64,000 bases of DNA, from contig NZ_CVRP01000007.1 in the NCBI RefSeq assembly GCF_001261735.1, positions 124,001 through 188,000 on the forward strand, read 5' to 3'. Below the pieces are notes generated by a model. The model did not search any database. It had not been told where the DNA came from and worked only from the letters and a program-made list of their open reading frames with translations. Source of the stretch: Dysgonomonas sp. BGC7. GTDB taxonomy: Bacteria; Bacteroidota; Bacteroidia; Bacteroidales; Dysgonomonadaceae. This document shows, in pieces, positions 1 to 64,000 of this stretch (its first letter is position 1; each line of letters starts with the position of its first letter). The position numbers were made by a program, and so were the translations under genes.

Positions 1-74
1 CAGTCGGCAAAATATTTTTCGTATTTGTCATCCCACCAGTTATGGGTATCTGATAAAAGTCCTATTTTTTTCAT
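1..74 (-). CDS. Metallophosphoesterase (YfcE/MJ0936-like), N-terminal fragment
   Basis: Only the first 24 residues are inside the window; the gene continues past base 1. The start ATG at 74 is followed by MKKIGLLSDTH, the first metal-binding motif (D-x-H) of small calcineurin-like phosphoesterases. The ATG shares one base with the menA stop (TAATG), so the two genes are translationally coupled and form one leftward operon. The substrate cannot be judged from this fragment. Confidence 0.75.
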   Translation of the reverse strand, partial: MKKIGLLSDTHNWWDDKYEKYFAD

Positions 75-979
75 TACAAGTTGATACAGATAGAAAAACA
101 TACCGATAAGAAAAAGGTTCCCATAGATGTATATTTCAGATATGGATCCAATAGCCTGTTTTCTTTTATTCTGAATATATCGGTCAGTAGTTTTATGAAA
201 ATACCAAAGCATAAAAGGTACAGATATTGATACCAGTGTGCAGAGTAGAGTAGGGAATAACCTATGAAGCAGAGCAAAGAGCCAATAGTAAGAACGGCGT
301 GATACAGCTTGGCATTGTGTAAACCTATTCGTACGGGGATTGTGATCTTACCGGATTTTTTGTCATTGTCCAGATCTCTCATGTTGTTCAGGTTGAGGAC
401 AGCAACTGTAAGAAACCCTAGTCCGATGGCAGGTAGCCAAGGTCGGGAATCAATAAGGTGTGTGTGCAGAAAGTATGTACCTACTACAGACACTAAACCA
501 AAAAAGACAAAAGAAAATATGTCTCCGAAGCCTTTATAGCCATAGGGATTCTTCCCTGCAGTATATTTTATGGCAGCAATAATACATAGTATACCCAATA
601 CTAAGAATGCAGTAATATATATTGGATTCATAAATTGAAGAGCTATATATATAAGGAGTAAACCTACTATGGCAGCGCAGGCAATAGCCACAATAATTGC
701 TCTTTTCATTTGTGAGGGAGTAATGGCTCCGCTTTGTACAGTGCGTTTAGGACCTACACGTTCGCCGGTTATATCTGTTCCATGTTGAAAATCCCCCAAA
801 TCGTTCGCCATATTGGATAATAATTGCAATATGGTCGCAATCATCAATGTAAGGAAAAATACACTAATACTGAATTGGTTTACACTAAGAGCAATAGCGC
901 TTCCTGATAAGGCTGTAGCAACGGCTAAAAAGAGTGTGCGAGGGCGCAGAGCCGATATCCAGGATTTTAAAGATGCCAT
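74..979 (-). CDS. menA: 1,4-dihydroxy-2-naphthoate polyprenyltransferase MenA
   Basis: An integral membrane UbiA-superfamily prenyltransferase that attaches the polyprenyl tail to DHNA, the membrane step of menaquinone synthesis. The two Asp-rich prenyl-diphosphate/Mg sites are visible: NDLGDFQHGTD at residues 59-69 and RDLDND at 201-206, followed by KITIPVRIG. About eight hydrophobic helices fill the rest, and 301 aa is the normal family length. The start at 979 fits a TAnnTTTG element on the minus strand at 1002-1009. Menaquinone is the expected acceptor for the Complex I encoded later in the window. Other UbiA enzymes are possible, but the motif spacing and C-terminal half read as MenA. 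Confidence 0.9.
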   Translation of the reverse strand: MASLKSWISALRPRTLFLAVATALSGSAIALSVNQFSISVFFLTLMIATILQLLSNMANDLGDFQHGTDITGERVGPKRTVQSGAITPSQMKRAIIVAIACAAIVGLLLIYIALQFMNPIYITAFLVLGILCIIAAIKYTAGKNPYGYKGFGDIFSFVFFGLVSVVGTYFLHTHLIDSRPWLPAIGLGFLTVAVLNLNNMRDLDNDKKSGKITIPVRIGLHNAKLYHAVLTIGSLLCFIGYSLLYSAHWYQYLYLLCFGIFIKLLTDIFRIKENRLLDPYLKYTSMGTFFLSVCFSICINL

Positions 980-1001
980 AAATTATAGATTTTTCAAGGT
1001 G

Positions 1002-1009
1002 CAAAGATA
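1002..1009 (-). promoter_or_regulatory. -7 element of the menA promoter
   Basis: CAAAGATA on the plus strand reads TATCTTTG on the minus strand, an exact match to the Bacteroidota -7 consensus TAnnTTTG. It lies 23 bases upstream of the menA start, which implies a very short leader. Confidence 0.6.
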
Positions 1010-1187
1010 CGTTTTTTGTCGTTTTCTTATTCCTTTAAAGAGTAAATAAACGATCAAGGATTGTATTCTGGCTAGTTTATTATTTCTTTTTTATTCTGAT
1101 TTTCTTTTGTTTTTGGTTTTCTGTATTTATTTTAGATTAGATATATTACATTAATACTTTATAATACATATAATGAGATTATTTTAT

Positions 1188-1195
1188 TATTTTTG
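1188..1195 (+). promoter_or_regulatory. -7 element of the aspartate kinase promoter
   Basis: TATTTTTG matches TAnnTTTG and lies 33 bases before the preferred ATG at 1229. A promoter here would place an upstream in-frame ATG at 1193 inside the core promoter, which supports the later start. Confidence 0.55.
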
Positions 1196-1228
1196 CACCG
1201 ATCAAAAAAGTTCAAACTTATTATAAAA

Positions 1229-2614
1229 ATGCTTACTGTAGAGAAGATTGGCGGGACTTCAATGTCTAAGTTTAAAGAAGCCCTGGATAATGTAATTGTC
1301 GGAAAACGTTCTCAGGATGAGATGTATAACCGTATTTTCGTAGTGTCTGCTTATAACAATGTGACTAACTGGTTGCTGGAGCATAAGAAAACCGGAGAGC
1401 CTGGTGTGTATGTGCAGTTTCTCGAAAATAGTGATTACAGTATCGGGCTGGATAGTCTTTGTCAACGTTTGTTACTTATTAATAAAGGATTTGAAGAAAT
1501 TGGACTCGATCTTCAGGAGGCCAGAGAGTTTATCACTTTTCGTATAAAACAGGCTAAGACAATGCTACACAGTCTTAGCAAAGTTATGGCTTCGGGCTAT
1601 GTGAGGGCAGATGATATTTGTCTGGCTGCCCGTGAAATTCTGGCGTCGATAGGTGAAGCTCATTCAGCATGGAATACTGTCAATATTCTAAATAATAATG
1701 GTATATCTGCCCGTTTTATAGATTTATGCGGTTTTAATGACTCTATGCCTTTGACTATTGATGAACGTATTCACAGAGCATTCAAAAATATTGACTTCAG
1801 TAAAGATCTTTGCATTGCTACCGGCTATACGAAAGGTACCGAGGGGATTATGAGAGCATTCGATCGAGGCTATACAGAAGTGACTTTTAGTAAGATCGCT
1901 GTAGAAGTGAAGGCTCAGGAGGCCATTATTCATAAGGAATATCATTTGTCGAGTGCTGATCCTAATATTGTCGGGGTAGATAAGACTGTACCTGTTGGAC
2001 GCACTAATTATATTATTGCCGATCAGTTGGCAGATATAGGTATGGAGGCTATACACCCCAAAGCAGCTAAGCCTCTCGAATTAGCAAATATAGATATACG
2101 CATTAAGAATACATTTGAGCCTGAGCACCCGGGGACATTGATTACTAAAGATTATATTTCTGAAGTTCCTAAGATAGAGATTGTTTCAGGTACAAATAAA
2201 GTGTTGGCAATAGAGATACATGATCCTATGATGGTAGGGGAGGTTGGCTTCGATTTAAGAATAATGCAGATATTTCAGAAATTTGGAGTAAGCTATATTC
2301 TTAAGTCAACGAATGCAAACTCTATCACAATGGTAGTTTGGGATAATTACAAATCCAGAGAATTAATATCTGAACTCGAATCTGTTTTTTATCAGGTAGT
2401 TGTAGCTAGAGTCGCATTGGTTTGTGCTATGGGTACCAATATTGCCATTCCAGGATTCTTGTATAGGGCTGCAAAAGCTTTGTTCGATAGGGGAATAAAT
2501 GTAGAAAGCTTCGGTCAGTCTCTAAGGCAAGTGAATATGCAGTTTGTGATAAAGCGAGAATGCTATAATGATGCGGTTATCGCTCTCAATGATGAGCTTT
2601 GTATTGATAAATAG
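1229..2614 (+). CDS. Aspartate kinase, Ask_Ect-like subtype
   Basis: Phosphorylates L-aspartate, the first step towards lysine, threonine, methionine and diaminopimelate. The protein opens with VEKIGGTSM, where most aspartokinases have KFGGTS. It has FVVSAYNNVTN and EHKKTGEPGVY near the N-terminus, a catalytic kinase domain to about residue 300, and ACT-like sequence after it (around KIEIVSGTNKVLAIEI and VALVCAMGTNIA). The KIGGTSM opening and LLEHKKTGEPGVY stretch resemble, from memory, the specialised aspartokinases linked to ectoine clusters, but no ectABC genes are nearby. ATG 1229 is preferred over the in-frame ATG at 1193, giving 461 aa. Aspartokinase function is secure; the subtype is inferred. 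Confidence 0.85.
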   Translation: MLTVEKIGGTSMSKFKEALDNVIVGKRSQDEMYNRIFVVSAYNNVTNWLLEHKKTGEPGVYVQFLENSDYSIGLDSLCQRLLLINKGFEEIGLDLQEAREFITFRIKQAKTMLHSLSKVMASGYVRADDICLAAREILASIGEAHSAWNTVNILNNNGISARFIDLCGFNDSMPLTIDERIHRAFKNIDFSKDLCIATGYTKGTEGIMRAFDRGYTEVTFSKIAVEVKAQEAIIHKEYHLSSADPNIVGVDKTVPVGRTNYIIADQLADIGMEAIHPKAAKPLELANIDIRIKNTFEPEHPGTLITKDYISEVPKIEIVSGTNKVLAIEIHDPMMVGEVGFDLRIMQIFQKFGVSYILKSTNANSITMVVWDNYKSRELISELESVFYQVVVARVALVCAMGTNIAIPGFLYRAAKALFDRGINVESFGQSLRQVNMQFVIKRECYNDAVIALNDELCIDK

Positions 2615-3020
2615 GTTTTAATAAGACTTTTTTTGTATTTTTTAACTGTAAAGAATAATTTTAAATCCTATTTTTGTTTGCTGTAAAAAAGAGTTTTACA
2701 GAATTTAATACCTAAGTGGACACATTTTGTAACAGAAATCCCACATAAACAGTTACTTATATTTATTGAGTTTGTCAGAATTTATATTAGTAAAATTGCT
2801 TTTACGAAAAAATAATAATTTATTAACAACGTTATATTTTATTAAGAGCGTTAATCAGAGTGCAATTTTGGAGACAAAATATACTAAAAGATAAAATGGA
2901 ATAGTATATTTGTACCCTTAAAAGCTCACTGTATGGCTTTTTTTGAGTTTTAATATTGAATGTATAACAATAATAAAAAAGAAAAATTGATTCACTAAAC
3001 TTAAATTATTTATTATCATT
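2615..3020. other. Intergenic region before the TonB operon
   Basis: An AT-rich 406-base stretch with no convincing ORF. It holds a small hairpin at 2681-2701 (8-bp arms CTGTAAAA/TTTTACAG, 5-base loop), which could be a weak end for the aspartate kinase transcript, and the exbB promoter at 2905-2912. Nothing else was recognised. Confidence 0.5.
2905..2912 (+). promoter_or_regulatory. -7 element of the exbB-tonB operon
   Basis: TATATTTG matches TAnnTTTG exactly and lies about 108 bases before the exbB start, so the mRNA has a roughly 100-base AT-rich leader. Confidence 0.55.
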
Positions 3021-3842
3021 ATGGAAACTAAAAAACAACAACCAACTCAAAAACCAAGATCAAAAGGCGTCTCTGCTATGATAGTAGTTATTGGATGTGC
3101 TATTGTTGCTCATCTATTCTTCTATTTAGTAGCTGGAGCTCCAAGCAACTTTGACGAAAAAGGTCACCCACTCAATGCAAACATCTTAGGAACTCTATTC
3201 CAAGGAGGATTTGTAATTCCTATCGTAATCACATTGTTGCTTACAGTATTGGTTCTTTCAGTTGAAAGATTCTTCGCATTAAACAGAGCTAGTGGAAAAG
3301 GTAATACTGCTAAATTTGTAATGAATGCAAAAGCAAAACTAGAAGCAGGCGACATCGCCGGAGCATCAAAACTTTGTGATGAGCAAAAAGGTTCAGTAGC
3401 TAATATCTTAAAAGCTGGTCTTATTAGATATTCAGATGTTGAAAAAATCGCAGACATCCATAATGATGAAAAAGCTGCAATGATTCAAAAAGAAATTGAA
3501 GAAGCTACAACTCTTGAACTTCCTTATTTGCAACAAAACTTGTCAGTTATTGCAACTATCTCTACTCTAGGTACTCTGATGGGACTATTCGGAACAGTAC
3601 TTGGTATGATCAAGTCGTTTGGTGCGATGGGACAAGAAGGAGCTCCAGACTCAACAGCTCTTGCTGTCGGTATCTCTGAAGCCTTGATGAATACAGCGAT
3701 GGGTATTGGTACTGGTGCTTGTGCTATTATTTCTTATTCTTATTTCTCAGGAAAAGTTGAAGATATAACTAATGCTGTAGACGAAGTTGGTTTTGCTATT
3801 GGCCAAACTTACACAACTCTACACGGAGGTTTATCTAAATAA
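3021..3842 (+). CDS. exbB: MotA/TolQ/ExbB proton channel family protein
   Basis: The channel-forming subunit of the inner-membrane complex that uses the proton gradient to drive TonB. Hydrophobic segments lie near residues 20-40 and 58-82, and the conserved MotA/ExbB pair is at about 171-200 (TISTLGTLMGLFGTVLGMIK) and 217-240 (NTAMGIGTGACAIISYSYF). A cytoplasmic helical domain sits between them. The first segment is an extra N-terminal helix, common in Bacteroidota ExbB. It is followed by two exbD genes and tonB in the same direction with gaps of 30-70 bases, so the system can be assigned to TonB rather than to a flagellar or Tol role. Confidence 0.9.
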   Translation: METKKQQPTQKPRSKGVSAMIVVIGCAIVAHLFFYLVAGAPSNFDEKGHPLNANILGTLFQGGFVIPIVITLLLTVLVLSVERFFALNRASGKGNTAKFVMNAKAKLEAGDIAGASKLCDEQKGSVANILKAGLIRYSDVEKIADIHNDEKAAMIQKEIEEATTLELPYLQQNLSVIATISTLGTLMGLFGTVLGMIKSFGAMGQEGAPDSTALAVGISEALMNTAMGIGTGACAIISYSYFSGKVEDITNAVDEVGFAIGQTYTTLHGGLSK

Positions 3843-3912
3843 TTAATTTTTTTGAGAGAATTTGTGGAATTTGAATGAAATTCTACTCTAATTAGAAAAG
3901 AATAAAAAGAAG

Positions 3913-4524
3913 ATGGGAAAAATTAAAGTAAAAAAACAGAGTACATTCATCGATATGACTGCGATGAGTGACGTTACTGTACTTTTGCTCACATTCTTCA
4001 TGCTTACAGCAACATTCTTACCCAAAGAACCGGTACAGGTGATTACACCTTCGTCGGTATCTGAAACAAAAATACCGGAAAATAATGTGCTAACTATATT
4101 GATTGACCCAAATGGAAAAGTCTTTTTGAATATAGATAGAAAAGAAAGTAAAAAAGCGGTATTGGAGTTGATGGGACAGGATTATGGCATTACATTTACA
4201 GATAAACAGATAAGATCGTTCGTGGAACAAACACACATTGGTGTGCCTATGAACAGAATGTCTGCTTTCTTAGATTTGCCATTAAGCGACCAGGATAGTG
4301 AGATTAAGAAATTCGGCGTGCCGCTTGACAGCGCAAACAACCAATTTTCACGTTGGATAAAACATGCAAAAGAAGTAAGTGGCGACAATATGGGTATCGC
4401 TATCAAGGCAGACCAAACTACAGCATATCCTCTGGTAGATGATGTGATGAAAGCTCTGGTAAAAATGAAAGAAAACAGATATAGCCTTATTACGTCTCTG
4501 AGAGGAATGCCGGAAGGCCTATAA
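3913..4524 (+). CDS. exbD: ExbD/TolR-type biopolymer transporter, first copy
   Basis: A single-pass subunit that carries the proton-accepting Asp of the Exb complex. The N-terminal helix reads MSDVTVLLLTFFMLTATF (about residues 16-33), and its Asp is the expected protonation site. The periplasmic part (residues 40-203) is longer than in E. coli ExbD (about 140 aa) and contains a central insertion around residues 88-150. It is paired with a second, different ExbD immediately downstream; in Bacteroidota two ExbD paralogs commonly flank one ExbB. Confidence 0.85.
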   Translation: MGKIKVKKQSTFIDMTAMSDVTVLLLTFFMLTATFLPKEPVQVITPSSVSETKIPENNVLTILIDPNGKVFLNIDRKESKKAVLELMGQDYGITFTDKQIRSFVEQTHIGVPMNRMSAFLDLPLSDQDSEIKKFGVPLDSANNQFSRWIKHAKEVSGDNMGIAIKADQTTAYPLVDDVMKALVKMKENRYSLITSLRGMPEGL

Positions 4525-4557
4525 TAATCTAAAATTATTAACTAAAAAAAGAAAATT

Positions 4558-5217
4558 ATGGCTTCTGTAGATACCGGTGGCGGAGAAGAAAAAAAAGGTA
4601 AACCAAAAAAACAGACTCTACGAGTAGACTTTACTCCGATGGTGGATATGAACATGTTATTGATTACATTCTTCATGTTCTGTACCACATTGAGTAAACC
4701 GCAAATCATGGATATTGCGATGCCTACCGACGAGAAACTGACTAAGGAAGATGAAGTAAAGGTAAAAGACTCTAAGTCGGTAACGCTACTGCTTGGAGAC
4801 GATAATAAAGTATATTACTATACAGGTATTCCTGATTATACAGATTATACTACCTTGAAAGAAACAAACTATTCACCAGAAGGGTTGCGTGCTTTATTGT
4901 TAGAACGTAATAAAGACGTTGTAGACCAAATGCGCGAGCTTAGACACGAGAAATACGTGACTAACAAGAAAATGTCTGATGATGTGTTTAAGGAAAGATC
5001 AAGAGAAATTAAAGGAGTGAAAGATGGACAGGTTGTAGTTATAAAACCTACTTCTGAATCTACTTATAAAAATCTTGTAGACGCACTAGATGAAATGCAA
5101 ATATGCAGTATTGATAAATATGCTATTGTAGATATGACAGAAGGGGATCAGTACTTACTTGAAAACCTGAAGACAAAAGGGGCTTATGGAGCAGAAGCAG
5201 CACCACCTAAACAATAA
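4558..5217 (+). CDS. exbD: ExbD/TolR-type biopolymer transporter, second copy
   Basis: The second ExbD paralog, 219 aa. After a Lys-rich cytoplasmic start comes the helix FTPMVDMNMLLITFFMF (about residues 26-42), with the conserved Asp, then a long periplasmic domain. It shares little sequence with the first copy outside the helix, so it is not a recent duplication; the two may form a heteromeric ExbD pair. The C-terminus (GAYGAEAAPPKQ) is short and flexible. It lies 33 bases after the first copy and 30 before tonB. Confidence 0.85.
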   Translation: MASVDTGGGEEKKGKPKKQTLRVDFTPMVDMNMLLITFFMFCTTLSKPQIMDIAMPTDEKLTKEDEVKVKDSKSVTLLLGDDNKVYYYTGIPDYTDYTTLKETNYSPEGLRALLLERNKDVVDQMRELRHEKYVTNKKMSDDVFKERSREIKGVKDGQVVVIKPTSESTYKNLVDALDEMQICSIDKYAIVDMTEGDQYLLENLKTKGAYGAEAAPPKQ

Positions 5218-5247
5218 TCACATTTAACAAGAAAGGAGTAAAAAATT

Positions 5248-6081
5248 ATGTCAAAAGATATCAAATTAAATTCTTCTGAATGGTGTGATGTAGTATTTGA
5301 AGGTAAAAATAAGCAATATGGAGCCTACAAATTACGTCAATCGTCATCGAAGAGACATATAGTAGCATTCCTCGTAGTCCTTGTTTTTGCAGGATTTGTA
5401 TCTGCCTTGCCAAGTTTGGTGTCGGTAGTGAAAAATCTGACACAATCAGAGATGGGACCAATGGATGATGCATATGAGATGTCTAAAATTCCGGTAGAAC
5501 AAGAAATTCCGGAAGAGAATAAAATTATGCAAGAAACGGCGCCTCCACCGCCACCATTGAAAACAACAGTAAAATTCGTTCCTCCTACAATTGTTAAGGA
5601 CGAAGAAGTTGTTGAAGATAAGATGATAAGTCAAACGGATGTCCAAGAGACTAAGATTCAGATTTCAGTGGCAGACGTGAAAGGTACTGATGACAAACAT
5701 GGTATTGATATTGCAGAGTTGAGAGAACACAAACAAATTGTGGAAGAAAAGCCTGTAGAAGAAAAACCATTTGTAACAGTAGAACAAATGCCTAGTTTCC
5801 CCGGTGGAGAAACTGAAATGCATAAGTTTATTGGAGAAAACCTGAAATATCCAGTTGTTGCTCAGGAATCAGGTATACAAGGTCGTGTAACTATTCGCTT
5901 CGTTGTAACCAAAAACGGAACTATTTCTGATGTAACAGTAATACGTGGTATCGACCCTTCTTGCGACAGAGAAGCTGTACGGGTTGTGAAGGCGATGCCT
6001 AAATGGATTCCGGGAAAACAAAATGGATTGAATGTTCCTGTGTACTTTACACTTCCGATTGTTTTCAAGTTAAAACAATAA
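5248..6081 (+). CDS. tonB: Energy transducer TonB
   Basis: Carries energy from ExbB/ExbD across the periplasm to TonB-dependent outer membrane receptors. Residues 1-30 are cytoplasmic and include KNKQYGAYKLR, typical of Bacteroidota TonB. A membrane helix covers about 36-57. An acidic and Pro-rich spacer follows (TAPPPPPLKTT near residue 95). The C-terminal TonB domain starts at MPSFPGGE (about residue 185) and ends GLNVPVYFTLPIVFKLKQ. A Shine-Dalgarno-like AAGGAG precedes the ATG, unusual in this window. A hairpin terminator directly follows. Confidence 0.92.
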   Translation: MSKDIKLNSSEWCDVVFEGKNKQYGAYKLRQSSSKRHIVAFLVVLVFAGFVSALPSLVSVVKNLTQSEMGPMDDAYEMSKIPVEQEIPEENKIMQETAPPPPPLKTTVKFVPPTIVKDEEVVEDKMISQTDVQETKIQISVADVKGTDDKHGIDIAELREHKQIVEEKPVEEKPFVTVEQMPSFPGGETEMHKFIGENLKYPVVAQESGIQGRVTIRFVVTKNGTISDVTVIRGIDPSCDREAVRVVKAMPKWIPGKQNGLNVPVYFTLPIVFKLKQ

Positions 6082-6127
6082 TAAGACATTCTTAGAAGTA
6101 TTTGTTTTTAATAACATAAAAATCAGT

Positions 6128-6172
6128 AAAGAAGAGAAGTTTGAATTAAAAAATCATCTTCTCTTCTTTTTC
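6128..6172 (+). terminator. Hairpin terminator after tonB
   Basis: A 12-bp GA/CT-rich stem (arms starting AAAGAAGAGAAG and CTTCTCTTCTTT), with an 18-base loop and a T-tract. It separates the exb-tonB operon from the next gene, which starts six bases later. Confidence 0.7.
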
Positions 6173-6177
6173 AAATA

Positions 6178-6390
6178 ATGAAGATGGAAAAAGAAAATAA
6201 ACCTACGAAAAATTGGTCTCCTAAAGCTATATTTGGGATTTTTATGATATTCTTTTATTTAGGTGTGTCTATCCTACTTGTATTTACTCCTATCTTTAAG
6301 GATATTAATATTGCTGCACGTATAATTATGGCTGTATTGTTTTTTGCATATGGCTTGTTTAGAGGATACCGTGCATGGAAAACGCCCTAA
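6178..6390 (+). CDS. Small two-helix membrane protein, unknown function
   Basis: 70 aa with a charged N-terminus (MKMEKENKPTKNW) and two hydrophobic segments, roughly residues 18-39 and 45-65, so probably a helical hairpin in the inner membrane. The start could also be the ATG two codons later. It lies just after the tonB terminator and 35 bases before the PstS-like lipoprotein gene, with which it is probably cotranscribed. I do not recognise a function. Confidence 0.6.
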   Translation: MKMEKENKPTKNWSPKAIFGIFMIFFYLGVSILLVFTPIFKDINIAARIIMAVLFFAYGLFRGYRAWKTP

Positions 6391-6424
6391 GATAACTAGA
6401 CAGACAATAGTAAAAAGTAAAGTT

Positions 6425-7414
6425 ATGAAAAAGCAAAGTTTAAATTTGATTATTTTAGTAGCCCTTCTTATTTGTTATTCATGCCAGGGGCCTAAAGTTA
6501 CGCGTACAGATACTCCTACAAGTGGTATTGCGCAGATTACAGTTGATGAATGCTTTGCTCCAATTGTACAGGAACAAATAGATGTTTTCGAATCTCAATA
6601 CAACGAAGCATATATTATTCCTACATATACAAGCGAAACACAAGCTTTCGATCTGTTCATGAAAGATAGTATACGTGTTATTATCGCTGCACGAGAACTT
6701 ACACCAAACGAGACGCAAATAATAAAGGACCGTAAACAACAAGTTAGGTCTCAGAAATATGCGACAGATGCAATAGCCTTGATTATAAATAAAGCTAATC
6801 CGGATTCGCTGCTATCTGTGGCTGATATAAAAAAGATAATGACAGGACAAGTGCGTACATGGAAAGAACTTAATCCGAATTCGAAACTTGGTGAGATTGC
6901 TGTGACTTTCGATAGTCCCAATTCAAGTACTGTCAGATTTATAAGAGATTCTATATGTAAAGATATGCCTTTGGGAAATAATCTGAAGGCTAGATCGACA
7001 GATAGTATACGAGCGATTGATTTGGGTGAACGTACCCCTAATCAATTAGTGATAGACTATGTTGCCGCAAACCCTAATGCATTAGGCATTATTGGGGTAA
7101 ATTGGATCAGTAATCCTAATGATCCGAAAAATTTAAGTTTTATTGACAATATCAAAGTGGTGTCTGTAAGCAAGGCTGATAAAGCTACTGTAGAAAACAG
7201 TTTTAAGCCATATCCTGCATTCATTGCTCTTCAAGAATATGCTCTGAGTAGAGACCTTTATATAATAATTTCAGATGTGAGGGGCGGATTGCCATCAGGT
7301 TTTGTTAACTTTGCTGCTGGCGAAAAAGGCCAGAGGATAGTTCTTAAAGCAGGTCTTTATCCCGCTTACCAGCTCACCAGAGTAGTTAGAGCAAGCCCTA
7401 CACTGAAAGATTAA
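6425..7414 (+). CDS. PstS-like phosphate-family substrate-binding lipoprotein
   Basis: A periplasmic solute-binding protein of the PstS/PBP-like type, 329 aa from ATG 6425. The signal peptide ends at a lipobox-like ICYSC, so Cys20 is the probable lipid anchor. An upstream in-frame ATG (6344) lies inside the preceding gene and lacks a signal, so it was not used. Family features include the TSETQAFDLFMKDSIR region and AIALIINKANPDSLLSVADI, typical of PstS lobe 1, and the late segment LPSGFVNFAAGEKGQRIV. No pstCAB transporter genes are adjacent; the neighbours are TonB components and a TPR protein. Phosphate binding is not shown, and a signalling or scaffold role is possible. Confidence 0.75.
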   Translation: MKKQSLNLIILVALLICYSCQGPKVTRTDTPTSGIAQITVDECFAPIVQEQIDVFESQYNEAYIIPTYTSETQAFDLFMKDSIRVIIAARELTPNETQIIKDRKQQVRSQKYATDAIALIINKANPDSLLSVADIKKIMTGQVRTWKELNPNSKLGEIAVTFDSPNSSTVRFIRDSICKDMPLGNNLKARSTDSIRAIDLGERTPNQLVIDYVAANPNALGIIGVNWISNPNDPKNLSFIDNIKVVSVSKADKATVENSFKPYPAFIALQEYALSRDLYIIISDVRGGLPSGFVNFAAGEKGQRIVLKAGLYPAYQLTRVVRASPTLKD

Positions 7415-7457
7415 ACACATTATAGAACAAACATTAACAGTAAATATTATTAGAAAG

Positions 7458-9140
7458 ATGAAAATGAAGTATTTTTTAGGCTCTTTATTGAGTTTTATTA
7501 TCAGTATTTCAGCCTTTGCTCAAAATAATCCGGGCGTTGATTATTTAAGTCTTGGTGAAATGAAATTAGCAAAAGAGTATTTCACTAAGAACATGGGTCA
7601 GGCTCCGGCAGAATCACATTATTATCTGGGTGAAATAGCTTATAAGGAAGGAAATATTGCAGAGGCTAAATCTCAATATGAACAGGGTTTGGCAAAAGAT
7701 CCGGAATCTGCTCTTTGTGCTATTGGTTTAGCCAAGTTGCAGTTGAAATCTAGCCCTAAAGAAGCTGAAGATCAATTTAAAAATATACAGAAACAAAAAG
7801 ATAATAAGAAAAATGTAACAGTAATTCTTGCCATAGCTCAGGCTTATCTGGATAATGGCATGAAGGAAAAAGCTCTTGAAAAATTGCAGGATGCACGTAA
7901 GGCAGACAAAAAATCTCCATTAGTGTACATTTTCGAAGGAGATATGTTGGCTAAAGAAAATAAGCCGGGAGATGCTGCTATGCAATACGATCAAGCAATT
8001 AATTTTGATGCATCGTGTGCTCTTGCATATATGAAAGGTGCTCGTGTATATGAGTATATCAACCGTAATACAGCTGCCGAAATGTTGAAAAAGGCACTTG
8101 AGATTCGTCCTGATTATAGAGTTGCTTATAAAGAACTGGCAGAACTATATCGTCGTGATGGCTTTTATCCTCAGGCAATAGAACCATACAAAGAATACTT
8201 TAAAGGTAGTGATTATACAGTAGAAGATCTTACTCGTTATGCTTCTGTTCTATATTTTACAGGACAATATGATGAAGCTAAAAAATACATAAGTGAGGGT
8301 TTGGAAAAAGAACCAAACAACTTTGTGTTGAACCGTCTGTCTATGTATAATAATAATGATATGAAAGATTATCAAGCAGGACTGGCAGCAGGTGATAAGT
8401 TCTTTAGTATACAAAAGCCTACTGTAGATGCTGCTGCAAATGATAGTACAAACAGATATCTTGTTCAGGACTATCTTGCCTATGGTAAAGTTTTAAGCGA
8501 AACAGGTAATAAAACTAAAGCTATTGATCAGTATAAGAAAGCAGTTGAAATAGACTCTTCGAAAGCAAACTTATATAAAGAGATTGCATCTATTTGTGCT
8601 AACGAAGGTATGTATGCTGATGCTGCTGATTTCTATAAAAGATATATAACTGTATCTGGAGAGAAAGCGGAAGCTTCTGATTATTTCCAAATGGGTCGTT
8701 ATTTCTATATTGCAGGAGATGGTGTTAAAAAAGATACTGCAAATGTAACTGTAGATGAGGCTTGGCAGAATGCATTGAAGATGTATAAAGAGGCTGACGC
8801 AGCATTTGCTGTAGTTGGAGAAAGAATCCCAGATAGCTATATGGGACCTTTCTGGAGAGCCCGTGCAAATGCGTCTATGGATCCGGAAACAACAGCAGGT
8901 TTGGCAAGACCATACTATGAGCAAACAGTGAAAGTTATTCTTGATAAGAATGATGGCGAAAATAAGAAAGAGCTTATCGAAGCATATAGCTATTTAAGCT
9001 ATTATTTCTATTTGCAATTCGATAAACATAAGAAAGCAGATGATAAGCTTAAAGTAAAAGAATATGCAGAGAAAATATTGGAACTAGATCCTGAAAATGG
9101 AAATGGTAAAATGTTATTTGAATTTGCAAGTGCAAAATAA
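7458..9140 (+). CDS. Exported tetratricopeptide repeat protein
   Basis: 560 aa with a Sec signal peptide (cleavage near SAFAQ, residue 22) and many TPR units through almost the whole length, for example HYYLGEIAYKEGNIAEAKSQ near residue 55 and KTKAIDQYKKAVEIDSSKAN near 360. TPR arrays bind proteins, so a periplasmic scaffold is likely. It follows the PstS-like gene by 43 bases, and an excellent terminator follows it. The combination with the ExbBD/TonB genes suggests a structural role in envelope energy transduction, but that is inference from position only. Confidence 0.8.
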   Translation: MKMKYFLGSLLSFIISISAFAQNNPGVDYLSLGEMKLAKEYFTKNMGQAPAESHYYLGEIAYKEGNIAEAKSQYEQGLAKDPESALCAIGLAKLQLKSSPKEAEDQFKNIQKQKDNKKNVTVILAIAQAYLDNGMKEKALEKLQDARKADKKSPLVYIFEGDMLAKENKPGDAAMQYDQAINFDASCALAYMKGARVYEYINRNTAAEMLKKALEIRPDYRVAYKELAELYRRDGFYPQAIEPYKEYFKGSDYTVEDLTRYASVLYFTGQYDEAKKYISEGLEKEPNNFVLNRLSMYNNNDMKDYQAGLAAGDKFFSIQKPTVDAAANDSTNRYLVQDYLAYGKVLSETGNKTKAIDQYKKAVEIDSSKANLYKEIASICANEGMYADAADFYKRYITVSGEKAEASDYFQMGRYFYIAGDGVKKDTANVTVDEAWQNALKMYKEADAAFAVVGERIPDSYMGPFWRARANASMDPETTAGLARPYYEQTVKVILDKNDGENKKELIEAYSYLSYYFYLQFDKHKKADDKLKVKEYAEKILELDPENGNGKMLFEFASAK

Positions 9141-9163
9141 TTGATTTATACAAATTATTATAA

Positions 9164-9196
9164 AAAATAGCCCAAGCTTTATGCTTGGGCTATTTT
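9164..9196 (+). terminator. Terminator after the TPR gene
   Basis: A perfect 14-bp stem (AAAATAGCCCAAGC with GCTTGGGCTATTTT) around a 5-base loop, with a T-run built into the 3' arm. It isolates metK from the upstream operon. Confidence 0.85.
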
Positions 9197-9232
9197 ATTT
9201 CTAATAGTAAGTATTTAATTAATAAAAAGAAG

Positions 9233-9240
9233 TATCTTTG
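9233..9240 (+). promoter_or_regulatory. -7 element of the metK promoter
   Basis: TATCTTTG matches TAnnTTTG. Transcription is expected to begin about seven bases downstream, almost exactly at the 5' edge of the riboswitch. Confidence 0.65.
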
Positions 9241-9249
9241 CATTCGGAA

Positions 9250-9306
9250 TTAGTGGATAGATTTGTATCGATTGCAACCACATGAAAAAATGCTAAACCA
9301 TTTTAT
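9250..9306 (+). ncRNA. SAM-II riboswitch in the metK leader
   Basis: Reads as the compact SAM-II aptamer. A P1 stem GTGG (9253-9256)/CCAC (9277-9280) closes a loop containing GATTT and ATTGCAA; then comes an A-rich linker and the conserved GCTAAA (9292-9297) that forms the pseudoknot. The same order (GAUUU, AUUGCAA, P1', A-rich, GCUAAA) is found in the SAM-II structure sequence as I remember it. It binds S-adenosylmethionine, the product of the enzyme encoded 57 bases downstream, so feedback control is the natural reading. The stretch before the ATG also holds the small palindrome TAAAATTTTA, which might take part in switching. Confidence 0.82.
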
Positions 9307-9362
9307 ATCTTGCTGCACTATACTTGTCTTTCCTGTTTTTTTAACAGTAAAATTTTACACAT

Positions 9363-10631
9363 ATGAGTTATTTATTTACATCTGAATCTGTTTCGGAAGG
9401 ACATCCGGATAAAGTTGCAGATCAGATTTCAGATTCATTGCTAGACGAATTTCTGGCTTATGATAACAATTCGAAAGTAGCTTGTGAAACATTAGTTACA
9501 ACAGGACAGGTTGTATTGGCCGGAGAAGTGAAATCCAAAGCATATATTGATATTCAGGAAACTGCTCGTAGAGTGATTGAGCAGATAGGCTATACAAAAA
9601 GCGAATATCAGTTCGAAGCTAAATCTTGTGGGGTTCTTTCTGCTATACACGAACAATCTGATGATATAAATAGAGGTGTGGACGGAAAAGCCGATCCTAT
9701 GAATCAGGGGGCAGGAGATCAAGGGATGATGTTTGGATATGCAACAAATGAAACAGATAATTATATGCCATTGGCACTTGATTTATCTCATGCATTATTG
9801 CTAGAGCTTGCTGCTATCCGTAAGAATGATATTGAATTAATGCCATATTTACGTCCTGATGCAAAATCGCAGGTTACAATAGAATATGATGACAATGGTA
9901 CTCCTTTAAGGATTGACACGATTGTAATTTCTACACAACATGATGATTTTGGAGACGATGCTACTATGCAGGCTAAGATAAAAGATGATGTTGTAAATAT
10001 CCTTATCCCGCGAGTTAAAGAGAAATATAAATTCAGAGAGGATATTGCGCGTTTGTTTACAGATGATATTACATATCACGTAAATCCAACAGGGCGTTTT
10101 GTTATAGGAGGTCCTCATGGTGATACAGGTCTTACCGGCCGTAAGATTATTGTAGATACCTATGGAGGCAAAGGCGCACATGGAGGTGGAGCTTTTTCGG
10201 GGAAAGACCCATCGAAGGTAGACCGTTCAGCAGCGTACGCATCTCGTCATATAGCTAAAAATTTAGTGGCGGCAGGGGTTTCTCCTGAGATATTGGTTCA
10301 GGTATCATATGCTATTGGTGTGGCAAAGCCGATGAATATCTATGTAAATACATATGGCAAGAGCAATTTGAATATCACAGATGGAGAAATAGCTAAGAAA
10401 GTAGAAAAATTGTTTGATATGCGTCCGAAAGCTATTGAGCAAAGATTGAAACTAAGAAATCCAATCTATACCGAAACAGCTGCATATGGACATATGGGAC
10501 GTGAGCCGAAAGTCGTGAAAAAGCATTTTCAATCACGCTACAACCCTGAAGGCTTAACGTTAGAGGTAGAATTGTTTACATGGGAGAAGCTAGACTATGT
10601 AGACGCAATAAAGAAAGAATTTAATATATAA
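9363..10631 (+). CDS. metK: S-adenosylmethionine synthetase MetK
   Basis: Makes S-adenosylmethionine from methionine and ATP in the cytoplasm. The start [20 protein letters not shown] carries the ATP-binding [17 protein letters not shown] (about residue 115) and [20 protein letters not shown] (about 249) are signature regions, with [19 protein letters not shown] the Lys/Asp-rich active-site loop. At 422 aa it is slightly longer than E. coli MetK (384), with the difference in the central region. It is a single-gene transcription unit with its own promoter, SAM-II riboswitch and terminator. Confidence 0.98.
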
Positions 10632-10644
10632 TTACTTATAATAT

Positions 10645-10683
10645 AAACACATCTCTTCTTGGTCTAAAGGAAGAGATGTGTTT
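10645..10683 (+). terminator. Terminator after metK
   Basis: A 14-bp stem (AAACACATCTCTTC with GAAGAGATGTGTTT), 11-base loop and short T-run directly after the metK stop codon. Confidence 0.8.
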
Positions 10684-10703
10684 TCTAAATAATATATTCC
10701 GTA

Positions 10704-11576
10704 TTGGAACAACAGGATACCATATCATATATAAGCATTGCAGAGGGACAACATGATAGTGTTGCTACAGATGCTTTTCATATAGGATCTCCTTTGCAGG
10801 GAAAGATCGTAGATATGGTAAATGTGCAAAATAAGGAAGAAACTACCTCGATAATTTCAGAAAAAGCAAGATATGAAGGCACTCGTTTGCCTTTCAATAT
10901 GGAGCATGTAGATAGTGTATTCGGATTGCTATTACTATGCTTTTTGTTTTTTACTCATATTTACAATGGCGGATATACTTTTATTAAGGATAATTTTTAC
11001 TCACTCTTTTCTGTAGACAGAGGACTTCGTTTTTCGAAACAAACGACGGTAACAGAAATTCTTTATAATTATTTCCTTGTTTTTCAGGCGGTAGTGTTAA
11101 TGGCTATATCTACATATGATATTTTTATAGAAAAGATGCCGGAAGTAGGTGCTATGCAAAGTCCGATGATAAAGATACTCTTATTCATTGTCTTTATAGG
11201 CATTTTCTATGGGGTTAAGGATGCTATGTATAGTATATTCGGGTATATTTTCGATATGCGTTCTTCTATGTTTACACTACGGCGTATACAGATTGTAGCT
11301 TTAGAGATGTTAGGTATTATATTCTTCATTCCTACTCTCTTATTGGTATATTCAGAGTATTGGCACTTTCAGATTGTAGTATTCATGGTGATAATATTTC
11401 TATTAGTTCAAATATTACTTTTTTATCAAATAATAGTCTTTTTTATTAGAGAAAAATTTAACTTTTTGTATTTGATTACCTACCTTTGCACCTTTGAAAT
11501 ATTACCATATATGTTTTTGTTTATAGGGTTGACTTTATTATATAGAACTGACGATTTTAACACACTATGGCTTTAA
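10704..11576 (+). CDS. DUF4271 family multi-pass membrane protein
   Basis: A membrane protein of unknown function with about six hydrophobic helices from residue 72 to the end, the pattern of the Bacteroidota DUF4271 family. The long reading uses a TTG start at 10704. In-frame ATGs at 10815 and later give lengths closer to what I expect for the family, so the first 37 residues are uncertain. Its last 10 bases overlap hemD, a linkage common in this phylum, and the hemD promoter lies inside its coding region. Confidence 0.7.
   Translation: MEQQDTISYISIAEGQHDSVATDAFHIGSPLQGKIVDMVNVQNKEETTSIISEKARYEGTRLPFNMEHVDSVFGLLLLCFLFFTHIYNGGYTFIKDNFYSLFSVDRGLRFSKQTTVTEILYNYFLVFQAVVLMAISTYDIFIEKMPEVGAMQSPMIKILLFIVFIGIFYGVKDAMYSIFGYIFDMRSSMFTLRRIQIVALEMLGIIFFIPTLLLVYSEYWHFQIVVFMVIIFLLVQILLFYQIIVFFIREKFNFLYLITYLCTFEILPYMFLFIGLTLLYRTDDFNTLWL
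11481..11488 (+). promoter_or_regulatory. Internal promoter element for hemD
   Basis: TACCTTTG, an exact TAnnTTTG, lies inside the DUF4271 coding region about 79 bases before the hemD ATG. It could give hemD independent expression. Coding sequence can produce this 8-mer by chance, so confidence is modest. Confidence 0.35.
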
Positions 11577-12325
11577 AAGTAAAGAAGATCATGATCTCTC
11601 AACCTGCGCCAGCTACTGAGAAATCTCCATATTTTGATATTGCAGAAAAATATCAGGTACAGATGGACTTTCGCCCTTTCATAAGGGTAGAAGGATTGGA
11701 TGCGAAAGAATTCAGACAACAACGAATCAATATACAAGATTATACAGCTGTAGTATTCACGGCAAGAACAGCGATAGATCATTTCTTTGCACTATGCGAA
11801 GAATTTAGAATAGTAATGCCTGAAGCAATGAAATATTTCTGTATATCCGAAGCTGTTGCTTTATACCTTCAGAAATATATTGTATATAGAAAACGTAAAA
11901 TATTTTTTAGTACGACCGGTAAAATGGATGGGCTGGGTACAGCTCTGACGAAGCATAATAAAGAAAAATTTATTGTGCCTGTATCGGATGTACATACAGA
12001 AGATCTTACATCTGTATTGGATAGCAAAAAGGTTGATTATACTAAGGCTATAATGTATCGTACCGTAAGCAATGAATTTACAGAGCAAGAGATATTGTCT
12101 TATGATATGCTTATCTTTTTTAGTCCCGCCGGAATAGTTTCTTTATTAAAGAATGCTCCGGACTTTAAGCAGGGAGATAGGGCTATCGGATGTTTTGGTG
12201 CTGCAACTGCTAAAGCTGTGCGTGATGCGGGTTTGAGACTAGACTGTGAAGCTCCTCTGCCGGGAGTGCCGTCAATGACTGCTGCATTAGAGGCTTTTAT
12301 AAAAGAGAATCATAAAGCGAAGTAA
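11567..12325 (+). CDS. hemD: Uroporphyrinogen-III synthase HemD
   Basis: Cyclises hydroxymethylbilane to uroporphyrinogen III in tetrapyrrole synthesis. HemD is poorly conserved, but the two-lobed pattern is visible: an N-terminal KKIMISQPAPATEKSPYFDI, a middle AVVFTARTAIDHFF (the family's T/S-rich substrate loop) and a C-terminal DMLIFFSPAGIVSLLKN followed by GCFGAATAKAVRDAGL. 252 aa is the usual size. It overlaps the DUF4271 gene by 10 bases and ends before a terminator. No other haem genes are in the window. Confidence 0.85.
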   Translation: MALKVKKIMISQPAPATEKSPYFDIAEKYQVQMDFRPFIRVEGLDAKEFRQQRINIQDYTAVVFTARTAIDHFFALCEEFRIVMPEAMKYFCISEAVALYLQKYIVYRKRKIFFSTTGKMDGLGTALTKHNKEKFIVPVSDVHTEDLTSVLDSKKVDYTKAIMYRTVSNEFTEQEILSYDMLIFFSPAGIVSLLKNAPDFKQGDRAIGCFGAATAKAVRDAGLRLDCEAPLPGVPSMTAALEAFIKENHKAK

Positions 12326-12349
12326 AATCCATTAGATTAAATATAAACT

Positions 12350-12379
12350 AAAAGCTTAACTATCCGATGTTAAGCTTTT
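12350..12379 (+). terminator. Terminator after hemD
   Basis: A perfect 11-bp stem (AAAAGCTTAAC/GTTAAGCTTTT), 8-base loop, with the T-run continuing past the stem. Confidence 0.8.
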
Positions 12380-12400
12380 TTTATAATATATAAAGACTTA

Positions 12401-13099
12401 GTGATAATAAAGGTTGAAAATTTAGGCGAAATAAAACTCCTTTCTAATCCCAGAGCAAGGAAAATCATAGTAAGAAAGAAGCAGGAGTATTTGCAATTGA
12501 CTCATCCTTCTTCTATGACGGAGGATTATATTCGACGAGCTATAGAGGAGATGAAGCCACGCCTGCTTAAATTGCTGCAACAGTCTTCTGCTAAATTATT
12601 ATTGACTCCGGAAACAACATTTAAGACATTTAGCTTCGAATTGAAAATTATAGAGAGTAGTACTACTAATAATTATTATTTGAAACTCAAAGATGGATTG
12701 CTTACAATATCGTGTCCGGTGAATACACAATATGATGCTCCTTCTGTTCAGAAAACTCTTCGAGAAATGGTCGATAAGACTTTACGCTATGAGGCGAATC
12801 GTTTATTTCCTTCTAAAATAGATAAATTATCAGCTCTCTATAATTTCTCGTATTCAACTTTGACGATTAATAAAAGTCGTACCAGGTGGGGAAGTTGTTC
12901 TTCTAAACAAAGTATAAATCTATCCTATTACTGTATGCTTTTACCGGAGTATTTAGTCGATTTTGTCATTCTGCACGAACTATGTCATACCCGAGAAATG
13001 AATCATGGTGAACGATTTTGGAAACTATTGGATAGTGTGACTTCTGGAAAAGCAAAAGAGCTAACTAAAGAATTGAGAGCATATAAAACAAATTGGTGA
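12401..13099 (+). CDS. YgjP/DUF45-type zinc metallopeptidase-like protein
   Basis: 232 aa with the zincin motif HELCHTREMNHGERFW (about residues 191-206), an HExxH variant as in the YgjP-like M48 branch of COG1451. It is preceded by the family hallmark SRTRWGSCSSKQSINLSYY. The N-terminal half is the usual beta-rich DUF45 part. The start is GTG at 12401, which gives the conserved family beginning; no better ATG is upstream. In other genomes the family often sits by restriction genes, but here it is alone. Its TGA stop abuts the cdd stop on the other strand with no bases between. Proteolytic activity is inferred. Confidence 0.8.
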   Translation: MIIKVENLGEIKLLSNPRARKIIVRKKQEYLQLTHPSSMTEDYIRRAIEEMKPRLLKLLQQSSAKLLLTPETTFKTFSFELKIIESSTTNNYYLKLKDGLLTISCPVNTQYDAPSVQKTLREMVDKTLRYEANRLFPSKIDKLSALYNFSYSTLTINKSRTRWGSCSSKQSINLSYYCMLLPEYLVDFVILHELCHTREMNHGERFWKLLDSVTSGKAKELTKELRAYKTNW

Positions 13100-13585
13100 T
13101 TATATATCAGATAAAGATTCTTTCCCAAAACTAAGAGGTAGTAGTGCGTCTATCGAGTCTACTTCATATATTTCACTTTTTCCGTACATGATTATTTTTA
13201 CTTTCTTGTTGTAACGGCTTTCCACTTCTGCCATTACCTGCCTGCAACTACCACAAGGGCAACACGGCACATTTGTGAAATCTCCTTTATTGAATGCTGC
13301 AATAGCAATGGCATCCATTCCTTTATTCGGATATTGTGCATTTGCGCTGAATATAGCAACCCTTTCGGCACATAGCCCTGAAGGATAGGCTGCATTCTCT
13401 TGATTACTTCCTGTTATTATCTTGCCATTATCGAGCATGACTGCCGCGCCGACACAAAATTCCGAGTATGGAGCATAAGCTGTCTTTGTCGCTGATTTAG
13501 CTGCTTCTATAAGTTTTTTTATGCTTTCGGAAGCTTCATCGAAAGTGTAAACGTTTATCTTTGTTGTTAAATTTAATGTTTTCAC
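13100..13585 (-). CDS. cdd: Cytidine deaminase
   Basis: Deaminates cytidine and deoxycytidine to the uridine forms in pyrimidine salvage. The zinc-binding residues are clear: CAER (Cys ligand and catalytic Glu, about residue 73) and PCGSCRQ (about 109). FCVGAAVMLDNGKIITGSN shapes the substrate pocket. At 161 aa it is somewhat longer than the usual 130-aa homotetrameric type because of an N-terminal extension of about 20 residues. It faces the YgjP-like gene tail to tail. Confidence 0.93.
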   Translation of the reverse strand: MKTLNLTTKINVYTFDEASESIKKLIEAAKSATKTAYAPYSEFCVGAAVMLDNGKIITGSNQENAAYPSGLCAERVAIFSANAQYPNKGMDAIAIAAFNKGDFTNVPCCPCGSCRQVMAEVESRYNKKVKIIMYGKSEIYEVDSIDALLPLSFGKESLSDI

Positions 13586-13625
13586 TATAATTAAGTAAAA
13601 GAAAGTAATTAATGTTACGCTTTTC

Positions 13626-13633
13626 CAAATATA
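13626..13633 (-). promoter_or_regulatory. -7 element of the cdd promoter
   Basis: CAAATATA on the plus strand reads TATATTTG on the minus strand, an exact TAnnTTTG 41 bases upstream of the cdd ATG. Confidence 0.5.
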
Positions 13634-13665
13634 ACATATTATTGTTGTTATACTTGCAAAACAAA

Positions 13666-13680
13666 AAGGTCTAAGACCTT
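13666..13680. repeat. Short dyad, possible operator
   Basis: AAGGTCTAAGACCTT is a perfect 7+1+7 inverted repeat in the divergent region between cdd and the GH73 gene, 28 bases before the latter's start. It could be a regulator-binding site. No U-run follows, so it is not a terminator. Confidence 0.3.
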
Positions 13681-13707
13681 AAGTTAATATTTAAACAGTA
13701 TAAATAT

Positions 13708-14637
13708 ATGAAAAAAGTTTCGAAACGGGATTCAGTAATCTTTATAATTATATTATCTCTGCTTCTATTACCCGGAATGTCAGCCCTTGCACAGGCCAAA
13801 CGATATAAGGCTTATGACGATTATGTAGATACATACAAGAGTATTGCACTAGACCATATGAAGAAACATAAGATTCCTGCAAGTATAACTCTGGCACAAG
13901 GGCTTTTGGAATCAGGAGCAGGGAAAAGTAGCCTTGCCCGTGACGCAAATAATCATTTTGGTATAAAATGTCATAAGGATTGGACTGGTGGTAAGGTCTA
14001 TAAAGCCGATGATAATCTCAATGATTGTTTCCGTAAATATAAGAAAGTAGAAGATTCGTACGAAGACCATTCTCAGTTTTTGAAAAGGTCGAGATACTCT
14101 CCATTATTCTCCTTGAAAATAACAGACTATAGAGGGTGGGCGAGAGGCCTACAGCAACTAGGGTATGCTACCGATCAGGCTTATGCAAATAAGTTGATAA
14201 AGCTGATAGAAGACTATGAACTGTATCAATATGATAAAAAAGGGAAAAGTACCAGTGAGTTGCAAGAGGAAGAGCAGCGTTTCTTAACTCAGAATTATAA
14301 ACATACTCCTTATAAAACACATAATCTGGTTTACGTTATAGCTCAAGACGAAGATACTTATGAGGGTATTGCTGTTGAGTTTGGTTTCAAGGCGAAAGAT
14401 TTGTGTAAATACAATGAAGTACCCGAAGGTTTTCCTCTAAAAGCGGGAGACTTGGTGTATTTCGAAAAGAAGAAATCGAAAGCAGATAAGCCCTATTATG
14501 ACCATGTAGTACAAGTGGGAGAGTCTATGCACAGTATATCTCAACTGTATGGAGTTAAGGTCAAAAATCTTTATAAGATGAACAAAAAAGACTATGAATA
14601 CGTTCCAGTAGAAGGTGATGTGTTAAGATTAAGATAA
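13708..14637 (+). CDS. Exported glucosaminidase (GH73) with LysM domains
   Basis: A peptidoglycan hydrolase predicted to cut N-acetylglucosaminyl linkages. A signal peptide covers about residues 1-31 (cleavage after ALAQA). The GH73 domain follows at about 38-175, with the catalytic-Glu region ITLAQGLLESGAGKSSLARD, then ANNHFGIKCHKDW and a SRYSPLF segment. Two LysM-type repeats bind the wall: one about residues 210-253 and one about 268-309 (HVVQVGESMHSISQLYGVKV). 309 aa is the usual size for this Bacteroidota architecture. The DUF3078 gene follows after 24 bases. Confidence 0.88.
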   Translation: MKKVSKRDSVIFIIILSLLLLPGMSALAQAKRYKAYDDYVDTYKSIALDHMKKHKIPASITLAQGLLESGAGKSSLARDANNHFGIKCHKDWTGGKVYKADDNLNDCFRKYKKVEDSYEDHSQFLKRSRYSPLFSLKITDYRGWARGLQQLGYATDQAYANKLIKLIEDYELYQYDKKGKSTSELQEEEQRFLTQNYKHTPYKTHNLVYVIAQDEDTYEGIAVEFGFKAKDLCKYNEVPEGFPLKAGDLVYFEKKKSKADKPYYDHVVQVGESMHSISQLYGVKVKNLYKMNKKDYEYVPVEGDVLRLR

Positions 14638-14661
14638 ATTAATTGAAAATATAAATAAAGA

Positions 14662-15552
14662 ATGAAAAAAATAATATTAGGATTTTTTTTCTTAGCTTCT
14701 TCTCTGGGGTTACTTGCTCAGGATGCTAAAGAAAAAGAGAAGCTTGAAGATGGAAAGTGGTATCTGAAAGGAGTAACGGGGCTAAATGCTTCCCAGACAA
14801 CACAAAGTAATTGGGCAGCAGGAGGAGAAAAATCATCAGTAGCTGGTACAGCATATCTAAATGGCTCTTTGCAGCGTAAGACAGGAAATTGGTTGTGGTC
14901 TAATGCTCTATCCTTAGAGTATGGCCTGACAAATACAAAAACTCTAGGAACGCAAAAAACAAGTGATAAAATTGATTTTACTACACAGTTAGGTTATTCT
15001 ACAGATAACAAGTGGTATTATACGGTAATGGGTGACCTTAAAACTCAATTTTATAAGGGTTATAACTATCCGAATAAGGATAATTATATATCGAAGTTTT
15101 TTGCTCCGGCATATTCTAATATCTCTTTGGGACTAGAATATCGTCCAAATACTAATTATTCTGTTTATCTATCTCCCGTTGCAGGAAAGCTTACTTTTGT
15201 AGAAGACGACTACTTGTCGAGTATAGGTGCCTTTGGAGTGGATAAAGGTGATCGATTTAGAGCCGAGTTTGGTGCTTATATGAAAGCCCGTGCCCAAAAG
15301 AAAGTCATGGAAAATGTAGAAGTAATATCTACAGTAGACTTTTTTACAGCATATAACAGTTCATTTGGAAATGTAGATATTAACTGGGACTTGCTTATCA
15401 ATATGAAAATAAATAAATATCTGTCTGCTAATATAAATACGACGCTGAAATATGACGATGATGTAAAAAATGTAAAAAAAGACGGAACAACAGAAGGTCC
15501 AAAGATTCAGTTCAAAGAAATGATCGGAGTTGGGTTTGCATATAATTTTTAA
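14662..15552 (+). CDS. DUF3078 family exported protein, probable beta-barrel
   Basis: 296 aa with a signal peptide (cleavage about residue 20, LGLLAQ). It has the family opening GKWYLKGVTGLNASQTTQSN and WAAGGEKS, with alternating hydrophobic and aromatic strands running to a C-terminal Phe (GVGFAYNF), typical of outer-membrane beta-barrels. The function of DUF3078 is unknown to me. It is cotranscribed with the GH73 enzyme, which suggests an envelope role, and a good terminator follows. Confidence 0.8.
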   Translation: MKKIILGFFFLASSLGLLAQDAKEKEKLEDGKWYLKGVTGLNASQTTQSNWAAGGEKSSVAGTAYLNGSLQRKTGNWLWSNALSLEYGLTNTKTLGTQKTSDKIDFTTQLGYSTDNKWYYTVMGDLKTQFYKGYNYPNKDNYISKFFAPAYSNISLGLEYRPNTNYSVYLSPVAGKLTFVEDDYLSSIGAFGVDKGDRFRAEFGAYMKARAQKKVMENVEVISTVDFFTAYNSSFGNVDINWDLLINMKINKYLSANINTTLKYDDDVKNVKKDGTTEGPKIQFKEMIGVGFAYNF

Positions 15553-15583
15553 AAGATATCTATAGATCGCAATAAATAAAAAG

Positions 15584-15613
15584 CGAGACACTAACTATAA
15601 AGCTAGTGTCTCG
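15584..15613 (+). terminator. Terminator after the DUF3078 gene
   Basis: Ten-base arms CGAGACACTA/TAGTGTCTCG with a 10-base loop, followed by TTTTCTTTT. Confidence 0.8.
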
Positions 15614-15740
15614 TTTTCTTTTGAAAGATTCTGAAAAATTGTTTATTCTTAGAAATAACATTCATAAATGTTTATTACATTGTTTGCGGGTTGTCCGATT
15701 TGTATTAATTTTATGCAACTAACAATATAAATGGTAAAAT

Positions 15741-16961
15741 ATGAATAAGTATCTCTTACTTTCTTTATGCGCATTTGTCTCTTTGTTTGTCGGTGCGAAA
15801 GATGATCCTAAATATTTGGCTGGAGCTGTACCTGAGATTGAAGGCAAAGTCGTTTTTTTTAAAACGGTTCCTGTAGATAATATAATCTCAGATGCAGATC
15901 TATTTAAAGTCGTAAACAAATGGGCAGATGAGAATTATAAGTCTGTTGAAGACTTGTCTAGTAGGGTGCTGTTAGCTGATATAGACAGTAAAAATATTGC
16001 ATGTCAGGGAGAAATGTATCTGGTTTTTAAAAAGAGTATGCTTGTTCTTGATAGAGCTAAAATGTCTTATCAACTGGTATTGAATATTGGTGGAAATAAG
16101 TGTGATGTTACTATTCGTAATATCCGATATCAATATCCAGACTCAAAAGAATCTCTTTCTGCCGAAGAAATGATAATAGATGATATTGCTATAAATAAGA
16201 AGAAAAATTCCTTAAATAAATATTACGATAAATTTAGAAGACAAACGATAGATAGTGTTCAAAGTGTATTTGAATCTCTTGACAGATATCTGAATGGAAC
16301 AAGATCTGTCGCTACGTCCGGTGCGGTGGCCGCAGTTACCGCTCAGCCTCAACCTGCAATTCAGCCAACGAGACCTCAGCCTGTAGAGGTGGCTCCGATT
16401 CCTGCTCCTGTAACAGAACAAGCTACTCCTTCTAATATTGGAGTGGAGGTGTCTACTTTATCTGGATATAAGCAAGTAAGTGCAGATAAGATTCCTGGTA
16501 ATTATATAAAGTTATTGAACGATTGGACTCTTATAACATCAGGTACAGCAGATCAAACGAATGTGATGACAGCATCGTGGGGAGGAATAGGTATGTTCTG
16601 GGAAAAACCTGTTGCTTTTTGCTTCTTGAATCCTACTCGTTACTCTGTGCAAACAATGGATAAAGGCGAGTATTATACAATATCTTTCTATACAGAGGCT
16701 TATAAAGATGCTGTAAAATATTGCGGTTCGGTAAGTGGTCGAAATACAGATAAAATAAAAGGATCGGGGCTTACACCTATCAAACTGCCTTCGGGAGCTA
16801 CTGCTTTCTCTGAGGCTTGGATGATCTTTGAATGTAAAAAGATGGTTGGTCAACAGTTATCTCCGGAAGGAGTGGTTGCAAAGCCTACATCAGGAGACTG
16901 GACTAAAAACGGATATCATAAAATGTATATCGGCGAGATTGTAAATGTTTGGATAAAATAA
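15741..16961 (+). CDS. Exported DUF4468-flavin reductase-like fusion protein
   Basis: 406 aa in three parts. A signal peptide covers about residues 1-19. A DUF4468-type domain follows at about 30-165, with KVVFFKTVPVDN and YQLVLNIGGNKCDVTIRNIR. After a Pro/Ala/Thr-rich linker (about 200-235) comes a flavin reductase-like split-barrel domain (about 243-406), with LITSGTADQTNVMTASWGG, AFCFLNPTRYS and YTISFYTEAYKD. The last domain binds FMN in its relatives, usually in the cytoplasm. An export signal therefore implies either a periplasmic FMN protein or loss of that function. The SDR gene starts 5 bases after the stop. Confidence 0.75.
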   Translation: MNKYLLLSLCAFVSLFVGAKDDPKYLAGAVPEIEGKVVFFKTVPVDNIISDADLFKVVNKWADENYKSVEDLSSRVLLADIDSKNIACQGEMYLVFKKSMLVLDRAKMSYQLVLNIGGNKCDVTIRNIRYQYPDSKESLSAEEMIIDDIAINKKKNSLNKYYDKFRRQTIDSVQSVFESLDRYLNGTRSVATSGAVAAVTAQPQPAIQPTRPQPVEVAPIPAPVTEQATPSNIGVEVSTLSGYKQVSADKIPGNYIKLLNDWTLITSGTADQTNVMTASWGGIGMFWEKPVAFCFLNPTRYSVQTMDKGEYYTISFYTEAYKDAVKYCGSVSGRNTDKIKGSGLTPIKLPSGATAFSEAWMIFECKKMVGQQLSPEGVVAKPTSGDWTKNGYHKMYIGEIVNVWIK

Positions 16962-16966
16962 AAATT

Positions 16967-17734
16967 ATGAAGAAAATAGCTTTAATCACAGGGGCAACTT
17001 CGGGTTTAGGTAAGGCTATTGCCTTACGTTTGGCAAAGGAAGGCTATGATGTGATTATAACAGGTCGCCGTCGGGAAAGGCTTGAAGAACTGGAAAAAGA
17101 AATCGAGGTAAAATATGAATCGAGAGTGTATTCATTGTGCTTCGATGTTCGGAAATATAATGAAGCAGAACAGGCAATTAGCAGTCTTCCTTCAGATTGG
17201 AAGACTATAGATATTCTTGTAAACAATGCCGGACTTGCAGTCGGATTATCGTCTATACACGAAGGCGAGGTTGACGACTGGGAGCGTATGATAGATACCA
17301 ATATCAAAGGTTTGTTGTACATGACGCGAATAGTATCCCCTATTATGGTCGAGCAGAAGTCGGGGCACATAGTCAATATAGGTTCTATTGCTGGCAAAGC
17401 CGTTTATCCTAATGGAGCTGTCTACTGTGCGACAAAATATGCTGTAAATGCTTTGCATCAGGGTATGCGTATGGATTTGCTTCCATACAATATTCGTGTT
17501 ACTCAGATTTGCCCGGGAGCTGTAGAAACCGAATTTTCATTAGTTCGGTTTAAGGGCAATCAGAATAGAGCCGATAAAGTATATGAAGGCTATGAGAACC
17601 TGAATGCAGATGATATAGCAGAAGCTGTATATTATGCTGTTTCGCAGCCAGCTCATGTAAATATTCAGGACATGCTTGTTATGCCTACAGCTCAGGCTAC
17701 AGGTAATATGTTCCATAAAGAAGAGAAGAAATAG
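16967..17734 (+). CDS. SDR family NAD(P)-dependent oxidoreductase (YdfG-like)
   Basis: 255 aa of classical short-chain dehydrogenase: TGATSGLGKAIA (nucleotide binding), VNNAGLAVG, a catalytic Ser near SIAGKAVYPNGAVY, and the YCATK catalytic Tyr/Lys. It looks like the YdfG/serine 3-dehydrogenase branch that oxidises 3-hydroxy acids, though the substrate cannot be fixed from sequence. An in-frame ATG six codons earlier overlaps the upstream gene; 16967 is preferred because it begins MKKIALITGA. It is coupled to the flavin-reductase fusion upstream. Confidence 0.85.
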   Translation: MKKIALITGATSGLGKAIALRLAKEGYDVIITGRRRERLEELEKEIEVKYESRVYSLCFDVRKYNEAEQAISSLPSDWKTIDILVNNAGLAVGLSSIHEGEVDDWERMIDTNIKGLLYMTRIVSPIMVEQKSGHIVNIGSIAGKAVYPNGAVYCATKYAVNALHQGMRMDLLPYNIRVTQICPGAVETEFSLVRFKGNQNRADKVYEGYENLNADDIAEAVYYAVSQPAHVNIQDMLVMPTAQATGNMFHKEEKK

Positions 17735-17758
17735 ACTTGTAAATATTTGAAGGATTGC

Positions 17759-17795
17759 AAAAGAGTACGCTTTTAACAAGATCGTGTACTCTTTT
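17759..17795 (+). terminator. Terminator after the SDR gene
   Basis: Ten-base arms AAAAGAGTAC/GTACTCTTTT with a 17-base loop and a long T-rich tail. It lies just before the trmD promoter. Confidence 0.7.
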
Positions 17796-17804
17796 TCTTT
17801 TTCT

Positions 17805-17812
17805 TATCTTTG
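17805..17812 (+). promoter_or_regulatory. -7 element of the trmD promoter
   Basis: TATCTTTG, an exact TAnnTTTG, 20 bases before the ATG at 17833. This near-leaderless arrangement rules out an upstream ATG at 17755. Confidence 0.6.
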
Positions 17813-17832
17813 TCCCTCCTAATATTGATATT

Positions 17833-18516
17833 ATGCGTATAGATATAATAAGTGTGCTTCCTGAGATGTTTACTGGTCTTGTCGACTGTTCTATTCTTAA
17901 AAGGGCACAGGATAAAAAACTTGTGGAGATCGCAATTCATAACTTGCGTGATTATACAACAAATAAGCATCGTAATGTAGATGATTATCCATTTGGAGGA
18001 GAAGCTGGAATGGTGCTTCAGATCGAACCTATAGATAATGCAATCTCGGCTTTGAAAGCTCAGCGAGACTATAATGAAATTATCTATACATCGCCTGACG
18101 GAGAGGTTTTCAATCAGAAGATAGCGAATGAAATGTCTTCTTATCAAAATATTATTATACTCTGCGGACACTATAAAGGTATTGACTATAGGGTACGGGA
18201 ACATTTGATTACTCGGGAAATATCTATTGGCGATTATGTTCTCACAGGAGGGGAGCTTGCTGCGGCCGTGATGTGTGATTCTATAGTTCGTCTTCTTCCG
18301 GGTGCTATAGGCGATGAGCAATCTGCCCTTTCCGATTCCTTTCAGGACAATTTGCTTGCTCCTCCGGTGTATACGCGTCCGGCAGAGTACAAAGGGTGGA
18401 AAGTGCCTGATATACTCCTGTCAGGTCATCAGGCCAAGATAGATGATTGGAAATTGCAACAAGCTATGGAACGTACCGAACGCCTTCGCTCGGATCTTTT
18501 AGAAAATAATAAATAA
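17833..18516 (+). CDS. trmD: tRNA (guanine-37-N1)-methyltransferase TrmD
   Basis: Methylates G37 next to the anticodon using S-adenosylmethionine, which keeps the reading frame. 227 aa from [13 protein letters not shown]. The SPOUT knot motifs are present: [15 protein letters not shown] (about residue 55), [16 protein letters not shown] (about 112) and [16 protein letters not shown] (about 133). The usual first motif GGGAGM reads GGEAGM here, a common variant. It is a single-gene unit with its own promoter and terminator, not in the rpsP-rimM-rplS operon seen in many bacteria. Confidence 0.97.
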
Positions 18517-18526
18517 TTGAATATAA

Positions 18527-18563
18527 AAAAGACCAGAAAAATTCACGGATTTTCTAGTCTTTT
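18527..18563. terminator. Hairpin between trmD and the anti-sigma gene
   Basis: Arms AAAAGACCAGAAAA and TTTTCTAGTCTTTT pair with a single mismatch over 14 positions. A-rich and T-rich flanks let it serve trmD and the convergent sigma/anti-sigma operon. Confidence 0.7.
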
Positions 18564-18585
18564 GTATTATTGCTGAACTTTCTTT

Positions 18586-19113
18586 TCAAAAACCTTTTGG
18601 CAAATATATGTCTATAGGTTCCTCATTCTTTTTTGCTGCTTCTAAAATCTCTATTTCCTTTTCATTAATGGAATGGCTTGAGTTTTCTTCCACCTTAAAT
18701 CGGGAAATAGATATTTTTGTAGACTTTACTGTTTTTGTATTTCGCTGAGCAATTGATGTTATATTCTCAATGTAATAATTATTAGGTATATATACATCAA
18801 TTATCGTTTGCACGCTAGATTCCTGAGCTTGCAAATTAGGTTTGTGATAATCAATAAATAAATATCCTCCGAAGGCGAATGCTAAAACAGCTATTATTGC
18901 AGCCACCCGCGCAAATCTACTAAAGCTGATCCGTTTCGTTTGTTTAGCTCTTATTCGGCTCTTTATACTGTTTATACGCTCTATATGATTGTCGTCAATA
19001 GAATCAAAGCCATCTATCGCTTCGTACAAAAACGGGTCTGTCATCGAATTTTTTTCTATTCGATTGGCGTTTTTTCCTTTTCTTTGCCCTTTTATGTACT
19101 CTAAAAACTTCAT
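18586..19113 (-). CDS. Putative single-pass anti-sigma factor
   Basis: 175 aa. The cytoplasmic N-terminus has FLEYIKGQRKGKNANRIEK and then TDPFLYEAIDGFDS, the pattern at the start of Bacteroidota anti-sigma/TonB-like proteins. A membrane helix covers about 67-86 (ARVAAIIAVLAFAFGGYLF). The periplasmic part holds two similar peptides: IDVYIPNNY (105-113) and the extreme C-terminus IDIYLPKGF (167-175). Its ATG overlaps the sigma gene's stop by 4 bases (ATGA), so the two are coupled. No zinc-binding anti-sigma motif is present. Anti-sigma function is inferred from topology and position. Confidence 0.65.
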   Translation of the reverse strand: MKFLEYIKGQRKGKNANRIEKNSMTDPFLYEAIDGFDSIDDNHIERINSIKSRIRAKQTKRISFSRFARVAAIIAVLAFAFGGYLFIDYHKPNLQAQESSVQTIIDVYIPNNYYIENITSIAQRNTKTVKSTKISISRFKVEENSSHSINEKEIEILEAAKKNEEPIDIYLPKGF

Positions 19114-19736
19114 TCTTCCAGATTTTTTTCAATACAGATTTTTAAATTTCTCTTTCCGTTTTGTATATAGCTTTTTACACTCTTCAGATGAAATCCTGTT
19201 TCATCCACAATATCCGCATAAGACTTATTCTCATAAAAGAATTTCTCTATAGCTACTTTTTGAGGCTCGGGAAGCTTTTCCATACATTTACTTAAGGCTT
19301 CCTCTTTGTCGTCATCTCTTTCCTCTCCAAATAGAGTAAATTCTGTGTCCGATTCCATAATCTGAGAATCGAAATTAACAATAATCTCTTTTTTGCTTTC
19401 TTTTAGGATATGGAAGCAATGATTCTTTACTACACTATATAGCCAGTTTTTGAATATCTTTATTTCGTAAGAGTGAATTTTCTGAGATAAATTTTCATAG
19501 ATGTCGATAACTGCATCTTGCGATTGCTCCGGATTCTGGAGATACTTGAGACAAAGCCCGTATATCAGAGGGATATAACGCTCATACAATTCTTGAAAAA
19601 AAACAATTTTACTTGTTTCTCTGAACTGAGATAAGAGTTCTTCATCCGAAAAAGTATCTGTTTTTTTATTTAAGCTGAAAAATCGCAAATTAGTGTCATT
19701 TTTATACAAATCTACAAGAATTTGATTAATATCCAA
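19110..19736 (-). CDS. ECF-type RNA polymerase sigma factor
   Basis: 208 aa. Sigma region 2 is around residues 40-110 (FQELYERYIPLIYGLCLKYL, then QDAVIDIYENLSQKI and FKNWLYSVVKNHCF). Region 4 is around 150-205 (LPEPQKVAIEKFFYENKSYA and a helix-turn-helix DIVDETGFHLKSVKSYIQNG). An N-terminal extension of about 30 residues precedes region 2. It is coupled to a membrane anti-sigma candidate, so it probably responds to an envelope signal. No TonB receptor or SusCD genes are adjacent. Confidence 0.88.
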   Translation of the reverse strand: MDINQILVDLYKNDTNLRFFSLNKKTDTFSDEELLSQFRETSKIVFFQELYERYIPLIYGLCLKYLQNPEQSQDAVIDIYENLSQKIHSYEIKIFKNWLYSVVKNHCFHILKESKKEIIVNFDSQIMESDTEFTLFGEERDDDKEEALSKCMEKLPEPQKVAIEKFFYENKSYADIVDETGFHLKSVKSYIQNGKRNLKICIEKNLEE

Positions 19737-19822
19737 ATAGGCAGAGATCTAATAAGTATATCAGAAAGTTATCTTTCTGTTAAATAATCTAATAAAGAAT
19801 TGTAGTGCTGGTTCATTTTGTG

Positions 19823-19830
19823 TACTTTTG
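19823..19830 (+). promoter_or_regulatory. -7 element of the wHTH gene promoter
   Basis: TACTTTTG, an exact TAnnTTTG, lies 46 bases before the ATG at 19877. Confidence 0.5.
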
Positions 19831-19876
19831 TTATTGAAAATAATAACGAAGTTTAATCTTTTAATAAGCACCCATT

Positions 19877-20074
19877 ATGAAAGAAAAAATTGGAACAAAC
19901 GCAGGTATTATTTGGACATACCTTGACGCAGATGGAAGTAAATCACTCAAAGAAATTAAAAAAGCGTGTAAATTGACTGAAAAAGATATGTATGCTGCTT
20001 TAGGATGGCTTGCCAGAGAAGGGAAAATTGCTTTTAATGAACTGAAAGACGATCTTCAGGTAGTTCTACTATAA
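19877..20074 (+). CDS. Winged helix-turn-helix protein (DUF2582-like)
   Basis: 65 aa. GTNAGIIWTYLDADGSKSLK and KACKLTEKDMYAALGWLARE are characteristic of small Bacteroidota wHTH proteins (DUF2582 family). The helix-turn-helix lies at about residues 22-50, with the wing in KIAFNELKDDLQVVLL. It is a single gene with its own promoter and terminator. The target is unknown. Confidence 0.8.
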   Translation: MKEKIGTNAGIIWTYLDADGSKSLKEIKKACKLTEKDMYAALGWLAREGKIAFNELKDDLQVVLL

Positions 20075-20097
20075 GAGTAGTGGCTGGAAGAAATAAG

Positions 20098-20130
20098 GAG
20101 GTATTTGTCATTCTGTGATAATACCTCTTT
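20098..20130 (+). terminator. Terminator after the wHTH gene
   Basis: Arms GAGGTATT/AATACCTC with a 14-base loop, followed by seven T residues. Confidence 0.7.
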
Positions 20131-20204
20131 TTTGCTTTATAGCCTTACTCTCTGTTTATGTGAATTTAGAAGGGGAATTATTTTGATAATCCGCTTCTAT
20201 TTTT

Positions 20205-20212
20205 TATTTTTG
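20205..20212 (+). promoter_or_regulatory. -7 element of the coiled-coil/zapA operon
   Basis: TATTTTTG, an exact TAnnTTTG, 21 bases before the ATG at 20233. Confidence 0.5.
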
Positions 20213-20232
20213 TCTAGCTTTTAGGCTAAATT

Positions 20233-20532
20233 ATGGCAGAAAATGATGAAAAACTTTTGGCTGAGTTCGAAATAAGAATGAGGCAGTTGATGTATCTCTG
20301 TGATGTGCTTAAGGTTGAAAATTCTCAATTGAAAGAAGAGCTTTCACAAAAGGTGCTGATAATAACAGGTTTGGAGTCGGAAGTCGGCGAGCTTAAAGCA
20401 AAATATGACAATCTGAAATTTGTAAAATCTTTTACATCGGATGGAGATGGAAAAGACTTACAGCACACGAAGAAAAGATTGGCTAAATTAGTGCGAGATA
20501 TAGATAGATGTATCGCCATGTTGAAATACTGA
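20233..20532 (+). CDS. Small coiled-coil protein encoded with ZapA
   Basis: 99 aa, mostly helical. Leucine-rich heptads run from about residue 5 to 62 (LKVENSQLKEELSQK, LESEVGELKAKYDNLK), followed by a basic helix ending DRCIAMLKY. There is no signal or membrane segment. It sits 13 bases before zapA and shares its promoter. A coiled-coil ZapA partner (as ZapB in E. coli or ZauP in Caulobacter) is the natural guess. Homology to those proteins is not visible to me; the idea rests on coiled-coil character and operon position. Confidence 0.65.
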   Translation: MAENDEKLLAEFEIRMRQLMYLCDVLKVENSQLKEELSQKVLIITGLESEVGELKAKYDNLKFVKSFTSDGDGKDLQHTKKRLAKLVRDIDRCIAMLKY

Positions 20533-20545
20533 TAAGTTAGATTTT

Positions 20546-20851
20546 ATGGACGATCATTTGGTAATTAATCTACGCATTGCAGACATGAGATACCCCCTTC
20601 GCATAAAAAGGAGCGATGAGGAGGTGTACAGAAAAGCTGCGGATGAAATAGATTATAAGTTAGTACAATATAGGAATTATTTTACAGGAAACGAATCTCA
20701 GTCATTAAAAAATACAGACTATATGGCCATGACTGCACTTCAGGCGGTGGCCGAGAAAGTAGAATGGCAATTGAGAACAAACTCGTTTGAGTCGAGGATA
20801 AAAGAACTTACGCAAGAGTTAGACGATTATCTGAAAAAGCAAGTAAAATAA
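20546..20851 (+). CDS. zapA: Cell division protein ZapA
   Basis: 101 aa. Binds FtsZ and cross-links filaments at the Z-ring. The N-terminal globular part reads LVINLRIADMRYPLRIKRSD with EEVYRKAADEIDYKL; the C-terminal half is an amphipathic coiled coil (LQAVAEKVEWQLRTNSFESR) ending in Lys-rich sequence. The length is typical. It follows the coiled-coil gene by 13 bases; a hairpin and then rny come next, a gene order I recall from many Bacteroidota. Confidence 0.85.
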   Translation: MDDHLVINLRIADMRYPLRIKRSDEEVYRKAADEIDYKLVQYRNYFTGNESQSLKNTDYMAMTALQAVAEKVEWQLRTNSFESRIKELTQELDDYLKKQVK

Positions 20852-20881
20852 AGGCTTATTTTAAACTGAGAAATATCTAAG

Positions 20882-20921
20882 GCACTAATTAAGTGTGGGC
20901 TATCCATGCTTAAATTAGTGC
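20882..20921 (+). terminator. Hairpin between zapA and rny
   Basis: Arms GCACTAATTAAGTGTGG and CCATGCTTAAATTAGTGC form a long stem with one bulge and one wobble/mismatch around a 5-base loop, followed by TTTTGATTTT. The simplest reading is the zapA terminator. Because 6S RNA neighbours zapA in other bacteria, a small RNA in the 116-base gap should also be considered, but I see no clear 6S central bubble. Confidence 0.55.
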
Positions 20922-20967
20922 TTTTGATTTTATATAGAAATGAACTTTTAATAACGAATATCAAATT

Positions 20968-22497
20968 ATGGATATATTATTTATTGTAATAGCTTTTGTA
21001 GTCGGTTGCTTGCTGACGTGGGGGGCATTGAATTTTATGTCAAATTCAAGGTTCAAACGTCAGGTGCGTGAAGCCGAACAAGAAGCAGAGGTAATTAAAA
21101 AGAATAAATTACTGGAAGTAAAAGAACAAGCGCTGCAGATGAAGTCTGAGTTCGAGAAACAGGTGAATAGCAGAAATTCAAAGCTTCAGTCTGCTGAGGC
21201 TAAGATCAAGCAACGTGAACTTGGTATTACTCAGAAGCAAGAAGAGCTTCAACGTAAGAAGGCTGAGATGGATACAATTAAGACTAATCTGGATAATCAG
21301 CTTGAAGTTGTTGAAAAGAAAAAGCAAGATCTGGATAAGCTGCATAAACAGGAAGTGGAAAGACTTGAGGCTCTTTCTGGCTTGTCTGCAGAAGAGGTGA
21401 AAGAAAAACTTGTAGAGGCGCTTAAAGATGAAGCTCAGTCTCATGCCCAATCCTATATAAATGATATAATGGAAGAGGCTAAGATGACAGCTAATAAAGA
21501 AGCTAAGAAGATTGTAGTGCAGTCCATACAGCGTGTTGCTACAGAAACGGCTATAGAAAATGCAATCACTGTGTTTCATATAGAATCGGATGAAATAAAA
21601 GGACGTATTATTGGTCGCGAAGGCCGTAATATTCGTGCATTGGAAGCTGCTACAGGGATTGAAATAGTAGTGGATGATACTCCAGAGGCGATTGTTCTGT
21701 CAGGGTTTGATCCGGTGAGAAGAGAGATTGCCCGTTTGGCTTTGCATCAGTTGGTGGCAGATGGTCGGATACACCCTGCTCGCATCGAAGAAGTTGTGGC
21801 AAAGGTGAAAAAACAGATTGAAGAAGAAATAATTGAAACTGGAAAACGTACTACTATCGACTTAGGTATACATGGTTTACACCCAGAGTTGATTCGCCTT
21901 GTAGGAAAAATGAAATACCGTTCGTCTTACGGACAAAACTTATTGCAACATGCTCGTGAAACAGCAAATCTCTGTGCGATAATGGCTGCCGAATTAGGCT
22001 TGAATGTAAAAAAAGCTAAGAGAGCAGGACTGTTGCACGATATAGGTAAGGTGCCTGACGATGAGCCGGAATTGCCACATGCTTTGCTAGGTATGAAGCT
22101 GGCTGAGAAATATAAAGAAAAGCCTGATGTCTGTAACGCCATCGGTGCTCACCATGATGAGGTAGAAATGGCAACTCTTCTTGCCCCTATAGTCCAGGTA
22201 TGTGATGCTATTTCAGGTGCACGTCCTGGTGCGCGTCGCGAAATTGTAGAAGCTTATATTAAGCGTTTGAATGATCTGGAACAATTGGCTCTTTCTTATC
22301 CGGGTGTATTGAAAACATATGCAATACAAGCCGGACGCGAACTGAGGGTGATTGTTGGGGCAGATAAGATTGATGATGTAGAGACTGAGAAATTATCAGC
22401 CGATATAGCTAAGAAAATACAGGATGAAATGACTTATCCCGGACAGGTTAAAATTACAGTTATCAGGGAAACAAGAGCAGTCAGTTATGCAAAATAA
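20968..22497 (+). CDS. rny: Ribonuclease Y
   Basis: A membrane-anchored endoribonuclease that starts mRNA decay. 509 aa. The N-terminal helix (about 1-22, [20 protein letters not shown]) is followed by a long charged coiled coil (about 30-190). A KH RNA-binding domain has [19 protein letters not shown] (about 211-229). The HD metal-dependent catalytic domain has [11 protein letters not shown] (about 354) and [11 protein letters not shown]. All catalytic residues are intact. A strong terminator follows. Confidence 0.97.
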
Positions 22498-22517
22498 TAT
22501 TCTTGAAATATATAATT

Positions 22518-22553
22518 AAAAGTAAGCGGGGTTGTAATGCCTCGCTTACTTTT
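22518..22553 (+). terminator. Terminator after rny
   Basis: Arms AAAAGTAAGCGGGG and CCTCGCTTACTTTT (one G-T wobble) around a short loop, followed by further T residues. Confidence 0.85.
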
Positions 22554-22671
22554 TTGTATTAAATGGAACTCTTTTTCTAGAACGTTTATCTTAGGTATGT
22601 ATAGCTTGGCGGAGCCTATGTGGGCATAACCCAATAGATACTCTTTTATCTGAAAATAAAACAAACGGCTA

Positions 22672-22707
22672 TACTTTTGAGGATAAAAGTTATTTTAATT
22701 ACTTTTG
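22672..22707 (+). promoter_or_regulatory. Two tandem -7 elements before the dehydrogenase gene
   Basis: TACTTTTG occurs twice, at 22672-22679 and 22700-22707, each an exact TAnnTTTG. The second is 42 bases before the ATG at 22750. Either or both could start the transcript. The stretch 22554-22671 before them has no ORF and no hairpin I can name. Confidence 0.45.
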
Positions 22708-22749
22708 TAATTGAGTTATATGGTAAGTTAATTCTAAAAATTATTAGTT

Positions 22750-23757
22750 ATGGCATACAAAATAGCGGTTTTCGATGCAAAGCCATATGATATAGCTACC
22801 TTTAATAAGGTAAATGAAAAATATAATTTTGAGTTGGTCTTTCATAAAGAACATCTCGATAAGAATAATGTGCTTCTGGCAAGTGGTGCAGATGCAGTTT
22901 GTATTTTTGTAAATGCAAAGGTTGATTCTGAGGTTATAGATAAACTATACTCTTACGGTATTAAACTAATAGCACTTCGTTGTGCAGGGTTTAATAATGT
23001 TGATATTGCGGCAGCGGCAAAAAAAGGTGTTCGCGTTGTTCGCGTTCCGAACTACTCTCCACATGCTATTGCCGAACATACATTGGCTTTAATGCTTTGT
23101 CTTAACAGAAAAGTACATAGGGCTTTCCTTCGTACCCGTGATGGCAATTTTTCTCTTATTGGCTTCGAGGGGTTCGATATGTATGGAAAAACTATAGGAG
23201 TTATAGGTACCGGTAAAATCGGAAAAGTTGCTGTTGGTCTTTTCAAGGGACTGGGTATGAATGTTCTTACTTATGACTTATACCCTGATACAAAATGGGC
23301 TGAAGCTACTGGTGTGAAATATGTTTCTTTGAATGAATTATATGGACAATCGGATATCATTACTTTGCATTGCCCTCTTACTAAAGAAACTGAATATTTG
23401 ATAAGGGAAGAATCCATTGCTAAAATGAAAGAAGGAGTAATGATAATAAATACAGGGCGTGGTAAACTTATTCACACCAAGCATCTGATTGAAGGTCTAT
23501 TATCCCGAAAAGTAGGATATGCAGGATTGGATGTGTATGAAGAAGAAGGAGCTTATTTTTATGAAGATCACTCCGATGCTGTGATGACAGATGATGTTCT
23601 TGCCCGTCTGCTTTCATTTAATAATGTAATTGTTACTTCTCATCAGGCATTCTTTACACAAGAGGCAATGTCTAATATTGCCCATACCACAATGGATAAT
23701 ATTCAATCTTTTTTTGAAGGAAAAGAGCTTGAGAATGAAGTTGTGAATAAGCAGTAG
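22750..23757 (+). CDS. 2-hydroxyacid dehydrogenase, D-lactate dehydrogenase-like
   Basis: 335 aa NAD-dependent D-2-hydroxyacid dehydrogenase. The Rossmann motif is VIGTGKIGKVAVGLFKGLG (about 154). Catalytic Arg, Glu and His are in HCPLTKETEYLI/INTGRGKLI, LDVYEEEGAYFYEDHS and TSHQAFFTQEA. The YFYEDHS insertion is typical of the LdhA-like group, which reduces pyruvate to D-lactate in fermentation. Other 2-oxoacids cannot be excluded. It stands between its own tandem promoters and the amidase gene, which follows after 23 bases. Confidence 0.88.
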   Translation: MAYKIAVFDAKPYDIATFNKVNEKYNFELVFHKEHLDKNNVLLASGADAVCIFVNAKVDSEVIDKLYSYGIKLIALRCAGFNNVDIAAAAKKGVRVVRVPNYSPHAIAEHTLALMLCLNRKVHRAFLRTRDGNFSLIGFEGFDMYGKTIGVIGTGKIGKVAVGLFKGLGMNVLTYDLYPDTKWAEATGVKYVSLNELYGQSDIITLHCPLTKETEYLIREESIAKMKEGVMIINTGRGKLIHTKHLIEGLLSRKVGYAGLDVYEEEGAYFYEDHSDAVMTDDVLARLLSFNNVIVTSHQAFFTQEAMSNIAHTTMDNIQSFFEGKELENEVVNKQ

Positions 23758-23780
23758 GATATTCTCCGAGTTTTATTGAT

Positions 23781-24998
23781 ATGAAGCGTTTTGTAGGTTT
23801 ACTCTTTTTTCTAATGTTTTTCTGCACATTCATAATGTCAGCAGAATCTAAGTTTGTTGTCGTCATTGATCCGGGACATGGAGGGAAAGATGGAGGAGCA
23901 GTTAGAGGCATATATAAAGAAAAAGATATAAATCTGGGTGTTGCAATAATTCTTGGAGAGTTGATTGAGAAGAATTTTAATGATGTAAAAGTTGTTTATA
24001 CCCGCAGAAAAGATGTTTTTGTAGATCTGGATAAGCGGACACAAATAGCTAACAAAGCAAAAGCTAATTTATTTATATCTATTCATACAAATTCTACAGC
24101 ATCGAAAACAACAAATGCTTCCGGAGCTGATACATATATATTAGGATTGGCGAGAAGTGCTGAAAATCTGGAAGTGGCCAAACGAGAAAACTCCGTAATT
24201 CTTTTAGAAGACGATTATACTCGAAAATATGAAGGCTTTGATCCTAATTCGCCCGAATCCTATATTATTTTTGAGTTTATGACCAATAAGTATATGGAGC
24301 AAAGTCTTAAATTTGCAGGGTTTATACAGAATGATTTTAAAAGTATAGCAAAGAGAACAGATAGAGGTGTTCGGCAGGCTGGTTTTTTGGTTTTACGAAA
24401 AACAAGTATGCCTAGTGTACTTATCGAATTGGGTTTTATAAACAACCAGGCTGAGGCCAAATTTCTTTCTTCAAGGCTAGGACAGCGATCTATGGCTACG
24501 GCTATATATTCAGGCTTTAAAAAATTTAAGCAGGATTATGATAAAAAACAGGGTAAGTTCTCGTATGCTGTAGATGATAAGCTGGAAGAGGAAATTGCTT
24601 CTATGAATGATGAACTTGCAATGCAAGAAGAATCGGAGGTTGCTGAAGCCGTGAAGCCAATTGATACTGTACCTATAAAGAAAACTGTAGAAAAGAATAC
24701 TAAAGCCAATTTGGCTTCTTCAAATAAAGTGAAAAAAGAGACCAATGAATCAAAGATTGCAGCAAATCAGGTAGAGTACAGAGTTCAGTTTATGGTGTCT
24801 CCTAAGGTTTTGCCAGAGAAGTCATCATTGTTTAAAGGTCTTTCTCCGGTTTCTTATTATAAGGACGGTGCTAGTATCAAATATACCTTTGGTTCTACAA
24901 CTGATTATAATGAAATCCTAAGAATTCAGAAAACCGTCAGAGCTAAGTTTAAAGATGCGTTTGTTATTAAGTTAAAGAATGGCGAGCGATTAAAATAA
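23781..24998 (+). CDS. N-acetylmuramoyl-L-alanine amidase with SPOR-like C-terminus
   Basis: 405 aa exported cell-wall enzyme that cuts peptide stems from peptidoglycan. The signal peptide covers about residues 1-21 (MKRFVGLLFFLMFFCTFIMS). The Amidase_3 domain has the zinc site in VVIDPGHGGKDGGAV (about 27-41), SIHTNSTAS (about 102) and the catalytic Glu in SVLIELGFINNQAEAKFL (about 215). A charged linker (about 255-330) leads to a C-terminal region (VEYRVQFMVSP onwards) that resembles a SPOR domain, which binds denuded glycan at division sites. The MCE gene follows after 43 bases. Confidence 0.9.
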   Translation: MKRFVGLLFFLMFFCTFIMSAESKFVVVIDPGHGGKDGGAVRGIYKEKDINLGVAIILGELIEKNFNDVKVVYTRRKDVFVDLDKRTQIANKAKANLFISIHTNSTASKTTNASGADTYILGLARSAENLEVAKRENSVILLEDDYTRKYEGFDPNSPESYIIFEFMTNKYMEQSLKFAGFIQNDFKSIAKRTDRGVRQAGFLVLRKTSMPSVLIELGFINNQAEAKFLSSRLGQRSMATAIYSGFKKFKQDYDKKQGKFSYAVDDKLEEEIASMNDELAMQEESEVAEAVKPIDTVPIKKTVEKNTKANLASSNKVKKETNESKIAANQVEYRVQFMVSPKVLPEKSSLFKGLSPVSYYKDGASIKYTFGSTTDYNEILRIQKTVRAKFKDAFVIKLKNGERLK

Positions 24999-25041
24999 TT
25001 GGCACAAATAATAACGATTATATACACAACGAAAATAAATT

Positions 25042-25929
25042 ATGGGAACAATTTCAAAAGAAGTAAAAATAGGTATCGCGTTTGTAATTGCAATTTTCCT
25101 CTTATATTATGGGATTAGTTTCCTTAAAGGGGTAAATATATTTAAGTCGTCACATACGTATATGGTCGTGTTTGATAATGTGTCTGGCTTATCTCAATCG
25201 ACTCCTGTTACATTAAATGGATTTCAGGTTGGTCTGGTTTCGTCTATGGAGCTAGAGCCCGGAAGCGCAAACAAAGTAGTGGTGTATGTAAATATGGATA
25301 AGGGGGTTAAAGTTCCTAAAGGAAGCAAGATGTCTTTAGATGTCTCCATGCTGGGATCTGCTACAATTATATTTGAATCGAACCCGTATACTCAAGATTA
25401 TTATTCCTCGTCCGACACAATTATTGGAATAAAGAAAAAAGGAATGCTTGATGCAGCAGATAATATGTTGCCTAAAATAGAGCAGTTAGTGCCTAAAATT
25501 GATTCTATTCTAACAGGATTGCAAGCATTAGTAAACAGTCCGGCATTAACTCAGTCATTGGCCGATGTTAATCAAATGACGGGAAATCTGGCAAAATCAA
25601 CTAACCAATTAAATTCTATGATGGCTACTCTGAATAAAGATGTACCTGTTATTTCAGGTAACTTGAATAAAATGTCTACTGATCTTACCGGAGTGTCTTC
25701 GCAACTTAGCCAGATGGATATTAAATCTACTTTTGGCTCTATAGACTCTACTATGAAAAATCTACATCAGTTGTCCAATAGAATCAATTCTAAGGAAGGC
25801 TCACTCGGTTTACTGCTTAATGATAGACAGCTATACGATAGCTTGAACAGTACTATTGGTAATGCTTCCTTGTTGTTGAAAGATGTAAGAGAGAACCCTT
25901 CGCGCTATATAAATGTAAAGGTGTTTTAA
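25042..25929 (+). CDS. MlaD/MCE-family lipid transport protein
   Basis: 295 aa. An N-terminal anchor helix (about 7-27, VKIGIAFVIAIFLLYYGISF) precedes one MCE domain (about 38-120, VVFDNVSGLSQSTPVTLNGF). After it comes a long helical tail with repeated Asn/Ser/Leu-rich heptads (LNKMSTDLTGVSSQLSQ, NLHQLSNRINSKEGSLG). MCE proteins form hexameric conduits for phospholipids between membranes. The usual ABC partners MlaE/MlaF are not adjacent; the neighbour is the wall amidase. Confidence 0.88.
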   Translation: MGTISKEVKIGIAFVIAIFLLYYGISFLKGVNIFKSSHTYMVVFDNVSGLSQSTPVTLNGFQVGLVSSMELEPGSANKVVVYVNMDKGVKVPKGSKMSLDVSMLGSATIIFESNPYTQDYYSSSDTIIGIKKKGMLDAADNMLPKIEQLVPKIDSILTGLQALVNSPALTQSLADVNQMTGNLAKSTNQLNSMMATLNKDVPVISGNLNKMSTDLTGVSSQLSQMDIKSTFGSIDSTMKNLHQLSNRINSKEGSLGLLLNDRQLYDSLNSTIGNASLLLKDVRENPSRYINVKVF

Positions 25930-26255
25930 TCGCCTTATTTAGAATTGTTATAAATAGAGTGGTGGTGGCACATTTCTTCTAAAAGCATGACAAGAATGCT
26001 TTTCAGAAGGAAATTTAGAGATTGTTAAAAAGCTGTTTAGTTCCTGTTTATGTATGTATATTGTTGTGTACTAGCTGATTGGGCTTGCTTTTTGTCTTGA
26101 TTGGGTGCTTTTCTCCTAAGTGGTTGAAACTAAATCAGATATTTTCTTAACAAGAAAACCAAATTTGATACCCCTTTTTTTTTCTAATTTTAATTCTGAA
26201 ATTTACATAACGAAACGAACGAAATAATACTAAATTTTAATAATATAAATACTTA
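25930..26255. other. Intergenic region upstream of dnaA
   Basis: 326 AT-rich bases without an ORF. It contains a 41-base hairpin (25973-26013), a smaller inverted repeat TTTTCTT-aac-AAGAAAA in the second half, a homopyrimidine run, and the repeated AACGAA motif shortly before the dnaA start. I looked for DnaA boxes (TTATCCACA and close variants) and found none, so there is no support for an origin here. Confidence 0.5.
25973..26013. repeat. Imperfect hairpin upstream of dnaA
   Basis: TTTCTTCTAAAAGCAT pairs with ATGCTTTTCAGAAGGAAA apart from two single-base bulges, around the loop GACAAGA. No T-run follows on the plus strand, so it is not a standard terminator for the MCE gene. A regulatory or RNA-processing role is possible. 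Confidence 0.45.
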
Positions 26256-27665
26256 ATGAATCTTTCTTCAACTCAGGCATTGTGGGCAAATTGTTTAGAA
26301 GTTATTCAGGATAATATTCCGGAAGCAGCTTTTAAAACATGGTTTTTACCGATTGTTCCGCTCTCGTATGAAGATAAGGTATTCACAATACAAGTTCCCA
26401 GTCAGTTCTTTTATGAATATCTGGAAGATAAGTTCGTAGACCTTCTAAAGACTACTTTACATCGCGAAATAGGCAGAGATACTATACTGCAATATCGTAT
26501 TTTGGTAGAAAATACGACTAATACAGTTGTAGACTATCGAGCAGATGCTAAATCTATATCTACCACTATAGATAAAGTTACATTAAAAAATAACGGGAAA
26601 ATACCGAATCCTTTTCAAAAAGTAGTTGCAGACGATTTCGACTCTCAGATTAACTCCAAATATACTTTCGATAACTTCTTTGAAGGCGAGAGTAATAAGT
26701 TGGCCCGTACAGCAGGAGAGGCAATTACAAAGAACCCTGGTAAAACAGCATTTAATCCATTATTTGTTCATGGTAAATCGGGAGTGGGGAAAACTCACTT
26801 ATGCCATGCGGTAGGAGTACGTATCAAGGAACTATATCCGGAGAAGAGAGTATTATATGTATCTGCACATTTATTCAAAATACAATATGCCGATGCTGGA
26901 AGATATAATACAACCAATGATTTTATAAACTTCTATCAAGGAATCGATGTCCTTATTATAGACGATATACATGAGTTGGCCGGAATAGAAAAGACTCAAA
27001 ATACATTATTTCATATATTCAATCATTTACATCAGAATAATAAGCAACTTATTCTTACCTCAGATAAGGCTCCGTCTGAGCTTCAAGGAGTTGAAGAGCG
27101 TTTGTTAACCAGATTTAGATGGGGGTTGACAACAAAGATAGAACATCCTGATAAAAGTTTAAGGTTGAAAATTCTTCAGAACAAGATCCTCCACGATGGT
27201 TTGTCGATTCCGGAAGATGTTGTCGATTATATAGCAGAGAACGTAACGGATAATGCACGTGACCTAGAAGGTATTATTGTTTCTATAATGGCGCACTCTT
27301 TGGTCTATAATAAAGAAATAGATCTATCGTTGGCCAGACGTGTAATTGGTCAGGCTATAAAGAAGATAGAGGCTAAAAAGATTACTGTGGATGCTATAGA
27401 GGCGGCTGTTTGCAACTTCTATAACATTAAGGCGGAACTAATACACACTGCGTCTCGAAAACGTCAGATAGTGCAAGCCAGACAGATTACAATGTATTTA
27501 TCAAAGAGCTATACTGAAATGTCTTTGGCTCAGATTGGTTCTTTGATTGGTAAGAAGAACCATGCTACTGTGCTTCATGCATGCAAGACTGTTAGAGAGC
27601 AAATGGAGGTTGATAAAGCTTTCAGGGATGAGATAGCAGAAATAGAAAAGAAGTTGAAGAACTAA
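26256..27665 (+). CDS. dnaA: Chromosomal replication initiator DnaA
   Basis: 469 aa, all four domains. Domain I is at residues 1-85 (LWANCLEVIQDNIPEAAFKT), with a short linker. The AAA+ core has Walker A HGKSGVGKTHLCHAVG (about 171) and Walker B LIIDDIHELAG (about 232; the Asp-Asp pair is normal, the following His-Glu replaces the usual Gln-Phe). The C-terminal DNA-binding domain has the signature GSLIGKKNHATVLHACKTV (about 428), where GGRDHSTV is the E. coli form. It is not followed by dnaN; a strong terminator ends the unit. Confidence 0.98.
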   Translation: MNLSSTQALWANCLEVIQDNIPEAAFKTWFLPIVPLSYEDKVFTIQVPSQFFYEYLEDKFVDLLKTTLHREIGRDTILQYRILVENTTNTVVDYRADAKSISTTIDKVTLKNNGKIPNPFQKVVADDFDSQINSKYTFDNFFEGESNKLARTAGEAITKNPGKTAFNPLFVHGKSGVGKTHLCHAVGVRIKELYPEKRVLYVSAHLFKIQYADAGRYNTTNDFINFYQGIDVLIIDDIHELAGIEKTQNTLFHIFNHLHQNNKQLILTSDKAPSELQGVEERLLTRFRWGLTTKIEHPDKSLRLKILQNKILHDGLSIPEDVVDYIAENVTDNARDLEGIIVSIMAHSLVYNKEIDLSLARRVIGQAIKKIEAKKITVDAIEAAVCNFYNIKAELIHTASRKRQIVQARQITMYLSKSYTEMSLAQIGSLIGKKNHATVLHACKTVREQMEVDKAFRDEIAEIEKKLKN

Positions 27666-27687
27666 TCATCACCATAGATACTCAAAC

Positions 27688-27723
27688 AAAAAAGAGTCAT
27701 ATTTTAAAATATGACTCTTTTTT
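27688..27723. terminator. Perfectly palindromic bidirectional terminator
   Basis: A 36-base perfect palindrome (arms beginning AAAAAAGAGTCATATTTT) with A- and T-tracts at both ends. It serves dnaA on the plus strand and the convergent RRM gene on the minus strand. Confidence 0.88.
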
Positions 27724-27744
27724 AGTTTATCTTAGACGTGCTGA

Positions 27745-28065
27745 TTAATATTCACGTTTTCTGAATCCACCGTTGCCTCCTCCTCTGTTATTGTCATAAC
27801 TTCTGCGAGGACGATCACCTTCTGTACGAGGACGAGCTTCAGATACGGAAATAGTTCTTCCGTCATATTCAGCACCATTCAACTCTTCAATAGCTTTTTG
27901 TCCTGATGCGTCATCAGCAAGTTCAACGAAGCCGTAGCCTTTTGAGCGGCCTGTTACTTTATCCATAATAACTTTTGCCGAAGAGATTTCACCATATTCG
28001 CTGAATAAATCTCTCAAATCATTGTCGTTGATGCTGTAGCTCAACCCTGCAATAAAAATGTTCAT
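27745..28065 (-). CDS. RRM-domain RNA-binding protein
   Basis: 106 aa. One RNA recognition motif covers residues 1-78, with RNP2 as IFIAGLS (residues 3-9) and RNP1 as KGYGFVEL (about 43-50). The short Arg/Gly-rich tail reads PRRSYDNNRGGGNGGFRKRE. This is the cold-shock-like glycine-rich RBP type common in Bacteroidota and cyanobacteria; it probably acts post-transcriptionally. Its mRNA may have a long leader of about 150 bases. Confidence 0.92.
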   Translation of the reverse strand: MNIFIAGLSYSINDNDLRDLFSEYGEISSAKVIMDKVTGRSKGYGFVELADDASGQKAIEELNGAEYDGRTISVSEARPRTEGDRPRRSYDNNRGGGNGGFRKREY

Positions 28066-28217
28066 TGTAAAAAAATAAAATTAAAAAATGTAAATACTTT
28101 TGCAGAAGATGTAAATAAATGAAAAAGCTAAAAAGACTAGACAAGAAAGGTTACCAAGAAGGGAAAAAGACTTGAAAAGAAATATTTAAACTATACTTAA
28201 GAACTCTTATGCGACAA

Positions 28218-28225
28218 CAAATGTA
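28218..28225 (-). promoter_or_regulatory. Candidate -7 element for the RRM gene
   Basis: CAAATGTA reads TACATTTG on the minus strand, an exact TAnnTTTG. It would give a leader of roughly 145 bases, which could be a site of autoregulation by an RNA-binding protein. Confidence 0.35.
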
Positions 28226-28310
28226 AAAATAAAATTCATATAATAAATGATTTAGCCCATTATTTTTTTGTTATTACTCTTGTTTTGATGTCGTATATGA
28301 ATATCAGGCA

Positions 28311-29261
28311 CTATTTCGGGTGCATATATAATTTTTTATAGTTCTCAATCACCTTGATTACGGTTTCTTTATCATTCTGTATTTGCTTCTTTAAGGTATC
28401 TATATTATCAAATTTCTCATCGGGGCGCACAAAGTCTAAAAATTCTGCTGTGAGATCTTTGTTATATAAATTTCCATCGAAATCGAAAAGATTGACCTCA
28501 ACACTTATATTATCTCCATTGTGTAGAGTCGGACGCTTTCCTATATAGAGCATACCTTCATAGCGTTTATTATCTACATGCACAAAAACGGCATATATAC
28601 CAAAGGCGGGGATTACCTTATATGTCTCCCATACTTCTATATTTGCTGTAGGGAAACCGATTGTTCTCCCTACCTTAAACCCTTCTACTATTTTCCCGGA
28701 TATAGTATAGTTGTATGATAGTAACTTTGCGGCTCGCCTTACATGCCCTTCTCCGAGCAAACGCCTGATTCTGGAAGAACTGACATGGTCTGCTCCGGGC
28801 AATGCAGTTGCTTCGACTACATTCATATTAATGAGTTTCCCATATCTTTTATAATCGGCAAATCCATCTTCTCTATTGTGTCCGAACCTATGATCGTAAC
28901 CTATTACGAGAGTGTCGACAAGCAGGCTCTCTTTAAGAATGTTTTTCATAAACTCCTGCGCCGATAGTTCAGATATCTCTCTTGTAAAGTCGAGACATAC
29001 ACAATAGTCTATTCCTGTAGTAGCAAGTCTTTCTGTTTTCTCAGTGTATCCGCACAATAATGCAGGCTGATAATCTTTTTGTAATACCTTTCGAGGATGT
29101 ACAGGGAAGGTGATAACGGCAGATGGCAATCCTCGTTTCGAAGCCTCCGCCTTCACCTGCTCTATCAGATAACGGTGTCCGGTGTGCACTCCGTCAAAGA
29201 ATCCGATAGTGGCAACTAGCGGGGGATGAGCTATTTTATTATGTTTATCAATGATTAGCAT
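28311..29261 (-). CDS. ribF: Bifunctional riboflavin kinase/FAD synthetase RibF
   Basis: Converts riboflavin to FMN and then to FAD. 316 aa. The N-terminal FAD synthetase (nucleotidyltransferase) domain has IGFFDGVHTGHRYLIEQV (about 19-36) and YDHRFGHNREDG (about 125). The C-terminal riboflavin kinase domain has GRTIGFPTANIEV (about 204-216). No FMN riboswitch is visible upstream. It lies 12 bases after the HAD gene in the same leftward operon. Its products feed the flavoproteins and ApbE encoded in this window. Confidence 0.95.
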   Translation of the reverse strand: MLIIDKHNKIAHPPLVATIGFFDGVHTGHRYLIEQVKAEASKRGLPSAVITFPVHPRKVLQKDYQPALLCGYTEKTERLATTGIDYCVCLDFTREISELSAQEFMKNILKESLLVDTLVIGYDHRFGHNREDGFADYKRYGKLINMNVVEATALPGADHVSSSRIRRLLGEGHVRRAAKLLSYNYTISGKIVEGFKVGRTIGFPTANIEVWETYKVIPAFGIYAVFVHVDNKRYEGMLYIGKRPTLHNGDNISVEVNLFDFDGNLYNKDLTAEFLDFVRPDEKFDNIDTLKKQIQNDKETVIKVIENYKKLYMHPK

Positions 29262-29273
29262 TTATACAAAAAA

Positions 29274-29906
29274 TTATAACAATCCTCTGTCAACAAATAC
29301 TTTTCTAAGATCTTCATCCTGATTGGTCAGATATGTTTCAAATCCCAGTTTCTGTCCTATTTCAATATTAGCCTTTCCATCATCAAAAAATAGGGTTTCG
29401 GCAGGAATCATTTTAGAATCTTCAATTATAAAATCAAATATTTCCCGATCCGGCTTTGCATGCCCTATTTCGTACGATACATAGCATTTGTCGAAGAAGT
29501 CGCCTATAGGGAGACCTTCCGGGGAGAAGTCTTTAGAATTTGCCCAAGCCATAACAGACGGATTGGTATTACTCAGTAGGTAAACATTGTATTTTTTACG
29601 GAGTTCTTTCAATAAATCATACTTATATGGAGGAATGCCAATAAGAAATGCCAGCCAGCCCGAATCTATATCTTCGGATGGGATGTCCTCTTTGTTAGCT
29701 AGTCTCCTGAATTCTTTATAAAAATTTTCGGGATCAATCTTTCCTTCTTCGTACTCAAGAAAGATACCCTTTTGACGAAATTCTCCCAGATACTCTTCTA
29801 TATTGGGAAATCCTATTTCGGTAAACCGGTCTAGTGCATTTTGTTTATTAAGGCTTATAATTACACCTCCGAAATCGAATAGTATATTTTTAATCTTCTT
29901 ATCCAT
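29274..29906 (-). CDS. HAD-superfamily hydrolase (subfamily IA, YihX-like)
   Basis: 210 aa. Motif I is ILFDFGGVIISL, with the nucleophile Asp at about residue 11. Motif II is LLSNTNPSV (about 114), the motif III Lys is in HAKPDREIF (about 152), and motif IV is FFDDGKANIE (about 173). The helical cap lies between motifs I and II. Relatives dephosphorylate sugar phosphates such as glucose-1-phosphate or act on FMN. Its place directly before ribF makes a flavin-related phosphatase role conceivable, but this is only positional. Confidence 0.85.
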   Translation of the reverse strand: MDKKIKNILFDFGGVIISLNKQNALDRFTEIGFPNIEEYLGEFRQKGIFLEYEEGKIDPENFYKEFRRLANKEDIPSEDIDSGWLAFLIGIPPYKYDLLKELRKKYNVYLLSNTNPSVMAWANSKDFSPEGLPIGDFFDKCYVSYEIGHAKPDREIFDFIIEDSKMIPAETLFFDDGKANIEIGQKLGFETYLTNQDEDLRKVFVDRGLL

Positions 29907-29966
29907 AAATTAAAGTTCTGTTTTATATTTAGGCTTGCGACCACCTTCTCCTTCTAAATTTTAACT

Positions 29967-30019
29967 AAAAGGTGACAAAAGTGACAATCTTTCGGTGTTT
30001 TTTCATTTGTTACCTTTTT
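29967..30019. repeat. Inverted repeat upstream of the HAD-ribF operon
   Basis: AAAAGGTGACAAA (29967-29979) and TTTGTTACCTTTT (30007-30019) pair at 12 of 13 positions across a 27-base spacer. It is followed by T residues on the plus strand, but no plus-strand gene ends nearby. It may be an operator or a remnant terminator. Confidence 0.35.
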
Positions 30020-30237
30020 GTATCTGTTATGCTTTCCATTACGGTATAGATAAATAGAAAACCCATACATTGCCTTCGCAAAGTTCAGCTACGAAGTTAG
30101 TTATTTATTCCTTAAGAGATATCATTTTCAATTTTGTATTTGTATTTTTGTTAACATTAAGGTTGAAAAAAGACTGGAGTCTGTCTTTTCTATAATCGGC
30201 ACTGCCTAATTATGTATAGAAGGATAATAATAAATAA

Positions 30238-30245
30238 TAGTTTTG
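30238..30245 (+). promoter_or_regulatory. -7 element of the recO promoter
   Basis: TAGTTTTG, an exact TAnnTTTG, 20 bases before the GTG start at 30265. Confidence 0.5.
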
Positions 30246-30264
30246 CAAATTAAAATATTTAATA

Positions 30265-30987
30265 GTGTTACATAAAACAAAAGGCTTAGTTCTCAATAGC
30301 ATTAACTATAATGACAAGTATATTCTTGCTCATATATTTACCGAGTCGTTTGGACGTGTAACATATATGGTTTCTAAAACCAAAGGAAAGAGTTCTAAAG
30401 TGCCTAAGTCCTTGTTTTCACCGTTGGCTGTACTCGATATGGAAGTGGAACATCAGGCTTCGCGAGATATTCAAAGAATAAGAGAAGCACGCTACGAAGT
30501 CTATTTTTATGATATAACCGGAGATATAAAGAAAACATCGATGGCTTTTTTTCTTTCCGAATTCCTTACCCGAGTATTGCGTGACACTAATGAAGGAAAG
30601 CATCTTTTCGAATTCCTGATACAGTCGGTGCAAGTACTGGATATGACAGAAAAAAGTATAGCTAATTTTCATTTGGTCTTTATGCTTAAGTTGAGCCATT
30701 TTATGGGTTTTTATCCCAATCTGGAAGAGTATGGAGAGAATGATATGTTCGACATGATAAACGGAGAATTTGTTTCACGGCAACCTCTCCACAAGCATTA
30801 TTTGAATAGGTATGATAGTAAAGCTTTATCACTTCTGGCTCGTATCTCTTATGAAAACATGCACCATTTTGTATTTACCAGACAAGACCGGATAACGGTT
30901 ATCAGCCGTATTCTCGAATATTATAGATTACATTTGTATGATTTTCCTGCATTGAAGTCGTTAGATGTACTACATGAGTTGTTTTGA
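30265..30987 (+). CDS. recO: DNA repair protein RecO
   Basis: 240 aa. Helps load RecA on SSB-coated single strands in the RecFOR pathway. The N-terminal OB fold reads LHKTKGLVLNSINYNDKYIL and GRVTYMVSKTKGKSSKVPKS, typical of RecO; the C-terminal half is helical. The Cys4 zinc site of some RecO proteins is not evident. The start is GTG, chosen because it gives the conserved beginning and no ATG is suitably placed. A MutS-like gene follows, so both may serve genome maintenance. Confidence 0.85.
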   Translation: MLHKTKGLVLNSINYNDKYILAHIFTESFGRVTYMVSKTKGKSSKVPKSLFSPLAVLDMEVEHQASRDIQRIREARYEVYFYDITGDIKKTSMAFFLSEFLTRVLRDTNEGKHLFEFLIQSVQVLDMTEKSIANFHLVFMLKLSHFMGFYPNLEEYGENDMFDMINGEFVSRQPLHKHYLNRYDSKALSLLARISYENMHHFVFTRQDRITVISRILEYYRLHLYDFPALKSLDVLHELF

Positions 30988-31044
30988 AAAAGCATAAGAT
31001 CATAGAGGAAAAGCCTAAAGAAAGAAAAATATAAACTAACACAT

Positions 31045-32838
31045 ATGACATTAGAAGAAGTTAAAGATTCGTATAAGAGTTTGATTGAGACAGAAAAGAG
31101 AAAGTTGTCCCGATTAAAGAAAACTATATTTCAGGTAGGCACTGTTCGGCTTGTAGTCGTTCTTGTTTGTTTTGCTCTTTGCTATCTGTTGTGGGGAAAT
31201 ACACTCGTAATACTGGCGGCCATTGGAATTTCTCTGATTCTTTTCTTGTTCTTTATGAAATACCACAACAAACTGTTTGTCGAAAAAAAGTATTGTGAGT
31301 TACTCATCCAGAATGCAGAGAATGAGTTGAAAGGGCTGGATTATGATTTTTCGGCTTTTGATGGAGCAGTAGAAAAGGCAGACTCTAACCACAGCTATAG
31401 TGTCGATTTAGACATATTCGGTAATTATTCTTTTTTTCAATCGATCAATCGCAGTGTCACTTCTTTCGGGAAAGAGCAGTTAGCCGAATTTCTACTTTAT
31501 ACCTATAGCGAAAAAGAAGATATAGAGAATCATCAGGATGCAGTGAAAGAACTTGCTGCAAAAAAAGAACTGTTAGAAAGGTTTAGGGCTATAGGGCAAA
31601 TGAATGAAACGGAAGATCTTAACGTCCATTTTTTTTCGCAACAGTATATGCAAACCAAACAACTGTCGAAGAGTTATTGGAGATATTTTGTATATATTAT
31701 ACCTGTCTTGTTTGCTATTCTTACAGTATTGTATGTATTGGGTATAATTCCTCTCTCTATAATGGGATTGAGTTGGTCAATATGCTTTTTGCTTAGTCTT
31801 GCCCCGATAAAAGACATTAAAGAGAAAATGAACCTGTTTGAAAAGAGATTGGATGTATTACAGACATATTCCAAGCTCTTTCGTATCATCGAGGACGAAA
31901 AGTTTGATTATCCTATGTTGCAGGATTTGCAAAATAAGGTTGTAGGAGAGCAGTCTGCTTCTGCTGCTATTCTCGAACTTAAATCGTATAGCAATAATCT
32001 CGATCAGTCATTCAATGTTTTGGGTTTTCTCATTCTCAATCCCATATTCTTTTGGAATATAATTTTTTCTATCAGAATCGAAAAATGGATTTGGACTCAC
32101 AAAGATAGTATTATTGGGTGGTTTAAGGTGCTGGCAAAATTCGACAGTCTGGTTTCTATGGGTATTTTTGCATACAATCATCCCGATTATACGTATCCCA
32201 AGGTTTCGGAGTCATTTAAGTTAGAAGCAAAAGGGTTAGGACATCCTATGCTCAATAGAAATGTCTGTGTGCAAAACGATGTGTATATTAAGAAAGAACC
32301 GTACTTCCTGGTTGTTACAGGTGCTAATATGGCTGGCAAGAGCACTTATTTGCGTACTGTCGGGTTAAATCTTGTTTTAGCTTGCGCCGGATTGCCCGTA
32401 TATGCGTCCTCTTTAGTATTTTATCCATATCAGTTGGTTACCAATTTGCGTACATCGGATTCGCTTGCCGACAACGAATCTTATTTCTTTGCCGAGCTAA
32501 AACGGTTGAAGATGATTATTGATCGTTTACAAGCCGGTGAGCAGCTTTTTATTATCCTTGATGAGATACTTAAAGGGACAAACTCCGAGGATAAACAGAA
32601 GGGGTCTATAGCCCTTATGAAGCAGCTTGTCTCTTTGGATGGTAACGGTATTATAGCAACACACGATCTGGTTTTGGGCAATCTTGAAAATGAGTTTCCC
32701 GAGTCGATAAAAAATTATAGATTCGAGGCTGATATAAAAGACGAGCATCTATCTTTCTCGTATAAGATAAGAGAAGGAGTTGCTCAAAACATGAATGCGA
32801 GCTTCTTAATGAAGAAAATGGGTATAACAGGATTGTAG
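31045..32838 (+). CDS. Membrane-anchored MutS-like ATPase
   Basis: 597 aa. The C-terminal third is a MutS ATPase: VTGANMAGKSTYLRTVGLN (Walker A, about 427), SYFFAELKRLK and LFIILDEILKGTNSEDK (Walker B, about 500), and GIIATHDLVLG. The N-terminal two-thirds has no mismatch-recognition domain. Instead it has hydrophobic pairs near residues 28-70 and 213-255, and another near 330-345, consistent with membrane helices, separated by helical lever-like sequence. It resembles the minor MutS subfamilies of Bacteroidota, not MutS1 or MutS2. Mismatch repair itself is therefore doubtful. DUF2851 starts 5 bases after the stop. Confidence 0.8.
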   Translation: MTLEEVKDSYKSLIETEKRKLSRLKKTIFQVGTVRLVVVLVCFALCYLLWGNTLVILAAIGISLILFLFFMKYHNKLFVEKKYCELLIQNAENELKGLDYDFSAFDGAVEKADSNHSYSVDLDIFGNYSFFQSINRSVTSFGKEQLAEFLLYTYSEKEDIENHQDAVKELAAKKELLERFRAIGQMNETEDLNVHFFSQQYMQTKQLSKSYWRYFVYIIPVLFAILTVLYVLGIIPLSIMGLSWSICFLLSLAPIKDIKEKMNLFEKRLDVLQTYSKLFRIIEDEKFDYPMLQDLQNKVVGEQSASAAILELKSYSNNLDQSFNVLGFLILNPIFFWNIIFSIRIEKWIWTHKDSIIGWFKVLAKFDSLVSMGIFAYNHPDYTYPKVSESFKLEAKGLGHPMLNRNVCVQNDVYIKKEPYFLVVTGANMAGKSTYLRTVGLNLVLACAGLPVYASSLVFYPYQLVTNLRTSDSLADNESYFFAELKRLKMIIDRLQAGEQLFIILDEILKGTNSEDKQKGSIALMKQLVSLDGNGIIATHDLVLGNLENEFPESIKNYRFEADIKDEHLSFSYKIREGVAQNMNASFLMKKMGITGL

Positions 32839-32843
32839 CAACT

Positions 32844-34109
32844 ATGGAAGAAATTTTACATTATGTATGGAAATTTCGTCTGTTTCAGGATAACCTAAAA
32901 ACAACAGACGGACAACCCATTGAGGTTTTAGATGTGGGGCTACCCAACACAAATGCAGGTCCTGATTTTTTTAATGCCAAAGTGAAAATCGGAGATAAAA
33001 CTTGGGCTGGTAATATCGAAATACACAATTCGTCTGACGATTGGGTAAAACATAAACATCATACCGATAAAGGATATAATTCAGTTGTATTGCATGTTGT
33101 GGAAAAAGCGAATTGTGAAGTTTTTAATGAGTTAGGTAATAGTATATTGCAATGTGAGATTGTAGTTCCGGATCATGTCAGGCAGAATTATGAATTTCTA
33201 TTACATTCCAATACCGATATTCCTTGTTGCAATTATATCGGTTCAATGCCTTCTTTTCATCTCAATTCGTGGATGAATACTTTACTGATCGAACGGTTGG
33301 AACGTAAGTCGAACCATATAGAAGAGTTGCTTTCAAGATTCGGTAATTCGTGGGAAGATGTTTTCTATGTTCTTCTCTCCCGCAACTTCGGATTCGGTCT
33401 TAATTCCGATTCATTCGAGCGTTTGGCTCTAAGTCTTCCGTTAAAGTGTATTCAAAAGCATAGAGATAATCTTATACAAATAGAAGCTCTCTTATTTGGG
33501 CAGTCGGGAATGCTTTCTGATTTGAAATCGGATGATGATTATTTCCTACTATTGAAGAAAGAATATGAGTTTTTGAAAAATAAATTTGAACTTAAGCCGT
33601 TAGAATCATATATCTTTAAAAGTTTAAGGTCACGGCCTACAGCCTTTCCTCAAATAAGGATAGCACAACTGGCTGCTTTGTTGCATAGTTCATATGGATT
33701 GTTTTCTAAAGTTGTCGAAAATGAAGATATTGGGCGCATCAGGTTGATGTTTCATGTAAATGCTTCGGAGTATTGGCAGATGCATTATGCTTTTGGTGTA
33801 GCTTCGGAAAGGAAATCTAAATATCTTGGTGATTCGTCTTTGGATATTATTCTGATAAATACCGTTGCTCCCATTTTATTTCTTTATGGAAAAAGTATAG
33901 ACAGCGAAGCGCATTGCGAACGGGCATTGCGATTCTTGGAAACATTGAAGCCTGAACAAAATGTGATAACCAAGCGTTTTGCCAAATTGAAAATGCCTTT
34001 AAATAATGCCGCAGATTCACAAGCAATAATACAATTGAAGCGTGAATATTGTGAGCCTCGTAAATGTTTATTTTGTAGAATAGGACATCAATTATTAGTG
34101 GAAAAATAA
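32844..34109 (+). CDS. DUF2851 family protein
   Basis: 421 aa. The family's N-terminal signature is clear: LPNTNAGPDFFNAKVKIGD (about 34-52), WAGNIEIHNSSDDWVKHKHH (about 55-74) and then YNSVVLHVVEKA. The spacing of PD, EIH and the following His/Tyr pattern resembles a PD-(D/E)XK nuclease core with Lys replaced by His; this is inference. The C-terminus has a Cys cluster (CEPRKCLFCRIGH) that could bind metal. It sits between the MutS-like gene (5 bases) and the hydrolase (1 base), so all three are probably one operon with recO upstream. Confidence 0.75.
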   Translation: MEEILHYVWKFRLFQDNLKTTDGQPIEVLDVGLPNTNAGPDFFNAKVKIGDKTWAGNIEIHNSSDDWVKHKHHTDKGYNSVVLHVVEKANCEVFNELGNSILQCEIVVPDHVRQNYEFLLHSNTDIPCCNYIGSMPSFHLNSWMNTLLIERLERKSNHIEELLSRFGNSWEDVFYVLLSRNFGFGLNSDSFERLALSLPLKCIQKHRDNLIQIEALLFGQSGMLSDLKSDDDYFLLLKKEYEFLKNKFELKPLESYIFKSLRSRPTAFPQIRIAQLAALLHSSYGLFSKVVENEDIGRIRLMFHVNASEYWQMHYAFGVASERKSKYLGDSSLDIILINTVAPILFLYGKSIDSEAHCERALRFLETLKPEQNVITKRFAKLKMPLNNAADSQAIIQLKREYCEPRKCLFCRIGHQLLVEK

Positions 34110-34110
34110 A

Positions 34111-35322
34111 ATGAAATATATAGACCTCTTCAATCATCTGAAAAAGATAGAAAATTACTCAGACAGTGAAATCGAAATGGATGAGAGTCTGGTAATGCGT
34201 AATTTTACATTCGAATCCAATTATCGCTTTATCCTTCCCGGAGGATTGGGTAATAATGATGATTATGAGTTTATCCCGAGCGTACCTCAGGACTATGAGC
34301 CTGATATTATTCAGCAGATGTTGAATAAGAAAGATGCTGAGATAATGGAGAATATCAAATTCCGTTATCATATGATTATGCCCAAAAATGTAACGAAGGC
34401 AAAAGGAATCATTTTTCTTTTTCATGGATTCAACGAAAAAACATGGTATAAATACTTGCCTTGGGCAAAATATATAGTAGACAAAACAGGGAAATCCATA
34501 GTGATGTTTCCTATTGCATTTCATATGAATAGGGCTCCGGCAGTATGGAGCAGTACACGCGAGATGTATCGTGTTAGCGAACAAAGAAAACAACGACACC
34601 CCGATGTTATCTGTTCCAGTCTGTCTAATGTGGCTATAAGTACCCGTTTGCATAACAAACCTCAGCGTTTTATCTGGTCGGGATTGCAGACTTATTATGA
34701 TATAATTGATTTTGTCGAAAATTTCAAAAACGATCTTCATCCGGCTATTGATAGTGAGGCTACCATCGACTTCTTCTCTTACTCTATTGGAACGTTTCTT
34801 GGCGAAATATTGATGATGAGTAATAAGGATGGACATTTTTCTAGTTCCAAATATGCTACTTTTTGCGGAGGGGCTGTTTTTAACCGTTTATCTCCTGTAT
34901 CCAAATTTATATTGGATAGTGAGGCCAATGTGAGCCTTTATTCGTTTGTGGTGGAGCATCTTGAAAGCCATATGAGACGAGATGAAGTACTTCGTCATTA
35001 TATGCATACCCATCCCGAAGGCAATAACTTCAGGAGTATGCTCAACTATCGCTCTCAAACGTCGGACCGTGAGCAGCGTTTTAGAGAAATGAGTGATAGA
35101 TTTTATGCGATAACTCTTGCGCAGGATGAGGTAGTGCCTACCTATGAGGTTATAAATACTTTACAGGGTTCTCTTCGGGATATCCCTATCAGAATAGAAA
35201 CACTCGACTATCCATACAAATATATACATGAAGATCCGTTTCCAGCTTTACCTAAAATAGCAGAAGAAGTGGATAAACAATTCCGTCTCACATTTGATAA
35301 GATTAGCGAATTCTTAAAGTAA
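34111..35322 (+). CDS. Alpha/beta-hydrolase-like protein (DUF6051-like)
   Basis: 403 aa, no signal peptide. The hydrolase fold is visible: GIIFLFHGFNEKTWYKYLPW (oxyanion strand and loop, about 105), nucleophile elbow FSYSIGT with Ser225, Asp in ITLAQDEVVPTYEV (about 332), and His in YKYIHEDPFPA (about 371), a plausible Ser-Asp-His triad in the right order. It matches what I remember of the Bacteroidota DUF6051 family. The substrate is unknown. It begins one base after DUF2851 and is translationally linked to it. Confidence 0.65.
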   Translation: MKYIDLFNHLKKIENYSDSEIEMDESLVMRNFTFESNYRFILPGGLGNNDDYEFIPSVPQDYEPDIIQQMLNKKDAEIMENIKFRYHMIMPKNVTKAKGIIFLFHGFNEKTWYKYLPWAKYIVDKTGKSIVMFPIAFHMNRAPAVWSSTREMYRVSEQRKQRHPDVICSSLSNVAISTRLHNKPQRFIWSGLQTYYDIIDFVENFKNDLHPAIDSEATIDFFSYSIGTFLGEILMMSNKDGHFSSSKYATFCGGAVFNRLSPVSKFILDSEANVSLYSFVVEHLESHMRRDEVLRHYMHTHPEGNNFRSMLNYRSQTSDREQRFREMSDRFYAITLAQDEVVPTYEVINTLQGSLRDIPIRIETLDYPYKYIHEDPFPALPKIAEEVDKQFRLTFDKISEFLK

Positions 35323-35350
35323 ATATACAAGAGTGCTTAAAATTAGCTTT

Positions 35351-36487
35351 TTAGTGCTTTAGCTTCTCAATAATTATGTCGGCTGCCCGCCCCGATGCTC
35401 CGGGTTTTCCTAAGATATTTATCACTTCATCATATTCTTTGAGCATCTTGTTTTTATAAGAGTCATCATATAAGAGTCTGTTGGTCTCTTCCTGAATAGA
35501 ACTAACAGAGAAAAACTTAGAGAATAACTCTTGTACTACAATCTTGTCTGCTATCAGATTGACTAGAGATATATATTTAGTATGCAGTACATTTTTGAAA
35601 ACCCAATAAACAATACGAGGGATTGGTGTTTTGTAGCATACTACTTGCGGCATTCTGAATAGTGCTGTCTCAAGGGTAGCTGTACCCGAAGTTACAAGAG
35701 CAGCCTCTGAATATTGGAGCAAACGATAAGTTTGTCCGAAAATGATTTTACAGGAGTGATTCCCGATATATTTTGTATAGTATTCCGGATCTATTCCGGG
35801 CGCGCCTGCTATTATGGGTTGATATTCAGTATATTTTTCTATAGACTGAAGCATTGCCGGAAGATTATCTTTAATCTCTTGTTGGCGGCTACCTGCTAAT
35901 AAAGCTATTACAGGTTTGTTGTCCAGCTTATTATCCTCTCTGAATTGCTCGAAAGAGTCATTCGTGTTTTTTCCTTTAAAGTCGGCAACTGCATCTACAA
36001 CGGGATTGCCTACATAGTCGATATGGTAATTGTGCTTTTTATAGAATTCCACCTCAAAGGGTAAAATAGATAGCATTTCGTCTACATACTTCTTGAAAGA
36101 TTTTACTCTGTATTCCTTCCATGCCCAAACTTTTGGCGAAATATAATAATAGACAGGTATTTGAGTATGTGTTTTCAGATACTTTGCAATTTTCAGATTG
36201 AAACCCGGATAGTCTATTAATATCACAACGTCAGGTTGAAATTGAATAATTTCTTTCTGACACATTTTCATGTTGCGGAGAATTGTACGCAGGTTAAGTA
36301 ATACCGGAATAAATCCCATGAAAGCCATTTCGCGGTAATGCTTAATCAGTATGCCTCCTTGTGCTTGCATCAGATCTCCTCCAAAGAAGCTAAATTCTGC
36401 TTCCGGGTCTCTTTCTTTTAATGCAGCCATCAGGTTCGATCCGTGTAAATCGCCGGAGGCCTCTCCTGCAACAATAAAATATTTCAT
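35351..36487 (-). CDS. lpxB: Lipid-A-disaccharide synthase LpxB
   Basis: A membrane-associated glycosyltransferase that joins UDP-2,3-diacylglucosamine and lipid X, the fifth step of lipid A synthesis. 378 aa, the usual length. Conserved parts are YFIVAGEASGDLHGSNLM (residues 3-20), LIDYPGFNLKIAKYLK, PVYYYISPKVWAWKEYRVK (about 115) and LVTSGTATLETALFRMPQVV (about 263). It follows surE by 13 bases in a leftward operon. It confirms a Gram-negative outer membrane. Confidence 0.97.
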   Translation of the reverse strand: MKYFIVAGEASGDLHGSNLMAALKERDPEAEFSFFGGDLMQAQGGILIKHYREMAFMGFIPVLLNLRTILRNMKMCQKEIIQFQPDVVILIDYPGFNLKIAKYLKTHTQIPVYYYISPKVWAWKEYRVKSFKKYVDEMLSILPFEVEFYKKHNYHIDYVGNPVVDAVADFKGKNTNDSFEQFREDNKLDNKPVIALLAGSRQQEIKDNLPAMLQSIEKYTEYQPIIAGAPGIDPEYYTKYIGNHSCKIIFGQTYRLLQYSEAALVTSGTATLETALFRMPQVVCYKTPIPRIVYWVFKNVLHTKYISLVNLIADKIVVQELFSKFFSVSSIQEETNRLLYDDSYKNKMLKEYDEVINILGKPGASGRAADIIIEKLKH

Positions 36488-36500
36488 ATGATTATATATT

Positions 36501-37277
36501 TCAGACTAATTTTTCCCAACTTTTTATGGATTCTATATATCCATGATCGGTCATGTCTACTTTTACAGGTACTACAGATACAAAACCATTGGCTAAGGCC
36601 CATTCATCGGTCATTTCATCGTGTGGTTCATCATTTTCAAAAGCTCCTGTAAGCCAATATATTTGTTTTTGAGAACCATCTTTAGATGTCATAAACTCAG
36701 CAGTCCATTGCCCTGATGTTTGTCGGCAAATCCTGATCCCTTTTATTTCAGCTCCTTTCGGAATATTTACATTCAGACATGTTCCTGTAGGTAAGCCTTC
36801 ATTTAAAACTTTTTCTGTTAAGCTACGAATATATTTTTTAGAGAAAGAAAAATCTGCATTGTGATCGTGGTCTAACAAAGAGAACCCGATAGCAGGAATT
36901 TTAAAAACAGCCCCTTCCAAAGCTGCTCCCATTGTACCCGAATATAAGACTGCTACCGCAGCATTAGACCCATGGTTTACACCGGATAATACTATGTCGG
37001 GCCTACGGTCGGTAAGCTCATTTATTCCTAGTTTTACACAATCTACAGGAGTGCCGGAACAACTGTATAATTTAAAATCGGTATCTTCCTTTTCAAGATG
37101 GGCTCTTAATGGTACTAAAGAGGTTATTGCACTAGACATGCCGGATCGTGGTCCGTCGGGAGCTACAACTATAATCTCTCCCAGTCCTTTTACACTGTCT
37201 ATCAGAGCCTCTATACCCTTTGCCCTAAATCCATCATCGTTTGTAATTAATATCAGAGGTTTTTTATTCTCCATCAT
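36501..37277 (-). CDS. surE: 5'/3'-nucleotidase SurE
   Basis: 258 aa. Removes phosphate from nucleoside monophosphates, stationary-phase survival family. Metal ligands Asp14 and Asp15 are in ILITNDDGFRAKGIEAL; Ser and Asn ligands are in GPRSGMSSAIT (about 41) and LSGVNHGSNAA (about 95). GTMGAALEGA is also conserved. It forms an operon with lpxB, an arrangement frequent in Bacteroidota, and diverges from the alkaline phosphatase gene. Confidence 0.95.
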   Translation of the reverse strand: MMENKKPLILITNDDGFRAKGIEALIDSVKGLGEIIVVAPDGPRSGMSSAITSLVPLRAHLEKEDTDFKLYSCSGTPVDCVKLGINELTDRRPDIVLSGVNHGSNAAVAVLYSGTMGAALEGAVFKIPAIGFSLLDHDHNADFSFSKKYIRSLTEKVLNEGLPTGTCLNVNIPKGAEIKGIRICRQTSGQWTAEFMTSKDGSQKQIYWLTGAFENDEPHDEMTDEWALANGFVSVVPVKVDMTDHGYIESIKSWEKLV

Positions 37278-37311
37278 TTTATAGCCTAATTGTCATATTT
37301 CAGTTAAGAAA

Positions 37312-37319
37312 CAAAGATA
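37312..37319 (-). promoter_or_regulatory. -7 element of the surE-lpxB promoter
   Basis: CAAAGATA reads TATCTTTG on the minus strand, 35 bases before the surE ATG. It lies back to back with the alkaline phosphatase promoter. Confidence 0.6.
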
Positions 37320-37345
37320 CGCCAATATTTTAAATAACTTCTACC

Positions 37346-37353
37346 TACCTTTG
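37346..37353 (+). promoter_or_regulatory. -7 element of the alkaline phosphatase promoter
   Basis: TACCTTTG, an exact TAnnTTTG, 48 bases before the ATG at 37401. Confidence 0.5.
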
Positions 37354-37400
37354 TTCTGTAAATGGATATTTGTAACTATTGACAACTTTTAAATAGGATT

Positions 37401-39050
37401 ATGAGAAAATTTAGTTTGTGCTTTTTTCTGCTGCCTTTTGCTTTGTTAAATGTTTTAGGGCAGCAACAATATAGAAAACCTGTAATGCCGACGAAGAATC
37501 TTATACTAATGATTCCCGATGGTACTTCAATAGGAGTTGTATCAGCTGCTCGCTGGTATCAGATCTATAATAATCTGGGGGGAGACAGGCTTGCTGTCGA
37601 TCCTTATATTTGCGGAACAGTAAAGACCTTCTCGTCTAATGCTCCTATTGGCGATTCTGCACCTACTACATCGTGTTATATGACAGGTATGCAACAAAGA
37701 GAAGGGAATGTTGCTGTCTATCCGTTAGCTGATACAGTTAATGATCTGGTATCCGTAAATCCCTCAATGGCTTATCAGCCTTTGGCTACTATTTTAGAAG
37801 CAGCCAAATACCAGCAAAATAAAGCTGTTGGTCTTGTTGTTACTGTCGAGTTTCCTCATGCTACGCCTGCTGATTGCTCCGCTCATTACTATGATAGAAA
37901 TAACTATGGCTACATTGCTTCACAAATGGCTTATCAAAATTTAGATGTCATGTTTGGTGGTGGTAATTCTATTATAACCGATGATATAAAGCAATATTTC
38001 AGAAATACAGGAACTACATTGGTTCAAGATGATATAGAAGCTTTTCGTAGTCTGAAAGGAAAAGATAAAGCTTGGGCTCTGTTTTGTGAAAGAGAGCATC
38101 CTTACGACCTCGACAGAGATACTACAAAGATTCCTTCTTTAGCGGAAATGACAGAAAAAGCTCTTGAGAAATTGTCTCAAAATGAGAATGGCTTTTTTCT
38201 GATGGTAGAAGGTAGCAAGGTTGATTGGTCGGCACATGGTAATGATGCTATCGGCTGTATCACGGAATATTTGGCCTTTGATAAGGCTGTGGCTCTAGCT
38301 ATGGATTTTGCTAAAAATAATGGAGAGACTACAATCGTTATTCTGCCTGATCATGGCAATAGTGGTTTCACTATAGGGAATAAAAATCTTAATCATGGAG
38401 AGCGTGCTTCCATTTCTACTCTCTTTGGTAAGGTTTCAGAATATAAAAAAACCGGTTATGGACTAAGCGAGATAATCTTAAACTCTAAACCCGAAGATTT
38501 TAGAAAAATATTTAAAGAGTATGCTAATATCAACTTAACAGATGATGAATATAATGCAGTGCTTCAATCAATAGACTACAAAAAGCCCGGATATACAGAG
38601 ATTGCTAATAGTCTGAATGTAGCTTCTGTTGTTATTAATATAATGAATTCCCGTACATATTTTGGATTTACTTCGGGTAACCACACCGGAGAAGAAGTAT
38701 TTCTTGCAGCATACCATCCGCAAGGTAATGTTCCTATGGGGATGAATACGAATGCAGAGATAAATCAATATTTATTTGATGTTTTGGGTTTGAAAAAGTC
38801 TTTACCGACAATGACTTCAGAAATTTTTGCAAAACATACTGATGTTTTTGCGGGTATGGACTATTGGATAGATAAGTCGGCGAGTTTTCCTATATTAAAA
38901 GTGAAAAAAGGAGGTAAGGTATTGTCTGTTCCTGCTTTCAAATCGCTGGCATATATTAATGGACAGTCAATACCTTTAAATACGGTAACTGTTTATATTG
39001 ATAAAAATGATACTTTCTATTTGCCACAAAACTTAAGAGATAAATTCTGA
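37401..39050 (+). CDS. Exported alkaline phosphatase
   Basis: 549 aa. The signal peptide covers about residues 1-20 (cleavage near NVLGQ). Zn/Mg-dependent PhoA-type catalytic residues are present: LILMIPDGTSIG (first metal Asp), the nucleophile Ser86 in GDSAPTTS, EFPHATPADCSAHY, FFLMVEGSKVDWSAHGND (about 271), VILPDHGNSGFTIG (about 313) and GNHTGEEVFLAAYHP (about 427). It releases phosphate from organic esters in the periplasm. The C-terminal 80 residues after LGLKKSLP are an extra small domain. No Pho box was identified. Confidence 0.92.
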   Translation: MRKFSLCFFLLPFALLNVLGQQQYRKPVMPTKNLILMIPDGTSIGVVSAARWYQIYNNLGGDRLAVDPYICGTVKTFSSNAPIGDSAPTTSCYMTGMQQREGNVAVYPLADTVNDLVSVNPSMAYQPLATILEAAKYQQNKAVGLVVTVEFPHATPADCSAHYYDRNNYGYIASQMAYQNLDVMFGGGNSIITDDIKQYFRNTGTTLVQDDIEAFRSLKGKDKAWALFCEREHPYDLDRDTTKIPSLAEMTEKALEKLSQNENGFFLMVEGSKVDWSAHGNDAIGCITEYLAFDKAVALAMDFAKNNGETTIVILPDHGNSGFTIGNKNLNHGERASISTLFGKVSEYKKTGYGLSEIILNSKPEDFRKIFKEYANINLTDDEYNAVLQSIDYKKPGYTEIANSLNVASVVINIMNSRTYFGFTSGNHTGEEVFLAAYHPQGNVPMGMNTNAEINQYLFDVLGLKKSLPTMTSEIFAKHTDVFAGMDYWIDKSASFPILKVKKGGKVLSVPAFKSLAYINGQSIPLNTVTVYIDKNDTFYLPQNLRDKF

Positions 39051-39061
39051 TAGATTATTAT

Positions 39062-39577
39062 CTATCTTCCTAGATTTCTTATATTCAGAGAATTAAGAAC
39101 TGTAGCCATAGTGCCTTTGTGAAGATATTGCCAGATTGGGTTTTTAACAGTAGTATTTTCAGTCTCGTCGGGCCTGTTGAATGTTTTTTCTATTTCATTG
39201 TCGCGAATAAAATAGCTATCGAAGTCGAAATTTCTGTCTTTAGATGCCACAACAAACATTCTGCCTCCAATAACGAAAAAGCCGTAAGGTGTTTCATCTC
39301 GGGTGAGCATATTGCACCATGAGTTATCTATTGCTACAATGTCAAAAAATAATTTATCCCCAGTTTTCGATAATGTTATCTTTGTTGCAGGCCATAAGAA
39401 TCCTCTGTTCTTTCTCAGTATCATTTGATGTACGTCCGTAGCAGCAAATTTTATGACATCATCTTTTATTTCCAGATATGGTAATACTATTTTGTTCTCT
39501 CCTTTTGTTGGAGAAGCACTATTGAGTTGAATAGATACAAACAGGATAGATATAAAGAAGAGAATCTTGATTTTCAT
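39062..39577 (-). CDS. Exported protein of unknown function
   Basis: 171 aa from ATG 39577, which gives a clear signal peptide (MKIKILFFISILFVSIQL, cleavage near NSAS). The in-frame ATG 17 codons upstream would bury the signal and is not preferred. The mature part is a mixed alpha/beta sequence with no motif I recognise; the C-terminus is helical (QYLHKGTMATVLNSLN). It converges on the alkaline phosphatase gene with an 11-base gap and no obvious terminator. Confidence 0.6.
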   Translation of the reverse strand: MKIKILFFISILFVSIQLNSASPTKGENKIVLPYLEIKDDVIKFAATDVHQMILRKNRGFLWPATKITLSKTGDKLFFDIVAIDNSWCNMLTRDETPYGFFVIGGRMFVVASKDRNFDFDSYFIRDNEIEKTFNRPDETENTTVKNPIWQYLHKGTMATVLNSLNIRNLGR

Positions 39578-39685
39578 TATTTTTTTATTTTCGGCGTACA
39601 AATGTATAAAACTTTTTAAAATTATCATAAATAGATTTGATCTGCTATAAATAGTTAATCATTTTTATCAATTCGAACTTTTCTT

Positions 39686-39693
39686 TATTTTTG
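39686..39693 (+). promoter_or_regulatory. -7 element of the K/E-rich-apbE-rnfCD operon
   Basis: TATTTTTG, an exact TAnnTTTG, 32 bases before the ATG at 39725. No other promoter-like element was found up to rnfD, so the four genes probably share this one. Confidence 0.5.
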
Positions 39694-39724
39694 TATAAAA
39701 ATGACAAAGTAATAACTCTTTCGT

Positions 39725-40138
39725 ATGAAAAATATAATAAAATATTTGAAAAAAATAGCTTTATTCCTTTTTGGAGTAGTTCTTATTGTGTGGGGATATA
39801 AGGTTAATGCTGCGAACAATGCAACTAAAGAGGAGAAGAAAGATAAGTCTTCTAAATCAGTAGAACCTGTAACCGAAGAGAAAAAGTCCGATCAGAAAGA
39901 GAGTGAAGAAGAGTCCGGAGATTCTAAACAAGATAATAAAGATAAAAAAGACTCTAAACCTGTTCAAAATCAGCCGGCAAAAGATACTAAGCAAGAACCG
40001 GCTACGAAACCGAAGCCTGCCGCTAAGTCTTCTTCTGAAAAAAAGACAGAACCTGAAGTTAAAAAAGAAGAGAAAGAGGTGAAGGAAGAAACTGTAATAG
40101 AGAAAGCTACACCAGAAGAGTCTTCAGGGACAGAATAA
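39725..40138 (+). CDS. Membrane-anchored Lys/Glu-rich low-complexity protein
   Basis: 137 aa. A single N-terminal hydrophobic helix (about 10-29, KIALFLFGVVLIVWGYKVNA) may be an anchor or a signal peptide. The remaining 100 residues are almost only Lys, Glu, Ser, Pro, Asp, Thr and Gln and are surely disordered. There is no recognisable domain. The stop is 3 bases before apbE, so it belongs to the apbE-rnfC-rnfD operon. It could be a tether or scaffold for that complex. Coding status is supported by promoter spacing and tight operon packing, not by homology. Confidence 0.6.
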   Translation: MKNIIKYLKKIALFLFGVVLIVWGYKVNAANNATKEEKKDKSSKSVEPVTEEKKSDQKESEEESGDSKQDNKDKKDSKPVQNQPAKDTKQEPATKPKPAAKSSSEKKTEPEVKKEEKEVKEETVIEKATPEESSGTE

Positions 40139-40141
40139 ATA

Positions 40142-41065
40142 ATGGCAGAGAGAATATATAAGGCTCAGACCCGATATTTATTTCATGCACATATTAAGAT
40201 CAAAGTTTCTGCATTTTATGACGACAGTTTTTTCGATGGATTGTTTTCTATCTTAGAAGATGTTGATAAAAAATATAATTCATATCAGCCGGATTCATAT
40301 ATTGATCGCATCAATAAAGCTGCAGGTAGCTTTGTCGAAGTCGACAGTGAGACCGTAAATATACTGAGGCAGGTCTTGGAACTATCTGATTTTTTTGCTG
40401 GAGCATATGATATTACAGTCATGCCCCTTATTCGTTTATGGGGCTTTTACAGAAGCGAGCACAGCCGTATTCCTACAGAGGAAGAGATTGCAGAGAATCG
40501 CAAGCTGGTCAGTTATCGTAATATCGAGATAGAAGGAAACAAAGTAAGAATAGCAGATGGTCAGGAGTTGATTACAGGTTCTTTTATAAAAGCATATGCT
40601 GTGGATAGACTAGTAGGTTACATGCGACAGGTAGGTGTGAACGATGCGATAATAAATGCAGGAGGTAGTACTATCTGTGCAATAAATGACAATGTTCATC
40701 CGGCATGGCAGGTTATTGTTCGAGAGCCTAAAGAAGAAAATGTCTTGTTTAATGTTGATATTGCAGATCAAGCATATTCTACATCGTCTCAGAGCAAAAC
40801 ATTCCTGGAAATTAATGGAAAAGAATATGGACATATCTTAAATGCAAAAACAGGTATGCCATCGACAAATAAGCAAGTTGGAGTTATAAGTGATAATTGC
40901 ATGGTCGGCGATATAATATCTACAGGACTGTATTGCCTGTCAGGAGAAGATTTTCTACAGAAAATGGAGCAATTATCATCCCGATACAAAGTGGAAGGAT
41001 TCCTTCTTGACGAGGATGATAGAATATTTGGAACGAAAAGGTTTGTCAATAAGAAAAATAATTAG
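40142..41065 (+). CDS. apbE: ApbE-family FAD:protein FMN transferase-like protein
   Basis: 307 aa. ApbE enzymes cleave FAD and link FMN to Thr in membrane proteins such as RnfD, RnfG and Nqr subunits. Family motifs are recognisable: GAYDITVMPLIRLWGF (about 95-110), ITGSFIKAYAVD (about 143, where relatives have GGIAKGYAVD), DAIINAGGSTICA, YSTSSQSKTFLEINGKEYGH with HILNAKTGMP, and GDIISTGLYCLSG keeping the metal-site Asp and Thr. Two differences stand out: no signal peptide or lipobox, although most ApbE proteins are exported, and the Ala in KAY where Gly is usual. It lies 26 bases before rnfC. Confidence 0.85.
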   Translation: MAERIYKAQTRYLFHAHIKIKVSAFYDDSFFDGLFSILEDVDKKYNSYQPDSYIDRINKAAGSFVEVDSETVNILRQVLELSDFFAGAYDITVMPLIRLWGFYRSEHSRIPTEEEIAENRKLVSYRNIEIEGNKVRIADGQELITGSFIKAYAVDRLVGYMRQVGVNDAIINAGGSTICAINDNVHPAWQVIVREPKEENVLFNVDIADQAYSTSSQSKTFLEINGKEYGHILNAKTGMPSTNKQVGVISDNCMVGDIISTGLYCLSGEDFLQKMEQLSSRYKVEGFLLDEDDRIFGTKRFVNKKNN

Positions 41066-41091
41066 TCTGGTAATAAGGCGTTGATTTTATT

Positions 41092-42378
41092 ATGCATATA
41101 TTTTCAGGAAAGAATAAGACGAAAGGGAAGAGGATTGTAGCAATAGAGAGTGTCCCTTATTTGTATATCCCTATTCCTCACTACATGCGAGACTTTTCTG
41201 TCCCGATAGTCAACGTTGGGGATAAGGTCTGTAAATTTCAGTTAATAGCAGAGTCTAAGGGTGTGTTTTCTTCTAATGTACATTCTCCTGTATCGGGTAT
41301 TGTAGAGGCTATTGAGGAATATTCTTCTGCAGATGGTACTCTTGTAAATACCATTGTAATTAAAAATGACTTTGAAGAAAAAGTTGAAGTAAGACCAACT
41401 TCATTGTTGTATCTACAAACCCTTACTTCTGAACAGCTTTTAAATATCATACGAGGTAGCGGTGTAGTAGGAGAGGGTGGAGCTCAGTTTCCGACAGCAG
41501 TTAAGTACACTCTGGATGGTAAGAAAATAAATACCTTTATCGTAAATGGAGCCGAGTGCGAACCTTATCTGACAGCTGATTATGCGTTGATGTCGCAGCG
41601 AACGAAGGAACTTCTGGAGGGAATTGCAATTATAAATAGGATTCTTGGTGCGCAAGAAATTGTTATATCTATAGAAGAGCAAAACAAGCAGCTGCAAAAA
41701 GTATTCGAGCCTTTTCTCAACAATCCATTATATAAAAATATTCGTATCGTTACTCTGTCCAATGATTATCCTCAAGGAGCAGAGTTACAGTTGATAAAGT
41801 CTGTGACCGGGTTGGAACTACCTCGTAATGTATTGCCTCGCGATGCCGGAGTTATTGTTAGCAATGTAGGTACTATATATGCTATATACAAGGCAGTCGT
41901 TTTTCACGAACCTGTTGTCAATCGTGTTATCACTGTTGCAGGCAATGGTTGCGAAGGGGGAAACTATGAAGTGAAAATAGGAACTCCGATATCTTATATA
42001 CTTGATGTGCTTGGGATATCTGCCGAAAATAATACGGTTGTTGTGGGAGGTCCGATGATGGGGCGCGCTGTAACAAATAGTAATACATCTGTAACGAAAG
42101 GTACATCAGGTATAATATTGACAAAAAAAGAAAAAATAAAGAGAGAGAACTGTATTTCTTGTGGATATTGTGTCGAAGTATGTCCGATGGGGCTTATGCC
42201 GATGAAATTTGAAGAGCATTATAGAAAAGGTAAATACTTTAATCTTGAAAAATATAGTATAAGTAGTTGTATCGAGTGTGCAGCATGTGAATATATATGT
42301 CCTGCCAATGTAGCTCTTATCGAAAGTATAAAAAAAGGAAAGATAAAACTAAAACAGCAAGCTGATGCAATACGATAA
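41092..42378 (+). CDS. rnfC: RnfC-like electron transport subunit
   Basis: 428 aa peripheral subunit that takes electrons from a soluble donor (NADH or ferredoxin) in Rnf complexes. The N-terminal biotinyl-like fold is followed by a NuoF-like nucleotide/FMN region with GSGVVGEGGAQFPTAVKY (about 123) and FIVNGAECEPYLTADYALM. Two 4Fe-4S motifs follow: Cys354/357/360/364 (CISCGYCVEVCP) and Cys393/396/399/403 (CIECAACEYICP). It lacks the long Ala/Lys-rich tail of E. coli RsxC. Its 3' end overlaps rnfD by 14 bases. The rest of the Rnf set is absent here. Confidence 0.88.
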   Translation: MHIFSGKNKTKGKRIVAIESVPYLYIPIPHYMRDFSVPIVNVGDKVCKFQLIAESKGVFSSNVHSPVSGIVEAIEEYSSADGTLVNTIVIKNDFEEKVEVRPTSLLYLQTLTSEQLLNIIRGSGVVGEGGAQFPTAVKYTLDGKKINTFIVNGAECEPYLTADYALMSQRTKELLEGIAIINRILGAQEIVISIEEQNKQLQKVFEPFLNNPLYKNIRIVTLSNDYPQGAELQLIKSVTGLELPRNVLPRDAGVIVSNVGTIYAIYKAVVFHEPVVNRVITVAGNGCEGGNYEVKIGTPISYILDVLGISAENNTVVVGGPMMGRAVTNSNTSVTKGTSGIILTKKEKIKRENCISCGYCVEVCPMGLMPMKFEEHYRKGKYFNLEKYSISSCIECAACEYICPANVALIESIKKGKIKLKQQADAIR

Positions 42379-43435
42379 AACTCTTTATGCTCCATTCGTA
42401 AGAACAGATGATAGTATCGGTAAGGTGATGACAGATGTTATTGTAGCTTTACTGCCTGCTATAGTTATATCATATCTGGCATTTGGATATATACCGTTGA
42501 TGGTTGTTCTGGTTGCCGTAGGAAGTGCTTTAATTACTGAATTTATTTTCTCTGCCATCTTTTTTAAGCGGACAGATTCTGTTGCGGACGGATCGGCTAT
42601 AATAACAGGCATTCTTTTGGCCTTTACCATAGCTCCCTTTACTCCTCTCTATGTCGTTGCATTTGGAGGATCTATGGCCGTATTGTTCGGTAAGCTTCTT
42701 TGGGGAGGTATGGGGCGTAATGTATTTAATCCGGCTTTGGTTGGGCGCGAGTTTATGACAGTCTTTTTTCCTGCTGTTATGGCTTCACGCACTATCTGGT
42801 ATGACAAAACGGCTGTAAATATAAGTAATATAGATCTTTTTGGGAGCGACTTCTTCAATCAGTTGTTTTTCAAGGCTTCCGGAGCTATTGGAGAGTATTC
42901 TGTATTTTTTTTGGTATTGGGCGGCCTATATCTTCTTATACGAAGACGAATCTCATGGCACATCCCTTTTGCTCTTTTAGTATCTTTTTCTGTATTATTA
43001 CTTGTATTCACAGGCTTTTCTGACTATACTATTCAATTCTCGTTGGGAGGACTTATGCTGAGCGCTATTTTCATGGCTACGGATATGCCTTCGAGTACAT
43101 CTGCTAACTACGGTAAATTATACTACGGGGCAATGATTGGAGTTGTTGCTATTATCTGTATTCTCAACGATGTGAAATACGAATATATGTCATATTCTAT
43201 TTTGTTGCTTAATGCTTTTGTTAGTCCAGTCAACTGGGTTTTTCGTCCAAAAGTATGGGGGCAGAAATTGGATTGGCTCACACGTTCGTGGCAAGGTTTG
43301 GCTGTTACATCTATGATTTTTATAGCAACCTTTGCTATGATATATTTACACCACACAGGGGCTATAATGTATCTTGTTTTTGTATATATTCTTTTCTGTG
43401 TCATTCGCTTCATTGCTAAAGAAAAGCAGTTGTAG
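42365..43435 (+). CDS. rnfD: RnfD/NqrB-like membrane subunit
   Basis: 356 aa with about nine membrane helices. Family landmarks: YDKTLYAPFVRTDDSIGKVM (N-terminus), DGSAIITGILLAFTIAP (about 75), LLWGGMGRNVFNPALVGREF (about 117), GAIGEYSVFFLVLGGLYLLI (about 175), and LGGLMLSAIFMATDMPSSTS (about 228). Between VGREF and IGEYS, canonical RnfD has an SATP-type site to which FMN is linked; this protein reads WYDKTAVNISNIDLFG there, with no S/T-x-A-T motif. Covalent FMN is therefore doubtful. A bidirectional terminator separates it from the nuo operon. Confidence 0.88.
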   Translation: MQYDKTLYAPFVRTDDSIGKVMTDVIVALLPAIVISYLAFGYIPLMVVLVAVGSALITEFIFSAIFFKRTDSVADGSAIITGILLAFTIAPFTPLYVVAFGGSMAVLFGKLLWGGMGRNVFNPALVGREFMTVFFPAVMASRTIWYDKTAVNISNIDLFGSDFFNQLFFKASGAIGEYSVFFLVLGGLYLLIRRRISWHIPFALLVSFSVLLLVFTGFSDYTIQFSLGGLMLSAIFMATDMPSSTSANYGKLYYGAMIGVVAIICILNDVKYEYMSYSILLLNAFVSPVNWVFRPKVWGQKLDWLTRSWQGLAVTSMIFIATFAMIYLHHTGAIMYLVFVYILFCVIRFIAKEKQL

Positions 43436-43455
43436 TAAAATAAAAATGATAAAAT

Positions 43456-43492
43456 AAATAAGGAGCAAATATTTTCTATTTGCTCCTTATTT
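43456..43492. terminator. Bidirectional terminator between rnfD and nuoN
   Basis: A perfect 16-bp stem (AAATAAGGAGCAAATA/TATTTGCTCCTTATTT) with a 5-base loop, A-rich on one side and T-rich on the other. It terminates both converging operons. Confidence 0.88.
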
Positions 43493-43512
43493 ATCTTATG
43501 TAATTACTTTTC

Positions 43513-44904
43513 TTAAAGCTTTATTCCCATTATTATTGATGGAAATATTCCTAAAAGGATATTGAGTGTGATAGCTATTATAGCCACTGCTTTATATTCG
43601 AATGGGACTCTTAATCTTTCTTCTGTTTCGGGATCTTTAACAATCATTACGTTAGTTACTCCCAAGTAGTAATAAACAGCCACAGCAGAGTTTAAAATAC
43701 CAAATACAACTAACAGTACATGGTTGAGTTGCAGCATTTGCTCAAATACAAATAATTTTGCAAAAAAGCCGGCGAATATAGGAATCCCGCTTAACGAAAG
43801 AAAAGCGCATGCAAGTATAGCTGTTAATACAGGCTGGCGTTTTATCAGTCCGAAGAAGTTTGAAATATCTTCATTGTCTTTGCCTCTGGTAACACTTAAT
43901 ATAACCGCAAAGGCGGCGATTCCGGCAAAACTGTATGCTGCTGCATAATATAATACTGCATTGGCAGATGTACCTACAGCTAATAAGGTCATCATCATAA
44001 ATCCTGCATGAGATATCCCGGAATAAGCCATCATTCGTTTTATATTTTTCTGTCTTAGAGCCGTAATGTTACCTACGATCATAGTCAGTATAGAGAGTAC
44101 CACAAGTAGTGTCTGATAGGTTGGAGTCACAGCAACGGATAATATACTTACTATTTTAAATAGAGCTCCTATTGCAGCAACCTTTACCAAAGTACTCATC
44201 ATTGCTGTAACAAGAGTTGGTGAACCTTCATATACATCAGGAGCCCAGAAATGAAATGGAACAATAGATGCTTTAAACATCATACCCACGGTTATCATCA
44301 CAAACCCGATGTTGAACCATATTGGTAAAGAAGCCCCTTGTGTCAGCGATACTGTTGCTATTTCAGCTATGTCGAACGAAGTAGTAGCTCCATAGATTAA
44401 TGCTATACCAAAAAGGATAAAGCTGGAAGCGAAAGCCCCCATAATAAAATATTTCATTCCGGCTTCATTGCTTCTCAAACTCTTAGGATCGCTCGATGCT
44501 AAAGCGTATGCTGTGATGGATAATACTTCGAGTCCGATGAAAAACATTGCAAAATTTCCGAACGAGATCATTGCTACAGCTCCTGCAAGCATAAATACTT
44601 TGAGAGAAACATAATCCGCTATTTTGACAAAGTTTTCCTGATAAAATTTAGGACTCATAAGAATAATGAGTAATGCAATAATGATGAACAAGATGGAGAA
44701 TCCTTGCGAAAATCCACTGTTCTGCACCATATTATATTTATCTACTGCAATAAAAGACTCTCCCAGATAAAATTCTGTTATGGTCATTCCTAAAACAGCT
44801 ATTAGTCCGATGAGGGTAACAGGTATAAGAATTTTCCTCAAATTGAGAACCTCTAACAACAGGCAAACAATTCCTAATCCTGAAATGGCTATTAATGTAC
44901 TCAT
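43513..44904 (-). CDS. nuoN: NADH-quinone oxidoreductase subunit N
   Basis: 463 aa antiporter-like membrane subunit of Complex I, one of the proton channels. About 14 hydrophobic helices. Conserved parts: MFFIGLEVLSITAYALASSD with the key Glu (about 131), KASIVPFHFWAPDVYEGSPT (about 214) with the channel Lys, and RQKNIKRMMAYSGISHAGFM (about 283). It is the last gene of the 14-gene operon, 18 bases after nuoM, and ends before a strong terminator. Confidence 0.96.
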   Translation of the reverse strand: MSTLIAISGLGIVCLLLEVLNLRKILIPVTLIGLIAVLGMTITEFYLGESFIAVDKYNMVQNSGFSQGFSILFIIIALLIILMSPKFYQENFVKIADYVSLKVFMLAGAVAMISFGNFAMFFIGLEVLSITAYALASSDPKSLRSNEAGMKYFIMGAFASSFILFGIALIYGATTSFDIAEIATVSLTQGASLPIWFNIGFVMITVGMMFKASIVPFHFWAPDVYEGSPTLVTAMMSTLVKVAAIGALFKIVSILSVAVTPTYQTLLVVLSILTMIVGNITALRQKNIKRMMAYSGISHAGFMMMTLLAVGTSANAVLYYAAAYSFAGIAAFAVILSVTRGKDNEDISNFFGLIKRQPVLTAILACAFLSLSGIPIFAGFFAKLFVFEQMLQLNHVLLVVFGILNSAVAVYYYLGVTNVMIVKDPETEERLRVPFEYKAVAIIAITLNILLGIFPSIIMGIKL

Positions 44905-44922
44905 TATATATCTTGCTAAATT

Positions 44923-46356
44923 TTATCTGTTAATATACATCATTATCTCCGACAAACTTGTACCTACAAGGTCTGTTACTGGTTTCACATACACCCCAAA
45001 TACAAATAATACTATGGCTATGAGACTAAACACAGTTACTTCTGTTTTAGAAAGGTCTCTAAAAGGAGTTTTTGCAGGCTCTCCGAGCATTACATACTGA
45101 AACATACGGAGCATGAACAGAGCCCCAAGAAATAGAGATGTTCCTATTGCTATTGCATACCACATATTTACCTGATATACTCCAAACATTATTGTAAACT
45201 CTCCGATAAAGTTAAAAGTTAATGGCACTCCTATCGAAGATAATATACTAATGAAAAATGCTACTGAAAATTTAGGGGCGTATCCTTTCAAACCTCCCAG
45301 TTCGCTTATCTTTAATGTGTGTGTTCTGTTTTGTATAATATCTACCGAATAGAACAGAGCTACGATACCGAAACCATGAGCCAGAATTAGCACTACAGCA
45401 CCTTCCAGTCCGTCGAAGGTCAGAGCATAAGCTCCTGCTGCTACATATCCCACATGCGATAACGACGCATAAGCCATAAAACGTTTGAGGTCATTTTGTC
45501 TTAACGCCATAATAGATCCATATACAACCCCTATGATACAAAGAATTAGAATAACAGTTCTTAACTCTTCTGTGGCATAAGGCGTTGTCGGCAACTGCCA
45601 GCGTATCACACTATATGCTCCCATCTTGGACATTATACCTGCCAATAGCATAGTACCTACAGCCGGAGCTTTTTGATATACATTAGCTTGCCATGTATGA
45701 AACGGGAAGATCGGTATCTTAATAGCATAAGCAAGGAAGAAAGCAAGGAATATCCATATTTGCTCTGTATTGCTCAAGTTGGCATTGTAAAATGCTTCGA
45801 GTTGGAAGCTGCCTGTTCGTGTGTAAAGATATATGATCGCTCCCATCATAAAGAGTGAGCCTACAAATGTGAACAGGAAGAAAGTCATTGCAGCCTTGCG
45901 CCTTTTGGCGATTTCTCCGTTTCCCCAAAATATGATAATAAAATAGATAGGGATCAGAGACATTTCCCAAAATATATAGTATAATAGTGCGTCGCTGCTA
46001 AGGAAAGCTCCTGTCATAGAAAAAGCCATAAACATAATAAGACTGTACAGAAGCCTTTCGTTTTTAAACTCTCGATGCAAAGAAGCTAATATGATTATCG
46101 GAAGCAATATCGTTGTCAGCAATACCATTGCTATTGCCAGCCCGTCTGCCTTTAAAGAAAAAGATATATTGGGGTTACTGATCCAGTCTATACTGAAAGT
46201 TGCTCCTGCCGCTCCGTATTTCAGATATAAAGCAACAGAAAAAACCGCTGCGGCAACACTAAAAAGGATAGCTACTTTCGACGCAAACCTGTTTCCCGAA
46301 AGATAAGTGAAGATTGCACCTCCTAATAATATTATCAATATGATTACTATATTCAT
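44923..46356 (-). CDS. nuoM: NADH-quinone oxidoreductase subunit M
   Basis: 477 aa antiporter-like subunit. Conserved: LLYYIFWEMSLIPIYFII with the channel Glu (about 129), KIPIFPFHTWQANVYQKAP (about 216) with the Lys, and LMALRQNDLKRFMAYASLSH-type sequence (about 291). About 14 helices. It starts 15 bases after nuoL. Membrane arm of the NADH:menaquinone pump. Confidence 0.97.
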   Translation of the reverse strand: MNIVIILIILLGGAIFTYLSGNRFASKVAILFSVAAAVFSVALYLKYGAAGATFSIDWISNPNISFSLKADGLAIAMVLLTTILLPIIILASLHREFKNERLLYSLIMFMAFSMTGAFLSSDALLYYIFWEMSLIPIYFIIIFWGNGEIAKRRKAAMTFFLFTFVGSLFMMGAIIYLYTRTGSFQLEAFYNANLSNTEQIWIFLAFFLAYAIKIPIFPFHTWQANVYQKAPAVGTMLLAGIMSKMGAYSVIRWQLPTTPYATEELRTVILILCIIGVVYGSIMALRQNDLKRFMAYASLSHVGYVAAGAYALTFDGLEGAVVLILAHGFGIVALFYSVDIIQNRTHTLKISELGGLKGYAPKFSVAFFISILSSIGVPLTFNFIGEFTIMFGVYQVNMWYAIAIGTSLFLGALFMLRMFQYVMLGEPAKTPFRDLSKTEVTVFSLIAIVLFVFGVYVKPVTDLVGTSLSEIMMYINR

Positions 46357-46371
46357 GTTTCCTTAAGATTT

Positions 46372-48261
46372 TTATACAAGAAATAAACAGATGATCAATG
46401 CACAGAAGCCTAATACAAAAAAGAACATATAGAATCCGAGACTTCCATTTTGAAGTTTCTTTGCCGGAGCAGATGCGGCTTCTATGAGTTGCCCGCCACC
46501 TTTGAAGAAGTTTTTAAGAACTTTCTCTACGACGTTATCGAAGAAACTAGCCAAAGCATAGGTCGGTTTGACGAACAAAGCATTGTATATTTCATCTATA
46601 TAGTATTTATTATAAAGGACTTTTATAAATCCGGTGATCTTATCATCTTCGACTGGGACTTCCGATTTTTTGATGTATTTGAAATATGCCCATCCCAATC
46701 CGGCAAATGCTATCAATGTGGATATAACCATTGTCATAGCTTGTTCTCCGATAGGCGGGTGTTCAGCAAGGGTCAACCCCGGTAATATCGGTTCTATGAA
46801 TCCATTGAGCCAGCTAAGACCAAATGGCAGACTTATGAGCCCTCCGAATATAGCCAGTATAGCCAATACGATAAGCGGCATTGTCATTGTTTTAGGCGAT
46901 TCGTGTAAGTGGTGCTCTTGTTCTTCTGTTCCCCTAAATTCTTTAAAGAAGGTGAGGTACAAAACTCTGAACATATAGAATGCAGTAAGCAGAGATGCTA
47001 AAGCAGCTATTGCCCATAAAAACTTATTATGTTCGAATGCTGTAAGCATTATTTCATCTTTGGAGAAGAATCCGGCAAGCGGCGGTATTCCCGATATAGA
47101 TACAGTAGCAACCGCAAAAGTTGAATAAGTTATTAACATCACACCTTTTAGTCCGCCCATTCTTCGCATATCCTGCTCTCCACCCATTGCGTGTATTACC
47201 GATCCTGATCCTAAGAACAGACAGGCTTTGAAAAACGCATGAGTGATAACATGAAATACTGCAATATGATATGCGCCCAATCCCAGTGCAAGGAACATCA
47301 GTCCGAGCTGAGATACAGTAGAGTAGGCGAGTACCTTTTTTATGTCGGTCTGGGCAACTGCAATAGATGCTGCAAATAGAGCTGTTATAGCTCCTACTAT
47401 GGCAATAAAGATTTTTATATTAGGAGTAAGGTCGAAAATGAAATTCAGGCGTGTAATCATAAATACTCCGGCTGTAACCATTGTGGCAGCATGTATCAAC
47501 GCCGATACAGGAGTAGGGCCAGCCATAGCATCAGGAAGCCAAGTGTATAATGGTATTTGGGCACTTTTTCCTGTAGCCCCTATGAACAATGCAAAGGTAG
47601 CTACACCCAACAAAGATGACACCTCCGGATTTGATGTTGAGGAAACTGCAAGTTTGAGTGTTTCGTAGTCTACTGTTTTGAAAAGGTAACCCAGCGTAAA
47701 AATACCTACAAGAAAACCTAAATCTCCTATACGGTTCATCACGAATGCTTTTTTAGCTGCATCGTTGTTTTTGTGATCTTTATTCCAAAATCCGATAAGA
47801 AGGTAAGAACATAGTCCCACACCTTCCCATCCGATAAACATTACAAGGAGATTACTTCCTGTAACGAGTACCGACATAAAGAAGATAAATAGGTTGAGGT
47901 AAGAAAAATAGCGATCTATATTTTCGTCACCTTTCATATACCCTATAGAGTAGATATGTATAAGAGCACCTATACCTGTCACAAACAGTAACCAGAGTAG
48001 AGACAGTTGGTCGAGTGTGAAAGACATATCGGTGGTAAATTCGCCGAGAGCCAGCCATTGGAAAAGGTTGACATGAACAGCTTCACCTGTAGATAATATA
48101 CGGATGAAAAAGATACAGGATATAACGAAGCTGATCAATACTGCCGAGGTGGCAATAATCCCTGTCAGGCAACGTCCTGTAATTTTTTTACCTACCAGCA
48201 AATTGATTAAAAAGCCAATAAACGGACTTAGAAGAAGTATTAATACCAGTATTGTTTCCAT
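46372..48261 (-). CDS. nuoL: NADH-quinone oxidoreductase subunit L
   Basis: 629 aa, the largest antiporter-like subunit, with the long lateral helix at its C-terminus. Landmarks: LFVTGIGALIHIYSIGYM (about 96), FIGWEGVGLCSYLLIGFW (about 141), TGKSAQIPLYTWLPDAMAGP (about 230) followed by HAATMVTAGVFMI, and VAQTDIKKVLAYSTVSQLGL. The C-terminal anchor helix is present after residue 590. It begins 6 bases after nuoK. Confidence 0.97.
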   Translation of the reverse strand: METILVLILLLSPFIGFLINLLVGKKITGRCLTGIIATSAVLISFVISCIFFIRILSTGEAVHVNLFQWLALGEFTTDMSFTLDQLSLLWLLFVTGIGALIHIYSIGYMKGDENIDRYFSYLNLFIFFMSVLVTGSNLLVMFIGWEGVGLCSYLLIGFWNKDHKNNDAAKKAFVMNRIGDLGFLVGIFTLGYLFKTVDYETLKLAVSSTSNPEVSSLLGVATFALFIGATGKSAQIPLYTWLPDAMAGPTPVSALIHAATMVTAGVFMITRLNFIFDLTPNIKIFIAIVGAITALFAASIAVAQTDIKKVLAYSTVSQLGLMFLALGLGAYHIAVFHVITHAFFKACLFLGSGSVIHAMGGEQDMRRMGGLKGVMLITYSTFAVATVSISGIPPLAGFFSKDEIMLTAFEHNKFLWAIAALASLLTAFYMFRVLYLTFFKEFRGTEEQEHHLHESPKTMTMPLIVLAILAIFGGLISLPFGLSWLNGFIEPILPGLTLAEHPPIGEQAMTMVISTLIAFAGLGWAYFKYIKKSEVPVEDDKITGFIKVLYNKYYIDEIYNALFVKPTYALASFFDNVVEKVLKNFFKGGGQLIEAASAPAKKLQNGSLGFYMFFFVLGFCALIICLFLV

Positions 48262-48267
48262 CCAAAA

Positions 48268-48591
48268 TTATCCTTTTAAGTTTTTCAATTTATCAATGTC
48301 GATTGTTCCTATATTTCTATAGATTGCTACAAGTATAGCCAATCCTACGGCAACTTCTGCGGCTGCAACTGCCAATGAGAATATTACGAATACCTGTCCG
48401 CTCGAGTCTTGATGATATACCGAGAATACGGTGAGCAGCATATTAGCTGCGGCAAGCATTATCTCAACCGACATTAACATTACTATTGTACTTCTGCGGT
48501 ACAACAGTCCAATTGCACCTACCGTAAATAGCAAAATGCAGAGGTAGATGTAATTGTCAATTCCTACTTGTTCTAATATATTATTCAGCAT
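48268..48591 (-). CDS. nuoK: NADH-quinone oxidoreductase subunit K
   Basis: 107 aa, three membrane helices, normal length. LFTVGAIGLLYRRSTIVMLM and SVEIMLAAANMLLTVFS contain the conserved intramembrane Glu; AVAAAEVAVGLAILVAIYRN holds the second. It lies 3 bases after nuoJ. Confidence 0.96.
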   Translation of the reverse strand: MLNNILEQVGIDNYIYLCILLFTVGAIGLLYRRSTIVMLMSVEIMLAAANMLLTVFSVYHQDSSGQVFVIFSLAVAAAEVAVGLAILVAIYRNIGTIDIDKLKNLKG

Positions 48592-48594
48592 GGC

Positions 48595-49098
48595 TTAAGC
48601 TTTTTTCTCTTTTTTTGAAATCAGTACTGCTCCTATCATAGCCGCAATAAGCAAGATAGATACAAACTCGAATGGTACGAGGTATTCTTCCAGTAGTACC
48701 TGACCTATTATATTTACAGACTGATAGTCTAATCCTTCAGCTTTATACGATTCTATTACCGGTGTCGATTTTAATAACGCTGCTAACAGCACTACCCCCA
48801 TAAGGCATGCAGAGATCGTTGCTGCTACACGGCTAATCACCTTCTTTTTAGGCTCGTGCTGTTCACTGAGGTTCATCAGCATAAGAGTAAATAAAAGGAG
48901 CACCATAATGGCTCCGGCATATACTACAATATTGATTACTGCAAGAAATAATGCATTGAGTAGAAGGAAATGCCCTGAAATAGAAAAGAAACAAATAATC
49001 ATATACACTGCACTATGGATAGGATTCTTAGACAAAACGGTCAAAGCTCCTGTTCCCAGTGTAATGGCTGCCAGAATATAAAAAATTATTGTAATCAT
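48595..49098 (-). CDS. nuoJ: NADH-quinone oxidoreductase subunit J
   Basis: 167 aa, five membrane helices. The family signature LSKNPIHSAVYMIICFFSIS (about 23) and ALFLAVINIVVYAGAIMVLL (about 50) are clear. C-terminal FEFVSILLIAAMIGAVLISK is typical. 27 bases separate it from nuoI upstream. Confidence 0.95.
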   Translation of the reverse strand: MITIIFYILAAITLGTGALTVLSKNPIHSAVYMIICFFSISGHFLLLNALFLAVINIVVYAGAIMVLLLFTLMLMNLSEQHEPKKKVISRVAATISACLMGVVLLAALLKSTPVIESYKAEGLDYQSVNIIGQVLLEEYLVPFEFVSILLIAAMIGAVLISKKEKKA

Positions 49099-49125
49099 AT
49101 TTATATTGAGTTGTTTCGTAATTCG

Positions 49126-49659
49126 TTAATCATATTTTCGGGCTTTGGCATCCTCCACTGAAATCACCAACTTATCTTTGCCGTAAATGAAGTCTTCCCT
49201 TTCTAGCTTAGGCTTGACAAGCAATTTTGATTTTGTCAGGAAAATGGCTTCTTTAGGACAGGCTTCTTCGCATATGCCACAGAATATGCAACGAAGCATA
49301 TTAATTTCGTATACCGAAGCATATTTTTCTTCCCTATATAGATCTTCTTCCCCTTTTTTGCGTTCCGAGGCTACCATTGTTATAGCTTCTGCCGGGCACG
49401 ATAATGCGCACAATCCGCAGGCGGTACAGCGTTCTCGTCCTTCCTCGTCTCGCATCAATACGTGCTGTCCACGATATACGGGGCTGAATTCACGTTGCTG
49501 TTCGGGATATTGTATTGTATTCTTTTTCTTGAAGAAATGCTTTATAGTAATACTCAATCCCTGAATTATGGCAGGCAGGTATATGCGCTCTATGAAGGTC
49601 ATCTTTTTGTTGACGACTTCCGTTTTCCTTCCTGATAATGATATATCTTTTATCGACAT
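49126..49659 (-). CDS. nuoI: NADH-quinone oxidoreductase subunit I
   Basis: 177 aa ferredoxin-like subunit carrying clusters N6a and N6b. Two 4Fe-4S motifs are intact: CTACGLCALSCPAEAI (about 80-95) and CIFCGICEEACPKEAIF (about 125-141). The N-terminal amphipathic helix (FIERIYLPAIIQGLSITIKH) docks on the membrane arm. It lies 13 bases after nuoH. Confidence 0.96.
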   Translation of the reverse strand: MSIKDISLSGRKTEVVNKKMTFIERIYLPAIIQGLSITIKHFFKKKNTIQYPEQQREFSPVYRGQHVLMRDEEGRERCTACGLCALSCPAEAITMVASERKKGEEDLYREEKYASVYEINMLRCIFCGICEEACPKEAIFLTKSKLLVKPKLEREDFIYGKDKLVISVEDAKARKYD

Positions 49660-49672
49660 GGTAAACTCTTTA

Positions 49673-50701
49673 TTATTTGAAAATCAAGACTCCTATCCCT
49701 ACAAGGAATATATTTACTATTGCCAAAGGAAACAACATTTTCCAGCCTAGTTTCATTAGTTGGTCGTAACGGAATCTCGGTATTGTCCAACGTACCCACA
49801 TATAGAAGAAAATGAAGAATGTCGTTTTTGCCAGAAGGGATAATACACCCAGAATATTGGCTATGTTCACTCCCCAGTTTTCTGATACCCAGCTCATCCC
49901 CGGATAGAGATATCCTCCGAAGAATAATACTGAAATAAAAGCCGAAGAGAAGAACATGCTCGCATATTCAGAGAACATGAAAAATCCCATTTTCAACGAT
50001 GAAAACTCAGTATGATGTCCGTTTACAAGTTCCGATTCACATTCAGCGAGGTCGAATGGTGTACGGTTACACTCAGCAAAGGAACAAATGAGAAAGATGA
50101 GGAAGGTAAGAGGCTGAACAAATACATTCCATACTGTACTCTGTTGTTCTGTGATTTCTCTGAGGCTTAATGTGCCTGTCATCATAATGAGTGCTATGAT
50201 AGATAAGCCCATTGCTATTTCGTATGAAATCATTTGTGCGCCTGCACGTATACTACCTAGCAGAGAGTATTTGTTGTTGGAAGCCCATCCTCCGATAACT
50301 ACACCATATACGCTTGTCGACAATACAGCAACAATATATAGTACAGCGACATTGACGTCCGCTATCTGAGGGATAAACTCATATCCTGCAATGATAAACT
50401 TTTCAGCCCAAGGAATCACAGATACACCAAGCAGCGATACGCTCATTGCTACGGCGGGTCCTACCACAAACAGTATTTTGTTCGGTGTATTGGGCATAAA
50501 TTCCTCTTTTGCGAACAGTTTTGCGCCATCGCATATCGGTTGTAACAAACCCCAAGGACCAGCCCTGTTAGGACCATAACGGTCTTGTAAGAATCCTGCG
50601 ACTTTGCGTTCTGCGTAAGTTGAATACAATGCAAATAGCATGGTAACTGCAAATACCAGAACTATGAGGATCAATTTTTCTAAGATAATAGCCAACTCCA
50701 T
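49673..50701 (-). CDS. nuoH: NADH-quinone oxidoreductase subunit H
   Basis: 342 aa, eight membrane helices; it forms much of the quinone chamber. Landmarks: TYAERKVAGFLQDRYGPNRA (about 28), CDGAKLFAKEEFMPN (about 57), ECNRTPFDLAECESELVNGH (about 210) and MWVRWTIPRFRYDQLMKLGW (about 303). Its ATG shares the A with the end of nuoG (1-base overlap), so the two are coupled. Confidence 0.97.
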   Translation of the reverse strand: MELAIILEKLILIVLVFAVTMLFALYSTYAERKVAGFLQDRYGPNRAGPWGLLQPICDGAKLFAKEEFMPNTPNKILFVVGPAVAMSVSLLGVSVIPWAEKFIIAGYEFIPQIADVNVAVLYIVAVLSTSVYGVVIGGWASNNKYSLLGSIRAGAQMISYEIAMGLSIIALIMMTGTLSLREITEQQSTVWNVFVQPLTFLIFLICSFAECNRTPFDLAECESELVNGHHTEFSSLKMGFFMFSEYASMFFSSAFISVLFFGGYLYPGMSWVSENWGVNIANILGVLSLLAKTTFFIFFYMWVRWTIPRFRYDQLMKLGWKMLFPLAIVNIFLVGIGVLIFK

Positions 50702-51744
50702 TATTCTCTAGTTTTCTTTATTGCTTCTAACTCGTTTTCATCGTAAGGAGAGTTCTCCATACTTATTTTTTTTCTGTCTTGTTCGCGCCCTTCCAAAACC
50801 AAATCGTCAGTTTCTATTTTCACTTTATGTATTGGTTCTGTATAGTTGTTGACATTGATAACAGATGGTTTTTCAAATTTACGAGGCCCTTCTATTGTCC
50901 ATTCCTCTGCATTTTTATGCTCGAAACGACATTCGTTGCAGATAAACTCCTCTACCTCGTGCCACTGATCTTTTCGTGCGGTAACACGTTGTACAGCATC
51001 GCCGAACATCCAGAGAGTCACTTTGCCCGAACATTTAGTACAATGACGGTGCGCATTGAAAGGTTTATTGAACCATACCCGCGATTTGAAGCGGAAAGTC
51101 TTGTCTGTCAGTGCTCCTACAGGACATACGTCGATGACATTTCCCGAAAAATCATTGTCTATTGCGCGTTCTATATATGTAGAAATCTGAGCATGATCGC
51201 CTCTTCCAACTACTCCATGCACTCGTTCGGGAGTTAGCTGGTCGGCCAGTTTTACACAACGATAACAAAGAATACAACGATTCATGTGTAGTTGTATATA
51301 AGGTCCTATGTTTTCGGGCTCAAAAGTTCTTTTCGGCTCAACATAACGAGATTTGAAATTTCCGTTGCCATATGCAAGATTTTGCAAGTCGCATTCTCCA
51401 GCCTGATCGCAAACCGGACAATCGAGAGGGTGATTTATAAGCAGAAACTCGGATACAGCTCTACGCGATTTTATAGCCCTTTCGGATGTTGCGCTTTTCA
51501 CTTCCATACCCTCTTGTACGGCGGTGACACATGATGGTTGCAGCTTTGGCATCGGACGAGGATCTCTTTCGCTACCTTTAGTTACTTCTACCAAACAGCA
51601 ACGACATTTGCCGCCGCAATCTTTTAGTTTGGAATAGTAACACATGGTAGGAGGAACACTATCGCCGCCCACTACACGGGCGGCTTGCAGGATTGTAGTT
51701 CCCGGTTCCACATCTACTATATGTCCGTCTATTGTAATTTTCAT
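50701..51744 (-). CDS. nuoG: NADH-quinone oxidoreductase subunit G, short form
   Basis: 347 aa, against roughly 800-900 for E. coli-type NuoG. The electron-carrying N-terminal part is complete: 2Fe-2S ligands Cys35/47/50/72; a His105/Cys109/112/118 site in HPLDCPVCDQAGECDL; 4Fe-4S ligands Cys157/160/163/207; and a further Cys235/238...269/272 set. It then stops after about 70 residues of charged tail, so the molybdopterin-oxidoreductase-like domain is absent. The reading frame is intact and flanked tightly by nuoF (7 bases) and nuoH (1-base overlap), so this is a natural short form and not a broken gene. Confidence 0.92.
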   Translation of the reverse strand: MKITIDGHIVDVEPGTTILQAARVVGGDSVPPTMCYYSKLKDCGGKCRCCLVEVTKGSERDPRPMPKLQPSCVTAVQEGMEVKSATSERAIKSRRAVSEFLLINHPLDCPVCDQAGECDLQNLAYGNGNFKSRYVEPKRTFEPENIGPYIQLHMNRCILCYRCVKLADQLTPERVHGVVGRGDHAQISTYIERAIDNDFSGNVIDVCPVGALTDKTFRFKSRVWFNKPFNAHRHCTKCSGKVTLWMFGDAVQRVTARKDQWHEVEEFICNECRFEHKNAEEWTIEGPRKFEKPSVINVNNYTEPIHKVKIETDDLVLEGREQDRKKISMENSPYDENELEAIKKTRE

Positions 51745-51751
51745 ATATCTG

Positions 51752-53107
51752 TTATTTCAATAGGTGACGAACTGTTTCCATCGGTTCGTTCACAAAGTGA
51801 TTTCTATCTTTTATTTTTTCAGGAAAACGTACATGGTACTCGAATTCTTCACGGAAATGCCTTATTGCTGCGGCTACAGGCCATGAAGCTGCATCTCCCA
51901 GCGGACATATAGTATTACCTTCAATCTGACTTTGAATACTCCAAAGCAGATCTATATCTTCTTCACGCCCTTCTCCTGTTTCTATACGCTTAAGTATTTT
52001 GTCCATCCATCCTGTTCCTTCGCGACAAGGGGAACATTGCCCACAACTTTCGTGATGAAAGAAACGTGAGAAATTCCATGTGTTGCGAACAATACAAGCA
52101 CTATCGTTATACACAATAAATCCGCCGGAACCAAGTGATGATCCGGTAATAAACCCTCCATCTGCCAGCGATTCGTATGAAATAAGACGATCTTCACCGT
52201 TAGCCGTCTTAAATATATATTGAGTAGGCAGAATCGGTACAGAGCATCCTCCGGGTATAATTGCTTTCAACGGACGATCGTCTATCATGCCGCCACAGTA
52301 TTCGTCGGAATGGAAAAATTCATCCATCGACAATCCCAGTTCAATCTCGTATACCCCCGGGTTTTTGACGTGTCCCGAAGCTGACATGAGTTTTGTTCCT
52401 GTCGATTTTCCCAATCCTATTTTTGCATATTCTTCACCACCGTTGTTTATGATCCACGATACGGTAGAGATAGATTCTACGTTGTTTACAACCGTTGGCT
52501 CATTCCACAATCCGCTTACGGCAGGGAACGGCGGTTTGATGCGAGGATTGCCTCGTTTCCCTTCTAAAGATTCTATCAAAGCAGTCTCTTCTCCGCAAAT
52601 GTAAGCTCCTGCTCCACAATGGACATAAAGATCGAGGTCGTATCCAGTACCAAGTATGTTTTTTCCTAGCCACCCATTGGCATAGGCTTCTTTTATTGCT
52701 TTCTCAAGTATTTTGAATATCCACATATATTCTCCGCGAATGTAGATATATGACAGGTTAGCTTCCAAAGCATAACTGGATACGATTGCCCCTTCGATAA
52801 GAAGATGAGGTATGTGATGCATCAAGAAGCGGTCTTTGAATGTGCCGGGTTCCGATTCGTCAGCGTTGACTACCAGGTGGCGGGGTTTTCCTGATTTTTT
52901 GTCAATAAAACTCCATTTCATGCCCATAGGGAATCCTGCACCTCCACGTCCTCTCATGCCCGATAGTTTTACCTGCTCGGTAACTTCGTCAGGGATCATC
53001 GTCTTTAGTGCTTTCTCTACAGAAGCGTAACCGCCATTTTTGCGATAAACCTCATATTCCTGTATTCCGGGAATATCTATTTTCTCTAATAAAATTTTTC
53101 TACCCAT
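51752..53107 (-). CDS. nuoF: NADH-quinone oxidoreductase subunit F
   Basis: 451 aa NADH-binding flavoprotein. SGMRGRGGAGFPMGMKW (about 48) is the NADH site; VNADESEPGTFKDR and CGEETALIESLEGKRGNPR (about 166) bind FMN. The N3 4Fe-4S ligands are in ESCGQCSPCREGTGW (about 343) and a later Cys in EGNTICPLGDAASWPV. Together with nuoE and the short nuoG it gives a complete NADH-input module, unlike Bacteroides relatives that lack these genes. Confidence 0.97.
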   Translation of the reverse strand: MGRKILLEKIDIPGIQEYEVYRKNGGYASVEKALKTMIPDEVTEQVKLSGMRGRGGAGFPMGMKWSFIDKKSGKPRHLVVNADESEPGTFKDRFLMHHIPHLLIEGAIVSSYALEANLSYIYIRGEYMWIFKILEKAIKEAYANGWLGKNILGTGYDLDLYVHCGAGAYICGEETALIESLEGKRGNPRIKPPFPAVSGLWNEPTVVNNVESISTVSWIINNGGEEYAKIGLGKSTGTKLMSASGHVKNPGVYEIELGLSMDEFFHSDEYCGGMIDDRPLKAIIPGGCSVPILPTQYIFKTANGEDRLISYESLADGGFITGSSLGSGGFIVYNDSACIVRNTWNFSRFFHHESCGQCSPCREGTGWMDKILKRIETGEGREEDIDLLWSIQSQIEGNTICPLGDAASWPVAAAIRHFREEFEYHVRFPEKIKDRNHFVNEPMETVRHLLK

Positions 53108-53116
53108 CGCAAAAAC

Positions 53117-53647
53117 TTAATATAGGCTTATTTTACCTTGTTTACAATCTTCTATCAGAGTATCTATCTTTTCCTTTGTGAGATTCTCGTGATAGTTATC
53201 TCCCAACTGGAGCATAGGCCCAAATCCGCAAGCTCCCAGACATTCTACTCCGACAACACTAAATAAACCGTCTTGAGTAATTTCACCCTGCTTTATGCCT
53301 AATTTCTGACAGGTATAATCCATCAGATCCTCTCCTCCGCGTAAGCCACAACAGGCAGTACGACAAAATTCGAGCATATATTTGGCCACAGGCTTTTGAT
53401 TGAACATTGTATAGAATGTAACAACTTCATATACTTCGATAGAGGTGACCTCTAGTATCTCTGCAACTTTATCCATTAATTCTAGGCTCAGCCAGTTGTC
53501 ATGTGCATCTTGTACAGCATGCAAAACAGGTAACATTGCAGATTTTTTCTTATCGGCAGGATAATGACTCAATAGTTCGTTTATACGAGCCATCAATTTC
53601 TCCGACATATTTATTATTTGTTTATACTCTCTATTTGTTTCCATCAA
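53117..53647 (-). CDS. nuoE: NADH-quinone oxidoreductase subunit E
   Basis: 176 aa thioredoxin-like subunit with the N1a 2Fe-2S cluster. Ligands: CRTACC (about 97-102, first and last of C-x4-C) and CLGACG (about 137). The N-terminal helical half (LLSHYPADKKKSAMLPVLHA) is typical. It lies 5 bases after nuoD. Confidence 0.95.
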   Translation of the reverse strand: MMETNREYKQIINMSEKLMARINELLSHYPADKKKSAMLPVLHAVQDAHDNWLSLELMDKVAEILEVTSIEVYEVVTFYTMFNQKPVAKYMLEFCRTACCGLRGGEDLMDYTCQKLGIKQGEITQDGLFSVVGVECLGACGFGPMLQLGDNYHENLTKEKIDTLIEDCKQGKISLY

Positions 53648-53652
53648 AAAAA

Positions 53653-54888
53653 TTATGCGTCTAATTCTCCGGCAATAACATTAATACTAGATAGTGTGGC
53701 TACGGCATCTGAAAACATACCGCCTTTTATCATTTCTCCAAATCCCTGATAGTATACGAAACATGGTCTGCGAAAGTGTACACGAAATGGAGATCTTGAG
53801 CCATCTGTGATAAGATACATGCCTAATTCTCCGTTAGCGCCTTCTACTGCATGATAAACTTCTGCTATAGGGACAGGAACTTCTCCCATTACTATTTTGA
53901 AATGTTGGATAAGTGCTTCCATTTCTGTATATACTTCTTCTTTAGGAGGAAGATAGTAGTCGGGAACATCTGCGTGGTAAGTACCCTGTGGCATATTATC
54001 ACGAGCCTGTTTCATTATTTTCAAACTTTCTTTTATTTCGGCAGCTCGTACACACCAGCGGTCGTATGTGTCGCCTGATTGTCCGACAGGAACTATAAAG
54101 TCGAAATCTTCATAAGAGCTATATGGCTGCGCGACACGTACATCATAGTCTATTCCTGTAGCACGAAGATTTGGCCCTGTAAAACCATAATTCATTGCTT
54201 TTTCGGCAGAAATAGCTCCTACGCCAACAAGCCTGTCCATGAAGATTCTGTTTCTGGCAAAAAGTCTTTCCAGTTGATCCCATGCTTTAGGAAAACCTTC
54301 GATGAATTCGTCTATTTTACGCCATGCGGTTTCAGAGAAGTCTCTTTCAAATCCACCAATGCGTCCCATATTTGTAGTCATACGTGCACCACATATTTCT
54401 TCGTATATTTCGTATGCTAGTTCACGGTATTTCATTACATAAAGAAACGGAGTATATGCTCCAAGATCGACACCTAGTATAGAGTTGCATATGAGGTGGT
54501 CGGTGATGCGTGCCATCTCCATTATTATCACTCTCATGTATTGTGCACGTTTGGGTACTTCTACTCCCAGTGATTTTTCTACAGTCATCCACCATGCCAT
54601 ATTATTGATTGGTGCAGAGCAATAGTTAAGACGATCGGTCAAAGTGGTTATTTGATAGAAAGTCCTGTGTTCCGCTATTTTTTCAAAAGCACGGTGTATA
54701 TAGCCTATTGTGGTGTCGCAGTCGATGATGCGCTCTCCGTCCATAAGCAATATATTCTGAAATACGCCATGGGTAGAAGGGTGTGTAGGCCCAAAATTGA
54801 GGACAGACAACTCTCGTCCATCTTCGAAAGTTTGTTCTCTGACTATTTTCGCAAAGCGATGTTCTGAATTTGTTAGTTGATCTGCCAT
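53653..54888 (-). CDS. nuoD: NADH-quinone oxidoreductase subunit D
   Basis: 411 aa, related to the large subunit of NiFe hydrogenase but without Ni ligands; it forms the quinone site with NuoB. Landmarks: LNFGPTHPSTHGVFQNILLM (about 30), IGYIHRAFEKIAEHRTFYQ (about 62), GRIGGFERDF (about 170) and the C-terminal GEMIKGGMFSDAVATLSSI with the terminal DA. NuoC and NuoD are separate genes here, not the fused NuoCD. Confidence 0.97.
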   Translation of the reverse strand: MADQLTNSEHRFAKIVREQTFEDGRELSVLNFGPTHPSTHGVFQNILLMDGERIIDCDTTIGYIHRAFEKIAEHRTFYQITTLTDRLNYCSAPINNMAWWMTVEKSLGVEVPKRAQYMRVIIMEMARITDHLICNSILGVDLGAYTPFLYVMKYRELAYEIYEEICGARMTTNMGRIGGFERDFSETAWRKIDEFIEGFPKAWDQLERLFARNRIFMDRLVGVGAISAEKAMNYGFTGPNLRATGIDYDVRVAQPYSSYEDFDFIVPVGQSGDTYDRWCVRAAEIKESLKIMKQARDNMPQGTYHADVPDYYLPPKEEVYTEMEALIQHFKIVMGEVPVPIAEVYHAVEGANGELGMYLITDGSRSPFRVHFRRPCFVYYQGFGEMIKGGMFSDAVATLSSINVIAGELDA

Positions 54889-54902
54889 ATCATTACTTTG
54901 CT

Positions 54903-55436
54903 TTATTTGTCCGACTCATAGTTATTTGGTGTTCTTCCGAAGAAGCGGTCGTCCTTATCAGTTCTACCGGCATCTTCTAAAGGATGGTCTTTACGCATCG
55001 GAAACGAAACCATTCCATCATCGTTTAATATCTTTTTCAGATTTGGATGTCCTTTGAATATAATACCATAGAAATCATAAGTTTCACGTTCCATCCAATT
55101 GGCAGCAGCAAATACTCCCACCACACTGTCTACCTCGGGCTTATCTCCGTTGAGAAATGTTTTTACTCTTACCCGTATATTGTCTACCCAATTGTGTAGT
55201 AAGTAAACTACAGTAAATTGTACGTTTTTTTCATTGTCAGGGTAGTGAACACCGCATAAATCTGTCAGAAAATTGAAACGTAATGTTTCATTCTCTTTCA
55301 TAAAGCTTATTACCTCTTTTATTGCTTTAGGCGTGGCTTCGAATGTGAAAATGTCCCGTTCCATCCTGAAATTCAGAACTTGATCGCTGAATTTATCACT
55401 CAACTCTTTTTCTATGATAGTTGTTTCCAGAGCCAT
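54903..55436 (-). CDS. nuoC: NADH-quinone oxidoreductase subunit C
   Basis: 177 aa peripheral-arm subunit. The signature ERETYDFYGIIFKGHPNLKK (about 125-144) and RKDHPLEDAGR (about 153) are clear. It lies between nuoB (3 bases) and nuoD (14 bases). Confidence 0.95.
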   Translation of the reverse strand: MALETTIIEKELSDKFSDQVLNFRMERDIFTFEATPKAIKEVISFMKENETLRFNFLTDLCGVHYPDNEKNVQFTVVYLLHNWVDNIRVRVKTFLNGDKPEVDSVVGVFAAANWMERETYDFYGIIFKGHPNLKKILNDDGMVSFPMRKDHPLEDAGRTDKDDRFFGRTPNNYESDK

Positions 55437-55439
55437 GCT

Positions 55440-55991
55440 TTATTCAAATTTATATGATTCGAGTAGTTCCTGATATTTTTCAGAACCTCTGCGGTGAATA
55501 GATTCATGTTTTACGAGTTCTTGTAGTTGCATAACACCATCGAGTATTTGTTCGGGGCGAGGTGGACATCCGGGTACATAAACATCGACAGGTATTACTT
55601 TGTCTATGCCTTGTAGTACAGAATAGGTGTCGAATATACCTCCCGAAGAAGCACATGCCCCAACTGCTATCACCCATTTAGGCTCAGCCATTTGTTCATA
55701 TACATGACGTAGTATTGGTGCCATTTTCTTCGAGATAGTTCCCATAACAAGTAACATGTCAGCCTGACGAGGAGAGAAGCTGTTGCGCTCGGCTCCAAAG
55801 CGTCCCATGTCGTATGTGGATGCCATTGTAGCCATAAACTCAATGCCGCAGCATGATGTGGCGAAAGGTAATGGCCACAAGGAATTTGCGCGTGCCAGTC
55901 CTATTACATAGTCGAACTTAGTGGCAAAAAAACCATGTCCTGTGTAACCATCAGGAGCAGGGACAACGTTTATATTTGGTGATTTACTCAT
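55440..55991 (-). CDS. nuoB: NADH-quinone oxidoreductase subunit B
   Basis: Carries cluster N2, the last Fe-S centre before quinone. Ligands: the Cys pair in [12 protein letters not shown], one Cys in [14 protein letters not shown] and one in [14 protein letters not shown], all present. The longer reading from 56018 would overlap nuoA by 13 bases. ATG 55991 ([10 protein letters not shown], 183 aa) is preferred because it follows the nuoA stop and has the same AAATT-ATG context as nuoA. Confidence 0.95.
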
Positions 55992-56005
55992 AATTTCAGA
56001 ACTTC

Positions 56006-56374
56006 TTATTTTTCCCAATCCAGAGCTTTACGTTTAGCTTCGTAGAGAAATCCAACAACAATTACGCCGATGAATATGCCCATTTTACCAAATCCTTCCC
56101 AACTCAGTTCTTTGAAGTTTACAGCCCAAGGATACATGAATATGATTTCGATGTCGAAAAGGACAAATAATATTGCAACTAGAAAATATTTTACAGGAAA
56201 AGGAGAGCGGGCATTCCCGATAGGGTCTAGTCCACATTCAAAATTTGCCTCTTTTCGTGAACTTCTATGCTTAGGACCAATCATACCAGATACAAATATT
56301 GTGACAAATACAAATGCCACAGAAAAAACTATCTGCATCAATATGGGTAAAAAATCATAAAGATTTGAACTCAT
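56006..56374 (-). CDS. nuoA: NADH-quinone oxidoreductase subunit A
   Basis: 122 aa from ATG 56374, first gene of the operon, three membrane helices. [20 protein letters not shown] and [20 protein letters not shown] are the family signature, with [20 protein letters not shown] holding the conserved acidic residues. The upstream in-frame ATG (56434) would place the promoter element at 56410-56417 inside the gene, so the shorter start is chosen. Confidence 0.95.
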
Positions 56375-56409
56375 AATTTCTATTTTAACATACTTTGTTT
56401 TTACTGTAA

Positions 56410-56417
56410 CAAAGATA
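56410..56417 (-). promoter_or_regulatory. -7 element of the nuoA-N promoter
   Basis: CAAAGATA reads TATCTTTG on the minus strand, an exact TAnnTTTG 36 bases upstream of the nuoA ATG. It is the only promoter-like element seen for the whole 14-gene operon. Confidence 0.6.
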
Positions 56418-56743
56418 CTTTTTTTTATTCTCAAAAAGGAACAAAATGACTCATATATTTTATCGATAATGTTATAAAAAGTGTCTGTAGATCAAAAAAT
56501 ACGGCGTTTTGTTCAGTGTACTTAGCAATATGATATTAAAGTGTATTTCGACTATTTTTTATTTGATGTGTTATTTTCCTATTTATGGAATTTATATGTA
56601 TTTTTTATCTATAAATTGTAAGGGAAATATATTATGTGTTAATTTTTTTATTTACACTGATTGATATGTGTTTGTTAACTAAATAAATGGAAATATTTTC
56701 AGTGAAATTTAGATTTTGTTTAAGAAGTTTATGTTAAATTATA

Positions 56744-56751
56744 TATATTTG
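56744..56751 (+). promoter_or_regulatory. -7 element of the DUF3857 operon
   Basis: TATATTTG, an exact TAnnTTTG, 24 bases before the ATG at 56775. Confidence 0.55.
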
Positions 56752-56774
56752 TGGAAATCTAAAATCCAACCTCT

Positions 56775-58793
56775 ATGAAAAAGAATGCCTGTTGTGTTTT
56801 GTTATTATTTATTTTCTTTTGTTCTTTCTCTAATCTGTATTCGCAGTCGAAATATGGTAATGCGACAAAAGAAGAGCTAGAGATGACAGAATATTCTGCT
56901 GATACTACAGCTGCTGCCGTAATGCTTCTAAAAACCGGGGAAACTCGGTTCGTTTATGACGAAAGATCGGGCTTCCGGTTTGAGTTTACAATGCAAGTCA
57001 AAATTAAAATATTGAAAACTGAAGGCTTGTCGTGGTGTGATAATGATATTAGCTATTATGAAGCTAGTAGTAGAAATAAAGAAGAGATACGAGGCCTATC
57101 CGGTACTACCTACAATCTAGAGGATGGAAAGATTGTGAAAACAAAGCTTTCGAAAGACAATATCTTTGATGAGGATACGGATAATAAATGGAAAGTAAAA
57201 AAAATAACAATGCCAGCAGCTAAGGTTGGTTCTGTGATTGAATATAAGTATACTATCGTTTCCGATTTCTTTTATGACTTAAGATCGTTTTATTTTCAGT
57301 CTAGCATACCTATAGTTAATACTTCTTATGAGGTAACTATTCCTGAATATTTTAGGTATAATGTAGATTTTCAGGGGTATATCAGAATAGATACTAAGAC
57401 TGAACCGGTGAATGAGACTATTTTTATGAGGCTTACTGACGAGAGTGGGCGTACTCAGTCGGTAAATCATAAATGTACGGCAGAACGCTATAAATTCACA
57501 GGAAATAATATTCCGGCGTTGAAGGATGAGTCTTATTTATGGACGGTAGGAGACTTTATCTCAAGAGTAGGATTTGAGCTTAAAACGATTCAGATGCCTT
57601 ATCAGACAATTAAATCTTTTTCTACTACATGGGCTAATATAGATAAAGAGTTGTTTGATAGTTCTTCCTTTGGAGGAAACTTAAAGAAATCAGATTTGTT
57701 CAAAGAAGAAATTTCTAAGACCGATGTGAATCTGGAACGAGCTAAAGAAATTCAGGATATGGTGAAGTATAAAGTGAAATGGAATGATAGAACTTCATTT
57801 TACCCTACAAATCTGAAAGATGTATTAAAGAACAGTATAGGAAATAGTGCCGATGTAAACTTCCTTTTGATAAACGCTCTTAAGGCAGGTGGTTTTGATG
57901 CGTTCCCTGTTCTTTTAAGTACGAGAAGTAATGGGCGTATACCTTTTACTTATCCAAGTATTTCAGCTTTTAATTATGTAATAACAGGTATTCGTATAGA
58001 TACTACTCTCTACTTTACTGATGCGGCCACCAAATATGGAGATTGGAACTTATTGCCTCCAAAATGCTTGGTTCCTCAGGCTCGCATCTTGGAAAATGAT
58101 TATAGAGACTGGGTTGACCTCACTGGTTTTTCTGAAGGTTCCGAATTGCAGATAGCCCATTGTTCCTTTGTTGATTCTCAAAGAAAAGCGAAGACTCATG
58201 TTACGCTGAAGGGGATTGCCGCTTATAATGCGAGAGGTGTCTATTTTGGAGCTAAGGATAAGGATGCTTTTGTGGAGCAAATGAGCAAAGATCTTTCTGC
58301 TACAATTGATGACTTTAATATATCCAATCTTGATAATACAGGACAAGAGCTGAAAATGGAATATGTTCAAGGTGCAGATTTGGCATTGGGAGATGAATTC
58401 TTGTATGTGAATCCACTAATAGACAACTTTTATAAGACAAATCCATTTAAAGAAGAGAAGCGAGAATTTCCGGTTCAGTTCCCATATTTATATAATTATG
58501 CTCAGGTTGTTACCTTAGATATACCCGATGGGTATGTTATTGATGAGCTGCCTAAGTCAGAAAAGCTTGTAATGAATGATGATGATATTTCACTTCTTTA
58601 CCGAATAGTAGCAACAGATAAGGCTATTAGATTGCAGTATCAGTACAAGTTGAAGAAAATACAGTTTTTGCCTAATGAATATGATCTTCTTAAAGACTTC
58701 TTTGCTAAATTGGTATTGAAAAACTCAGAGCAAATTGTTTTTAAGAAAAAGGTAGTAGAAGAACAACCTGTAAATAATGTGGTAAATGAATAA
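56775..58793 (+). CDS. DUF3857/transglutaminase-like exported protein, catalytic residues lost
   Basis: 672 aa. The signal peptide covers about residues 1-24 (cleavage near NLYSQ). The DUF3857 domain covers about 55-270. A transglutaminase-like domain lies at about 310-450, and a C-terminal beta domain ends in a Val/Gln-rich tail. Where active transglutaminase folds have GDCKD and a later His, this protein has GNSADVNFLLINALKAGG (about 355) and SAFNYVITGI, so both Cys and His are missing. It is probably a non-enzymatic binding protein. The partner gene overlaps its 3' end by 8 bases and keeps the catalytic residues. Confidence 0.8.
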   Translation: MKKNACCVLLLFIFFCSFSNLYSQSKYGNATKEELEMTEYSADTTAAAVMLLKTGETRFVYDERSGFRFEFTMQVKIKILKTEGLSWCDNDISYYEASSRNKEEIRGLSGTTYNLEDGKIVKTKLSKDNIFDEDTDNKWKVKKITMPAAKVGSVIEYKYTIVSDFFYDLRSFYFQSSIPIVNTSYEVTIPEYFRYNVDFQGYIRIDTKTEPVNETIFMRLTDESGRTQSVNHKCTAERYKFTGNNIPALKDESYLWTVGDFISRVGFELKTIQMPYQTIKSFSTTWANIDKELFDSSSFGGNLKKSDLFKEEISKTDVNLERAKEIQDMVKYKVKWNDRTSFYPTNLKDVLKNSIGNSADVNFLLINALKAGGFDAFPVLLSTRSNGRIPFTYPSISAFNYVITGIRIDTTLYFTDAATKYGDWNLLPPKCLVPQARILENDYRDWVDLTGFSEGSELQIAHCSFVDSQRKAKTHVTLKGIAAYNARGVYFGAKDKDAFVEQMSKDLSATIDDFNISNLDNTGQELKMEYVQGADLALGDEFLYVNPLIDNFYKTNPFKEEKREFPVQFPYLYNYAQVVTLDIPDGYVIDELPKSEKLVMNDDDISLLYRIVATDKAIRLQYQYKLKKIQFLPNEYDLLKDFFAKLVLKNSEQIVFKKKVVEEQPVNNVVNE

Positions 58794-60672
58794 ATACATT
58801 TTTATTTTTATCTGTGCTCTATTTACTTTGGCGGGTTATGCCCATGGAAATGTTGTAGTCATAGAAGATAGTCTTCGTAAAGATGCGGTAGCCATAATCC
58901 AAAATTTTGATGCGGTATTTATTCAGAGCGACCTGAATAATGCCACATACAAAGTAAAGGAAACGATAACTGTCCTTAATGAGCAGGGAAAAGGTTATGC
59001 TGACTTCCGTACGTATGGTGATAATTTTAGAGAATTGAAAGACTTTTCGGGGGTGATAAGGAATGTTTCGGGTGCAGTGATTAAAAAAATAGGAAAAAAG
59101 GACCTTACTGTGTCATCTATGTCTGAGCAAATGGCTACTGATAGTTATTCTATTGGATACGAATGTAAAGTTCCTACCTATCCTTATACAGTGGAATACA
59201 CTTATGAACAGAAGTGGAAAAATGGAATTATTTCTTATCCGCCTTTTGCTCCGATTGCTAGATACGGAGAAGCTGTGGTTGAGGCTAATTACAGAATAGA
59301 ACTTCCTACTAGTATGAAATTGAGATATACATCTAATGCTGATTTTAAAATAGAGGAGAAGCAAGAGTCAGGTAAACAGGTTTATATATTTTCTGCAAAT
59401 AATATGAAGCCTATGATAAGCGAGCCATATTCTCCTCCTGGATATGTCTTATCTCCTCGTGTGCTTATCGCTCCTGCTAATTTCTGCTTCGACTCTCAAT
59501 GTGGTGATATGTCGGACTGGAAAAACTATGGACTGTGGGTTTCCAAATTACTAAAAACACGTGATGTACTACCTCCTTTGATTGTATCTAAATTGCAAGA
59601 TATGGTAAAGGATGTCAAGACCGATAGAGAGAAGGTTGAAATAATATATAAATATCTTCAGGATAATTCTCGCTATGTGAGCATTCAATTAGGTATAGGC
59701 GGCTTTCAGCCAATAGAGGCTTCATCTGTGTTAAAGACCAACTTTGGTGACTGTAAAGGATTGTCGAATGCAATGAAGGCGATGTTGAGTGCGGTGGGTA
59801 TTTCTTCTAATTATTGTGAAATAAGTACGAGAGAGAGAGACTTATATAAAGACTTTACAAATGTAACCCAAACAGATCATGCTATATTATTAGTTCCGCT
59901 TAAGAACGATAGTATATGGCTGGAGTGTACTTCTCAGAGATTGCCTTTTGGATATATTCATAACAGGATAGCGGGTCACGATGCTTTAGTTGTTTCAGAC
60001 GAAGGTGGTACGTTGTGTCGTTTGCCAGAGTATGCTGATAAGGATAATAAAACGATAACTAATCTTGTAATTAATGTAGGTGAGGACGGCTCGGCAAAGG
60101 GAAATCTTTCTTTCTCTGAATATCTTCATGCCTACAATTCTAATGTATGGTATATGACCTCAAAAGATAGAGATTATGTTTTGAAGTATATAAACGGTAA
60201 TGTGAAATTCCCTAAAATTCAGTATAGCAATATAAATGTGGTAGAGCAAAAAACAGAGAGTCCTTCGTGTACTTTGACTTCCGATTTTGTGGCAGGAGAG
60301 TTTGCTAATAAAACAGGTACACGAATGTTTATACCTATATGTCCGTTGGATAAGAGCGTAAGCAATCCTTTTTCGTCTGCTACGCGTGTCTTTGATATCG
60401 ACATTCCTCATGGTTATTCAGAATCAGATACGATAGTATTTAATATACCAGAGTTGTATACCTTAGAATCTATGCCTAAAAATGTATCATTGACAACACC
60501 TTTTGGTACTTTCGAAACAGAAGTTATGTCAGAAGGGAATAAGGTCATTTATATTCAACGAAAGGATATATTTACAGGCAGGTATGATAAGTCAGAATAT
60601 GAGGCGATAAAAGACTTCTTTACAAAAATGATAAATGCTTCAAAGCAACGGCTTGTCTTGAAAAAGATTTAA
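58786..60672 (+). CDS. DUF3857/transglutaminase-like exported protein
   Basis: 628 aa with a signal peptide (about residues 1-19), DUF3857 domain (about 45-250) and transglutaminase-like domain (about 265-400). The catalytic Cys323 is in FGDCKGLSNAMKAML and His365 in TDHAILLVP; the third residue seems to be the acidic position in IWLECTSQ. It is related to the upstream protein by the shared architecture and KDFFTK-type C-terminus. Activity could be peptide hydrolysis or cross-linking in the periplasm; the substrate is unknown. A very strong terminator follows. Confidence 0.82.
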   Translation: MNKYIFIFICALFTLAGYAHGNVVVIEDSLRKDAVAIIQNFDAVFIQSDLNNATYKVKETITVLNEQGKGYADFRTYGDNFRELKDFSGVIRNVSGAVIKKIGKKDLTVSSMSEQMATDSYSIGYECKVPTYPYTVEYTYEQKWKNGIISYPPFAPIARYGEAVVEANYRIELPTSMKLRYTSNADFKIEEKQESGKQVYIFSANNMKPMISEPYSPPGYVLSPRVLIAPANFCFDSQCGDMSDWKNYGLWVSKLLKTRDVLPPLIVSKLQDMVKDVKTDREKVEIIYKYLQDNSRYVSIQLGIGGFQPIEASSVLKTNFGDCKGLSNAMKAMLSAVGISSNYCEISTRERDLYKDFTNVTQTDHAILLVPLKNDSIWLECTSQRLPFGYIHNRIAGHDALVVSDEGGTLCRLPEYADKDNKTITNLVINVGEDGSAKGNLSFSEYLHAYNSNVWYMTSKDRDYVLKYINGNVKFPKIQYSNINVVEQKTESPSCTLTSDFVAGEFANKTGTRMFIPICPLDKSVSNPFSSATRVFDIDIPHGYSESDTIVFNIPELYTLESMPKNVSLTTPFGTFETEVMSEGNKVIYIQRKDIFTGRYDKSEYEAIKDFFTKMINASKQRLVLKKI

Positions 60673-60690
60673 TTTTATATACAGATACAC

Positions 60691-60739
60691 AAAGGTAACA
60701 AGAATAACACATCTTATATATGTTATTCTTGTTACCTTT
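60691..60739. terminator. Terminator between the DUF3857 pair and copA
   Basis: A perfect 19-bp stem (arms beginning AAAGGTAACAAGAATAACA) with an 11-base loop and T-tract. It can stop transcription from both sides. Confidence 0.9.
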
Positions 60740-60759
60740 TTTATTCAGTAATTATTTCT

Positions 60760-63066
60760 TTATATTTTTTTTAGCTTTAGTAATAAGCTGTTGGTGACAA
60801 CGCTTACCGAACTTAGAGCCATAGCTGCTCCCGCAATCATTGGGTTTAGTAAAAACCCGTTAATAGGATATAATATACCTGCTGCAATAGGTACACCTAT
60901 TATATTATATATAAATGCCCAAAACAGATTTTGTTTTATGGTTCTTACGGTGGCTTTCGAGAGTTTTATGGCTTGACAAAGCTTGTTGAGGTCTGATGAT
61001 ATTATTGTAATCTGAGCTACGTCCATCGCTATGTCACTGCCTTTACCCATTGCTATACTAACATCTGCTGTGGCAAGAGCACCACTGTCGTTTATGCCAT
61101 CTCCTACCATAGCCACGACCTCTTTGTTTATTTGCAGTTCTTTTATGAATGTTGCTTTTTCAGCAGGTAGTACTCCTGCTTTTACATAGCTTTCGGGTAT
61201 GCCTACTTGTTTTGCTATCAGGTTTGCCGAGCGTTTACTGTCTCCTGTGAGCATATATACTTTCAGTCCCCACGATTGTAATTTTCGTATAGCGTCGGCC
61301 GATGTTTCTTTTACTGTGTCGGTGATAGCTATTACAGATAAGAGTGATGTCTGACTTGCAAAAAGTACAACGCTGTTAGAGTTGTTTATTTCATTTTCTA
61401 TATAATTAAGCTCAGTTTCCGATAGAGATATTCCTTGCTCCTCAAGGAGTTTTTTATTCCCTATATAATACTTCTCTGTTCCTGTATCTCCTACTATTCC
61501 TTTTCCGGTCAGGGATGTTACTCTTATTTGGGTAAGAAGAGTCGCTTGTTTTTCAAGGTAGTTCTTAATTGCATCAGCTAAGGGATGTTCCGAATATGCT
61601 TCTATAGTATATAATATATCTTTCAGATCTTTAGTTGGCTCAGCGATCCATTTCATACTTGTAACGTGAGGTCTGCCCTCTGTTATAGTTCCGGTTTTGT
61701 CCAAAACTATAGCCGTTACTTTCTGAGCTTTCTCTAAAGCTTCTGCTCCTTTTATCAGTATGCCATTTGTTGCACCCTTGCCTATGCCTACCATGATTGC
61801 AGTGGGAGTGGCAAGCCCAAGAGCACAAGGACATGCTATAACAAGTACTGTAACCATAGATAGTAAGCCTTGTGTGAATCCGTTATCTCCTGATAAGAAA
61901 AACCAAGAAAAGAATGTAATGAGAGCAATGATTCCGATAACAGGAATAAATATGCTGGATATCTTGTCAACTGTTTTCTGTATAGGGGCTTGGCTTCCCT
62001 GAGCCTCTTGTACCATTTTTATGATCTGTCCCAATAGCGTATCTTTTCCTACTTTTTCGGCAACGAAATGAAAGCTGCCTGTTTGGTTGATTGTTCCCGC
62101 GAATACCTTATTGCCTTCGGTTTTCTCTACAGCTAGAGGCTCACCGTTTATCATGCTTTCGTCTACGAAAGAGTTGCCTTTGACTATCTTTCCGTCCACA
62201 GCTATTTTTTCGCCTGGCTTCACTACTATTTCGTCACCTATTTGTATGCTTTTTATAGGTGTTTCTTCAAATTTGCCATTCTTGACAACAATAGCTGTGT
62301 TGGGTTGCAATCCTATAAGTTGTTTTATTGCCGAAGTAGTATTTTGTTTTGCTTTATCTTCCAAATATTTTCCGAGAAGAACAAATGCTATGACAACGCC
62401 TGCAACCTCAAAATATACGTGTGGTTCTAGTTCCTTATTGATCCAAAATGACGGATATATTGTGTTGAACACACTGAATAGATATGCCGTACCTGTACTT
62501 AGAGCAACAAGAGTGTCCATGTTGGTCGACCGATGTTTTATTTGCTTCCACGCCGAAACAAAAAACTGTCTTCCAAAAACAAATACGATTGGTGTTGATA
62601 GTGCCCACATGATATAATTGGCGTAAGGCATTGTGTGGAACAGCATTGCTATTATTACTAATGGAATGCTGAAAGCAATAGATGCTATGCAGTTCTTTTT
62701 TAGATCAGATAGATGTTTGTTTCTAATATCTTCCAGTTCTTGTTCATCGGTTTCTTCTATTATGAGATCATATCCGGAGTTTTGTACGGCCTCTTTCATC
62801 TTTTTGGGAGAAGATATGTTTGGTATGTATTCTACGTATGCGGTTGCATTAGCCAAATTAACAGAAGCTTTAGTTACTCCGGGCTGCTTGGCTAATGTAG
62901 ACTGTACATGAGCAACACATGATGCGCATGACATACCTGTGACCGGAAACTCCGCTTTCACTGCTTTAGATTCTGCAAATACAAGATTAGTATTGGGTTT
63001 AACAGAGGTTGATTTGTTATTCGAGTTATTGTTGTTTAGGAGAGATTTATTATTTAAAGTTGCCAT
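60760..63066 (-). CDS. copA: Copper-exporting P1B-type ATPase
   Basis: 768 aa. One N-terminal HMA domain has GMSCASC (Cys47 and Cys50). Eight membrane helices are predicted, with the ion site [10 protein letters not shown] (about 412). The phosphorylation site DKTGTITEG is at about 455, the nucleotide-domain HP in SEHPLADAI at about 495, and [10 protein letters not shown] at about 653. The CPC motif and HMA type indicate Cu(I) export. The first 30 residues are an Asn/Ser-rich low-complexity extension ([15 protein letters not shown]) not usual for CopA. An HMA-AraC regulator lies just upstream on the same strand. Confidence 0.95.
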
Positions 63067-63153
63067 ATCTTATTGTTTTGGATTTTAGTATAACAAAGAT
63101 GGCATAGAAAATGATTATTCGTGTTACATTATTTATTGATAGTTTTATAAGAT

Positions 63154-63723
63154 TTACACCTTGTCGAGAGGATTTCGTTTATTCGTTTTTATAGTTTTAA
63201 AGTAACTGGGAGTGAGTCCTGTTATTTTCTTAAACTGACTGCTTAAATGTGCTGTACTCGAATAATTAAGCCGAAAAGCAATCTCGTTTAACGTTAGTTC
63301 GTCATAAACCAGAAGTTCTTTTACTTTCTCTATTTTTTGTGCTATAAAATACTTTTCGATAGTGGATCCCTCAATTTCCGAAAACAGATTACTTATATAG
63401 TTGTAGTCGTGATGCAGTTTTTCGCTGAGGTAATCTGAAAGATTTATTTTTAGATCATTGTTGTTATAGTGTACCAACTCGATAATCAGAGTCTTTATTT
63501 GTTCTATCAGTCGGCTCTTCTTGTCATCAATAACTTCGAAACCTATTGGGGCTAAAGCTTTTTGTATCTGTGTTTTTTGAAGATCGCTTAGGGGGCTGCT
63601 TAAAATAACTTCTCCTAAGTCTACATTCAATACTGTGATACCCAGTTTTTCGAGCTCCGATTTGACTACCATTTTGCAGCGGTCGCAAACCATATTCTTT
63701 ATATATAGCTTCTCTGTCTCCAT
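63154..63723 (-). CDS. AraC-type regulator with N-terminal HMA-like metal domain
   Basis: 189 aa. Residues 1-70 resemble a heavy-metal-associated domain with CDRC (Cys13 and Cys16) in KNMVCDRCKMVV. A helical linker leads to an AraC DNA-binding domain (about 105-180), whose two helix-turn-helix parts include LTLNEIAFRLNYSSTAHLSS and FKKITGLTPSYFK. It lies 87 bases upstream of copA on the same strand. A copper- or silver-sensing activator of copA is the natural prediction. The fusion is seen in other Bacteroidota near copper ATPases as I recall, but metal binding is inferred. Confidence 0.85.
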   Translation of the reverse strand: METEKLYIKNMVCDRCKMVVKSELEKLGITVLNVDLGEVILSSPLSDLQKTQIQKALAPIGFEVIDDKKSRLIEQIKTLIIELVHYNNNDLKINLSDYLSEKLHHDYNYISNLFSEIEGSTIEKYFIAQKIEKVKELLVYDELTLNEIAFRLNYSSTAHLSSQFKKITGLTPSYFKTIKTNKRNPLDKV

Positions 63724-63860
63724 TTCTATTTAATGTATAATTGCATATAAAGGTAAAAAATTATATCGTATATTTATTCTCGATAGACTTTTCTGTTTTA
63801 CAAGGCTCCTATAGTTTTCAAGAAATGTCGTTAATTATTTATATTCTCAAAAAAACTTTA

Positions 63861-63868
63861 TATCTTTG
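63861..63868 (+). promoter_or_regulatory. -7 element of the yceD promoter
   Basis: TATCTTTG, an exact TAnnTTTG, 41 bases before the GTG at 63910. Confidence 0.55.
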
Positions 63869-63909
63869 CAGCCGTTCTTTTTCTTATATATTGATATTTA
63901 TATATAGAC

Positions 63910-64000
63910 GTGGGAAAGTTTAGTTTATACAATATACCTTTAAGAAGTTTATCTGAAGGGAAGCATGAGTTCAAATATGATTTGGACAATAAGTATTTTG
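63910..64000 (+). CDS. YceD (DUF177) family protein, N-terminal fragment
   Basis: The gene runs off the window end; 30 codons are visible from a GTG start. MGKFSLYNIPLRSLSEGKHE followed by FKYDLDNKYF matches the opening of Bacteroidota DUF177/YceD proteins, which usually precede rpmF and fatty-acid genes (plsX/fabH); that context would lie beyond base 64000. Related proteins act in ribosome assembly or 23S rRNA metabolism. Confidence 0.75.
   Translation, partial: MGKFSLYNIPLRSLSEGKHEFKYDLDNKYF

Follow-up and report, generated by a model that had tools for sequence, protein, structure and literature searches.

What can RnfC and RnfD do in a locus where no other Rnf subunit stands beside them? 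The question is raised by a 64-kb stretch of DNA from a Dysgonomonas genome (hereafter the window, meaning the whole stretch analysed), for which an initial annotation had proposed that one promoter drives a small lysine/glutamate-rich protein, an ApbE-like enzyme, RnfC and RnfD, that a terminator follows with nothing else Rnf-like around, and that RnfC could pass electrons to RnfD on its own as a distinct two-subunit system. Comparison of this locus with its counterparts in other genomes, discussed below, leaves much of that description standing and points to a part in the electron path for the small protein that it had left aside.

The operon and its missing partners

Four consecutive open reading frames (ORFs) on the plus strand occupy positions 39725-43435, as first located, with domain matches that fit the named set. 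The small tail protein (39725..40138, 137 aa), the proposed carrier of covalent FMN, consists of an N-terminal transmembrane (TM) helix, a linker rich in Lys, Glu and Pro, and a fixed C-terminus, and has no Pfam/NCBIfam match above any cut-off. Next come an ApbE-family FAD:protein FMN transferase (40142..41065, 307 aa; PF02424, 1.5e-55) and RnfC (41092..42378, 428 aa), which matches RnfC_N, Complex1_51K and 4Fe-4S domains as well as TIGR01945 rnfC (3.9e-125). The eight cysteines of its two 4Fe-4S clusters (residues 354-403; 42151..42300) form two CxxCxxCxxxC sets, at 354-364 and 393-403, in agreement with the 4Fe-4S pair and FMN/NADH domain claimed earlier, and they are kept in 46 of 47 loci, the exception (L060) being a broken frame. 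The fourth ORF (42365..43435, 356 aa), which overlaps that of RnfC by 14 nt, encodes a membrane protein of the RnfD/NqrB fold (NQR2_RnfD_RnfE, 1.4e-72) that scores 196.5 with TIGR01946 rnfD, below the cut-off of 207.05. The supposed terminator fares less simply: an inverted repeat of 20 pairs does lie between the convergent rnfD and nuoN (43451..43497), but it is listed as terminator-like on the minus strand only, so that in the rnfD direction it amounts to a hairpin with no T run listed. The single promoter finds no backing in the scan, with 11 sigma-70-like sites against 14.5 expected and no match upstream of 39725 to the Bacteroidota-type pattern tried. Genes for an alkaline phosphatase (37401-39050) and an exported protein (39062-39628) are conserved neighbours of the module in Dysgonomonas; next to the module they were not found in any other genus of the family, and they were rejected as parts of it.

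The host genome, 99.95% complete, contains a single match to PF03116 (RnfD), the module's own, and none to PF02508 (RnfA/RnfE) or PF04205 (FMN_bind, RnfG), in profile searches where each of these models was matched in 4 of 14 control genomes, including E. coli and Bacteroides ihuae; no RnfB was seen within the window. The statement that nothing else is Rnf-like can thus be extended to the whole genome for the models searched (D, A/E and G types), and a canonical Rnf split to another site is ruled out for A/E, D and G. FMN_bind is absent from 35 of the 47 module genomes searched (a total in which G485 and G506 appear to be a single genome), and the remaining 12 are the same 12 that carry PF02508. 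Within the family, 17 of 20 module genomes lack PF02508 and the other three also have an NqrB-type PF03116 match, as judged by score, while no Rnf/Nqr core was found either in the Flavobacterium, Oxalobacter formigenes and Leptotrichia genomes of the same kind that were searched.

Distribution and phylogeny of the module

Dozens of genomes, among them members of Dysgonomonas, Prevotella, Parabacteroides, Flavobacteriaceae and Oxalobacter, show the same gene order, so that the arrangement is more than chance and is conserved across several genera and families, with a patchy distribution within the genus (10 of 25 genomes). At the junction of the first two genes, the apbE start reaches into the tail codons of many Flavobacteriaceae; in some Dysgonomonas the overlap amounts to a few bases. 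In a tree of RnfC plus RnfD, made by a quick method without bootstrap, a single branch with an SH-aLRT of 100 separates 37 minimal from 19 canonical sequences, which places the pair outside canonical Rnf and rules out its nesting within it; the minimal clade, with its 37 rows, spans Bacteroidota, Pseudomonadota and Fusobacteriota. The input comprised 39 of 48 minimal loci, of which L096 and L081 dropped out as no RnfC was found, near-copies and short or broken sequences (L055, L058, L065, L072, L077, L080, L085, L089, L093) having been kept out. The minimal set omits a 203-position PF03116 fragment of G085, and L099, from the same scan, is a canonical Rnf and served as one of the canonical set; L136-L138 repeat L071, L085 and L088, and L133 and L134, on contigs equal in length to those of L083 and L093, were left out of counts. 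The few broken copies seen are the RnfC of L036 and L060 (frame) and of L053 (stop) and the RnfD of L093 (stop). Even RnfC can apparently be absent: in G094 (99% complete) the small protein is accompanied by ApbE and RnfD, but a query with the RnfC of the window returns only weak matches (27 bits or less). The sequence comparisons support a family of its own rather than a split canonical Rnf, given the conserved order, the separate branch and the lack of a split Rnf; what finds no support in the form given is the "two-subunit" part of the earlier proposal, which omits the tail protein.

ApbE and its candidate substrate

Which protein, then, might ApbE modify? RnfD was rejected as the target: the canonical covalent-FMN motif (D-x-x-[ST]-x-A-T) is absent from the corresponding residues 141-172 (42785..42880), and its general form, D..[ST].A[ST], is missing in 50 of 50 minimal RnfDs, compared with its presence in 16 of 19 canonical ones, the other three having near-variants. 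At this position Dysgonomonas has DKTAVN, which is not kept in other genera. In ApbE itself, H231 and D257 are conserved in 44 of 44 loci and T261 in 43; H231 occupies the position of the His by which structures 6nxi and 6nxj differ, and D257 and T261 are what we take to be the Mg-ligand Asp and Thr, so that the catalytic His and metal ligands of an ApbE flavin transferase are in place. An ApbE scoring in the range characteristic of the module (153-191 bits) occurs in 36 of 36 module genomes searched and in none of nine module-less genomes of the genus, and is the sole ApbE in 16 of those 36. A hydrophobic N-terminus that could serve as an export signal is missing from all 44 ApbEs encoded in module loci (one outside those 44, in L130, has a hydrophobic stretch in an N-terminal extension), and the enzyme should therefore be cytosolic.

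The low-complexity protein is the likely substrate of this dedicated ApbE, given its conserved membrane helix and C-terminus and the textbook ApbE motif in one homologue. Its hydrophobic stretch (residues 11-25; 39755..39799) is conserved across the family, and it ends in E131-E-S-S-G-T136-E137 (40115..40135), with Thr136 (40130-40132) as the proposed FMN acceptor; this ending, EESSGTE, departs from the textbook D-x-x-[ST]-G-A-[ST]. A small protein ending just before apbE with the C-terminus E-x-[AS]-x-x-[ST]-x was found in 40 of 46 loci, and this pattern, derived from the same sequences in which it was counted, occurs in 42 of all 5372 ORFs of those loci, the 40 included. Outside the pattern, Glu recurs at position -12 in 35 of the 40 tails, and Asp or Glu immediately precedes the proposed acceptor in 16. 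The six loci without the motif include a contig edge, a frameshift and one where no small protein was found; in the other three it stands inside the protein or has further residues behind it. That the tail is conserved through its overlap with the start of apbE can be discarded, since most Dysgonomonas loci lack the overlap and conserve the tail equally well. In Leptotrichia, ApbE and RnfD are encoded apart, and the tail protein adjoins ApbE. Among the six modules lacking ApbE, three have a canonical D..[ST]GA[ST] motif beside them (versus one of 44 with ApbE), and the other three (L072, L096, L097) have no adjoining protein with it.

A profile built without the tail, from just the first 38-39 residues of 12 Dysgonomonadaceae sequences, gave 25 matches before the first unrelated one among 3637 ORFs of 32 other loci. 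These came from 24 loci and comprise 24 small ORFs upstream of ApbE plus a protein of L139 (E 2.2e-4); the remaining eight loci, two of them without a known small protein, gave no match before that point. L139 is a held-out operon, retrieved after the tail motif had been fixed, whose homologous small protein bears the textbook motif DALTGAS; the stretch analysed around it contains no ApbE, the host genome also carries a canonical RnfD (by score), and a plasmid search with the 55-aa protein gave no match. A single-sequence structure model of the window's tail protein predicts a helix at residues 2-36 followed by coil, linker lengths range from 19 to 111 residues across tails, and flanking charges predict an N-in orientation, with the tail outside, in 31 of 40 (equal in five and opposite in four, in a count that misplaces the hydrophobic stretch of L052 and L092).

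Proposed electron path, alternatives and known systems

We consider it probable that the module is a transmembrane conduit, which would lead electrons from NADH through RnfC and a flavin in RnfD to a flavin on the tethered tail and then to an acceptor outside the cytosol. RnfC would oxidise NADH in the cytosol by way of FMN and then its two 4Fe-4S clusters and hand the electrons to a non-covalent flavin in RnfD; with neither covalent FMN in RnfD nor the RnfG, A and E of an ion-pumping loop, they would exit at the opposite face of the membrane. The operon's own ApbE would attach FMN to the penultimate Ser/Thr of the tail (Thr136 here), and the flexible linker would let this flavin swing between RnfD and the acceptor, probably the next-encoded nitroreductase in Flavobacteriaceae and some Bacteroidales (a nitroreductase gene, mostly with a lipobox, directly follows RnfD in 20 of 50 loci). 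That the tail is flavinylated and lies outside the cytosol, and that electrons flow in this direction, is what we infer here. The first suggestion, RnfC passing electrons to RnfD with no further component, is not supported in that form, since it omits the conserved tail and its ApbE, while RnfD here lacks the flavin motif. A broader reading, which we favour with more reserve, is that the module exemplifies a redox carrier of a new class: a disordered arm, tethered to the membrane, with FMN at its penultimate residue, in some cases (Leptotrichia, L128) with several sites per arm, and served by a dedicated cytosolic ApbE with its own motif. Such a carrier would replace RnfG and the RnfD flavin and would make of Rnf's NADH end a minimal exporter of electrons across the membrane, present in at least three phyla.

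Other readings deserve to be weighed against this conduit. The module might be an NADH:quinone reductase, with electrons passing from RnfC through RnfD to menaquinone and with ApbE and the tail confined to regulation or assembly. RnfD does have two additional C-terminal helices (304-331 and 334-355; 43274..43429), absent from the canonical RnfDs aligned, which could offer a quinone site and include a His329 kept in 37 of 50 loci, and structure comparison gives it one fold with NqrB, itself a quinone reductase. Yet His329 varies between loci, N-terminal helices that RnfD lacks make up the quinone site of NqrB (passages of PMC12174285), the conserved ApbE would be left without a target, and neither the recurrence of the tail TM helix in L139 with a canonical flavinylation motif nor the nitroreductases next to RnfD would be explained, all of which makes this reading unlikely. 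Decay of a canonical Rnf after loss of A, B, E and G would account for the finding of C and D homologues only in the host genome, the patchiness within the genus and the few broken copies, but it is scarcely credible for a separate clade spanning three phyla that retains its gene order and, in nearly all copies, its cofactor residues and has an ApbE of a separate score class, the more so as the broken copies may be sequencing errors.

The weak point of the conduit reading is the signal-less ApbE set against a tail predicted outside, as the flavin would need to be attached before export. A cytosolic tail, as carrier of FMN either between RnfC and RnfD or towards a partner in the cytosol, would suit the 44 ApbEs without a hydrophobic N-terminus and the nine of 40 tails in which the N-terminal flank is not the more positive, and passages of PMC12052999 describe cytosolic ApbEs that modify cytosolic targets. 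Against it stand the N-in prediction for the other 31 tails, the mostly lipobox-bearing nitroreductases, L139, with its canonical motif, no ApbE beside it and a canonical RnfD (by score) in the genome, and the position of the canonical RnfD flavin near the periplasmic side (passages of PMC12174285), so that we regard a cytosolic tail as quite improbable. If the conduit reading is true, it would show how little of Rnf suffices for NADH electrons to cross a membrane, give bacteria without a detected Rnf/Nqr core an NADH-driven outlet beyond the cytosol, and make the linear tail a simple addition to known ApbE substrates; it would also allow a test of whether a protein can be acted on by ApbE in the cytosol and exported afterwards, and supply a small system for studies of transmembrane flavin electron transfer.

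Relative to canonical RnfABCDGE, RnfC and RnfD of the module are homologous over most of their length and share cluster cysteines and membrane fold, whereas no A, E or G was found and RnfD lacks the covalent flavin motif, has two extra helices and belongs to a separate clade. Na+-NQR shares the RnfD fold through NqrB, but the module has no counterparts of NqrC, D and E, and its NADH site is on RnfC rather than NqrF. RnfC-type proteins outside an Rnf complex are also annotated as PduS and PrdC; to our knowledge, neither is paired with RnfD. Most of the sequence evidence points to a wiring of RnfC and RnfD with flavin on a small, anchored, floppy protein for which we found no earlier description, nor did listings of the open-licence PMC literature yield one of paired RnfC and RnfD without other Rnf subunits. 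The cytosolic ApbE of Klebsiella resembles that of the module in lacking a signal peptide and differs in its target, the soluble enzyme fumarate reductase (passages of PMC12052999). The nearest known arrangement is the two-subunit Nqr/Rnf-like system (Meheust 2021, PMC8238504; Huang 2024, PMC11334425), reported in papers whose main texts contain no occurrence of RnfC or nitroreductase. As passages of these papers describe it, its NAD(P)H module is a C-terminal PF00175 fused to the RnfD part and its flavin carrier an extracytosolic FMN-bind subunit, whereas the module has a separate RnfC (PF03116 is the only domain of its RnfD above the Pfam cut-off, with no fused PF00175), a TM-anchored linear tail without FMN-bind fold, in a genome without PF04205, and an ApbE without signal peptide. 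What the two have in common, by the same passages, is an RnfD/NqrB-type membrane protein without the flavinylation Thr and, for the module as proposed, a single extracytosolic flavinylated partner and a one-way flow from NAD(P)H to the outside.

The module and its relatives

The four open reading frames (ORFs) at 39725-43435 (+) stand in the window at the positions and in the order of the initial annotation, namely a small, K/E-rich, membrane-anchored protein of 137 residues (the tail protein), ApbE, RnfC and RnfD, the last three with secure domain assignments in Pfam and NCBIfam scans. The genome (4.32 Mb, 99.95% complete) encodes a single protein of the RnfD/NqrB type (PF03116), the RnfD of the module, and a whole-genome search covering PF03116, PF02508 and PF04205 found no protein of PF02508 (RnfA/E, NqrD/E) or PF04205 (FMN_bind; RnfG/NqrC), so that the absence of rnfA, rnfE and rnfG noted earlier for the window extends to the whole genome. 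At 39062-39628 lies a predicted exported protein (by eye) with no Pfam match, conserved 5′ of the module among the Dysgonomonas genomes that share the window's genus; elsewhere in the window, a SAM-II riboswitch (9247-9306) lies 5′ of an ORF (9363-10631) that is presumably metK-like.

A score gap sets this minimal type (at least 440 bits) apart from any other (at most 233 bits). Its RnfD occurs in 20 of 101 genomes of the family, 10 of the 25 from the window's genus and 10 from other genera; PF02508 is absent from 17 of the 20, and the remaining three additionally contain a match that scores as NqrB-type. The gene order is conserved in these relatives, with ApbE, RnfC and RnfD contiguous in 19 of the 20 loci (RnfC is split in two pieces in L036). 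In the twentieth, L048, the small protein, ApbE and RnfD are present without RnfC, and a search of its genome, G094, with the module RnfC gave matches of 27 bits at most. RnfD with no RnfC found genome-wide occurs in G094 (L048/L081) and G518 (L096), and there must be either an electron donor other than RnfC or, for G518, an incomplete draft. A scan of named genomes yielded 48 loci, one of the canonical Rnf type (L099) and 47 minimal, from Bacteroidota, Oxalobacter (Pseudomonadota), one MAG titled Thalassovita, and Leptotrichiaceae (Fusobacteriota). The module is rare (2/392 genomes in the phylum sample, 5/393 in the order and 5/348 in one Flavobacteriaceae genus, counts that include the genome of the window and relatives already known).

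In an RnfC+RnfD tree built by a quick method without bootstrap, a single branch (SH-aLRT 100) parts 37 minimal loci from 19 canonical-type loci of Bacteroidota, Spirochaetota, Bacillota, Pseudomonadota, Fusobacteriota and Gemmatimonadota, which places the module pair outside canonical Rnf, in line with the distinct system suggested initially; L099 and L086 have long branches. RnfC retains its eight cluster cysteines in 46/47 minimal and 19/19 canonical copies, the exception, L060, being matched only up to residue 296. Internal stops fall within the match in RnfC of L053 and RnfD of L093, and in L068 RnfC (ORF of 431 aa) a stop lies close to the match end. In RnfD, N119 and N122, which may line a flavin, are conserved in 50/50 minimal and 19/19 canonical proteins, whereas the covalent-FMN motif appears in none of the 50 minimal and 16 of the 19 canonical ones, the other three bearing near-variants. 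The AlphaFold model of RnfD (pLDDT 75.6, pTM 0.75; residues 141-152 and 163-172 below 50) is nearest to solved RnfD, then NqrB, and has two additional C-terminal helices.

ApbE and the tail protein

The module ApbE forms its own score class (153-191 bits), found in 36/36 module genomes and 0/9 module-less genomes of the genus at least 98% complete, and is the sole ApbE in 16 of the 36 (G485 and G506 in these counts look like one genome). H231 and D257 are present in 44/44 copies and T261 in 43/44; H231 aligns with the residue that differs between 6nxi (His) and 6nxj (Gly). All 44 lack a hydrophobic stretch at the N-terminus; the ApbE of L130 (3404-4483, genome G497), which belongs to this score class and lies apart from RnfD, has one, and no small protein was found beside it. 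FMN_bind is absent from 35 of 47 module genomes, the 12 with it being those with PF02508; FMN_bind is the one family that this count covers among the known ApbE targets, which also include DUF2271, DUF3570 and fumarate reductase types. The lack of the most common targets of such a transferase points to the small tail protein as its target. The genome's second ApbE (268 bits; L132 3894-4862, G000:C14:77953-78786) adjoins a gene named TatC-like by eye and seems to be without a signal peptide.

The tail protein has a fixed TM helix and last residues and a variable linker of 19-111 residues. The C-terminal pattern E-x-[AS]-x-x-[ST]-x ends an ORF at the ApbE start (end within -45 to +30 nt) in 40 of 46 ApbE-bearing loci, and across all ORFs of the same loci it occurs in 42/5372, counting those 40. 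Because the pattern was read from the sequences in which it was counted, further tests outside it were sought. Position -12 is E in 35/40. A profile of the N-terminal 38-39 residues only, from 12 Dysgonomonadaceae proteins, searched against the 3637 ORFs of 32 further loci, ranked 25 matches from 24 loci above the first unrelated one: 24 small ORFs 5′ of ApbE (among them a frameshifted fragment and the second copy of a tandem pair) and the L139 protein. Among the other eight loci, the small ORF of L084 and L089 ranks below the first unrelated match, no match was listed for L079, L087, L092 and L095, and for L090 and L130 no small protein is known. L139, added after the pattern was fixed, is an RnfC-RnfD operon with no ApbE in the stretch examined, and its 55-residue small protein bears GIDALTGAS, a textbook ApbE site (motif as stated in section 8 of PMC12052999).

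In two Leptotrichia genomes ApbE lies apart from RnfD; the tail protein of L128 (4181-4741) adjoins the distant ApbE and carries E-K-A-x-x-S three times, and that of L129 once, at an internal position. L069 carries a tandem pair of tail genes. A canonical flavinylation motif adjoins the module in 3/6 loci without ApbE against 1/44 with it (Fisher p 0.004, for loci that are not independent, L090 and L091 being close relatives); in ApbE-less L090 and L091 it is the DAISGAS of a TM protein of PNPOx type. PNPOx-family proteins beside minimal RnfCD (L086 2767-3360; L090 7117-7662; L091 7124-7669) have an N-terminal lipobox or TM helix plus a textbook flavinylation motif (DAITGAT, DAISGAS), and are possible new flavinylated reductases.

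A proposed outward path and known systems

In Rnf, as described in PMC12174285, electrons pass between NAD and a riboflavin of RnfD, located near the cytosolic side, via the two clusters and the FMN of RnfC, and the covalent FMN of RnfD lies near the periplasmic side. Minus A, E, G and the RnfD covalent FMN, the remainder would lead from NADH to a flavin within the membrane, a path that a flavin on the tethered tail would complete outwards. The next gene after RnfD in 20/50 loci is a nitroreductase, 26-163 nt away by matched parts (two of the 20 were Pfam-scanned), and 18/20 have a lipobox by a loose pattern, with L135 left unassigned and L079 showing one by eye; this fits an electron acceptor outside the cytosol. 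In Dysgonomonas, the neighbourhood of the module showed no acceptor gene.

The N-flank of the tail is more positive in 31/40 proteins and equal in 5, which predicts the tail outside, whereas its ApbE is predicted inside; either the flavin would be added before export, or the tail would be inside. Bulky groups are able to pass SecYEG.

Literature searches found no description of the module, and neither RnfC nor nitroreductase occurs in the main text of either paper on the nearest system (Meheust 2021, PMC8238504; Huang 2024, PMC11334425). We call the module a variant of flavin-based Nqr/Rnf-like exporters not described before, and its tail carrier may represent an ApbE substrate of a new kind. 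For a two-subunit Nqr/Rnf-like complex, section 9 of Huang et al. (PMC11334425) proposes outward flow in which the partner's flavin may sample the membrane-domain site, an outward completion by a partner flavin like that proposed here for the module tail.
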